From Propionibacteriaceae bacterium (GTDB taxonomy: Bacteria; Actinomycetota; Actinomycetes; Propionibacteriales; Propionibacteriaceae), in assembly GCA_031262485.1 (NCBI GenBank), contig JAISHO010000043.1, positions 1 to 40,785 of the forward strand: a DNA stretch of 40,785 bases. The letters run 5' to 3'. A program made the translations under genes and the position numbers. A model generated the notes under the pieces. That model was not told the DNA's origin and did not search any database. It saw only the letters and a list, made by a program, of their open reading frames with translations. How positions within the stretch are numbered: position 1 is the first letter of the stretch; each line of letters starts with the position of its first letter. Below, in pieces: positions 1 to 40,785 of this stretch.

Positions 1-27
1 AAAGAGCCGCCCTGCGGGCGGCTCTTT
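1..27 (-). terminator. Hairpin terminator downstream of tRNA-Pro
   Basis: Bases 1-12 and 16-27 form a perfect 12-bp stem with a 3-nt loop, with an A run on one side and a T run on the other. It lies about 55 bases beyond the 3' end of the minus-strand tRNA, the usual place for a tRNA terminator. The symmetrical A/T ends mean it could also stop transcription entering from a plus-strand gene left of the window. Confidence 0.75.
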
Positions 28-80
28 GCGAACTTTGTGTGGGGGGAACTCTTGTATTCTCCCCTGTGCTCTCGGCCTGC

Positions 81-155
<75 letters not shown>

Positions 156-250
156 TGGGCTGAGAACAACCGGCCACCACACTTGAGACCCCTCGAATCG
201 CTAACGATTCTCGGAAGATCCCTGGGGTGGGAGCCGGGGATCAGTTTAGC

Positions 251-1150
251 TCAAGAATCTCTCGGGACCAACATGAGGAGGCTGGCCTCGGGGCGGCAGC
301 AGAAACGATAGGGGGCGTACGGCGACGTGCCGAGACCGGCGGAGACCTGGAGGAATGAACGCTTGAGGCCGACCCGGTGGTGGTGCAAACCCTTGACCCG
401 GCCTCGGTCGAGATCGCAATTCGTCACCAGCGCTCCATAGCCGGGCAGGCAGACCTGGCCGCCGTGGGTGTGGCCCGCCACGATGAGATCTAGACCATCG
501 TCCGTCATCGCGTCGAGAACGCGCAGGTAGGGGGAGTGGGTGACTCCGATGGCGAGATCAGCCGACGAGTCGGGTTGGCCAGCCACCATCTCGTAGTGGG
601 CACGGTTGATATGAGCGTCGCCGCAGCCGCGGAACTCGATCGTCGTGCCCGCCACCGTCGTCTCGAAACGGCGCTCCTCGAGATCGACCCAACCGCCCTC
701 TTCGAACAGCGTCTTCAACGCTCCCGTCGGCAACGTCGGGCGTCGAGTCACCGTGCTTCGCGACTTGAGGTAACGCAGCGGATTGACCGGGATGGGCTCG
801 AAGAAATCATTCGAACCGAACACGAAGAAACCTGGCACCCCCCAAAACGGTTCGAACATCCGCGACAGGTCAGGCAACGACTTCGGCGAAGAGATGAAAT
901 CACCGGTCGCGATGACGAGATCAGGCGACCACTCAGCCAACTGACGAACCCAGGCGATCTTCTTCTTCTGACCGGGCATGAGGTGGGTGTCCGACAGGTG
1001 GAGGATCTTGATCGGAGGATGCCCTTGAGGGAGAACCGGCACACGCTCCGTTCGCAGCGCGAACCAGGTGCGCTCGATGAGCGAGGCGTAGGCCGCGACC
1101 CCCGCTCCTGCGCCGGCGAGTCCCACTAACGTCTTCATGACGGCCTTCAT
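251..1150 (-). CDS. Metallophosphoesterase, YkuE/YaeI-like
   Basis: A 299-residue protein of the calcineurin-like phosphoesterase fold. The metal-binding motifs appear in order: LSDTHL near residue 52, GDF near 83, GSND near 112 (in place of the commoner GNHD), a THSP histidine near 204 and GHTHGG near 227. The first 20-25 residues are hydrophobic and Ala/Gly rich, so a membrane anchor or signal sequence is likely, as in YkuE relatives. An AAAGGA-type ribosome site sits just before the ATG at 1150, which favours this start over the ATG 12 bases downstream. It follows ponA on the same strand across a gap of 117 bases, so it may be co-transcribed and act on an envelope phosphoester. The substrate cannot be read from the sequence. 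Confidence 0.88.
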   Translation of the reverse strand: MKAVMKTLVGLAGAGAGVAAYASLIERTWFALRTERVPVLPQGHPPIKILHLSDTHLMPGQKKKIAWVRQLAEWSPDLVIATGDFISSPKSLPDLSRMFEPFWGVPGFFVFGSNDFFEPIPVNPLRYLKSRSTVTRRPTLPTGALKTLFEEGGWVDLEERRFETTVAGTTIEFRGCGDAHINRAHYEMVAGQPDSSADLAIGVTHSPYLRVLDAMTDDGLDLIVAGHTHGGQVCLPGYGALVTNCDLDRGRVKGLHHHRVGLKRSFLQVSAGLGTSPYAPYRFCCRPEASLLMLVPRDS

Positions 1151-1267
1151 ATCGTCCTTTCATCGCCGCTACATAAGCGGCAGGGAAGTTGGGAACAAGC
1201 TCACAGCGTTCGTCCCAAACGAGACGACCGTTGTGCCCAGCTCAAACGTCGAGCACGGTAGATTCGG

Positions 1268-3700
1268 CTAGTTATTGGTCGTCGTATTCGTATTGGCCGT
1301 GGGCGCGGGGCGTGGGCCTTGAGAGAAGACGAGCGTGCAGGTTCCACCCCATTGCATCTCACAGGAACCCACCTCGATGAACTGGCCCTGCGGAATGGAA
1401 TCGTTGTAAACGTGACTGTCCTCGACCCTGAAGCCGGCCGCCTCCAACGCGGCCCGGGCATCGGTCTCCGACATCCCATCGGTCTTCGGGGGGGTCGTCC
1501 GCTTTCCGTTGAGGATGTCCTTGCCAGCTTGACCCAAGGTGAAATCAGCGTCAGCGCGGGTGGCCAAAGCCTCCGTCATCGCCGCCCGCCAGATCGGCCC
1601 GGCGTCCGAAGCGCCCGTCCCGTAGATCATCGTTCCACTGCCTGGCAGCCGGAGATACTCCATCGAGCGATCCTCACGGCCGATATCGCGCCACCACTGC
1701 TGGTAGAAGGGGTTGGAATCACCGGTCACCATCGCCACGCCGACAAGATTGGCGGAATAACCGACGAAGGAGACAGCCTGAGCGTTATCCGTCGTCCCCG
1801 TCTTTCCCGCTAACTGGTAGCCGGAGATCCTCAGACTCGTCGCCGTTCCGCTATTGAACGGGCCTTGCAGGAGGCTGTTCATCGCCTCAGCCAACCCTTG
1901 CGAGATAACTCGTTGGCAGTTCGCCCCCTGCGTCGGAACCGTCGAGCCGTCACGCGCCGTGATCTCCTTGACGATGATCGGTTCGCATCGAATCCCCCCC
2001 GAGGCGAAGGTCGCATAGGCCTCTGCCATCGACAACGGTGTGACCTCCGGAGCTCCGAGCACGAAGGCGGCGACGCCCTGATAGATGTAGGAAAGCGCGT
2101 TCGAGTCATTGACCCAGTCGGGAAGCACGGCATCGTCGCTCATCGCGACCGCTTTGAAAGCGGCTTCGGGGTTGGACAACGTCACGCCGAGCGTCTCCGC
2201 CATCTGCGCTGCACGGCAAGGCGTGACCTGATCTTTCAACTCCAACTGAACAAAATAGGTGTTAACAGAATTAGCGACGGCCTGTTGCATCGTCATCGTC
2301 GAACCGGTCAACGGCGAATTCTCCACCGGCCAAGGATCACCTCCATTGATGCCGACCGAATTGCCATCGCAGTCCTTGAAGGTTCCGGTGAACGTCTTCT
2401 TCGCCGGCGAATTGATGCGGAAGGTCGAAGGGATCCCAGCGTCGAGAGCAGCAGCCGCCACGAAAGGCTTCATCGTCGACCCTGGCTGATACCCGCTGAA
2501 GAAACCCTCATCAGCGGTGAGGAAAGGATTGACCCAGGTCTCGCCCGCCGCTTGATCATCGCCCTGCTTGACCCGGTTCTGAGCCATGGCGACGATGAGA
2601 CCGGTGCCGGGCTCCAACTCGACCATCGTGGAGACCACGGGATCAGTCGCGCTGATCCGGTCGGAGACGGCTTTCTGAGCCGCCTCCTGAGCAGTGGGGT
2701 CGATATAGGTCTGAATCTTGAAACCGCTTCGGTTGACTGAATCCATACGGGAGTCGGGGTCGGCGCCGAGGGCCTCATTGTTCTTCAACTCCGCGACGAC
2801 ATAGTCGCAGATGAAGGGATAACGGCTCTCCGTACACCCGGAGTACTTCTCGGTGACACGCGAGGGGTCGTAGCCCTCCAACTTGGCCGCCTCCGCCTCC
2901 GCTTCGGTGATGTAATCCAACTCGAGCATGCGGTTGATGACGACGTTGCGGCGCTCGATCGCTTCCTCGGGCATGTCGATGGGATTGCGCCCGGGGGTCT
3001 GAACGATGCCGGCCAGCATGGCGGCTTGGGCAAGGTTCAATTCGAGGGCGTGGATCCCGAAATAGTGCATCGCCGCAGCTTCGACCCCATAGGCTCCGTC
3101 CCCGTAGTAGGCGATATTGAGGTAACCGTTGAAGATCTCATCTTTCGACATCCGGTTCTCCAGGGCGATGGCGTAGCGCATCTCCCTCACCTTCCGGGCC
3201 AAGGTGTTCTCTTGCGCGGCGATAACACCCGCTTCGTCGCCGTGGGAGACTGCCGTCTCGATAAGGACCTGTTTGACGTACTGCTGCGTCAGGGTCGACC
3301 CACCCTGGGTGTCGCCGCCGGCGGCGTTGTTGAGGAAAGCGCGCAAGGTGCCGCGCAAATCGATCGGCCCATGCTCATAGAAGCGGTAATCCTCGATCGC
3401 CAACTGGGCGTCTTTCATCACCTGGGCGATCTCGTCGAGGCCGACGATGACACGGTTCTCCTCGAAAAATTGGGCCAATTCTTCCCCGTTGGCGAGATAG
3501 ACCGTCGTCGGCTCGAAAGCCGGGGGGGTCTCCAGTTCGATAGGGAGCGCCGTCAGCGACTTCGACGCCTCGGTGCCAGAGACACCGAGGAAGGCGACCG
3601 CTGGGACCGCGAGACCGGCCGTGAGGACGCCAGCGAGGACGCTCACGGCCAAAAACATCGCGAGGGAGTAGCTTTTGCCGTCACGAGGAGATCGAGCCAT
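1268..3700 (-). CDS. ponA: Bifunctional class A penicillin-binding protein with PASTA domain
   Basis: This 810-residue protein polymerises and cross-links peptidoglycan at the outer face of the membrane. An N-terminal transmembrane anchor spans about residues 13-40. The glycosyltransferase domain follows, with catalytic Glu103 in the EDYRFYEH motif and QGGSTLTQQ at 132-140. The transpeptidase domain has Ser408 in GSTMK, SVN at 478-480 and KTG at 633-635. A single PASTA domain lies at roughly 738-795 and the tail is Pro/Thr/Asn rich. Length and order match actinobacterial PonA/PBP1a proteins. No clear ribosome site precedes the ATG. Instead a -10-like TAGCCT lies 7 bases upstream (3708-3713), so the message may be leaderless. 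It lies downstream of the Crp-family gene on the same strand. Confidence 0.95.
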   Translation of the reverse strand: MARSPRDGKSYSLAMFLAVSVLAGVLTAGLAVPAVAFLGVSGTEASKSLTALPIELETPPAFEPTTVYLANGEELAQFFEENRVIVGLDEIAQVMKDAQLAIEDYRFYEHGPIDLRGTLRAFLNNAAGGDTQGGSTLTQQYVKQVLIETAVSHGDEAGVIAAQENTLARKVREMRYAIALENRMSKDEIFNGYLNIAYYGDGAYGVEAAAMHYFGIHALELNLAQAAMLAGIVQTPGRNPIDMPEEAIERRNVVINRMLELDYITEAEAEAAKLEGYDPSRVTEKYSGCTESRYPFICDYVVAELKNNEALGADPDSRMDSVNRSGFKIQTYIDPTAQEAAQKAVSDRISATDPVVSTMVELEPGTGLIVAMAQNRVKQGDDQAAGETWVNPFLTADEGFFSGYQPGSTMKPFVAAAALDAGIPSTFRINSPAKKTFTGTFKDCDGNSVGINGGDPWPVENSPLTGSTMTMQQAVANSVNTYFVQLELKDQVTPCRAAQMAETLGVTLSNPEAAFKAVAMSDDAVLPDWVNDSNALSYIYQGVAAFVLGAPEVTPLSMAEAYATFASGGIRCEPIIVKEITARDGSTVPTQGANCQRVISQGLAEAMNSLLQGPFNSGTATSLRISGYQLAGKTGTTDNAQAVSFVGYSANLVGVAMVTGDSNPFYQQWWRDIGREDRSMEYLRLPGSGTMIYGTGASDAGPIWRAAMTEALATRADADFTLGQAGKDILNGKRTTPPKTDGMSETDARAALEAAGFRVEDSHVYNDSIPQGQFIEVGSCEMQWGGTCTLVFSQGPRPAPTANTNTTTNN

Positions 3701-3809
3701 GGGTCCTAGGCTAGTTCATCACCCCAGCCTCGTTCGAGCCGCCCGCGTCGGCGAACGTCTCTTCGCGGGTGATCTCCGGGTCATCCCTGAGAATGAGAAA
3801 CACAGGCTA

Positions 3810-4523
3810 TCAACGGAACATGCTCTGATTCTCACCGATCCGGGCCCGCAGCCGCTGCTCGTTGAACACCGTGAAGCTCTTCGTGCCGACATGGATCCAG
3901 CCCCGGGTCGCGAATTCGGTGAGGGCTTTGTTGACCGCTTCGCGGCTGGATCCGACCATGTGGGCGATGTCGGCCTGAGTCAACTCATGGCGCACATGGA
4001 CGCCGTCGGCGCGTCTCTCCCCGAAACGGTCCATGAGCATGAGAAGAATGTCGGCCACCCGGCCCGGAACATCGTGGACGATGAGCGAACTCATCATGCC
4101 GTGGGCGATCCGCAACCGCCGTCCCAGATACTTCAACAGGGCGCGGGACAGGGAGGGATAATCGTGGAGAAGCCGTTCGACCTCGGCCCGGGGAACAAAA
4201 AGGAGCTTCGCCGGCGTGATCGCGGTGGCGCTATTGGACCGGGGCCCAGGGTCGACGATCGTCACTTCTCCGAAGACCTGCCCGGGGCCGTAGATGGCGA
4301 TGATGTTCTCGTGACCGGCTTGGTTCCAGTCCCCCGGCAAGGGGCGTGAGAGTTTGATCTCTCCTTCGACGATGAGGAAAGCCGCCTCCGGCTCGTCTCC
4401 TAGATGGAAGAGCACCTCCCCTTTGGCCACTTGTCGGCTGTCGGACGCGGCGACAAGCGCGTGCCGGGCGTCAGGGTCGACCTCTCGTAGCATCGGGTTG
4501 ATACGAAATGGTGGCGGTATCAC
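3810..4523 (-). CDS. Crp/Fnr-family transcriptional regulator
   Basis: A cAMP-receptor-like protein with an N-terminal cyclic-nucleotide-binding beta barrel (the segment around GEVLFHLGDEPEAAFLIVEG) and a C-terminal winged helix. The recognition helix is in SSREAVNKALTEF, matching the SRExxxRxL pattern of Crp/GlxR proteins. I place the start at GTG 4523, which has a GAGGGGG ribosome site just upstream and aligns the N terminus with family members. The reading frame stays open to ATG 4556 and also has an ATG at 4493. GlxR-type regulators in actinomycetes act globally on carbon and cell-wall genes. Its neighbours are ponA downstream and nth divergent. Whether it binds cAMP is not certain from the residues. 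Confidence 0.88.
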   Translation of the reverse strand: MIPPPFRINPMLREVDPDARHALVAASDSRQVAKGEVLFHLGDEPEAAFLIVEGEIKLSRPLPGDWNQAGHENIIAIYGPGQVFGEVTIVDPGPRSNSATAITPAKLLFVPRAEVERLLHDYPSLSRALLKYLGRRLRIAHGMMSSLIVHDVPGRVADILLMLMDRFGERRADGVHVRHELTQADIAHMVGSSREAVNKALTEFATRGWIHVGTKSFTVFNEQRLRARIGENQSMFR

Positions 4524-4538
4524 ACGCACCCCCCTCTT

Positions 4539-4562
4539 TTGACAATCACAAATCACAAATTG
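4539..4562 (-). promoter_or_regulatory. Tandem TGTGA half-sites upstream of the Crp-family gene
   Basis: On the minus strand two TGTGA pentamers, the core half-site of Crp-type operators, occur 7 bases apart (plus-strand TCACA at 4546-4550 and 4553-4557), just ahead of the Crp-family start codon. They are direct rather than inverted, so this is not a textbook operator. Autoregulation is a guess. Confidence 0.25.
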
Positions 4563-4649
4563 CGACTCATGATAGTACTCGGCCGTTCAAGCACCTGGGT
4601 GGGATCATTTTGGGTGGGGTCTCGGTAGGATCGCTCCGGGAGGAGACCC

Positions 4650-5300
4650 ATGAGCACTGAGACCCTCACCCGTCGGCGCCGACGGGCCGGCGAGATCATC
4701 GCCCGGTTGGCCGAAACCTATCCCGATGTCCACTGCGAACTCGATTTCGAGGATAGTTTCCAGTTGCTCGTCGCGACGATCCTCTCCGCCCAGTCGACCG
4801 ATCGGCGCGTCAACCTCGTCACGCCGCAGTTGTTCTCCCGCTATCCCGACGCCGCCGACCTAGCCGGGGCCGAACCCGGCGATCTTGAGACGATCATCCA
4901 CTCCGTCGGCTTCTTCCGGGCCAAATCGGAGACCTTGCGTCGGTTGGGAACGGAACTGACGACCCGCTTCGGCGGAGCGGTGCCACGCACCTTGGAGGAA
5001 CTCGTCACCTTGCCCGGGGTCGGGCGCAAGACCGCCAACGTCGTCCTCGGTGAGGCCTTCGGCGTTCCTGGCATCACCGTCGACACCCACGTGCTGCGCC
5101 TGTCCGCCCGTTTCGGCTGGACGAAATCGTCGAACCCTCTCGTCGTCGAGAAAGATCTAGCGTGTCTTTGGCCCCAGGAGACATGGACACGATCGAGCCA
5201 ACTCGTCATCTGGCACGGACGACGCTGTTGCCATGCCCGTGCGCCTCAATGCGGAGGTTGCCCCGTGGGTGACTTGTGCCCATCGCGGGGAGCTTTCTGA
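4650..5300 (+). CDS. nth: Endonuclease III (DNA glycosylase/AP lyase)
   Basis: A 216-residue base-excision repair enzyme that removes oxidised pyrimidines and cuts the abasic site. The helix-hairpin-helix LPGVGRKTANVV near residues 124-135 contains the catalytic lysine. The catalytic aspartate is in VDTHV near 144-148. The C terminus has the four cysteines of the 4Fe-4S cluster in the C-x6-C-x2-C-x5-C arrangement (from CHARAPQCGGC onward). Length is typical. A GGAGGAG-type ribosome site precedes the ATG. It is divergent from the Crp-family gene, sharing an upstream region of about 125 bases in which a -10-like TAGGAT is visible at 4626-4631. Confidence 0.95.
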   Translation: MSTETLTRRRRRAGEIIARLAETYPDVHCELDFEDSFQLLVATILSAQSTDRRVNLVTPQLFSRYPDAADLAGAEPGDLETIIHSVGFFRAKSETLRRLGTELTTRFGGAVPRTLEELVTLPGVGRKTANVVLGEAFGVPGITVDTHVLRLSARFGWTKSSNPLVVEKDLACLWPQETWTRSSQLVIWHGRRCCHARAPQCGGCPVGDLCPSRGAF

Positions 5301-5324
5301 CCACCAAAACCGATCAGCGATCCT

Positions 5325-5358
5325 GGGCGAACCTGCCTCAGACGAAGAGCGTTCGCCC
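5325..5358. terminator. Possible hairpin between convergent nth and holin-like genes
   Basis: GGGCGAAC (5325-5332) and GTTCGCCC (5351-5358) pair perfectly over 8 bp with an 18-base loop, in the 72-base gap between two convergent genes. There is no T run on either side, so termination is inferred mainly from position. Confidence 0.35.
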
Positions 5359-5372
5359 TCCCACCTGAGACG

Positions 5373-5843
5373 TCAGTGCTGTTCGACGACCGCCGGAACC
5401 GATTCGACCTCAGCGGCGACGCGATCCTTTCCTTGGGCGACTCCCGTCTTGAGAGCGGAGATGGCCTGGTGGACGGTTTCCGGAGTCTTCTCCGGGCCGG
5501 TGATCTTCTGGAAGAAATTCTTTCCGATGATCGCGACGATGGCGGCGAGGATGAGCAGAAGGACGATCATCGTCGCGGTGCCGACGAAGCCACAGGCCCA
5601 GCCCGACCACGAAGTGACCGAGGCGTAGAGCCAGGAGAACCCGATCGACCCGAAGATCCACAACAGGGTGCTCACCGAGATGATGAAGTAGAGCGCCACG
5701 GCGAACATGCCGCTACCGACTCCCGCCTTGGTGACGGTCGGCTTCAACTCCGCCTTCGCCAGCGCGATCTCATCGGCGATGATCATCTTGACGTCGTCGG
5801 TGATATTCGTGATGAGATCTCCGATTTCGGAGGGGTTGGCCAT
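5373..5843 (-). CDS. Phage-holin-like membrane protein (DUF1469 type)
   Basis: A 156-residue protein with an amphipathic N-terminal region resembling DUF1469 proteins (SEIGDLITNITDDVKMI, then EIALAKAEL). Two long hydrophobic membrane segments follow (about residues 45-70 and 80-107), and the C-terminal tail is charged and cytoplasmic. Such proteins are common in actinomycetes and their cellular role is not established; the holin label reflects fold resemblance only. I chose ATG 5843 because AGGAG lies 7 bases upstream. The open frame extends to 5888 without another ribosome site. Confidence 0.78.
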   Translation of the reverse strand: MANPSEIGDLITNITDDVKMIIADEIALAKAELKPTVTKAGVGSGMFAVALYFIISVSTLLWIFGSIGFSWLYASVTSWSGWACGFVGTATMIVLLLILAAIVAIIGKNFFQKITGPEKTPETVHQAISALKTGVAQGKDRVAAEVESVPAVVEQH

Positions 5844-5982
5844 GACTGCTCCTAGTTCTTCGTCGGCACGGCGTCGCGACGCCGTCATCCAGGGCGTCCC
5901 CGGACCCTTCAGGAGACAGCCTAATACGCTCCTCCGAAAAGTGCGGTGCCGACCCGTGAGGGTGAACTAGGCGAACGCCACG

Positions 5983-6034
5983 CTGTCGAGGGAGTCGACA
6001 GGTGATCCTCGCCCGGATCGCCCGTCGGGATCAC
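5983..6034 (-). terminator. Two adjacent hairpins at the end of the methyltransferase gene
   Basis: CTGTCGA/TCGACAG (5983-5989 with 5995-6001, 5-nt loop) is followed directly by GTGATCC/GGATCAC (6002-6008 with 6028-6034), which overlaps the stop codon of the minus-strand methyltransferase. Neither has a T run. They may reduce read-through into the holin-like gene or protect the 3' end. Confidence 0.35.
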
Positions 6035-6780
6035 AAGGTGATCGTCAAACCATCGGCGCTCGGAGTCGTCGCCTCGCTCAACTCACGTTGATCGACCAGC
6101 GCCTTCCAGCAGGTGAGCTGGAACGGCAATTGAAGGGGCTCCGGGGGACGCGCGTATTCGTCGTAGAGGGCCCCGACCTCATCGGCCAGGGCCTGACGGG
6201 CCTCCTCGTCGAGCCGGTCGGCGCCCTGGGCCTGCTGAGCGCTCGTCTGAAGGGCTTCTTTCGTCGACGGCACCCAGATGCGGAACGCTTTCTGCTCGAG
6301 GCGAGGGAAATAGGTGGAATCGGCCACGGTGGTGACCGAATCGAAGCCGACGGCGCCGCGCATCGCCTCCGGAAGACGATCCTGGACGAGACGGCGCAGC
6401 CGTTTGACCCACGGCACGGTGTCGTCCCGGCTGAAATACGCCAAAGCGAGATGGCCCTCCGGCTTGAGGACCCGGGCCCACTCGCCCAAGGCCAATCCGG
6501 GGGCGACGGTGTGGAAATTCTGCACCGAGATGACCGCGTCGAAACAACGAGGATCGAAGGGAAGCGCCTCCGGCCTAGCCACGACGGCATGGACGAGGGG
6601 CAGGCGTTGAATCAGCGACGCGATGGCATCGGCATGGCGATCGGCCACGGTCACCCCATAGCCGCCTTGAAGCAGAAGACGGGCATAGGCCGGCTGGGCT
6701 CCGATGAGCAGGACAGACGCCCGGCTCTCCCCGAGGAGCCAGCGCAACGCTTCGGGAGGGAAGGCCGGGCGGGAGGTCAT
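6031..6780 (-). CDS. Class I SAM-dependent methyltransferase
   Basis: A 249-residue protein with the Rossmann methyltransferase pattern. Motif I is the loop after SVLLIGAQPAYARLL near residue 25, a degenerate form of the usual GxGxG. An acidic residue ends strand 2 (VTVADRHADA). Next come FDPRCFDAVIS and the post-II strand RVLKPEGHLALAYF. This is the Methyltransf_11 layout seen in enzymes acting on small molecules, lipids or quinones, but the substrate is not identifiable. No ribosome site is evident. A -10-like TAGACT ends 6 bases before the ATG, so a leaderless transcript is possible. It stands alone between the holin-like gene and the divergent Tad operon. Confidence 0.8.
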   Translation of the reverse strand: MTSRPAFPPEALRWLLGESRASVLLIGAQPAYARLLLQGGYGVTVADRHADAIASLIQRLPLVHAVVARPEALPFDPRCFDAVISVQNFHTVAPGLALGEWARVLKPEGHLALAYFSRDDTVPWVKRLRRLVQDRLPEAMRGAVGFDSVTTVADSTYFPRLEQKAFRIWVPSTKEALQTSAQQAQGADRLDEEARQALADEVGALYDEYARPPEPLQLPFQLTCWKALVDQRELSEATTPSADGLTITL

Positions 6781-6892
6781 AGCGGCAGTCTAGGGGTTTC
6801 TCAACGGTGTTCCGGTGGTTGGCGAGCCGGGGTGTCGGCCGATATTGGGGCGTCATAGCCGGACTCTGCGCGGATCGCGTCGCTCGTGCCGT

Positions 6893-6931
6893 CCATCCAC
6901 AGCCACCCCGTGCTCCTCGAAGTTATCCACC
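6893..6931 (+). promoter_or_regulatory. Pair of DnaA-box-like sequences upstream of the Tad operon
   Basis: CCATCCACA (6893-6901) and TTATCCACC (6923-6931) match the DnaA box TTATCCACA with two mismatches and one mismatch respectively. They lie on the same strand, exactly 30 bases apart, before the first tad gene. Binding is inferred only from similarity, and GC-rich genomes give chance matches. Confidence 0.25.
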
Positions 6932-6982
6932 GGTCTGCCGGGCTGGCGCACGAACGCGACAGCGGTGGTCATAGTCCCCGTC

Positions 6983-8035
6983 ATGAAGACCACATCGATT
7001 CCCTCCCTCCTCGTCAGCGAGGATCCCTCCCTCATCCATGCCTGCAACGCCTCCGCCGCCGCCTCAGGATCGTCCCTTCGCACGCTGAGCCGTCGCGATG
7101 AGATCGACGCCTTGTGGCGCACCGCTCCGTCCGTCCTCGTCGGCGCCGATCTCGCCTCCGCCGTCGCCGCCTGGGAACTGCCCCGTCGCGGGGAGATCTC
7201 TTTGCTCGCCAGCGAGGAGACCACCCAGCAAGCCTGCGCCTGGTCGATGGCCTTGGGCGCTCCTGTCATCACGGTGCCCGATGGCGCCCGCTGGTTGTCA
7301 CGGGCTCTCGCCGGTGGACGCACTATCGATACGGGGGTTGTCGTCGCTGTGACGTCGGGGACCGGCGGCATCGGCGCCTCGACCGTGGCGGTCGGCTTGG
7401 CGGTGTTGGGCGCCAGAGCGGGGTCGCGGTGCGCCCTCGTCGACCTCGACTGGCTCGGTGGCGGCATCGATCTTCTCTTCGGCGCCGAAGGAGCGACCGG
7501 GTGGCGCTGGGACAAGTTGCGCTCTGCCTCCGGACAGATCGCCGATATCGCCCCCATGCTCCCCACCGCCGAAGGGGTGACGTTCGTGTCGATGGAACGG
7601 CAGGGGAGCGTGGCTCCGCCCCCGGAAGCGGTCATGGCGGTCGTCGATTGTCTGGCGCGCGGCTTCGACCTCGTCATCATCGACGGCGGCAGGTTGGGAG
7701 CGACTTGGGCAGCCGACAATGTCGGCGTGGCGACGATGACACTTGTCGTCACCGGGCAGAGCGTGAGACAGGTCGCCGCGACCAGGGCGGCTCTCGACCA
7801 CTATCCCGATTCACACCGGGAACTGGTGGTGCGAACCCGACGGCATGGCGCCATCCCGGTCGACGCTGTGGCCGAGACGATCGGTCTTCCGATCATCGCG
7901 ACGGTTCCGGAGACGATCGGGCTGGCCGGTTTGGCTGATCAGGGGATCGCGCCGGGCGCGGGCGGGCCGCGTGCCTGGGAGCAGGCCTGCCGCAAACTTC
8001 TCGCCGCCGTGTCGCCGTCGAGTCGGGAGGGCTGA
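6983..8035 (+). CDS. ssd: Septum-site/CpaE-like ATPase-fold protein of the Tad cluster
   Basis: A 350-residue protein of the Ssd (helicase/secretion neighbourhood CpaE-like) family, which heads actinobacterial Tad pilus operons and belongs to the MinD/ParA fold. An N-terminal receiver-like region spans about residues 1-100. The P-loop-like segment GTGGIGAST at about 120-128 lacks both lysines of the deviant Walker A box (GKGGxGKT). The Walker B-like strand CALVDLDWLGGGIDLL follows. I start at ATG 6983; the upstream frame has no ribosome site and its codons do not look coding. The gene is 3 bases from tadA. Family members are linked to pilus assembly or septum regulation, and nucleotide hydrolysis here is doubtful. 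Confidence 0.85.
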   Translation: MKTTSIPSLLVSEDPSLIHACNASAAASGSSLRTLSRRDEIDALWRTAPSVLVGADLASAVAAWELPRRGEISLLASEETTQQACAWSMALGAPVITVPDGARWLSRALAGGRTIDTGVVVAVTSGTGGIGASTVAVGLAVLGARAGSRCALVDLDWLGGGIDLLFGAEGATGWRWDKLRSASGQIADIAPMLPTAEGVTFVSMERQGSVAPPPEAVMAVVDCLARGFDLVIIDGGRLGATWAADNVGVATMTLVVTGQSVRQVAATRAALDHYPDSHRELVVRTRRHGAIPVDAVAETIGLPIIATVPETIGLAGLADQGIAPGAGGPRAWEQACRKLLAAVSPSSREG

Positions 8036-8038
8036 CGG

Positions 8039-9178
8039 ATGTTGAATGCGGAGATCATCAACGAGGTCAAGGCCGAACTAGCTCTGCTGGGCCGGGCGCC
8101 GACCGCCCTCGACATCGCCGCCGCGCTCCGTTCCTGCGGGCAGGTCGTCTCCGATCACACCGTCCTCCTCGTCCAAGAGACAGTGCGCCGTGATTCGGTC
8201 GGCGCCGGGGCGCTCGACCCCCTCCTCGCCCTGCCGGGAGTGACGGACATCCTCGTCAACGGTCCCCGCGACGTCTACATCGACCGGGGAGCCGGGTTGG
8301 AACGGGCCGAGGTCCATTTCGCCGACGACGAGGAGGTGCGCAAATTGGCAACACGCCTAGCCGCCAGTGCCGGGCGGCGACTCGACGACGGCTCGCCCTA
8401 TGTAGACACCCGTTTGGCCTCGGGGGTGCGCGTCCACGCGGTCCTCGGCACGATCGCCTCGCCGGGCACCTGCTTGTCGTTGCGCGTGCCCTCCTCGCGC
8501 CGCCTCACCCTCGACGATTGGGTCTCCTGCGGCAGCCTGCCGGCCTCGGGTCGGGCGCTTCTCAGCCGGATCGTCGAGCGACGACGCGCCTTCCTCGTCT
8601 CCGGGGGCACCGGCTCGGGCAAGACGACCCTCCTCAACTCCCTCCTCGGACTCGTCCCGCCCTCGGAACGGATCGTCATCGTCGAGGATTCCCGGGAAAT
8701 GAACCCCGGCCATCCCCACGTGGTGCGCCTCGAGGCCCGGCCCGTCAACGCCGAAGGCGTCGGACTCGTCACCCTGGCCGACCTCGTCCGCCAATCGTTG
8801 CGGATGCGCCCCGATCGCCTCGTCATCGGAGAGGTGCGGGGGGCGGAGTTGTGCGATCTCCTCATGGCGCTCAACACCGGCCACGAGGGTGGCTGCGGCA
8901 CCGTCCACGCCAACTCCGTCGAAGACGTCCCCGCCCGGCTCGAATCCCTCGCCGCCCTCGGCGGCTTCGGTCGCGACGCCGTCCACGCCCAAGTGGCGGC
9001 CGCGCTCTCCCTCGTCATCCACGTCGCCCGGCGGGGCAGCCGCCGTCTCGTCACCCAGATCGGCGTCCTGCGCCGGGGCGACGATGGGCACGTCGTCGCC
9101 GAGACCGCTTGGGGCTATGACGGTGACCGATGCTTCGACGGTCCGGCGGCGGATCGTCTCCGGGAGCTTGTCGCATGA
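8039..9178 (+). CDS. tadA: Tad pilus assembly ATPase TadA/CpaF
   Basis: A 379-residue type II/IV secretion ATPase that powers Flp pilus extension and retraction from the cytoplasm. Walker A is GGTGSGKTT at 189-197, followed by an acidic Asp-box strand (IVIVEDSREM). Walker B lies in DRLVIGEVRGAE at 259-270, and the His box GHEGGCGTVHANS at 281-293. The N-terminal domain carries the family's TDILVNGPRDVYID strand. Start and length fit CpaF proteins. Its last codons overlap the tadB start (ATGA), showing translational coupling within the operon. Confidence 0.95.
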   Translation: MLNAEIINEVKAELALLGRAPTALDIAAALRSCGQVVSDHTVLLVQETVRRDSVGAGALDPLLALPGVTDILVNGPRDVYIDRGAGLERAEVHFADDEEVRKLATRLAASAGRRLDDGSPYVDTRLASGVRVHAVLGTIASPGTCLSLRVPSSRRLTLDDWVSCGSLPASGRALLSRIVERRRAFLVSGGTGSGKTTLLNSLLGLVPPSERIVIVEDSREMNPGHPHVVRLEARPVNAEGVGLVTLADLVRQSLRMRPDRLVIGEVRGAELCDLLMALNTGHEGGCGTVHANSVEDVPARLESLAALGGFGRDAVHAQVAAALSLVIHVARRGSRRLVTQIGVLRRGDDGHVVAETAWGYDGDRCFDGPAADRLRELVA

Positions 9179-10029
9179 TGGCTCTCGCGGTGCTTTTCTC
9201 CGGCCTGGCCGCCTGGCTCTGGGGACGGCCGAGGGTAGACGGCCGAGCCCGGTTGGCGGATGGCCCGATCGTCGCTTCGGGCAAAGACTGGCGTCGGCAC
9301 GCCGGATGGCTCGTGCCTGCGGCGCTCGTCATCGTCGTGCTCGGGTGGATCATCCCCTTCGGCTCGGTGGCCGTGGCCGCTGTCGTCGTCTCCGCCACGA
9401 CTCTCTGGATGGTCGCCGCCCACCGGCGCGATCAGCGTTCGATCAAACGAACCAAGGAGGTCGCCCGGGCCTGCCAGGTGCTCGAATCTCTCCTCGTGCT
9501 CGGCCATGTGCCCTCTCAGGCGATCGCGATCGCCGCCGAAGAATGCCCGATCCTCGCCCGGGCCGCCGCTGCCCAAAGGATCGGCGGTGACCTCGCCGAG
9601 GTGTTGAGCGTCGACGCCCGCCGCCCCGGCGCCCACGCCCTAGGCGACCTCGCCCAAGCCCTGCGCGTCTCCGAACGCACCGGAGCGCCCCTGCACAGCA
9701 TTCTCGAACGGGTCCGCCTCAACGTCGACGAGGAAGCCGATCTCGCCACCGTCGTGGCCGGCGAACTGGCCAGTTCGAAGGCGACGATCCGGATGCTCGC
9801 CGTCCTCCCCCTCCTCGGCATCGGGGCGGCCTTCGCGATCGGCGCCGACCCCCTCGGATTCTTCACCGGCAACGGTTTCGGCCGGCTCTGCCTCATCGGC
9901 GGGGTCGGTCTCCTCGCCGTGGGCGTCATCTGGAGCGACCGGATGGCCATTCGTGCCGTTCGCCCACCTCAAAGAAAGAGCAAACAGAACCACGGGAGTC
10001 GGGATAAGCAGAGTGGAGGGAAACGATGA
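9175..10029 (+). CDS. tadB: Tad pilus inner-membrane platform protein TadB
   Basis: A 284-residue membrane protein with the T2SSF (GspF) domain in its second half. The cytoplasmic helices contain RACQVLESLLVLGHVPSQ and later LAQALRVSERTGAPL. Two membrane segments flank the N-terminal part and two close the C terminus (around FAIGADPLGFF and LIGGVGLLAVGV). The ATG at 9175 overlaps the tadA stop as ATGA. An in-frame upstream ATG at 9130 lies deep within tadA and is not needed. TadB pairs with TadC to form the platform driven by TadA. Confidence 0.9.
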   Translation: MMALAVLFSGLAAWLWGRPRVDGRARLADGPIVASGKDWRRHAGWLVPAALVIVVLGWIIPFGSVAVAAVVVSATTLWMVAAHRRDQRSIKRTKEVARACQVLESLLVLGHVPSQAIAIAAEECPILARAAAAQRIGGDLAEVLSVDARRPGAHALGDLAQALRVSERTGAPLHSILERVRLNVDEEADLATVVAGELASSKATIRMLAVLPLLGIGAAFAIGADPLGFFTGNGFGRLCLIGGVGLLAVGVIWSDRMAIRAVRPPQRKSKQNHGSRDKQSGGKR

Positions 10030-10790
10030 GTATGACATGGCCGTTCTTAGCGGCACTGAGCGCCGGATTCGCCGTTGGCGCTGCGCTCGGACCAGACGCC
10101 CGTGGCCGTCTCTCCACGAGAACGCTCGTAGATCCAGGGGATCGGCTCCCGGAGTGGCTCTCTCCCGTCCCCGGAGCGATGCCGCCGACGCAGCGATGGA
10201 TCTTTTCAGCATTTGTTTGTCTCGGCCTCGTCATGGGAGTCGGAGACATGCTGGGGTGGTTGCTCGTGATCGCCATTCCCCTCGCCCTCGTCGGGTGCTG
10301 GGTGGGGCTGGGGCGATTGACCCTCCACGACCACAAAGGCGATGATCTCGTCATCCGAAGACGGGCGCCGATCGTCTTCGACCTCCTGGTCTGTTGTCTC
10401 AAGGCCGGATTGCCGTTGAGAACGGCGGTGGAGACTGTCGTCACGGCGATGCCGGGACCGGTCGCCGACCGTCTCGATCGTGTGCTCCGAGGCGTCACCG
10501 TCGGTTTATCAGACTCCGAAGCTTGGTTGGCGCTGAGCGATGACCGAGTGCTGGGATCACTCGCCAGAGATGTCGCGAGAGCGGCCCAATGGGGCACCGC
10601 TGTCAGCGACGTCTTCACCGAACACGCTGCGGAATTGCGCCGTGATCATCGGGTGGGGATTCTCACTCGGGCACGTTCGGTCGGCGTCAGCAGCGTCATC
10701 CCCCTGAGCGTCTGCTTCCTTCCGTCCTTCGTCCTCCTCGGCATCGCCCCGGTCATCGCCGGGGGACTGCTCTCGACCTTGTTCGGCTGA
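10026..10790 (+). CDS. tadC: Tad pilus inner-membrane platform protein TadC
   Basis: A 254-residue T2SSF-domain protein. Membrane segments lie near the start, at about residues 60-95, and at the C terminus (VSSVIPLSVCFLPSFVLLG and the following stretch). The conserved cytoplasmic helix is FDLLVCCLKAGLPLRTAVE near 118-136. Its ATG overlaps the tadB stop by 4 bases. Actinobacterial TadC proteins are usually short like this. It is followed by a 143-base gap before the pilin gene, where a separate pilin promoter could lie. Confidence 0.88.
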   Translation: MSMTWPFLAALSAGFAVGAALGPDARGRLSTRTLVDPGDRLPEWLSPVPGAMPPTQRWIFSAFVCLGLVMGVGDMLGWLLVIAIPLALVGCWVGLGRLTLHDHKGDDLVIRRRAPIVFDLLVCCLKAGLPLRTAVETVVTAMPGPVADRLDRVLRGVTVGLSDSEAWLALSDDRVLGSLARDVARAAQWGTAVSDVFTEHAAELRRDHRVGILTRARSVGVSSVIPLSVCFLPSFVLLGIAPVIAGGLLSTLFG

Positions 10791-10933
10791 TGCCACCTCC
10801 GGGTTTTCCACAGGTCGCGCATTCTTATCATGCTTATCCCCACCTCAAGAAGAAAACGCAGATGGACCTCAGAATCCGCATAGTTCCAATGAGTCCAGAT
10901 GGACATCGCCCCTACAGAACATGAGGAGAAATC

Positions 10934-11170
10934 ATGAAAGATCTGATGTTGGCCAACTCGAATCTCCCGTCGCTTTCGAAGCTCAAGCGGCGCCGGGCTG
11001 AGCGTGGCATGACGACAGCTGAATACGCGGTTGGAACGATCGGCGTCACCACATTGGGTGGAATTCTCATCGCAATTCTTCGGAACGAAGAATTCCGAGC
11101 GCTCATTTTCGATGTGATCAAGAAACTTTTCGAATTCATCATGTCATTCTTCAATGGCGGAATCGTCTGA
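10934..11170 (+). CDS. Flp-type major pilin (DUF4244 family)
   Basis: A 78-residue prepilin with a basic leader (KLKRRRAERG), a predicted prepilin-peptidase cut after Gly25 and Glu30 at position +5 of the mature protein (MTTAEYAVGT). A hydrophobic helix follows. This is the DUF4244 pattern of actinobacterial Tad clusters. A strong GAGGAG ribosome site precedes the ATG. It has its own upstream gap and a stem-loop after it, consistent with higher expression than the platform genes. No prepilin peptidase gene occurs in the window, so it must be elsewhere. Confidence 0.88.
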   Translation: MKDLMLANSNLPSLSKLKRRRAERGMTTAEYAVGTIGVTTLGGILIAILRNEEFRALIFDVIKKLFEFIMSFFNGGIV

Positions 11171-11178
11171 TAATGCAA

Positions 11179-11221
11179 CCTGAGGTGGGGGTGAGGGTAT
11201 CGCACCGAGCCCCCACTCAGG
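11179..11221 (+). terminator. Stem-loop between pilin and TadE genes, possible attenuator
   Basis: CCTGAGGTGGGGG (11179-11191) pairs with CCCCCACTCAGG (11210-11221) over 12 bp with one bulged G and an 18-base loop. No T run follows. In this position it would more plausibly attenuate transcription or protect the pilin mRNA than stop the operon. Confidence 0.5.
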
Positions 11222-11243
11222 AAAACAGTAAAAGAGGTATTTC

Positions 11244-11654
11244 ATGCGATCTCACTGTGGCCGTTCTTCGATGTCGGCGCGAGATTCCAGCGCATCGTCT
11301 AGTGAGAATCCCCAAAATATACGGGCCGAACGTGGCATGGTGACCGCCGAACTCGCCATCGGGGCTTTCGTCATCGCTGTTCTCGTGATGGGGCTTGCCG
11401 GGCTCTTCGGCGCGATCTTGGCGCAGGTGCGATGCTCCGACGCGGCCAGTGAGATCGCCCGGCAAGCCGCTCGGGGTGATGAGGCGGCGGTCCACCAGAT
11501 CGAGGAGGGATTGCCCGACTCGGCGGTGGTGAACGTGGCGGAGTCCGATGGCGTCGTCACCGCCGAGGTCGTCGTCTCTCTCACACCGTGGGGCGAATGG
11601 TTGCCGTCTATCACCGTCGGCGGCGAGGCGAGCGTTCGAACGGAGGCGTCATGA
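11244..11654 (+). CDS. tadE: TadE-family pseudopilin
   Basis: A 136-residue protein with a Flp-like prepilin site: Gly31 then MVTAE, with Glu36 at +5. One hydrophobic helix (about residues 35-60) and an extracytoplasmic domain follow. The leader is unusually long and Ser/Asn rich for the family. The AGAGG ribosome site upstream of ATG 11244 supports the start; a later start at Met10 is possible. Its stop overlaps the next start (ATGA). TadE proteins are minor pilins processed by the same peptidase as Flp. Confidence 0.85.
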   Translation: MRSHCGRSSMSARDSSASSSENPQNIRAERGMVTAELAIGAFVIAVLVMGLAGLFGAILAQVRCSDAASEIARQAARGDEAAVHQIEEGLPDSAVVNVAESDGVVTAEVVVSLTPWGEWLPSITVGGEASVRTEAS

Positions 11655-12025
11655 TCCGCCGCATGCGGGGGAGCGGAACTATCCTCACCCTCATCGTGAG
11701 CGGGTTCATCGTCCTTGTCAGCGCGATCATCCTCGCCGTCTGCCTTGGGGTCATCGCGTTGCACGAGGCGCGCTCCGGTGCTGATCTGGCGGCGATCTCA
11801 GCCGCTCAGGCCGCCGTCGACTCGAATCTCACCGCTTCCGAATCGATGGTCTGCGCCGAGGCCGGAATCGGCGCCCCGCCCCCGTTGAGCATCGAATCAT
11901 GCTCGATGACGATCGTCGGCGTCCACGTGGCCGTCACCGTGACGGTGGCCGCACCCTTCCCCTGGCGGATTCCGGGGCTGCCTGTCGAGGTCGCCGCGAC
12001 GAGCCACGCCGGCAACCTGCCATGA
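11651..12025 (+). CDS. TadE-like minor pilin (Rv3654c-like family)
   Basis: A 124-residue protein with a short basic N terminus (MIRRMRGSGT), one membrane helix (about residues 11-37) and a small extracytoplasmic domain with two cysteines. The RGSGT start and the pattern HEARSGADLAAISAAQAA match the TadE-like helicase/secretion neighbourhood family of actinomycetes. It lacks Glu at +5, so it is probably not cut like the pilin. ATG 11651 overlaps the tadE stop by 4 bases. It closes the pilus operon. Confidence 0.82.
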   Translation: MIRRMRGSGTILTLIVSGFIVLVSAIILAVCLGVIALHEARSGADLAAISAAQAAVDSNLTASESMVCAEAGIGAPPPLSIESCSMTIVGVHVAVTVTVAAPFPWRIPGLPVEVAATSHAGNLP

Positions 12026-12038
12026 GAGGATGCCCCCT

Positions 12039-13592
12039 GTGACGAACTTCGACGCCTTCTCGCAGGCGGACATCGCCCGCTTGAGAGAATCACTGCTCGC
12101 CGCCGACTACGAGATCGACGCCGTCATGGAGGCGGTCGGTCCCAGCGGCCAAGCCGGCTTGGCTCGCAACCACACGATCGCCGCCTCGCATGTTCTGGGA
12201 GACCGCAGCGATCCACTCGCCCGGCTCATCCGTCTCTTCGTCCTCCAACAACCCCAACCACGGGCCAGAATCGCCGAGATCGTCGATCTGCCCGCCCTCC
12301 TCGAGGCTGGTCTCCTTGAGGAGGCGAGAGCGGAGGACCCATCCCAATCTCACCGTGGCGCCGGGAGCCTCGCGCTTTCCACAGATCCGACGGACGACCT
12401 CGTCCGGGCCACGATCGACATCCGGCCGTATTCCGACGACGGCGAGGGGGTGAGCGGCTGGGCCGTCTCCGATCATGTCGCCGCCCTCGACACCGCAGCG
12501 ATCCAGTTCGATCCCAACCATGTGCTCGGCATCTCTGCGGCATCGATCTCGCTGGCGCACCTGACGAGCCGGCGGCCGGTCGTCCGGGCGCTCGATCTCG
12601 GCACCGGTTGCGGCATCCAATGCCTCCACCTCGCTGGGCACAGCGAGAAGATCGTCGCCACCGACCTCAATCCTCGAGCCCTCGCCATGGCCAGGTTGAC
12701 CTGCGGGCTCAACGGCATCGATGTCGAGCGACGGCTCGGATCACTGTTCGACCCGGTTGAGGGGGAGTCCTTCGATCTCATTGTCACCAATCCGCCATTC
12801 GTCATCTCCCCGCCCCGGGCGGATCGTCTCATCTACCGCGAATCCTCGCAGCAGGGCGACGATCTCATGCGCCAGGTCGTCAACCAGGGCAGCGAGCGGC
12901 TCTCACCAGGTGGCACTCTCGTCGTGGTGGGGAACTGGGCCCACACAGCGGGGCAGACCTGGCAGGAACGGGTCGACGGGTGGGTCCCGGCCGGCTACGA
13001 CGTCATCGCCATCGAGCGGGAACTGCTCGATGTCTATGAATACGCCGAGGTCTGGTTGGCCGACGCCGGCTGGTCCGGGACACCGCACTACCGCCGCCGG
13101 TATGAGGAGTGGCTCAGATATTTCGACCAGCTCGGCATCGAATCGGTCGGTTTGGGGTGGATCCTCGTCCAGCGCAACGAACGACGTGAACCGGGGCGTC
13201 GTCATCTCCCCTGGGCGCATCCCGTCGATCGCCCAGCCGACGAGTTGATGGCCTGCTTCGACGCCATCGGGCCGAGCCGCTGGAGCGATGAGGAACTCCT
13301 AGCCCGGCATTGGATCCTGGCCGCCGACACCGTTCAAGAGACCCTCGGGCCTCCCGGGGGAGCGGATCCGGCCCATGTCGTGCTCCGACGCCAGCATGGG
13401 TTGAAACGCGCCATCGAAGTCGGCACCGCTCTCGGCGGCGTGCTCGGCGCCTGCGACGGCGAACTGGCCCTCCGCCAGATCATCGACGCGGTGGCATCCC
13501 TCACCGATGTCGACGCCCACGCTCTGCGCGGTGAGATCCTCCTCGATGTTCGCTCCCTCATCGCCGACACCTGGTTGAGCGAGGCGAGATGA
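12039..13592 (+). CDS. Actinobacterial NPPF-motif methyltransferase
   Basis: A 517-residue protein in which an N-terminal helical domain (about 1-175) precedes a class I methyltransferase domain. SAM-binding motif I is ALDLGTGCGIQCLHL, followed by ATDLNPRALAMA, and the catalytic tetrapeptide NPPF is at residues 251-254. NPPF/NPPY marks enzymes that methylate glutamine side chains or nucleic-acid base nitrogens (HemK, RlmF and similar). A C-terminal region of over 200 residues is specific to the actinobacterial family. I prefer GTG 12039, with GAGAGG 9 bases upstream; ATG 12030 abuts that site too closely. It sits 13 bases after the Tad operon. The target is unknown. Confidence 0.82.
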   Translation: MTNFDAFSQADIARLRESLLAADYEIDAVMEAVGPSGQAGLARNHTIAASHVLGDRSDPLARLIRLFVLQQPQPRARIAEIVDLPALLEAGLLEEARAEDPSQSHRGAGSLALSTDPTDDLVRATIDIRPYSDDGEGVSGWAVSDHVAALDTAAIQFDPNHVLGISAASISLAHLTSRRPVVRALDLGTGCGIQCLHLAGHSEKIVATDLNPRALAMARLTCGLNGIDVERRLGSLFDPVEGESFDLIVTNPPFVISPPRADRLIYRESSQQGDDLMRQVVNQGSERLSPGGTLVVVGNWAHTAGQTWQERVDGWVPAGYDVIAIERELLDVYEYAEVWLADAGWSGTPHYRRRYEEWLRYFDQLGIESVGLGWILVQRNERREPGRRHLPWAHPVDRPADELMACFDAIGPSRWSDEELLARHWILAADTVQETLGPPGGADPAHVVLRRQHGLKRAIEVGTALGGVLGACDGELALRQIIDAVASLTDVDAHALRGEILLDVRSLIADTWLSEAR

Positions 13593-13747
13593 CAGAGCGA
13601 GGCTTTGGTCATGAGTGATTGACTTTCTCCCGGATCACGGTCGATCCGAGTGGTCCCAAGTTGGAGGAACACGGTGCCGAGGGTGAATGATTCTGAGGTA
13701 AGGTCACCAAGACGCCCGCACCGGCGCCACGGGAGGATAGGGAGAAT

Positions 13748-16402
13748 ATGGCCAAGGCATCGCCGAAGCGCTATCTCGTCATCGTCGAATCCCCGACTAA
13801 GGCGAGCAAGATCGCGTCCTACTTGGGGCCGGGCTATGTCGTCGAGTCGAGCCGGGGGCACGTCCGTGATCTGCCGACCTCGGCCTCCGACATCCCCGCG
13901 AAGTACAAAGCGGAGAAGTGGGCCCGCACCGGCGTCAACATCGATCGTGACTTCGAGCCGCTCTACGTCGTCCCGACGGAGAAGAAAGCGACGATCCGCT
14001 CCCTCAAGGAGAAGCTGAAAGACGCCGACGAACTCCTCCTCGCCACCGACGGTGACCGCGAAGGGGAAGCGATCGCCTGGCACCTGCTCCAGGAGCTCAA
14101 ACCCTCCGTTCCCGCCAAACGGATGGTGTTCCACGAGATCACCCCGCAGGCCATCACCGAAGCGGTGTCGAACCCGCGCGATCTCGACGCCGATCTCGTC
14201 GACGCCCAGGAGACTCGCCGCATCCTCGACCGCCTCTACGGCTACGAGGTGTCCCCGGTGTTGTGGAAGAAGGTCATGCCCCGGTTGTCGGCTGGGCGCG
14301 TCCAATCCGTCGCGACGCGCCTCATCGTCGATCGTGAACGAGAGCGGATGCGCTTCACCACCGCCGCCTACTGGGATCTCACCGCCACGCTGACGGCCGA
14401 GGGCGACACCACCGAATTCCCCGCCCGATTGACCGAGGTGGCCGGGCGGAAAATCGCCCAAGGACGCGATTTCACCGCCGATGGCGTCGTGGCCGGGAAC
14501 GCCCTCGTCCTCGACGAGACCACGGCCACCGGATTGGCCGAACAGCTCAAGGCCGGACGTTTCGTCACTAGCTCAGTCGAGGCCCGCCCCTACACTCGCC
14601 GGCCCTACGCCCCTTTCCGCACCACCACCTTGCAGCAAGAAGCTGGCAGAAAACTCGGATTCACTGCTCAGCGGACGATGTCGGTAGCCCAAAGCCTCTA
14701 TGAGGGTGGCTGGATCACCTACATGAGAACCGACTCCGTCACCCTCTCCGACCAGGCCATCCGGGCTGCCCGCAGCCAGGTCTCCGATCTCTATGGCCCG
14801 GCCTACTTGCCGGAGAAACCGAGGATCTACACCTCGAAGGTGAAGAACGCTCAAGAGGCGCACGAGGCCATCCGGCCAGCCGGCGACGTCTTCCGCACCC
14901 CCGCCCAATCTGGTTTGAGCGGCGACGAGCGCAAACTCTACGAACTCATTTGGATGCGCACGATCGCCTCCCAGATGGCCGACGCCAAGGGCGAACAGGT
15001 CTCGATCCAGATCGCCGCCACGACCGCGCGACCGGTCACCGTCGAGGGAACCGATGCCACCGAGTGCCGTCTCACCGCCTCGGGACGCACCGTCACCTTC
15101 CCCGGCTTCCTCAAGGCCTATGTCGAATCCCACGACGATCCCACCGAAGCCGGAGACGACGCCCAGACACGTCTGCCCGCGCTTTCAACCGGTCAGAACC
15201 TCGATCCGGTCGATGTCGCCGCCGCCGGCCATGAGACTCGCCCTCCGGCCCGCTACACCGAGCCCAGCCTCGTCGCCAAACTCGAGGAACTCGAGATCGG
15301 ACGCCCGTCGACCTACGCCTCGATCATCCGCACCATCACCGCCCGTGACTACGTCTTCAAGAAAGGCTCCGCCCTCGTTCCGACGTGGCTCGCCTTCGCC
15401 GTCACCCGTCTCCTCGAAGAGCAATTCCCCCAACTGGTCGACTACGCCTTCACCGCAACGATGGAGGAAGACCTCGACGAGATCGCCCGCGGCGACGCGA
15501 AGCGCCTCGACATTCTCAACACGTTTTATTTCGGAGCCGGGGATTCCCAAGGGCTCCACAAACTCGTCAACGAATTGGGCGAGATCGATCCGAGGGTCCT
15601 CTCCAGTTTCCCCATCGCCGATTCCGGGATCACCGTCCGGGTCGGAAAATACGGCACCTACGTCGAGGACGCCGAGGGACGCCGCGCCAATGTGCCAGCG
15701 GATCTCCCTCCCGACGAGTTGACGGCCGATCACGCCCGTGAACTTCTCGACACCCCGGTGGCCCAAGACCGTGAGATCGGGGTCGCTCCCGACACGGGGT
15801 ATCCCATCGTCGTCAAATCCGGCCGCTTCGGCCCCTATGTCACCGAAGTCCTCCCGGAAGGGGCGCCGAAGGGAGTGAAACCGCGCACCGGCTCACTCTT
15901 CTCCTCGATGCAGCCGGAGACGGTCACCCTAGACGACGCTCTGCGTTTGCTCAGCTTGCCTCGCACCGTCGGCCATGACGCCGAGGGCGTCGCGATCACT
16001 GCGCAAAACGGTCCTTACGGCCCTTACCTCAAGAAGGGGACCGATTCACGTCCTCTGCCGGATGAGGAGTCGATCTTCACCGTCACACTCGAGGAGGCCG
16101 AAGCGATCTACGCCGCCCCGAAGCAGCGTCGTCGTGCCGCTGCCGCCGCTCCCTTGCGGGAATTGGGCGCCGATTCGGCCACCGGGTCCCCGATCGTCGT
16201 GAAATCCGGCCGCTTCGGCCCCTACGTCACCGATGGGACGACGAACGCCACCCTGCGCAAGACCGATGCCCCTGAGACGATCACCAAGGAACGGGCAGAA
16301 GAGCTCCTCGCCGAGAAACGAGCCAAACCCCCGACGACCCGCTCCAGCAGTCGCACCACGAAGAGCAAGACGACTGGGCGAACGACGAAGAAGAAAGCAT
16401 GA
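13748..16402 (+). CDS. topA: DNA topoisomerase I
   Basis: An 884-residue type IA topoisomerase that relaxes negative supercoils. The Toprim domain begins at residue 8 with Glu14 in VIVESPTKA and carries the acidic triad in TDGDREGE (Asp101, Asp103, Glu105). The active-site tyrosine is Tyr325 in TYMRTDS. The C-terminal half lacks zinc-finger cysteines and instead carries topoisomerase C-terminal repeats. Two copies of IVVKSGRFGPYV lie near 686 and 816, with a degenerate copy near 757, and the protein ends in a Lys/Arg/Thr-rich tail. This is the actinobacterial form, where the basic tail aids processivity. A GGAGGATAGGGAG ribosome site precedes ATG 13748. The stop overlaps the tmk start. Confidence 0.97.
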   Translation: MAKASPKRYLVIVESPTKASKIASYLGPGYVVESSRGHVRDLPTSASDIPAKYKAEKWARTGVNIDRDFEPLYVVPTEKKATIRSLKEKLKDADELLLATDGDREGEAIAWHLLQELKPSVPAKRMVFHEITPQAITEAVSNPRDLDADLVDAQETRRILDRLYGYEVSPVLWKKVMPRLSAGRVQSVATRLIVDRERERMRFTTAAYWDLTATLTAEGDTTEFPARLTEVAGRKIAQGRDFTADGVVAGNALVLDETTATGLAEQLKAGRFVTSSVEARPYTRRPYAPFRTTTLQQEAGRKLGFTAQRTMSVAQSLYEGGWITYMRTDSVTLSDQAIRAARSQVSDLYGPAYLPEKPRIYTSKVKNAQEAHEAIRPAGDVFRTPAQSGLSGDERKLYELIWMRTIASQMADAKGEQVSIQIAATTARPVTVEGTDATECRLTASGRTVTFPGFLKAYVESHDDPTEAGDDAQTRLPALSTGQNLDPVDVAAAGHETRPPARYTEPSLVAKLEELEIGRPSTYASIIRTITARDYVFKKGSALVPTWLAFAVTRLLEEQFPQLVDYAFTATMEEDLDEIARGDAKRLDILNTFYFGAGDSQGLHKLVNELGEIDPRVLSSFPIADSGITVRVGKYGTYVEDAEGRRANVPADLPPDELTADHARELLDTPVAQDREIGVAPDTGYPIVVKSGRFGPYVTEVLPEGAPKGVKPRTGSLFSSMQPETVTLDDALRLLSLPRTVGHDAEGVAITAQNGPYGPYLKKGTDSRPLPDEESIFTVTLEEAEAIYAAPKQRRRAAAAAPLRELGADSATGSPIVVKSGRFGPYVTDGTTNATLRKTDAPETITKERAEELLAEKRAKPPTTRSSSRTTKSKTTGRTTKKKA

Positions 16403-17007
16403 CCCGCGGGCACTTTCTCGTCTTCGAAGGAGGGGATGGCGCCGGGAAGACCACCCAAACCACGATCCTGGCCGAGTGGCTCGCCCGAACTGGCCGCGAG
16501 GTCGTCGTCACTCAGGAGCCCGGCGGCACCGCCCTCGGCACGGCTTTGCGCGGCCTCCTGCTCGACCCCGACGGCGCCGTCGCCCCAGCCGCCGAAGCTC
16601 TCCTTTACGCCGCTGACAAGGCGCAACATGTCAAAGAGGTCATCGAACCGGCGATCGCCGCAGGCAAAATCGTGGTCTGCGACCGCTACGTCGAATCGAT
16701 GATCGCTTATCAGGGGGCCCGCAGCGTCCTCGACCTCGCCGACGTCGAGCGGATCGCCACCTGGGCGGTCGGAGGGTTGACGCCCGACCTCACCATCCTC
16801 CTTGACGTGCCCGTCGCCGAAGCCTTCGCCGGCAAGGGGGAACTCGATCGCATGGAGGCGGCTGGAACCCTCTTCCACGAGCGGGTCCGCGACCACTTCC
16901 TCGCCTTGGCCGACCGCGATCCCCAGCGCCACCTCGTCGTCGCCCGCCAGAGCATCGAAGAGACGGCTCAAGTGATCCACGACGCGGTGGAATCGATCCT
17001 CGCCTAA
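16399..17007 (+). CDS. tmk: Thymidylate kinase
   Basis: A 202-residue enzyme that phosphorylates dTMP to dTDP with ATP. The P-loop GGDGAGKTT is at residues 11-19. The DRY motif (CDRYVESMIAYQG) lies near 94-106, and a LID region contains AGKGELDRMEA. Length is typical. The ATG overlaps the topA stop (ATGA), so the two are translated together. The holB gene that commonly follows in actinomycetes is absent here; the next gene is on the opposite strand. Confidence 0.95.
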   Translation: MTRGHFLVFEGGDGAGKTTQTTILAEWLARTGREVVVTQEPGGTALGTALRGLLLDPDGAVAPAAEALLYAADKAQHVKEVIEPAIAAGKIVVCDRYVESMIAYQGARSVLDLADVERIATWAVGGLTPDLTILLDVPVAEAFAGKGELDRMEAAGTLFHERVRDHFLALADRDPQRHLVVARQSIEETAQVIHDAVESILA

Positions 17008-17021
17008 GATCGATCGTTTTT
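16992..17021 (+). terminator. Intrinsic terminator overlapping the tmk stop codon
   Basis: ATCGATC (16992-16998) and GATCGAT (17008-17014) form a 7-bp stem with a 9-base loop. CG and five T follow to 17021. The tmk stop codon lies in the loop. It separates tmk from the convergent RDD gene. Confidence 0.55.
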
Positions 17022-17022
17022 C

Positions 17023-17550
17023 CTAGTCGGCGACGACTTGGGTGCCGGCGAGCAGATCAGCGACGGAGCGACGATCGATCCGGGCGATCGGCACGAGGCA
17101 GCTGACGACGATGAGGGTGATGATGAGCCCGAGGCAGGGGACCGACCAGTGCCACCAGGCCATATAGCGCGGATCGATGGCGATGACGATGAGGGCGTGG
17201 GCGACGGCCCAAGGGAGCAGGGAAGCCACGACTCGGGCGATGATCCGCCCCCGCCCCGGCGGGACAATGGAGCCGACGGTGATGATGCGCAAGCCCTCGC
17301 GGTTCTTGCCAAGGCTGGTGTGGGCCATAATGCCTTGTCGAGCGACCCATATCCCGATCGGGACCTCGATGAAGAGCCACCCCACGACGATCTCGACCGC
17401 CAACGGCAGGGGCCCAGCGATCGCCGGGAAGAGGACGTGGACGACGAGCCCGGCAAGGATGATGTAGACGACGAGTGGGGCGGCGTCGAAGAGGGCGGCG
17501 CGAATCCTGGCCTGGTTCGTCGCCCGGCGCCGAGCCTGAAGCGCCATCAC
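17023..17550 (-). CDS. RDD-family membrane protein
   Basis: A 175-residue integral membrane protein with about four hydrophobic segments (near residues 24-44, 48-68, 103-125 and 131-153). The RDD hallmarks are Arg-Ala-Ala-Leu-Phe-Asp near 17-22, an RQGIMAHTSLGKNREGLRI segment near 70-88 and a final RRSVADLLAGT. Some RDD proteins have been linked to ion transport, but the function here is unknown. The GTG start at 17550 overlaps the argS stop by 4 bases (GTGA), and an ATG follows directly at 17547. The overlap indicates co-expression with argS. Confidence 0.8.
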   Translation of the reverse strand: MMALQARRRATNQARIRAALFDAAPLVVYIILAGLVVHVLFPAIAGPLPLAVEIVVGWLFIEVPIGIWVARQGIMAHTSLGKNREGLRIITVGSIVPPGRGRIIARVVASLLPWAVAHALIVIAIDPRYMAWWHWSVPCLGLIITLIVVSCLVPIARIDRRSVADLLAGTQVVAD

Positions 17551-19241
17551 ATCCGCTCAGGGGCGACGATGCCGAGCAGATCGAGACCGGTGGCGAGGAC
17601 ACGCTGAGTCGCGCGGCACAACACGAGACGAGAACGGCGCACCTCGCCTTCCGCCTTGAGCACGGGGCATTTCTCGTAGAACGAGGACAGCGTCGTCGCG
17701 ACCTCGAAGAGATAGCCGCACAACTTGTGGGGCTGAAGGCCATCTGCCACCTCGGCGACCGTGTCGGAGAAGCGGGTGAGAAGGAGAGCCAATTCCTGTT
17801 CTGCCGGTTCGGCCAAGACGGTGATCGTCGCCGTCGCGTCGTCGACGACATCACCTTCTGCCGCGGCTTTGCGCAGAATCTGGTTGACCCGGGCGTGGGC
17901 GTATTGCAGATAAGGGCCGGTGTCGCCCGTCGTCGCGACCATACGGTCGATATCGAAGACGTAATCCTTGTGCAAGGCGTTGGAGAGATCGGCGTACTTG
18001 ACGGCCGCCATCGCGATGTCAGGCGCGGCCACCTCCTCGGCCGCGTCGAGCAAGGTGTCGAGGGTGACAGCCTTGCCATCACGAGTTTTGAACATCTTCC
18101 CGTCCGGCCCGAGCACGGAGCCGAAGCCGACATGCTCGGCGCTGACACCGTCGGGCAGCCACCCGGCCATCCGGGCGACGGCGAAGACCTGGTGGAAATG
18201 ATGGGCCTGGGGCGAGCCGACGACATAGACGAGCCGCCGAGCCGCCAGATCGTCGACCCGATGGCGGATCGCCGCCAGATCGGTGGCCGCGTAGCCATAG
18301 CCGCCGTCGGATTTGCGGATGATGAGCGGAGCGTCGTCCCCAGGGATGAAGACACACAACGCACCTTGATCGATGACGGCGATGCCGGCCGCCTCAAGAT
18401 CGGTGGCCACCTTCGGCAGGGCGTCGTTGTAGATCGACTCGCCAGCCAGGTCGTCGTCGGTCAGCAAGACCCCGAGCCGAGCGTAGGCGGCGTTGAAGCC
18501 CGCTTTGGAGACGTCGATGAGCGACTTCCAGATCGCCCTGGTCTGCTCATCGCCCGATTGCAGGGCGACGACCCGGCGGCGGGCCGCCTCGGCGAAGGCC
18601 TCGTCGGAACGGAAATGCTGCTGAGCCCGTTGGTACAACTCGACCGAGGTCGCCAAGGTCAACGTCGAGGCGTCGATGCCCTCAAAGAGGATCTGTTCGA
18701 CGAGCATGCCAAACTGGGTGCCCCAATCTCCGATGTGGTTCTGTGGGATGACGGTGTCGCCGACGGCGCGCAACACCCTCACGAGGCAGTCGCCGATGAT
18801 CGTCGAGCGAAGGTTGCCCACGTGCATCGGTTTGGCGACGTTGGGAGCGGAATAGTCGACGACGACCCGGGCCGGCTCGCTCGTCTGGGCGATCCCAGCA
18901 TGGATATCGGCCAATTGTTCCGTCACCACGGTGGCGAGCACGGAGGATCGCACCCGGATGTTGATGAACCCGGGGCCGGCCACCTCGAGCGGTTCCGTCA
19001 GATCGGACAGATCGACGCGTTCCACGAGAGCCTCGGCGATCTGGCGGGGGGCCATCCCCGCGGCCACCCACTCGGGACGCTCCCCGGCCTCATCGGCCCC
19101 GTCCTTGGCCAAGGCGGCCAAGCGCAGAGCGACGTTCGACTGGTAGTGCCCGAACTGAGGACGAGTGGCCGGACGCAACTCCGGATCAAGAACGCTGACC
19201 GCCTGGATCCGTTCGGCCAGCAACGCGGGAATCGATGCCAT
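17547..19241 (-). CDS. argS: Arginyl-tRNA synthetase
   Basis: A 564-residue class I synthetase that charges tRNA-Arg. An N-terminal domain with PQFGHYQSNVALRLA near 29-43 is followed by the HIGH-type motif HVGNLRST at 140-147. The KMSKS loop is replaced by MFKTR at 383-387, as is common in ArgRS. The alpha-helical anticodon-binding domain ends in RVLATGLDLLGIVAPERM. I start at ATG 19241, since the open frame beyond it to 19574 runs through the helicase gene's promoter and N-terminal region. The ribosome site is weak. It is divergent from the helicase gene. Confidence 0.95.
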   Translation of the reverse strand: MASIPALLAERIQAVSVLDPELRPATRPQFGHYQSNVALRLAALAKDGADEAGERPEWVAAGMAPRQIAEALVERVDLSDLTEPLEVAGPGFINIRVRSSVLATVVTEQLADIHAGIAQTSEPARVVVDYSAPNVAKPMHVGNLRSTIIGDCLVRVLRAVGDTVIPQNHIGDWGTQFGMLVEQILFEGIDASTLTLATSVELYQRAQQHFRSDEAFAEAARRRVVALQSGDEQTRAIWKSLIDVSKAGFNAAYARLGVLLTDDDLAGESIYNDALPKVATDLEAAGIAVIDQGALCVFIPGDDAPLIIRKSDGGYGYAATDLAAIRHRVDDLAARRLVYVVGSPQAHHFHQVFAVARMAGWLPDGVSAEHVGFGSVLGPDGKMFKTRDGKAVTLDTLLDAAEEVAAPDIAMAAVKYADLSNALHKDYVFDIDRMVATTGDTGPYLQYAHARVNQILRKAAAEGDVVDDATATITVLAEPAEQELALLLTRFSDTVAEVADGLQPHKLCGYLFEVATTLSSFYEKCPVLKAEGEVRRSRLVLCRATQRVLATGLDLLGIVAPERM

Positions 19242-19341
19242 GGGGGAGATTCTCTCACGCCTGCCGCCGATGAGGCGCGAGGACCGACGGCGGCCCCGGC
19301 GACGCGCCACGAGACCTCGAGACGTCGCGACACTGGCCATC

Positions 19342-19372
19342 TGTGGATAGGGCCGGGAAGGGCTGTGGATGG
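19342..19372 (-). promoter_or_regulatory. Pair of DnaA-box-like sequences between argS and the helicase gene
   Basis: TGTGGATAG (19342-19350) and TGTGGATGG (19364-19372) match the DnaA box complement TGTGGATAA with one and two mismatches. They are in the same orientation and 22 bases apart. They fall in the divergent region of a replication/repair helicase gene. Function is inferred. Confidence 0.3.
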
Positions 19373-19425
19373 AGCCTGAGTGTCCTGCCGGGCAGTGTCC
19401 GATGAGGCGGATACAGTGTCCGACG

Positions 19426-21945
19426 ATGACCGATTCGCTCTTCGACGCCCCCGCCGCTCCCTTCTTCGGAGCCTCCACCGACGATCTCCTCGCTGGGCTC
19501 AACCCGCCCCAGCGCGAGGCGGTCGTCCATGTCGGCGCGCCGTTGCTCGTCGTGGCCGGCGCCGGTTCCGGCAAGACACGGGTCTTGACCAGGCGGATCG
19601 CCTACCTCGTGGCCGCCCGCGGGGTCCACCCGGCCTCGATCCTCGCCATCACCTTCACGAACAAGGCCGCCGCCGAGATGCGGACACGTGTCGAGGAGAC
19701 GGTCGGTCGCCGGGCCCGCCTCATGTGGGTGTCGACCTTCCACAGCGCCTGCGTGCGCATCCTGCGCGCCGAGATCAACCGTTTCGGCTGGACGCGCGCC
19801 TTCTCGATCTACGACGACGCCGACGCGAAACGTTTGCTGGCCCGCGTCGTCGGCGACCTCGACATCGACGCCAAACGGTTCAAACCTAAACAGATCCGCC
19901 ACTGGATCTCCGATCAGAAGAACAATCTCATCGATTTCGAGACGGCCGTCTCGCGCAACGCGGAGCATCCCCAGCACGCTGTCTACGCCGATGTCTACCG
20001 CGAGTATCAGCGACGTCTCCAGCAGGCCAACGCGCTCGACTTCGACGATCTCATCATGACGACGGTCAACCTCTTCCAAGCCTTCCCCGACGTCCGCGAG
20101 GCCTACCGGAGGCGATTCCGCCACATCCTCGTCGACGAATACCAAGACACCAACCACGCCCAGTATTCCCTCGTGCGAGAACTCTGCTCGGAGGCGATCG
20201 GGCGCGGCGTGGGCACGATCGAACCGCCCGAACTCATGGTGGTCGGCGATTCCGATCAATCGATCTACGCTTTCCGCGGCGCCACCATCGAGAACATCCT
20301 CGATTTCGACCGGGATTTCCCCGGTGCGCGCACCATCGTGTTGGAGCAGAACTATCGCTCCACCCAGACGGTCCTCTCGGCCGCCAACGCCGTCATCCAG
20401 AACAACGCCGGTCGCCCGGAGAAGCGGTTGTGGACGGAAGCGGGAGACGGGCCCCTCATCGTCGGCTATGTCGCCGACACCGAGCACGACGAGGCCCGGT
20501 TCATCGCCACCGAGATCACCGACTTGGCCGAGAAAAAGGAGAGCCGCTACGGCGACACCGCGGTGTTCTACCGGACCAACGCTCAATCCCGCACTCTCGA
20601 AGAGGCCTTCATCCGGGTCGGGGTGCCCTACAAGGTGATCGGCGGCGTGCGGTTTTACGAACGTAAAGAGATCCGTGACGCGATCGCCTACCTGCGCGCC
20701 ATCGCCAATCCGGCCGACGACGTCTCCGCCCACCGCATCCTCAACGAGCCGAAACGAGGGATCGGTGCGACGACGCAGGAAGTCATCGACGGTTTCGCGC
20801 TCCAGCAGGGGATCAGTTTCAGCCAAGCCCTGGAGCGAGCCGATGAGATCACCGGATTGTCGAGCCGGGCGATCAAACCCGTCACCGCCTTCGCCTCGAT
20901 GATGGCCGCCCATCGGGCGATGGTCGAGGCGGGGGAGCCGGCCGACGCCGTCCTCGTCAGCATTCTCGACGCCTCCGGGCTGCTCGAGGATCTTCGTCAT
21001 TCCGACGATCCCCAAGACGAGACCCGCCTGGAGAACCTGGCCGAACTCGCCTCCGTCGCTCGCGAGTTCGTCGCCGCCGCCCACACGATCGATCTGCCCA
21101 GCGACGACGACGTCGACCCCGACAACGACGCTATCCTCGACGACGGTTTCCCCGAAGGAGCCCTCTTCACCCCACCGGTCACGGAGGGCGCATCGGCCGA
21201 TCCGGGCGAGGGCAGTGGCGCGGCCGATCTGGCGGACGCCATGCTCGTCGGCGCTCCGGAGCCGGATGACTCTCTGCCCGCCTTCCTTGAGCGGATCGCG
21301 CTCGTGGCCGATTCCGATCAAATCCCCGACGGGGAGGAGAAAGCCGACGTCGTCACCCTCATGACCCTCCACACCGCCAAGGGGCTGGAATTCGACACCG
21401 TCTTCCTCACCGGGGTCGAAGACGGCCTCTTCCCTCACGAACGAGCGCTGACGGAACCGAAGGAACTCGAGGAGGAACGACGCCTCGCCTACGTCGGAAT
21501 CACGCGATCGCGCAACCGTCTCTACGTCTCCCGGGCTCTCGTGCGCACCCTGTGGGGCGCCCCGAGCCACAACCCGGCCAGCCGTTTCCTCAGCGAGATC
21601 CCCTCCCATCTCATCGACTGGCGTCGTCTGGGCGGATCGACCACCTGGGCCGACGAAGCCGTTTCCGGACGCGTCTGGGGCGAGGAGCGGCGCGGGTCCG
21701 GCGAGCGTCGTTCGTCCGGCTCCAGCGGCGGCTCTCCCACGTTCTCCACCCGCGCTCCCGCCCGGCGCAAGACTCCCGCCGTGGCCGCGTTGGCGGTCGG
21801 CGACCGCGTGCTCCACGAGCAGTTCGGCCTCGGGGAGGTCGTCGCCGTCAGCGGATCCGAGAGCGCGCCGCGCGCCGACATCGATTTTGGTTCCAGCGGC
21901 GTCAAACGCCTCTCACTCGCCCATGCCCCCCTCGAGAAACTCTAA
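19426..21945 (+). CDS. pcrA: ATP-dependent DNA helicase, UvrD/PcrA type
   Basis: An 839-residue superfamily 1A 3'-5' helicase for repair and replication restart. Motifs in order are LNPPQREAV (Q motif, near 25-33), GAGSGKT (45-51), TFTNKAAAEM (Ia), VDEYQDT (II, near 238-244), GDSDQSIYAFRGA (III), LEQNYRST (IV), TLHTAKGLEFD (V) and AYVGITRSRNRLYVS (VI). The C terminus has the VLHEQFGLGEVVAV Tudor-like segment that binds RNA polymerase in PcrA. An acidic, low-complexity insertion lies in the 2B region (about 560-620). I use ATG 19426. A -10-like TACAGT lies 8 bases upstream and no ribosome site is seen. Confidence 0.95.
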   Translation: MTDSLFDAPAAPFFGASTDDLLAGLNPPQREAVVHVGAPLLVVAGAGSGKTRVLTRRIAYLVAARGVHPASILAITFTNKAAAEMRTRVEETVGRRARLMWVSTFHSACVRILRAEINRFGWTRAFSIYDDADAKRLLARVVGDLDIDAKRFKPKQIRHWISDQKNNLIDFETAVSRNAEHPQHAVYADVYREYQRRLQQANALDFDDLIMTTVNLFQAFPDVREAYRRRFRHILVDEYQDTNHAQYSLVRELCSEAIGRGVGTIEPPELMVVGDSDQSIYAFRGATIENILDFDRDFPGARTIVLEQNYRSTQTVLSAANAVIQNNAGRPEKRLWTEAGDGPLIVGYVADTEHDEARFIATEITDLAEKKESRYGDTAVFYRTNAQSRTLEEAFIRVGVPYKVIGGVRFYERKEIRDAIAYLRAIANPADDVSAHRILNEPKRGIGATTQEVIDGFALQQGISFSQALERADEITGLSSRAIKPVTAFASMMAAHRAMVEAGEPADAVLVSILDASGLLEDLRHSDDPQDETRLENLAELASVAREFVAAAHTIDLPSDDDVDPDNDAILDDGFPEGALFTPPVTEGASADPGEGSGAADLADAMLVGAPEPDDSLPAFLERIALVADSDQIPDGEEKADVVTLMTLHTAKGLEFDTVFLTGVEDGLFPHERALTEPKELEEERRLAYVGITRSRNRLYVSRALVRTLWGAPSHNPASRFLSEIPSHLIDWRRLGGSTTWADEAVSGRVWGEERRGSGERRSSGSSGGSPTFSTRAPARRKTPAVAALAVGDRVLHEQFGLGEVVAVSGSESAPRADIDFGSSGVKRLSLAHAPLEKL

Positions 21946-22014
21946 GAGCGAAGGCGACCCGATGGCGACAGCATCATCTCCCCGCAACGGTCCGGCCGGC
22001 CCGGCGAGGGCGTC

Positions 22015-23205
22015 ATGACCGAGCGGAACAGTCGAACCGCGACGATGCCCTGGTGGGCGGCCGTCATCGGCGGAGTCGTCTCCGTCGCGGCCGGAGGGTG
22101 GGCCTTGGCCAGCGCCCCCATCGTCATCGGGCAAGTCTCCGCCGGTTCCACGATCGCTGGGGACTACCTCAGCTTGGGCACTCGGATCTGGCTTCTCGCC
22201 CACGGCGGTCCGATCGTCGTCGGCGGGCTGCCCGTCAGCCTCGCACCGCTCGGCTTGACCGCCTTCATCGGGCTCGCCCTCCACGGGATCGCAGGTTATA
22301 GCGCCAAACAAGCTGTGCTAGCCGGGGGCGACGCCGGTCCGAAGACGATGTCACCAGGGCTCGTCACCCTCGTCGTCACCGCCCTGTCGACCGTCTTGTA
22401 CGCCGCGATCGTCACCGGCGTCGTCGTCCTCACCAATGCGTCGACCTCCCCGCCACGAGCGATCAGTGGGGCACTCGTCCTCGCGCTCGTCTCCGCTTTC
22501 CTCGGCGCCCGTCGGGCCGCCTCCTACATCCCCCCGCTCCCGGGCATCGCCTGGGCCGGGCCGGTCACCCGGTCGGTCGTGGCGATGGTCCTCGTCGCCG
22601 CCCTGGGCGGGATCAGCGCCATCATCGCGGCTCTGCTCGCCCACCATGACGCCGTCGTCATGACCGCCATCGGGCTCGATCCTGGAACCGCCGGCCATCT
22701 CGCTCTCGGGCTCGGCGAGATCGCCTATCTCCTGACCGCCGTGATCTGGGCCGTCGCCTGGATCTTCGGCATCGGCTTCACCCTGGGGGACGGCTCGATC
22801 GTCTCACCGATCGCCCTGTCGATCGGGGTGCTCCCACCCGTGCCGATCCTCGCCGCGATCCCGACCACCCCGTCGAGCTGGCTCGGTCTGCTCTGGTTGG
22901 CTTGGCCGATCGCCGCCGGGATCGTCGGCGCCCTCGTGCTGACCCGGGCGTTGCGCACGACGAGAATCGACCTGCTCACCCTCGCCTGTGGAATCTGTGG
23001 CATCGCCGCCGGGCTCGTCATCGCGGTGGTGGGGTGGATCAGCCGGGGGGACGTCGGTTCCGGACGCCTCACCGGGCTCGGCCCACCGCTGGGCCCTCTC
23101 TTCCTCATCGCCCCCTCCGCCCTCGGCCTCGTCGCCGCTCTCACCGGGCTCGCCGTCAGCCTCGTGAGGCGCCATCGGGCCGCCGGCGCGGACAAGAAGA
23201 CTTAG
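22015..23205 (+). CDS. Multi-pass membrane protein, DUF6350/PerM-like
   Basis: A 396-residue protein almost wholly made of hydrophobic segments, about nine to eleven membrane helices, with short loops and a basic end (SLVRRHRAAGADKKT). Features such as the early WWAAVIGGVVSVAAGGWALA helix and the location directly before purH fit the DUF6350 group. That group includes PerM, a mycobacterial membrane protein tied to cell division and low-magnesium survival. The assignment rests mainly on topology and gene context. It begins 69 bases after the helicase gene, with GAGGG ahead of ATG 22015. Confidence 0.72.
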   Translation: MTERNSRTATMPWWAAVIGGVVSVAAGGWALASAPIVIGQVSAGSTIAGDYLSLGTRIWLLAHGGPIVVGGLPVSLAPLGLTAFIGLALHGIAGYSAKQAVLAGGDAGPKTMSPGLVTLVVTALSTVLYAAIVTGVVVLTNASTSPPRAISGALVLALVSAFLGARRAASYIPPLPGIAWAGPVTRSVVAMVLVAALGGISAIIAALLAHHDAVVMTAIGLDPGTAGHLALGLGEIAYLLTAVIWAVAWIFGIGFTLGDGSIVSPIALSIGVLPPVPILAAIPTTPSSWLGLLWLAWPIAAGIVGALVLTRALRTTRIDLLTLACGICGIAAGLVIAVVGWISRGDVGSGRLTGLGPPLGPLFLIAPSALGLVAALTGLAVSLVRRHRAAGADKKT

Positions 23206-23256
23206 GATCGAACCATCTCGACAGTGACGGCGCCCCTGGCGCCACAAGGAGGATTC

Positions 23257-24807
23257 GTGCCAGACCGCACCCCGATACGACGAGCGCTCGTCAGCGTCTA
23301 CGACAAAACCGGCCTCGACACCCTGGCCGCCGCCTTCCGCGAGCACGGCGTCTCCGTCGTCTCGACCGGGCGCACGGCCGACGTCTTGCGCCAAGCCGGG
23401 GTCGATGTCACCGTCGTCTCCGATCTGACCGGCTTTCCGGAATGCCTCGACGGGAGAGTCAAAACTCTTCACCCCACGATCCACGCCGGTCTCCTGGCCG
23501 ACCAACGCCGCGACAGCCATCGTCGTCAACTCACCGATCTCGGCATCGAGCCCTTCGATCTCGTCGTCGCCAACCTCTACCCCTTCGCCGCCACCATCGC
23601 CGCCGGGGCGACGATTGACGAGGCGATCGAACAGATCGACATCGGGGGGCCGACGATGATCCGGGCGGCGGCCAAAAACAACGCCTCGCTCGCCGTCATC
23701 ACCGATCCCGCCCGCTACGACGATCTCGTCGTCGCGCTTGAGGCCGGCGGATTCACCGAAGCCGAACGGGCCCGCCTGGCCCGGGACGCCTTCATCCACA
23801 CCGCCACCTACGACACCGCTGTGGCCACGTGGATGAGCGAGACCTTCCCCTCGGACGATTCTCCGATGCCTCCCTGGGCGGGACGCGCCTGGGAGAAGGC
23901 CACGGATCTGCGCTACGGGGAGAACTCACACCAAGCCGCCGCGCTCTACCGGGCCCCTTCCGGAGGCGGGTTGGCGGCCGCCCGACAGCACGGCGGCAAA
24001 GAGATGTCGTATAATAACTATGTCGACACCGACGCGGCGATGCGGGCGGTGGCCGATTTCATGGTTCCGGCCGTCGCCATCATCAAACACAGCAATCCTT
24101 GCGGCATCGCCGTGGGGGCCGACATCGCCGAAGCGCATCGCCTGGCCCACGCCACCGACCCCGTCTCCGCTTTCGGCGGGGTCATCGCCGCCAACCGACC
24201 GGTCACCCTCGCGCTGGCCGAACAGATCGCCCCCGTCTTCACCGAAGTCGTCGTCGCCCCAAGCTACGAGCCGGAGGCCCTCGCCCTGCTTCAGCAGAAG
24301 AAGAATCTCCGTCTCCTCGAAGCGGAGCTGCCGACCGGCGCAGCGGCGCAGTCGCGCGAGATCTTCGGCGGGATGCTCCTCCAACAGCCCGATCTCATCG
24401 ATCAGATCGGGGACGACCCCGCCCATTGGGAGCTCAAAGCCGGCCCCGACGCCGGTGAACTCGCTTTGGCGGATCTCACCTTCGCCTGGCGGGCCGTCCG
24501 CTCCGTCAAATCGAACGCCATCCTCCTGGCCCACGACGGCGCCGCCGTCGGCATCGGCATGGGGCAGGTCAACCGGGTCGATTCCTGCCGTTTGGCCGTC
24601 GAGCGAGCGGGGGAGCGGGCGGCCGGTTCCGTCGCCGCCTCGGACGCCTTCTTCCCCTTCGCCGACGGGCCGGCCATCCTCATCGCCGCCGGCGTCAGCG
24701 CCATCGTCGAACCAGGCGGGTCGATCCGCGACGAGGAGACGATCGCCATCTGCCAGGAAGCCAACGTCAGCCTCTATTTCACCGGTGTCAGACATTTCTT
24801 CCACTGA
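23257..24807 (+). CDS. purH: Bifunctional AICAR transformylase/IMP cyclohydrolase
   Basis: A 516-residue enzyme for the last two steps of IMP synthesis. The N-terminal cyclohydrolase domain starts [17 protein letters not shown] and has [13 protein letters not shown]. The transformylase domain has [22 protein letters not shown] (catalytic Lys-His) and [10 protein letters not shown]. It ends with the usual RHFFH. I choose GTG 23257 because AAGGAGG lies directly upstream; the in-frame GTG at 23224 lacks such a site. The 10-formyl-THF donor can be supplied by FolD, encoded next. Confidence 0.96.
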
Positions 24808-24845
24808 AGTGAGCGACGTGCCACGCCTCGACGAGTAGTCTGATG

Positions 24846-24891
24846 GCGGCGGTGGCGACCATGGGGGTCGTTCCCTGAGGGTTCACGCCGC
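24846..24891 (+). promoter_or_regulatory. Possible structured leader upstream of folD
   Basis: GCGGCG (24846-24851) pairs with CGCCGC (24886-24891), enclosing CGACC/GGTCG (24856-24860 with 24866-24870) and a small CCC/GGG hairpin. The layout resembles a three-way junction in the 162-base gap before folD. It lacks the conserved ZTP (pfl) or THF riboswitch sequences, so it is only a candidate. Confidence 0.22.
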
Positions 24892-24969
24892 TCGCTACCA
24901 TCGCACCGTAAGCGCCGTTGGTCGACGTTGGTCCACCCGGTCTTGCCCAGGAGAAGAAAGAGAGTCCCC

Positions 24970-25830
24970 ATGACAGCGACGAAGATGGACGGCAAGGCCG
25001 TCGCGGCCTCGATCAAATCCGATCTGGCCGTCGAAGTGGCCGACCTCAAGAAGCAGGGGATCTCCTGTGGTTTGGCGACCGTCCTCGTCGGAGACGATCC
25101 GGGCTCCCACTCCTATGTCGCCGGCAAGCACCGTGACTGCGCCGAGGTCGGGATCGAATCGATCAGAGTCGATCTGCCCGCCACGACGACGGCCGACGAG
25201 TTGGCCGCCGCCTTGACCAGCCTCAACGAGGATCCGGCCTGCACCGGCTATATCGTGCAGCTTCCCCTGCCCTCGCACCTTGACGACAACTGGGCCTTGT
25301 CGCTCGTCGATCCGGACAAGGACGCCGACGGGCTGCACCCGGTCAACCTCGGCCGTCTCGTCCTCGGCATCCCCGCCACCTTGCCCTGCACGCCCAAGGG
25401 CATCATCGAATTCTTGCGCCGCTACGACGTCGAGTTGGCCGGGGCGGAAGTCTGCGTCGTCGGCCGTGGCACCACCGTGGGCCGTCCGCTCGGCCTCCTG
25501 CTGACACGTAAATCGGAGAATGCGACGGTGACGCTGTGCCACACCGGCACGCGTGATCTCGCCGAGCACACCCGTCGGGCCGACATCGTCATCTCCGCCG
25601 CCGGATCGCCCGGCATCATCACCGGCGACATGCTCAAACCCGGCGCCGTCGCCGTCGACGTCGGCATCACCCGGGGCGAGAACGGCTTGGTCGGCGATCT
25701 CGACCCGTCGGTCTGGGACGTCGCCTCGCTCGTCGCTCCGGTGCCCGGCGGCGTCGGCCCTCTGACCCGGGCCATGTTGCTCGTCAACGTCGTCGAATTG
25801 GCCCGCCGCAAAGCCGGTCTCACCGCCTGA
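24970..25830 (+). CDS. folD: Methylene-THF dehydrogenase/methenyl-THF cyclohydrolase
   Basis: A 286-residue bifunctional enzyme that interconverts methylene-, methenyl- and 10-formyl-tetrahydrofolate. The active-site tyrosine and lysine are in [15 protein letters not shown] near 45-59. [22 protein letters not shown] and [11 protein letters not shown] follow. The nucleotide-binding loop is [16 protein letters not shown] near 166, and the ending [13 protein letters not shown] is conserved. ATG 24970 has an AGGAGAAG site upstream. The C-1 donor it makes serves the PurH reaction encoded just before it. Confidence 0.96.
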
Positions 25831-25845
25831 GGAACACCCCACGCC

Positions 25846-26142
25846 ATGGCCCACACCCCACTCGTCGACCAGCCCGGTCTCCTCGGCAAAATCCGCCGTC
25901 AATGGCCCTGGGTCGTCATGGTGTCGGTCATGGCGGTGGGTCTCCTCCTCATCACGACGCAATATTGGCGCCGTGGCGCCCTCCTCATCGGCGGGGGAGT
26001 CCTCCTCGGGGGGCTGCTGCGGGCCGTCCTCACCGACGCCGGCATCCTCACGGTGCGCGATCACAAGATCGTCGACGTCGTGCTCTACGGGCTCATCGGA
26101 ACGGCGATCATCGTCGTCGCCTTCGTCGTGCCCCGCCCCTGA
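25846..26142 (+). CDS. DUF3017 membrane protein
   Basis: A 98-residue protein with three hydrophobic segments (about 22-38, 44-61 and 80-95) and the motif LLRAVLTDAGILTVRDHKIVD, split by short polar loops, typical of DUF3017. The family is found next to folD in actinomycetes and has no known function. It starts 15 bases after folD, so it is translated from the same message. Its last codons lie inside the first unit of a 75-base tandem duplication. Confidence 0.82.
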   Translation: MAHTPLVDQPGLLGKIRRQWPWVVMVSVMAVGLLLITTQYWRRGALLIGGGVLLGGLLRAVLTDAGILTVRDHKIVDVVLYGLIGTAIIVVAFVVPRP

Positions 26143-26270
26143 AGCCGGTCGTTCGTCGGCGGGGGCGCGAGCATTTCACCACACTGCCACGTCGTCTTCG
26201 TCGTGCCGCACCCCTGAAGTCGACCGTTCACCGGCGAGGACGAGCACTTTCCCACGCCGCCACGTCGCGT
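26121..26270 (+). repeat. Imperfect tandem duplication of about 75 bases
   Basis: A unit starting CTTCGTCGTG at 26121 recurs at 26196. Both contain a CCCCTGAAG block, GTTC then CGGCG, GAGCA, and end with GCCACGTCG. By eye about three quarters of bases agree, with a few small gaps. The first unit includes the last codons and stop of the DUF3017 gene, so the second carries a non-coding echo of that C terminus. Confidence 0.75.
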
Positions 26271-26289
26271 TCGAGGCGCGCCTCGAACG
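26268..26289. repeat. 22-base perfect palindrome
   Basis: CGTTCGAGGCG and CGCCTCGAACG abut without a spacer, giving a perfect 22-base palindrome centred on GGCGCGCC. It begins right after the second unit of the tandem duplication and lies 27 bases before a terminator stem. It could form a cruciform, an RNA hairpin or a dimeric protein site. Confidence 0.7.
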
Positions 26290-26316
26290 GAGGACAAGAG
26301 ATCTTTGGACTATAAA

Positions 26317-26359
26317 CCCAATCGCTCCCCGGGGAGGTGGATCCGGGGAGCGATTGTGG
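26317..26359. terminator. Bidirectional terminator between DUF3017 and mdh
   Basis: Bases 26319-26332 pair with 26343-26356 over 14 bp, and two more pairs form past a bulged T; the loop is 10 bases. The plus side is followed by TGTTGTGTTG and the minus side by a T-containing stretch. It lies between two convergent transcription units. Confidence 0.8.
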
Positions 26360-26396
26360 GTGTTGTGTTGGGAGGTGATCCGGCCCCAGCGAGGGG

Positions 26397-27386
26397 TCAG
26401 ATCAAACGTAACTCTTCGACCGCCGCCTTCTCATCGAGCAATTCAGCGACCGATGTGTTGATCTTATCTTGGGAGAAAGGATCAATGTCAAGCCCTTGAA
26501 CGATCTCATAGGACCCGTTGGCGCAGGTGACGGGGAAGGACGAGATGATCCCTTCGGCGACCCCATAGGAGCCGTCCGAGGCCACCGCCATCGACGTCCA
26601 ATCGCCCTCGGGGGTGCCGAGCAGCCAGTCGCGCATGCAGCTGATCGTCGCGTTGGCGGCTGAGGCAGCCGAACTCGACCCACGGGCCTCGATGATGGCC
26701 GCGCCGCGCTTCGCCACCGTCGGAATGAAGGTGTCGGCGATCCAGGCGTCGTCGTCGATCGCGTCACGGGCCGGTTTGCCGTCGACGAGAGCGTGATAGA
26801 GGTCGGGATACTGGGTCGAGGAGTGGTTGCCCCAGATCGTCATCTGGGTGATGGCCGACACCGGCACGCCGAGCTTCTTGGACACCTGGTTGATCGAGCG
26901 GTCGTGGTCGAGCCGGGTGAGGGCGGCGAACTGGCTGGCCGGGATTTCGGGAGCGTTCCGCAGGGCGATGAGCGCGTTCGTGTTGGCCGGGTTGCCGGTG
27001 ACGAGCACATGGACGCCGTCGGCGGCGACCTCGTTGAGCGCTTTGCCCTGGGCGGTGAAGATGGCGCCGTTGGCGCTGAGCAGATCGCCCCGCTCCATGC
27101 CGGCCGCCCGCGGCCGGGCGCCCACGAGGAAAGCGGCGTCGACGCCGTCGAACACCTTCGTCGGATCGTCTCCGATCTCCACCTTGCTCAAGAGCGGGAA
27201 AGCGCAGTCGTCGAGTTCCATGACGACGCCTTCAAGGGCCTTGAGGGCCGGTGTGATCTCGAGGAGACGCAACTCGACCGGGCGGTCCGGGCCGAGCAGA
27301 GCTCCGCTCGCGATACGGAACAACAAGCTATAACAAATCTGACCGGCGGCTCCGGTGACGGCCACCTTCAGCGGTGCGGGGCTCAT
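26397..27386 (-). CDS. mdh: Malate dehydrogenase
   Basis: A 329-residue NAD-dependent enzyme converting malate to oxaloacetate in the TCA cycle. The nucleotide-binding loop is [18 protein letters not shown] near residues 8-25. [10 protein letters not shown] and the substrate-binding Arg segment [15 protein letters not shown] follow. Then come [18 protein letters not shown] and the catalytic histidine in [12 protein letters not shown]. This is the cytosolic-type MDH family common in actinomycetes. AAGGAG 5 bases before ATG 27386 fixes the start; GTG 27392 is less likely. Confidence 0.96.
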
Positions 27387-27416
27387 AGGCACTCCTTCTC
27401 GTGAAAACCTGCACCG

Positions 27417-27443
27417 AACCTAGCACCGTTTCGGTGGTGACAA
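27417..27443 (-). promoter_or_regulatory. Candidate mdh promoter
   Basis: On the minus strand TTGTCA (27443-27438) is followed after 15 bases by TAGGTT (27422-27417), preceded by TG at the extended -10 position. The start codon lies 30 bases downstream. The spacer is short, and the extended -10 would compensate. Confidence 0.4.
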
Positions 27444-27531
27444 GCAGAGAGTCACGACACGCCGGTCGCCCCGGGAAATAGATAGACCGCTAGGCTGACC
27501 CTGGACTATCGGCGAGACGAAGGAGGGAGTC

Positions 27532-28638
27532 ATGTCCGAGAGCACCCCCCCACACAGAGGCGATCCCACAGGTTCGGGGGATCCGACGCAGGCCGCCGGC
27601 GACGGCACCGTGTTCCGCCGAGCCTTCACCCCGAAGACGGATGAGAGCCTCGACTACCGGATCGACGAGGACCTCGACGATCGCCGAGCCCGCCTCCGTG
27701 AACAAGCTTCCAGCGCTGGGACCGCCGCCGAAGCTGGCGCCGCGACGTCGCCGGCCGCTCCTGGAGCCCCCTCACAGCGTCCTCGCGGTGTCCCCTCGCC
27801 CAGCGCCTCCCCGGCAAGCGATGCTCCCCGCCATGCCGCGCGGACGACCGCCGCTTCGGATCTCAGTTCGTTGCCCGCTCCCCAGCCCGGCCAGCGCTCG
27901 ACTTCCCGTTCCCGGACGAGTCGGCCCGTCACGACCGACGCCCTCGTCACCGACGAGGTGACGGTCGCCTCCTCGACCACCGCTTCCGCCAGCGCCCGGG
28001 CCGCCGAGCGGGGACGGAAGCGGGCGAGCGGAGAGACCGAACGATCCTCCCGCCGCTTCGATGGCCGGGCCTCGGCCACCGCCGAACGCACCGGCGAGGA
28101 GAGTCGGCGTCGGGGGGCGACCAAGCCCAGCGAGCAGTCGGCGGAGGAGACGCGTCCGGCCCGAGCGATCGACGCCTCCGGCGGCGGCGACACCGGCTCC
28201 GGCCGGCCACGCTGGCTCATCCCTCTCATCATCGTCGTCGTCATCGCGATCGTCGCCAGCTTGATCATCATGGTGGTCTCCAACCGCGACAGCGATGGCC
28301 CGAAGCCAGGTCCGTCGACCGATGTCGGCATGTTCTACGTCGAGCCCGGCACGACCCCCGGCGCGGTCGAGGCGGCCGGGGAGGTCTCGCTTCAAACGTG
28401 CACCTCCGCGCAGCGGGCGTCGAACTTCTCCGGCTCGGTCAAGAACCCGACCGACGTGACACAGAACTACAACATCTTCATCACCGTGACGACGACCGGG
28501 GGAGCGACTGTCTCGATGCTCCAGGTCAATGTCCCGAAAGTCGCACCGGGAGCGACGGTGCCCTTCACCGGCAGCACCGAACTCGGCTCACCGGGGGCGA
28601 CGTGCTCGTTCGAGGCCGAGCGCTACCCGTCGGAGTGA
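27532..28638 (+). CDS. Single-pass membrane protein with disordered cytoplasmic region
   Basis: A 368-residue protein of unrecognised function. Residues 1-225 are rich in Ser, Ala, Arg, Pro and Thr and look disordered, apart from a short acidic stretch (DESLDYRIDEDLDDRR). One membrane helix follows at about 229-250 (WLIPLIIVVVIAIVASLIIM). The outer domain of about 115 residues has two cysteines and a beta pattern (FSGSVKNPTDVTQNYNIFI, then VPKVAPGATVPFTGS) like FxLYD/DUF-type immunoglobulin-like domains. GAAGGAGG precedes ATG 27532. It is alone between mdh (divergent) and the nucleoside transporter. The long charged tail could be a phosphorylation or scaffold region. Confidence 0.75.
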   Translation: MSESTPPHRGDPTGSGDPTQAAGDGTVFRRAFTPKTDESLDYRIDEDLDDRRARLREQASSAGTAAEAGAATSPAAPGAPSQRPRGVPSPSASPASDAPRHAARTTAASDLSSLPAPQPGQRSTSRSRTSRPVTTDALVTDEVTVASSTTASASARAAERGRKRASGETERSSRRFDGRASATAERTGEESRRRGATKPSEQSAEETRPARAIDASGGGDTGSGRPRWLIPLIIVVVIAIVASLIIMVVSNRDSDGPKPGPSTDVGMFYVEPGTTPGAVEAAGEVSLQTCTSAQRASNFSGSVKNPTDVTQNYNIFITVTTTGGATVSMLQVNVPKVAPGATVPFTGSTELGSPGATCSFEAERYPSE

Positions 28639-28845
28639 GTGGGCCACGTGCCATCATCTTTGGCCAAGTAGGTTGACAGTTCGTGGAGTCGAGACGATCG
28701 ACACGAAAAGAAAGGTCACGACTCGGTCACAGCTCAACCTGAGGGAAGACAGAGCTACGCGCAGGGGATAGATTGGCCATCGGAGCTGTGGTCACATGAC
28801 GATCATGGCCCCCAGAAACACCCCCCTTTGATTGGAGCTTTCCCC

Positions 28846-29931
28846 GTGAGGAAGAAATTCGCCGCCGTCGCGTTGGCGGCCGCCTCCGCCCTCTTCATCT
28901 CTGGTTGCGCCGAGCCCCCCGCCGACGACGCCACCACCGCTGCTAGCGGAGATGCCACCACCTCCTCGTCCAGCGACTTCATGGCCTGCATGATCTCGGA
29001 TTCGGGCGGCTTCGACGACAAGTCCTTCAACCAATCCGGTTACGAGGGCTTGGAACGGGCCGAGAGCGAACTCGGCATCACCATCAAGACGGCTGAATCC
29101 CAGGAAGCCACCGACTTCGGGCCCAACCTCCAGTCGATGGAGACCCAGGGCTGCGGCTTGACGATCACCGTCGGTTTCCTCCTCGCGGAAGCGACCAAGG
29201 CTCAGGCCGAGGCGTCGCCCGATAGCCACTTCGCCATCATCGACGACAACTCGATCGTTCTTCCCAACGTCAAGCCCCTCGTCTTCAAGACGTCCGACGC
29301 CTCCTTCTTGGCCGGTTACCTCGCAGCTGGTTATTCGAAGACGGGCACCGTCGCCACCTTCGGCGGCCAGAACATCCCCTCGGTCTCGATTTTCATGGAC
29401 GGCTTCGTCGACGGCGTGGCCAAGTACAACGAAGACAACGGCGCCAGCGTTCAGGTGCTCGGCTGGGACAAGGCGGCTCAAAACGGCACGTTCACCGGCG
29501 ACTTCTCCGATCAGTCGAAGGGCCAGAACACGACGACGAACTTCATCGATCAGGGCGCTGACGTCATCATGCCGGTGGCCGGCCCGGTCGGCCTCGGCGC
29601 CGCCGCCGCCGCCCAGGAGTCGGGCAAGGCCTCGATCATTTGGGTCGACGCCGACGGCTACGAGACGAATCCGCAGTACCAGGCCGTCATGCTCACCTCC
29701 GTCATGAAGGAGATCGGCCAGGCCGTCTTCGACACGATCGAAGGGGCCGAAGCCGGCGAGTTCTCGAGCGATCCCTACATCGGGACGTTGGAGAACGGCG
29801 GTGTCGGGCTCGCCCCCTACCACGACTTCGATTCCCAGATCCCCGACGATCTCAAGACGAAGGTCGAAGACCTCAAGGCGCAGATCATCAGCGGCGACCT
29901 CAAGGTCACCTCGCCCAACGATCCTCAGTGA
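28846..29931 (+). CDS. BMP-family nucleoside-binding lipoprotein
   Basis: A 361-residue substrate-binding lipoprotein. The signal peptide ends in the lipobox ISGC, with Cys21 the lipid-attached residue. A Ser/Thr/Ala linker follows, then the BMP (PnrA-like) domain starting ACMISDSGGFDDKSFNQSGY, with the nucleoside-binding Asp/Phe/Asn pattern, and later VDADGYETNPQYQAVMLTSV. PnrA-type proteins bind purine or pyrimidine nucleosides for an ABC importer. I choose GTG 28846, with GGAG 8 bases upstream. The gene leads the transporter and nucleoside-catabolism cluster, and a strong hairpin follows it. A TTGACA at 28671 has no convincing -10 partner. Confidence 0.9.
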   Translation: MRKKFAAVALAAASALFISGCAEPPADDATTAASGDATTSSSSDFMACMISDSGGFDDKSFNQSGYEGLERAESELGITIKTAESQEATDFGPNLQSMETQGCGLTITVGFLLAEATKAQAEASPDSHFAIIDDNSIVLPNVKPLVFKTSDASFLAGYLAAGYSKTGTVATFGGQNIPSVSIFMDGFVDGVAKYNEDNGASVQVLGWDKAAQNGTFTGDFSDQSKGQNTTTNFIDQGADVIMPVAGPVGLGAAAAAQESGKASIIWVDADGYETNPQYQAVMLTSVMKEIGQAVFDTIEGAEAGEFSSDPYIGTLENGGVGLAPYHDFDSQIPDDLKTKVEDLKAQIISGDLKVTSPNDPQ

Positions 29932-29985
29932 TCCCATCGTGGTCGTGCCCCTCGTGGTGTGACCACTTCTCGTGAGACATCATCA

Positions 29986-30027
29986 CGGTGGGGCCGGGGC
30001 GACGGTTTCCGTCATCCGGTCCCACCG
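29986..30027 (+). terminator. Strong two-part hairpin between binding-protein and ATPase genes
   Basis: Bases 29986-29997 pair with 30016-30027 over 12 bp (one G-T pair). Inside, GACGG (30001-30005) pairs with CCGTC (30009-30013) around TTT. No T run follows. In ABC operons such structures often stabilise the binding-protein mRNA or attenuate downstream genes. Confidence 0.55.
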
Positions 30028-30093
30028 GTGTCTCCGAGCATCGTCCCCCAACACAACGGTGTGTCACTCAATGGTGAGTAAAGGAGCGCTTCC

Positions 30094-31674
30094 TTGAAGC
30101 TCGAACTTCGCGGCGTCACCAAGAAATTCGGTGATTTCGTCGCCAACGACGCCATCGACCTCGTCATCGAACCCGGTCAGATCCATGCGCTGCTCGGCGA
30201 GAACGGCGCCGGCAAATCCACCCTCATGAACGTCTTGTTCGGCCTCTACGAGGCGGACGCTGGAGAGATCCTCATCGACGACGTTCCCGTTCAATTCGAC
30301 GGCCCCCGCCAGGCGATGGAAGCCGGGATCGGCATGGTGCACCAGCACTTCATGCTCATCCCCGTGTTCACCGTGGCGGAGAACGTCGTCATGGGCAACG
30401 AGCCGATCAAGATGCTCGACCTCATCGACACGAATCAAGCCCGGCGCACCGTCACAGAGATCTCGGATCGGTTCGGCTTCGACGTCGACCCCGACGCTCT
30501 CATCGAAGATCTTCCCGTCGGCGTCCAACAACGCGTCGAGATCATCAAAGCGCTCTCCCGGCAGGCGTCGATCCTCATCCTCGACGAGCCGACCGCCGTG
30601 CTCACCCCCCAAGAGACCGACGAACTCATGGAGATCATGCGCCAGCTCAAGAAGGCCGGCACCTCGATCGTCTTCATCACCCACAAGTTACGTGAAGTCA
30701 AGGAAGTCGCCGACACCATCACGGTGATCCGGCGTGGAAAAGTCGTCGGCACCGCCAGTCCGAAGGCTTCCCAGAACGAATTGGCCCAGCTCATGGTCGG
30801 TCACTCCGTCGCGTTGACCGTCGAGAAGAAACCTCCCGAGCTCAAGGGACCCGCGCTCGACGTCCATCATCTCTGCCTGCTCGACCCCGACGGTCGCCCC
30901 CTGCTCGACGACGTCTCCCTGACGGTGGAGCGAGGCGAGATCCTCGCTGTCGCCGGGGTTCAAGGCAACGGGCAGACGGAGCTGGCCGAGACGCTCGTCG
31001 GCCTACGACGTCCGACGGCCGGTTCGATCAAGCTCGACAACCATGAACTGGCTGGCTTGTCGGTTCACGATGTCTTGGCCGCCGGAGTCGGCTTCGTCGC
31101 CGAGGACCGCTCGACCGACGGGATGATCGCCGACTTCACGGTGGCGGAGAATCTCGTCCTCGACCAGATCGACGAGGCGCCTTTCTCCAAAGCCGGAGCC
31201 CTCGATCTGGCCGCGATCGCCGAGCACGCCCGGCATCAGATCGAAGAGTTCGACGTGCGGACGCAAAGCGCCGACGTCCCCATCTCCACCTTGTCGGGGG
31301 GAAATCAGCAAAAGGTCGTCTTGGCCCGGGAACTGTCGCGCGAGCTCCGTCTGCTCATCGCTTCCCAACCGACCCGTGGCGTCGATGTCGGCTCCATCGA
31401 ATTCATCCACCAGCGCATCGTCGCCGAACGGGACGTCGGCACCCCCGTCATCATCGTCTCGACCGAACTTGACGAAGTCCTCGCCCTGGCCGACAAGATC
31501 GCTGTCATGTATCGAGGTCGCGTCGTCGACGTCGTCCCTCCCACCACCTCGCGCGGTGTGCTCGGCCTCATGATGGCCGGTGCGAGCTATGAGGACGCTC
31601 TCAAAGAAGAAGCGGCCGCCGCCAAGAAGACCGCCGCCAAGAAGGCTGTCCAGAAGGGAGACGATCATGAGTGA
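30094..31674 (+). CDS. Nucleoside ABC transporter ATPase (two ABC domains)
   Basis: A 526-residue protein with two fused ATP-binding cassettes of the RbsA/NupA type. The first has Walker A GENGAGKST near residues 35-43, the signature LPVGVQQRVEI and Walker B ILILDEPTAVL. The second has the degenerate Walker A GVQGNGQTE near 289, typical of this family, then a full LSGGNQQKV signature and a weak Walker B ending ASQPTRGVD. The tail is Lys/Ala rich. The start is TTG 30094, with AAGGAG 7 bases upstream. It overlaps the first permease gene by 8 bases. Confidence 0.93.
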   Translation: MKLELRGVTKKFGDFVANDAIDLVIEPGQIHALLGENGAGKSTLMNVLFGLYEADAGEILIDDVPVQFDGPRQAMEAGIGMVHQHFMLIPVFTVAENVVMGNEPIKMLDLIDTNQARRTVTEISDRFGFDVDPDALIEDLPVGVQQRVEIIKALSRQASILILDEPTAVLTPQETDELMEIMRQLKKAGTSIVFITHKLREVKEVADTITVIRRGKVVGTASPKASQNELAQLMVGHSVALTVEKKPPELKGPALDVHHLCLLDPDGRPLLDDVSLTVERGEILAVAGVQGNGQTELAETLVGLRRPTAGSIKLDNHELAGLSVHDVLAAGVGFVAEDRSTDGMIADFTVAENLVLDQIDEAPFSKAGALDLAAIAEHARHQIEEFDVRTQSADVPISTLSGGNQQKVVLARELSRELRLLIASQPTRGVDVGSIEFIHQRIVAERDVGTPVIIVSTELDEVLALADKIAVMYRGRVVDVVPPTTSRGVLGLMMAGASYEDALKEEAAAAKKTAAKKAVQKGDDHE

Positions 31675-32944
31675 GACGACGACAGCTCCCGCGCCCACGG
31701 TCGACCAAGCCCACAACGACGACCACAAAACCCCCGGGGGAGCCCGGGCCACCCTCATCAAGATCATCGACGGTTCGACCATCACCTCGATCCTCGCGGT
31801 CGTCGTCGCCCTCATCGTCGGCGCCCTGCTCATCGCCGCCGCCGATCCCCAGGTGCAACAGACCGCCACCTATCTCTTCGCCCGCCCCGGCGATTTCTTC
31901 TCCACCGTCGGCACGACCGTCGCCGACGCCTACTCCGCGCTCTTCCAGGGCGCCGTCTTCAACATCGACACCTCGTACACCGTCGGGGATTTCCTCAGAC
32001 CGCTGACGAACACGATCGCCATGAGCGTTCCCCTCATCTTCGCCGGCCTCGGCCTGGCGGTCGGATTCCGCTCCGGTCTGTTCAACATCGGCGGCCAGGG
32101 TCAGATCATCCTCGGCGCCGTCCTGTGCGGCTACATTGGCTTCACCTTCGAGATGCCGGCCGTCCTCCACGTATTGTGCTGCTTCCTCGGAGCCTTGATC
32201 GGCGGGGCGCTGTGGGGGTTCATCCCCGGTTTCCTCAAAGCCCGCACCGGCGCCAATGAGGTCATCGTGACGATCATGCTCAACTCGATCGCCGCGTTCT
32301 TCCTCGGCTGGCTGCTCACCCTCGACGCCTTCCAGCGCCCTGATTCGAACAACCCGGTCAGCCCCCCGGTGCTCGAATCAGCCCGCTATCCCGCCTTCTT
32401 CGGCACCTCGATCAATCTCGGCTTCGTCCTCGCCATCGCCGCGGCCATCGCCGTCTGGTGGCTCCTCGAACGCTCCACCTTGGGCTTCCGTTTGCGGGCC
32501 GTCGGCTCCAACCCCGACGCCGCCCGGACCGCCGGCATGTCGGTTCCGTCGGTGACGATCTGGGCCATGACGATCGCCGGCGGCTTGTGCGGACTCGCCG
32601 CCACCTCCCAATTGCTCACGTCGCCGTTCCAGCAGCTCAATGGCGACATCGCCGGCACCTTCGGCTTCGACGCCATCACGGTGGCTCTGCTCGGGCGAAG
32701 CCGCCCGCTGGGAACAGTGCTCGCCGGACTCCTCTTCGGCGGGCTCCAAGCCGGTGGCTACCTCATGCAATCGGCCACGGGGACACCGATCGACGTCATC
32801 CTCGTCCTCAAATCGGTCATTGTCCTTCTCATCGCCGCCCCGCCGCTGGTGCGGGCGATCTTCCACCTGCCCGACCCGGAACGCCGAAAGAAGCACCACC
32901 GGGCCTCCACCGCCGCTGCTGCCCGATCGGAGGCGACCGCATGA
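31667..32944 (+). CDS. Nucleoside ABC transporter permease 1
   Basis: A 425-residue BPD_transp_2 family permease. After a polar N-terminal stretch of about 40 residues come eight to ten membrane helices. The conserved region GLAVGFRSGLFNIGGQGQIILGA lies near 128-150 and NEVIVTIMLNSIA near 200. The characteristic FRLRAVGSNPDAARTAGMSV lies near 275-294. ATG 31667 has AAGGGAG upstream and overlaps the ATPase stop. It pairs with the next permease to form the channel, like NupB/NupC or YufP/YufQ. Confidence 0.9.
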   Translation: MSETTTAPAPTVDQAHNDDHKTPGGARATLIKIIDGSTITSILAVVVALIVGALLIAAADPQVQQTATYLFARPGDFFSTVGTTVADAYSALFQGAVFNIDTSYTVGDFLRPLTNTIAMSVPLIFAGLGLAVGFRSGLFNIGGQGQIILGAVLCGYIGFTFEMPAVLHVLCCFLGALIGGALWGFIPGFLKARTGANEVIVTIMLNSIAAFFLGWLLTLDAFQRPDSNNPVSPPVLESARYPAFFGTSINLGFVLAIAAAIAVWWLLERSTLGFRLRAVGSNPDAARTAGMSVPSVTIWAMTIAGGLCGLAATSQLLTSPFQQLNGDIAGTFGFDAITVALLGRSRPLGTVLAGLLFGGLQAGGYLMQSATGTPIDVILVLKSVIVLLIAAPPLVRAIFHLPDPERRKKHHRASTAAAARSEATA

Positions 32945-34239
32945 GCACCACGACCCTTGACCCCACTCTTCCGGGCGACCTCGAGGCCGCTGAGCCGCGA
33001 CAGAAGATCGCCTGGAAGACGCCGATCATCATGACGATCCTCGGCCTCATCTCGCTCGTCGCCTTCGCCTTGACGACCGGCGGCGACATCGCCAGCCAGG
33101 TGACGATCGCCACCGGCACCCCCGGATTGGAATCCTTCACCGTCAGCCTGCCCTCCCAGGCCACGATCGCCGGCTTGTCCGCGGTCCAGATCATCCTGGC
33201 CGCGTTCGTCTTCTGGCGTTCCGGATCACGCCGTCACGTCGGATGGTGGCCCCCGTTCGTCTTCGGCATCTGCTTTGTCCTCGCCTTCCTCCTGTGGGCG
33301 GTGGCGGGCAAAGGCCAGGCCCTCCAGTTCACCAGCTTGTTGTCCGGCGCTTTGTTCCTCTCCGTCCCGCTCGTTTTCGGCGCGCTGGCCGGTTGCGTCT
33401 GTGAGCATGTCGGCGTCGTCAACGTCGCCATTGAAGGCCAGTTGTTGGCCGGGGCTTTCCTCGCCGCCGTCGTCGGGGCGTTGACCGGCAGCCCGTGGAT
33501 CGGGCTCATCTGCGCCCCCATCGCCGGCGCCTGCGTCGGGGCGCTCCTCGCCCTGTTCGCCGTGCGGTACTGGGTCGACCACATCATCGTCGGCGTCGTG
33601 CTCAACGTGCTCGTCACCGGGGTGACGAGCTACCTGTTCTCGACGGTGTTGTCGGAACACACCGAGATCTTCTCCAAGCCGGCTCAGCTGCCGGTCTGGG
33701 AGATCCCGCTGCTGTGCGATATCCCTGTCCTCGGCCCCGTGCTCTTCGAACAAAACGTTGTCGTCTACATCATGTACATCGCCGTCATCCTCCTGCAGAT
33801 CCTCCTCTTCAAGAGCCGGTGGGGATTGCGGATGCGGGCCTGCGGCGAGCATCCCAAGGCCGCCGACACCGTCGGCATCAAGGTCAACCTGACGCGCATC
33901 CGCAACACCATCCTCGGTGGGGCGATCGCCGGGTTGGGCGGGGCGTACTTCACCGTCGCCGCCGGGTTGGCCTTTGGCAAGGATATGAGCGCCGGGCGCG
34001 GTTATATCGCGCTGGCCGCCATGATCCTCGGCGGATGGTCGCCCAAGGGCGCCCTGCTGGCCGCTCTCCTCTTCGGCTTCGCCGACAACTTGCAGAACGC
34101 TCTTGGCGTCGTCGGCGTGGCGATTCCCTCGCAGTTCATGCTCATGGCCCCCTACCTCGTCACCATTTTCGCCGTCGCCGGATTCGTCGGCCGGGTGCGC
34201 GCGCCCGCCGCCGAAGGCACCGCTTACAAAGGATCCTGA
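32941..34239 (+). CDS. Nucleoside ABC transporter permease 2
   Basis: A 432-residue BPD_transp_2 permease. It has an N-terminal extension with two or three extra membrane helices, then the family core: HVGVVNVAIEGQLLAGAF near 157-174, VDHIIVGVVLNVLVTG near 212-227 and LRMRACGEHPKAADTVGI near 296-313. The end includes AAMILGGWSPKGALLAALLFGFAD. ATG 32941 overlaps the stop of permease 1 (ATGA). It is followed immediately by cdd. Confidence 0.9.
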   Translation: MSTTTLDPTLPGDLEAAEPRQKIAWKTPIIMTILGLISLVAFALTTGGDIASQVTIATGTPGLESFTVSLPSQATIAGLSAVQIILAAFVFWRSGSRRHVGWWPPFVFGICFVLAFLLWAVAGKGQALQFTSLLSGALFLSVPLVFGALAGCVCEHVGVVNVAIEGQLLAGAFLAAVVGALTGSPWIGLICAPIAGACVGALLALFAVRYWVDHIIVGVVLNVLVTGVTSYLFSTVLSEHTEIFSKPAQLPVWEIPLLCDIPVLGPVLFEQNVVVYIMYIAVILLQILLFKSRWGLRMRACGEHPKAADTVGIKVNLTRIRNTILGGAIAGLGGAYFTVAAGLAFGKDMSAGRGYIALAAMILGGWSPKGALLAALLFGFADNLQNALGVVGVAIPSQFMLMAPYLVTIFAVAGFVGRVRAPAAEGTAYKGS

Positions 34240-34240
34240 T

Positions 34241-34666
34241 ATGACCACCTCCGAGACAACCGCCGGTTGCGACAAGCCCTCGGCTGGAGTCGACTGGAAC
34301 GGCTTGCTGGCCGCCGCCCGTCAAGCCGCCACCCGGGCCCACGCCCCTTATTCGAACTATCCGGTCGGCGCGGCCGCGCTGACGGAGTCGGGCAAACTCG
34401 TCACGGGGTGCAACGTCGAGAACGCCTCGTTGGGGCTGACACTGTGCGCCGAATGCGGCCTCGTCTCCCAACTCGTCCTCAGCGGGGGAGGGCGGCTGGC
34501 CGCGTTCACCTGTGTCAACGCCGCCGGCGAGGTCATCACTCCGTGCGGGCGGTGCCGCCAGCTTCTCCTCGACCACGGCGGCTTGTCCATGCGCGTCCTC
34601 TCCCCGGCCGGCGAGGTCACCTTGGCCGATCTCCTTCCCCAAGCTTGGGTCAACACGGAGCGCTGA
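34241..34666 (+). CDS. cdd: Cytidine deaminase
   Basis: A 141-residue tetrameric-type enzyme that deaminates cytidine and deoxycytidine to uridine and deoxyuridine. The catalytic motif GCNVENASLGLTLCAE near 49-64 supplies the first zinc cysteine and the catalytic Glu. PCGRCRQ near 101-107 supplies the other two cysteines. It begins 1 base after the permease stop, with AAAGGA upstream of ATG 34241. The longer open frame upstream lies inside the permease gene and is not used. It prepares imported cytidine for the phosphorylase encoded next. Confidence 0.94.
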   Translation: MTTSETTAGCDKPSAGVDWNGLLAAARQAATRAHAPYSNYPVGAAALTESGKLVTGCNVENASLGLTLCAECGLVSQLVLSGGGRLAAFTCVNAAGEVITPCGRCRQLLLDHGGLSMRVLSPAGEVTLADLLPQAWVNTER

Positions 34667-34667
34667 C

Positions 34668-36014
34668 ATGGCTGAACCTTTCAACGCCGTCGACGTCATC
34701 GGCCACAAACGCGACGGGCTACGTCTGACCGACGCCGAGATCGACTGGGTCATCGACGCTTACACCCGTGGCGTCGTCGCCGACGAGCAGATGGCCGCTC
34801 TCGCCATGGCGATCTTCCTGCGCGACATGGAACGCTCCGAGATCGCCCGCTGGACGGCCGCGATGATCGCCTCGGGCGAACGGATGGATTTCTCCGGTTT
34901 GAGCCGCCCGACCGCCGACAAGCATTCGACTGGGGGAGTGGGGGACAAGATCACCCTTCCGCTAGCGCCGCTCGTCGCGGTGTTCGGTGTGGCTGTGCCG
35001 CAACTCTCCGGACGCGGCCTCGGGCACACCGGCGGCACCCTCGACAAGCTCGAGTCGATCCCCGGCTGGCGCGCTGAATTGACGCCTGAGGAGATGATGC
35101 GCCAACTGGAGACGGTCGGCGCCGTCGTCTGCCAGGCGGGAGCCGGGCTCGCCCCGGCCGACCGCAAGCTGTATGCCTTGCGCGATGTCACCGCCACCGT
35201 CGAGTCGATCCCCCTCATCGCCTCCTCGATCATGAGCAAGAAGATCGCCGAGGGCACCGCTTCGCTCGTCCTCGACGTCAAATGCGGTAGCGGGGCCTTC
35301 ATGAAAGACGCCGCCACCGCCCGCGCCTTGGCCGAGGCCATGGTCGGATTGGGATCCGACCACGGGGTTCGCACGGTCGCCCTCCTCACCGAGATGGACA
35401 CCCCCCTCGGGTTGACCGCCGGCAACGCCCTCGAGGTCGCCGAATCGGTCGAGGTCCTCGCCGGCGGTGGGCCCGGCGATGTCGTCGCCCTGACGATCGC
35501 CCTCGCCCGGGAGATGCTCGACGGAGCCGCCTGGGACGCCGAACGTCGCGGCGACACCGGCTTGGCCGGCCGGTTGCGAGAGGCCGACCCGGCCGCCGCC
35601 CTGAACGATGGTCGGGCCATGGACGTGTGGCGGGCCATGATCTCCGCCCAGGGCGGTGATCCCGACGCGCCCCTGCCGCAGGCCACGGCCACCGAGACCA
35701 TCACCGCCGAGACATCGGGGGTGGTCTCACGGGTCGACGCGCTCCAGGTCGGTGTGGCGGCTTGGCGTCTCGGTGCGGGGCGGGCGCGCAAGGAGGATCC
35801 TGTCCAAGCGGGGGCGGGGGTCGTTTTGCACGCCAAGCCGGGCGACGTCGTCGCCGTGGGGGCGCCGTTGGCGACCCTCCACACCGACGAACCAGACCGT
35901 TTCACCGGGGCCAAGACGGCTTTGGTCGGGGCGTGGACGATCGACGACTCCGCCCCGACGACAGCAACCACCGCAGCCGACGCTGTGGTGCTCGACCGAA
36001 TCGCTCTTGATTAG
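34668..36014 (+). CDS. deoA: Thymidine/pyrimidine-nucleoside phosphorylase
   Basis: A 448-residue enzyme that splits (deoxy)uridine or thymidine with phosphate to give base and (deoxy)ribose-1-phosphate. The conserved STGGVGDKITLPLAPLV and SGRGLGHTGGTLDKLE regions lie near 86-130. KCGSGAFMKD and the C-terminal domain ending with ARKEDPVQAGAGVVLHAKPGD follow. Its start overlaps nothing; it lies 1 base after cdd with GGAG upstream of ATG 34668. Whether it prefers thymidine or is broad cannot be fixed by eye. Confidence 0.94.
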   Translation: MAEPFNAVDVIGHKRDGLRLTDAEIDWVIDAYTRGVVADEQMAALAMAIFLRDMERSEIARWTAAMIASGERMDFSGLSRPTADKHSTGGVGDKITLPLAPLVAVFGVAVPQLSGRGLGHTGGTLDKLESIPGWRAELTPEEMMRQLETVGAVVCQAGAGLAPADRKLYALRDVTATVESIPLIASSIMSKKIAEGTASLVLDVKCGSGAFMKDAATARALAEAMVGLGSDHGVRTVALLTEMDTPLGLTAGNALEVAESVEVLAGGGPGDVVALTIALAREMLDGAAWDAERRGDTGLAGRLREADPAAALNDGRAMDVWRAMISAQGGDPDAPLPQATATETITAETSGVVSRVDALQVGVAAWRLGAGRARKEDPVQAGAGVVLHAKPGDVVAVGAPLATLHTDEPDRFTGAKTALVGAWTIDDSAPTTATTAADAVVLDRIALD

Positions 36015-36180
36015 GGTGAAAGAGATTCACATTCCGGATTTCGCGCCTCATCCCCGACATCCGATCGGGCGGGGCGCCCCAACGGTGGCTCCGTGATTCA
36101 CGGGCCGATGATCCACTGACTGAACAATCGTCTCCGCCGGGTCGAGCCGACACGAGGGGCGATCGAGTGAAAGGAACCCC

Positions 36181-36846
36181 ATGACTGAGGTCACCCTGAC
36201 CAACGCCGAGTTGGCGCAGATGATCGACCACACGCTGCTCAAGCCGGAGGCCACCGCCGCTGACGCGGACGCTTTGGCCGCCGAGGGAGCGAGGCTGGGG
36301 GTGTATTCGGTGTGCGTCTCCCCGTCGCTGCTGCCCTTCTTCGACCCACATGGGCTCAAGGTGGCGGCGGTGTGCGGGTTCCCCTCGGGCGCCCACCCGA
36401 GCGCGATCAAAGCGGCCGAGGCGGCCGTGGCGATCGATTCCGGCGCCTCCGAGATCGACATGGTGATCGACCTCGGCGCTCTCAAAGCGGGGGGGTGGGA
36501 GCGCGTCGAGGCCGATATCGCGACGGTGCGCTCTTTCACGCCGTCGCCGGCGGTGCTCAAAGTCATCATCGAATCAGCTCTCCTCACCGATGAGGAGATC
36601 GTGCGCGCCTGCCAGGTCTCCGAGGCCGCCGGGGCGGATTTCGTCAAGACGTCGACCGGGTTCCATCCGGCCGGGGGAGCGTCGACGCACGCCGTCGCCC
36701 TCATGCGCTCCACGGTCGGCGACCGGCTGGGCGTCAAGGCCAGCGGTGGCATCCGCACACGCGAGCAGGCCCTCGCCATGATCGCCGCCGGGGCCAATCG
36801 TCTCGGGCTTTCCGCCACCGCTGCGGTGCTGGGGGAGGACGCATGA
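36181..36846 (+). CDS. deoC: Deoxyribose-phosphate aldolase
   Basis: A 221-residue TIM-barrel enzyme that cleaves deoxyribose-5-phosphate to acetaldehyde and glyceraldehyde-3-phosphate. [10 protein letters not shown] is near 16-25, [14 protein letters not shown] near 97-110 and KVIIESALL near 126. The Schiff-base lysine is in DFVKTSTGF near 157-165, with a second active lysine in [10 protein letters not shown] near 183-192. AAAGGA precedes ATG 36181. A gap of 166 bases separates it from deoA, so a promoter may lie there, though none is clear. Its stop overlaps the next gene by 4 bases. Confidence 0.95.
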
Positions 36847-38621
36847 TCGCCTCCGATCTGGCTCGCAGCGCCGAGGAATGGATCGCCCACGATCCCAGTG
36901 AGACGGATCGGGCGGAGTTGAGATCGCTCGTCGAGCGAGCCGACCATGATGAGGCGGCGGCCGGTGAATTGGCCGATCGGATGTCCGGTGACCTCCAGTT
37001 CGGCACCGCCGGTTTGCGGGGCGCGATGGCGGCCGGCCCGAACCGGATGAACCGGGCTGTCGTCATCCGGGCCGCCCGAGGGCTGGCCGATTACCTCCTG
37101 GCCGCGGCGCCTGACTGGCAGGGCGATCGTCGCCCGCCCCGGGTCGTCATCGGCAACGACGCCCGTCATCATTCGCGTGAGTTCGCGGTCGACTCGGCTG
37201 CGGTCATGACGGCGGCCGGGGTAGAGGTCCTGCTCCTGCCTGACCAGGTTCCGACTCCGGTGCTTGCGTTCTCAGTCCGTCATCTCGAGGCGGACGCCGG
37301 AGTCATGGTGACGGCGTCGCACAACCCGGCCAACGACAACGGATACAAGGTTTATCTCGGGGGGAGGAGTGTCACCGATCCTGAGCGCGGAGCTCAGATC
37401 GTTCCCCCGTATGACGGTCAGATCGCCGCCTGTATCAAGGCCGCTCCGCCCGCCGACGAGATCGATCGGGCTGTCTCCGGTTGGGTCGATCTCGGCCCCG
37501 AGCTGATCGAGGCTTATATCTCCGCCATCGTCGGAGCCCCCGGATCGCCGGGGGAGACGCCCGAGGCCCCGGCGGCGGCGTTGAAGATCGTCCACACCGC
37601 GATGCACGGTGTCGGTTCCCCGATCGCGCTGGAGGCGTTGCGCCGATCCGGGTTCACCGATATCACGACCGTGGCGGCCCAAGAGAAGCCCGATCCTGAT
37701 TTCCCGACAGTCGCGTTCCCCAATCCAGAGGAGAAGGGCGCGATCGATCTGGCGCTGGCCGAGGCGGTGCGAGTCGGCGCCGACATCGTCATCGCCAATG
37801 ATCCTGACGCCGATCGTTGCGCCGTCGCCATCCTCGACCCGAGAGCGGGGGAGAGCGGTGCTTGGCGCATGCTCCACGGCGACGAGTTGGGGTCTCTCTT
37901 GGGCGAGGCGATCGCCTCAGCGGAGTCGGCATCGCGACAGTCGGCCTCTTCGTCATCGGGTGATGGGGGAGCGGGGGTCATCGTCAACTCCGTCGTTTCC
38001 TCGCGTCTGCTCGCCCGGATCGCCGCCGCCCATGGTCTGCCGTATCAGCGCACATTGACGGGGTTCAAGTGGATGGGGCGTGTGCCCGGCATGCGCTACG
38101 CCTACGAGGAAGCGATCGGCTATTGCGTCCGCCCTGACCTCGTCCACGACAAGGATGGTCTCTCGGCCGCAGTCGAAATCGCCCGTTTGGCGGCCCGCCT
38201 CAAAGCCGCTGGCTCCACGATGTCCGGGCAACTCGACGATCTGGCGCGCCGCCACGGCCTTCACCTGACGAGCCAGCTGGCGGTGCGCTTCGCCAGCCTC
38301 GACGGCATCACTTCGACGATGAGGCGCCTCCATGACGCGCCTCCGTCAACGTTGGCGGGCCGACCGATCACCAGCGTCGTCGATCTCTCCGAAGGTTATG
38401 ACGGCTTGCCGCCGACCGACGGCGTCGCTCTCATGACAGCCGACGATGACCGCGTCATCATCCGTCCTTCCGGCACCGAGCCCAAGGTCAAGTGCTACCT
38501 CGAGGTGATCCTCCCCGTCGCCGAGGACGCGTCCTTCGACGATCTCACGGCGATCCGCCGCACGGCGCGGGAGCGCCTCGACGCCATTACTGAGGATCTC
38601 CAAGCGAATATTTTCGCTTGA
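36843..38621 (+). CDS. Phosphohexomutase-family enzyme, probable phosphopentomutase
   Basis: A 592-residue alpha-D-phosphohexomutase. [10 protein letters not shown] is near 57-66. The catalytic serine is in [21 protein letters not shown] near 153-173, the metal-binding loop in [10 protein letters not shown] near 319, [11 protein letters not shown] follows, and the phosphate loop [15 protein letters not shown] closes near 555. Length matches PgmB/PMM-type enzymes that often act on ribose phosphates. ATG overlap with deoC and the nucleoside context argue that it turns ribose- and deoxyribose-1-phosphate into the 5-phosphates; this is inference. Phosphoglucomutase or phosphomannomutase activity remains possible. 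Confidence 0.88.
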
Positions 38622-38634
38622 TTTTCGTTTTGTG
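38601..38634 (+). terminator. Intrinsic terminator overlapping the mutase stop codon
   Basis: CAAGCGAA (38601-38608) and TTCGCTTG (38613-38620) form a perfect 8-bp stem with loop TATT, followed by ATTTTCGTTTTG. The stem uses the last codons and the first bases of the stop. It ends the nucleoside operon at the edge of the AT-rich segment. Confidence 0.75.
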
Positions 38635-39082
38635 CCAAACCCATTTTCTGAGGGACAACCACGCACCTACTCATTTGCAAAAATATAGTTGCCAATATAT
38701 ATTGATGTTGTGCTGCTCTGAGCGGGCTAGGGCTGGTTTTGTCGACCCTTGTCGCTTTGAGTCGTATATGGCTAAGGGAAGCTATTTTATGAAATATTCT
38801 TCCCCATATCATTAAATGAGCTAGTTTCTGCTATCCCCTCCGTAGCAGAATTATCAATTGACGTTGACATCTTTTGCGATGAGGGTGACAGTTCTTTTGT
38901 AATTAATTATTTTCACAGTTTTTGGAATTTCTGTAAGTTCTGAGTAATTTTCATAACTGGAAATCACTCGAAGAATATCCTCTGATTTGGGAATATTAAT
39001 TGAAAATGTCATTCATATGATAAATATGAAGCCTCGTTGTAGGTGTCTCACGTTGTAATCTATATTTTGGGAGGAACCCACA
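38622..39082. other. AT-rich intergenic region without a supported gene
   Basis: These 461 bases are far richer in A and T than the genes to the left; the block 38881-38940 has 18 G+C of 60. I see no convincing gene. Minor structure includes a 12-base AT palindrome CAATATATATTG at 38693-38704 and a hairpin TTCTGCTA/TAGCAGAA at 38826-38850. The stretch before the next gene has several AT-rich -10-like words but no well-spaced -35. A GGGAGG ribosome site at 39069-39074 serves the gene that follows. Confidence 0.7.
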
Positions 39083-40360
39083 ATGCGGAAAATAAGACGA
39101 TCATTACTTGCATTGGCCGTAGCTTTTGCTATATCGTTAGCAGGGTTATTTGCATCTTCGGGAGTTGCTCATGCCGGAACTATTAGTGAGAATTTTCAGA
39201 ATGCCTTCGCCTCGTACATGAAGAAGCACAAAAGAATTGGGTCAGGGGATATTTCGATTACAAATCTTCAATGTCCAGCAGTTCCCATGTGGTTCGTTCA
39301 GAATTACACAAATTTCACTTATGGCAATGGACATGGGAAAGACGTTGTCAAGAATCTGGTCAACAAGAACCCTGGCAGAGGGCTTAGTGTTACGACAACT
39401 CCGAAAGCTCCTGCTGTGTATAGCGTTGCAGGTCGTGTAAAGGGATGGGGAGCTAGCGGCACAAAAGCGGAGGGCCATACCGGAGTCGTCCTCGAAGTTA
39501 ATGGGAATAAAGCTACGGTCCTTCACACAAGTGTGAGTAGCGAAAACACAGAGAAATTATCAAAAATTGAAGTTTTCCCGTTCCCCTTCGCTGGAGTCAC
39601 ATTTGTCAATCTTGGTTCCGGCTACACGGACAAGTCAAATCTCGACGGAGGAGCCTTTACCTGTAGTGGGAAACAATTCCCAGCCGGTCAACCTTCGACC
39701 CTTGGACACTGGGGGACTCTCAAAGTTGGTCAACAACTGGTTTCTCCCAACCGTCTGTATCGAATGGTCATGCAGCCAGACGGAAACCTTGTGATCTCCT
39801 CAAGCTGTGGGCCGATCTGGTCTTCAGGGACCAGCGGTTCAGGCGGCGATCGTGCCGTATTCCAAGCAGATGGAAATTTCGGGATTTACGCGGGTACAAA
39901 GTCAGTGTTCCACACCGCAACTAATGGGCTTAGTGCGACTCGACTTGGCTTGCAAAACGATGGAAATCTTGGAATCTATACCTCCAGCGGACGAGCAGTT
40001 TGGGGTGCTCTCAATGGTTATCTGGGCCACCGCCTTGGCGCAGGTTACAGCTTGTACGCAGGAGAGAAGATGTACTCAGCCGATCGTCGTTTCTCCTTAT
40101 CACTTGAAAACGGCAGCCTTGTCACACGGCAGGGAACAAAAGTGATATGGTCTTCGAATACTAATGGCTCTGGTGGCAATCGTGCCATTCTCCAGGGAGA
40201 TAGTAATTTTGGGATCTACGCAGGTTCAAAATCAGTATGGCACGTTGGGACGAACGGAACTGGAGCAACATATGCCGTACTACAAAATGACGGCAACCTT
40301 GGAATCTATACTCCTGGAAATAAGGCAGTCTGGGGAGCCTTCAACGGTCGCATGTATTAA
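39083..40360 (+). CDS. Secreted CHAP-like domain protein with two bulb-lectin modules
   Basis: A 425-residue secreted protein. A classical signal peptide with a basic start, hydrophobic core and AHA cleavage site ends at residue 31. Residues about 32-178 resemble a CHAP-type Cys/His amidase or endopeptidase: Cys64 in LQCPAVPMWFV, GNGHGKDVV near 81, and His132 in GHTGVVLEV. Two bulb-type (monocot mannose-binding) lectin modules follow at about 209-312 and 315-422. Each has three beta strands, and four of the six motifs keep Q-x-D-x-N-x-G-x-Y (Gln261, 291, 371, 401); the consensus Val is Gly. Base composition differs strongly from the neighbours, and an IS follows, indicating transfer. A cell-wall lytic or bacteriocin-like role is inferred. 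The ribosome site GGGAGG is 8 bases from ATG 39083. Confidence 0.8.
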   Translation: MRKIRRSLLALAVAFAISLAGLFASSGVAHAGTISENFQNAFASYMKKHKRIGSGDISITNLQCPAVPMWFVQNYTNFTYGNGHGKDVVKNLVNKNPGRGLSVTTTPKAPAVYSVAGRVKGWGASGTKAEGHTGVVLEVNGNKATVLHTSVSSENTEKLSKIEVFPFPFAGVTFVNLGSGYTDKSNLDGGAFTCSGKQFPAGQPSTLGHWGTLKVGQQLVSPNRLYRMVMQPDGNLVISSSCGPIWSSGTSGSGGDRAVFQADGNFGIYAGTKSVFHTATNGLSATRLGLQNDGNLGIYTSSGRAVWGALNGYLGHRLGAGYSLYAGEKMYSADRRFSLSLENGSLVTRQGTKVIWSSNTNGSGGNRAILQGDSNFGIYAGSKSVWHVGTNGTGATYAVLQNDGNLGIYTPGNKAVWGAFNGRMY

Positions 40361-40372
40361 TTAATCTCTTTA

Positions 40373-40417
40373 TTATTGGGGGTGTTGCTCGGTAATTTCG
40401 AGCAACACCCCCAATAA
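40373..40417. terminator. Perfect 19-bp hairpin after the lectin gene
   Basis: Bases 40373-40391 pair perfectly with 40399-40417 around a 7-base loop. The stem has a GC core (GGGGGTGTTGCTCG) and A/T ends. It follows the lectin stop by 12 bases and precedes the IS, so it probably terminates the lectin transcript and may block entry from either side. Confidence 0.75.
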
Positions 40418-40477
40418 ACTCACAACGTTGGAGTCTGAGATGGGCTTGTCCCGATGATCGTGGATTTTGAGGGGGGT

Positions 40478-40557
40478 GCGGTCCCTCGTCTGACCTGTCG
40501 GTTGTGACAGGCTCAGGCGTTAAGACCAATCAACGTTCTGAAAGGACGAGGGACCGC
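40478..40557 (+). promoter_or_regulatory. Inverted repeat covering the transposase ribosome site
   Basis: GCGGTCCCTCGTC (40478-40490) and GACGAGGGACCGC (40545-40557) pair perfectly over 13 bp. CCTGTC/GACAGG (40494-40499 with 40506-40511) forms a second hairpin within. The right arm contains the GAGGG ribosome site just before the transposase ATG. A transcript entering from outside the element would fold and hide that site. Confidence 0.6.
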
Positions 40558-40558
40558 C

Positions 40559-40785
40559 ATGAAGAAAAACTATCAGCCTGCACCGACACCGACACCCGCG
40601 ACCTATGGGGATGTCGTCATCCCCGCCGAAGACATCACCCGAATGCTTGAAGACGGATTGCTGGCGATGGCCGCCAGCGTCGGATTGAAAATCATGACCC
40701 AGCTGATGGACGACGACGTTGCTAACCTGGCCGGACCGAAAGGCAAACACGACCCCACCCGATCGGCCGTCAGACACGGCTATGA
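40559..40785 (+). CDS. IS256-family transposase, N-terminal fragment (cut by window end)
   Basis: The first 75 residues of a transposase that continues past the window. The segment DITRMLEDGLLAMAASVGLK, then LMDDDVANLAGPKGKHD and TRSAVRHGY, matches the conserved N-terminal domain of IS256/mutator transposases, which precedes the DDE catalytic core not visible here. ATG 40559 is preceded by AAAGGACGAGGG. Whether the rest is intact is unknown. Confidence 0.85.
   Translation, partial: MKKNYQPAPTPTPATYGDVVIPAEDITRMLEDGLLAMAASVGLKIMTQLMDDDVANLAGPKGKHDPTRSAVRHGY

Follow-up and report, generated by a model that had tools for sequence, protein, structure and literature searches.

A predicted secreted protein joining a divergent CHAP-like domain to two bulb-type lectin modules in a Propionibacteriaceae bacterium

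Tandem bulb-type lectins are best known as enzyme-free bacteriocins of Gram-negative bacteria. Albusin B of Ruminococcus albus 7 is described as a bacteriocin with a B-lectin domain and a peptidase M15 domain (PMC6240691), and the MMBL module is described as often lying within a larger protein, one of which, from Ruminococcus, had bacteriocin-like activity (PMC3585409). Here we analysed a gene in the window, by which we mean the whole 40,785-nt stretch of contig JAISHO010000043.1 from a Propionibacteriaceae bacterium. An earlier note on this DNA had read its product as a signal peptide followed by a CHAP-like domain and two tandem bulb-lectin modules, and that layout was borne out by the open reading frame (ORF), by Pfam, NCBIfam and PDB matches and by fold fits.

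The gene at 39083-40360 is real: an unbroken ORF of 425 aa occupies exactly these positions on the + strand. By eye, residues 1-31 are Sec-type in form, with a basic start, a hydrophobic core and a cleavage region that reads GVAHA and then GT. The leader of the gene is 461 bases long with 37.5% GC. Taken with a terminator-like hairpin on the gene upstream, a ribosome-binding-site-like sequence and a hairpin past the stop codon, it suggests that the lectin gene may be transcribed on its own. The 3' hairpin may mark the end of the transcript; terminator-like sites in the stretch number 3 against 2.3 in shuffles, that is, they are not enriched. The features of the gene and its surroundings are as follows.

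38601..38620, + strand: terminator-like hairpin on the final codons of the upstream gene, which ends at 38621
39069..39076, + strand: ribosome-binding-site-like GGGAGGAA, with the ATG 6 nt further on (by eye)
39083..39175, + strand: signal peptide, residues 1-31, likely cleaved after AHA (by eye)
39176..39616, + strand: divergent CHAP-like domain, about residues 32-178 (Pfam CHAP at 6.4e-4, relatives L003 and L009, shuffle control)
39272..39274, + strand: codon of Cys64, the proposed nucleophile (invariant in alignments A1 and A2, matched in L188)
39476..39478, + strand: codon of His132, the proposed general base (invariant in A1 and A2, matched in L188)
39524..39526, + strand: codon of His148, third triad position by alignment, Glu in the other five of the six A2 sequences (compare the triads described in PMC4126393)
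39617..39703, + strand: linker, residues 179-207, a low-confidence region of the model
39704..40027, + strand: B_lectin module 1, residues 208-315, with motifs QPDGNLVIS, QADGNFGIY and QNDGNLGIY
40028..40357, + strand: B_lectin module 2, residues 316-425, with one degenerate motif, QGDSNFGIY and QNDGNLGIY
40373..40417, no strand: perfect 19-bp inverted repeat with a 7-nt loop, past the stop codon
40442..40785, + strand: first part of a repeated element cut short by the contig end, with an ORF from 40559

The lectin assignment is firm. The two modules share 52% identity, and PDB sequence matches to pyocins L1 and L2 and putidacin L1 had E values of 1.4e-20 to 7.7e-17. Single-module models fitted solved bulb-type lectins at 1.7-1.8 A at best, over about 99-110 columns, the remaining fits among the matches listed being 2-3.4 A or worse. 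From residue 211 the lectin part has a pLDDT of 79-92 per ten-residue block, dropping to 59 at the junction and to 47 over the final residues. These model fits and the sugar motifs place the modules with the bulb-lectin (B_lectin, or MMBL) fold, the Pfam B_lectin match itself (9.6e-7, 29.7 bits) being just under the gathering cut-off of 32.4. Among the sugar motifs (QxDxNxVxY type), Q, D and N are retained in five of six and Tyr in four of six. In four of the five that retain Q, D and N, Gly stands at the Val position, so the bound sugar may be one other than mannose, as we infer from the motifs.

Membership of the LlpA family itself was ruled out, both by the NCBIfam LLB_putidacin score (4.3e-34, 118.1 bits against a cut-off of 275) and by the additional N-terminal CHAP-like domain. 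A model over both modules fitted LlpA and pyocin L1 at 12-14.5 A only, and an LlpA-like placing of the tandem is therefore without support from the model.

The domain that precedes the lectins is a divergent one. The earlier note had named Pfam CHAP and B_lectin as the families to look for, and both match, each below its gathering cut-off (20.6 against 26 bits and 29.7 against 32.4 bits). For CHAP the E value was 6.4e-4 over residues 69-146, a match that begins past Cys64. We searched for relatives in samples of 197 genomes from the family, 391 from the order and 396 from the phylum, draws that overlap, and found CHAP-domain relatives in two other genomes, L003 (42%) and L009 (35%). Against Pfam CHAP, L009 passes with 39.6 bits and L003 narrowly misses with 24.3. 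A profile built from L003, L009 and five other CHAP domains gave the window domain 57.5 bits, a score reached by none of 2000 shuffles. When the profile was built from the five outside domains alone, the window domain scored 7.2 bits, which 11 of 2000 shuffles reached; on the same profile L003 also scored 7.2 bits, and L009 31.6. Because the outside-only profile gives just 7.2 bits, the CHAP assignment depends mainly on L009.

Two alignments were compared with the PDB: A1, made of the window domain, L003 and L009, and A2, made of six CHAP sequences including the window's. With the A1 profile the best match was the phage lysin 5d74 (E 8e-4), the others being at 0.26 or above. The A2 profile picked out entries for LytN, CHAP and PcsB (1.7e-5 to 1e-4), matches that are no independent test of the window domain because A2 holds clear CHAP domains. 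Profile-profile alignments to outside CHAP domains covered just 37 columns, round the His, with probabilities of 57 and 10. Two predicted models, one of the protein with 13 lectin alignment rows and one of the CHAP-like domain alone, neither of them including L003 or L009 (the only close CHAP rows), had a pLDDT mostly below 50 in the CHAP region, where we looked for the papain-like Cys-His geometry that the earlier note had asked about. The L003/L009 type is a rare CHAP subfamily joined to different partners: the relative follows a peptidase-inhibitor I36 domain in L003 (2-706) and weak FG-GAP-like repeats, under the Pfam cut-off, in L009/L155 (6520-7572).

Cys64 and His132 are invariant in A1 and in the six sequences of A2, and both are matched in a global alignment with the same-phylum protein L188, so that the window domain keeps, in conserved context, the Cys and His that are catalytic in the CHAP family. 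At the third triad position His148 stands where Glu is usual, as it is in the five other A2 members; this substitution was absent from the earlier note. By published account the third position is not as well conserved as Cys and His, a Glu134 to Ala change in LysK is described as strongly lowering activity without abolishing it, and the NlpC/P60 domain of Spr is described as having a Cys-His-His triad (PMC4126393). For these reasons His148 could act as the third residue. The substitution, with the weak CHAP score, would also suit a protein that has lost catalysis and serves as a binding or damping surface lectin, for instance an adhesin or glycan scavenger. Against this, Cys64 and His132 have been kept despite divergence elsewhere in the domain, and the partial activity of the LysK mutant and the Spr triad, as that source describes them, count the same way; we regard loss of catalysis as quite improbable. 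The window protein is a clean case for whether a Cys-His-His triad functions in the CHAP fold.

We propose the following model. The product would be exported by the Sec route and, after signal cleavage, would act as a secreted exo-enzyme. Held by its two bulb-lectin modules to a sugar that recurs on a bacterial surface, it would cleave peptide bonds in the peptidoglycan beneath with the CHAP-like domain, in which Cys64 would be the nucleophile, His132 the base and His148 probably the substitute for the usual Glu. It would most likely serve to lyse or inhibit Gram-positive neighbours. As an explanation of the whole locus, a secreted, lectin-anchored peptidoglycan hydrolase antagonistic to its neighbours has about an even chance of being right. 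Taken by its parts, a wall hydrolase of some kind is likely, and an antagonistic use is close to evenly balanced. What the analysis shows is the ORF, its domains, the conserved Cys and His, the foreign composition and the patchy occurrence; that the protein is catalytic, which sugar it binds, which bond it cuts and that it acts against other bacteria, as a bacteriocin would, are inferred. The lectin-guided wall hydrolase that the earlier note had favoured keeps its place as the best mechanism on domain content, the conserved Cys and His and fusion precedents, with a CHAP similarity that stays under the cut-off.

The gene appears foreign to its genome. At 0.486 its GC content is below the window's 0.647, and its GC3 is 0.44 against 0.58-0.87 in the other ORFs picked, some of which are perhaps not genes. 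Among 19 same-genus genomes (its own included), three had any protein match, and the whole length was present in its own only (1/19). Eleven other same-genus genomes have a pmm match, and in six of them we compared what follows this gene. In 4/6 of these stretches deoC adjoins pmm; the other two stretches start 226 and 702 bases ahead of the match to pmm. A gene that looks by eye like a nucleoside phosphorylase comes after pmm in 4/6 (L149, L151, L152 and L154). In the window, pmm is instead followed by the lectin gene and then by the repeated element, which lies at six places in the genome with 91-100% identity. Two of these six, one being this copy, have the whole stretch and four have about 115-196 bases. 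A 75-aa piece of the ORF from 40559 had no Pfam match; we take the ORF to resemble an IS256-type transposase, and the element may be an insertion sequence of that type. The low GC3, the presence in 1/19 genomes, the altered neighbourhood after pmm and the adjoining repeated element are most simply read as a recent gain.

Such a history bears on whether the protein could instead work on the producer's own wall, its lectins anchoring the hydrolase to the producer's wall polysaccharide for growth, cell separation or turnover. Most genomes of the genus should have a wall enzyme if it does housekeeping work, and this one is whole in just one of 19; the foreign GC3 and a neighbour after pmm unlike that in 4/6 same-genus stretches tell against it further. 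Several relatives speak for it. L007, a lectin and CHAP protein of the same family, bears LGFP repeats, which suit own-wall work and which we counted against antagonism; the N-terminal regions of L004 and L008 look Ig-like by eye (with no Pfam match to such repeats); and the lectin is fused to LysM in L169. It is also consistent with own-wall use that no immunity-like gene was seen near the lectin gene, on a contig that stops 425 bases downstream. Lectin-like bacteriocins are said, in the source consulted, to need no immunity gene (PMC6465234). Overall we consider an own-wall role possible and rather unlikely. Antagonism is the most likely use because the gene is a single one that looks recently acquired by one genome of the genus sample and because albusin B offers a precedent for the fusion.

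The low GC and the adjoining repeated element would also fit cargo of a mobile element or phage, that is, a lysis or wall-entry enzyme left as the remnant of an integrated element. A comparable setting was seen by eye in L198, where two lectin-hydrolase genes lie by a serine-recombinase-like ORF. Against this, endolysins seldom have a signal peptide such as the one read here. No CHAP-domain relative was found in the phage or plasmid collections, nor in viral contigs searched with short peptide patterns, and the window's unannotated ORFs, inspected by eye, included no recognisable phage gene. The whole protein matched 1 phage and 11 plasmid records, with the best places all within residues 178-424 (linker and lectins), and the A2 CHAP profile at E 1e-3 matched no ORF in 80 of 164 viral lectin loci plus 8 further loci. 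We judge mobile-element or phage cargo very improbable, and a phage endolysin was ruled out by the absence of CHAP-domain relatives from the phage and plasmid collections searched and, by pattern, from viral contigs. SOS control was likewise set aside, since no LexA-like site (pattern from general knowledge) lies upstream of or near the gene; the whole window has 4 such sites against 3.5 expected. A known defence protein was set aside for want of a PADLOC match.

The window protein has counterparts, as fusions of lectin and enzyme, among related bacteria. L188, from a same-phylum genome (G766), has CHAP followed by two B_lectins, the same domain order behind a signal-peptide-like start, and is 30% identical in global alignment; BLAST aligned it over residues 131-419 only, at E 2.8e-29. 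Its CHAP domain passes the Pfam cut-off (49 bits) and has Glu at the third position, unlike His148 of the window protein, and the gene adjoins a lectin-VanY gene. A unique architecture is ruled out by L188. The suggestion that the architecture may be undescribed is weakened by this protein and by the other fusions below. We found no paper on a CHAP and B_lectin fusion in the open-licence PMC literature searched. The earlier note had named many characterised homologues with an unrelated role as a case against its reading, and no characterised homologue of the full-length protein came to light.

In the family sample, 10/197 genomes (own included) had a B_lectin region at E <= 1e-10, and six of those ten had a B_lectin and a CHAP-like domain in one ORF (the window, L007, L004, L008, L119 and L006), counts that lean to this family because the search-profile rows L007 and L002 come from it. 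L007 has LGFP repeats, two lectins and CHAP; L004 and L008 have one lectin and CHAP; L119 has CHAP and lectin by home-made profiles only; and L006 is weak, with a Pfam CHAP score of 19.9 bits, under the cut-off, and escaped the home-made CHAP profile. In L004, L006 and L008 the lectins too score under the Pfam cut-off, and a seventh family genome (L002) joins two lectins to a peptidase M15. At the scale of the phylum, 22/396 genomes (own included) matched at E <= 1e-15. Pfam was run on 10 of the fetched loci; those passing the CHAP cut-off were L188, L181 (CHAP and one C-terminal lectin) and L168 (lectins, CHAP). L179 is a weak further case. The lectin stands before CHAP in L004, L007, L008, L168 and L119, and lectins are joined to M15/VanY in L002 and L167, the latter with VanY. 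Other partners are LysM (L169), tyrosinase (L175) and a metallopeptidase-like domain under the cut-off (L184), and in a Curtobacterium plasmid protein the tandem follows an S53-type-like peptidase (by eye). Being joined to CHAP, M15/VanY, LysM, tyrosinase and others, B_lectin is an accessory module of varied exoproteins in the phylum. The protein of L183, from a genome of the same class as the host, is 55% identical over 348 columns to the Streptomyces protein in L021, which suggests that the host and Streptomyces belong to one class.

Further B_lectin loci were seen along the way. In L198 (1015-5813, G766:C111), divergent lectin-VanY and CHAP-lectin genes flank a 263-aa serine-recombinase-like ORF, with a primase-like ORF further along (both ORFs by eye); this is perhaps a mobile element with two lectin-tagged wall enzymes, and we counted the pair for antagonism. 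Two genomes of the same family join a patatin-like phospholipase (by eye) to a B_lectin module (L010, 769-3261; L011, 16-2547), and in G064 several B_lectin ORFs of about 350-410 aa are clustered (L012-L019, contigs C25 and C164), an apparent local expansion.

If our reading of the window protein is true, it would be a sugar-aimed, secreted wall-cutting weapon in actinobacteria. Such a lectin-tagged wall-cutting weapon would be of the lysostaphin type. The same reading could account for the B_lectin and wall-hydrolase fusions found in several arrangements across the phylum. An actinobacterial family of lysin-type bacteriocins, in which tandem bulb lectins target a cysteine wall hydrolase that travels on mobile DNA, here with a Cys-His-His triad, is a doubtful extension of it.

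Set beside described systems, the lectin and enzyme fusion here is a variation on a theme present in related bacteria and not a new system. With the CHAP hydrolases (the LysK CHAP domain, LytN and the phage lysin 5d74) it shares the GH motif and the placing of Cys and His, and it differs from them by His148 for Glu, a score under the cut-off and the fusion to lectins. LlpA, putidacin L1 and pyocin L1 share the tandem of B_lectin modules, with 25-28% identity in the fold search, but consist of the tandem alone, whereas the window protein has an extra domain; the tandem arrangement in the window model, moreover, does not fit that of LlpA or pyocin L1 (rmsd 12-14.5 A). The Mycobacterium smegmatis LysM-lectin (4oit), which we take to be MSMEG_3662, is a B_lectin protein of an actinobacterium, with 36-39% identity in the fold search; it differs in being deposited as a LysM domain protein, and we know of no hydrolase domain in it. 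Albusin B, as far as its published description goes, is alike in being a Gram-positive bacteriocin in which a lectin is fused to a domain of a wall-enzyme family. Compared by description only, it has one B-lectin and then M15, and the window protein has a CHAP-like domain and then two B-lectins: the same pairing of B_lectin with a wall-enzyme-type domain, with another enzyme family and another order.
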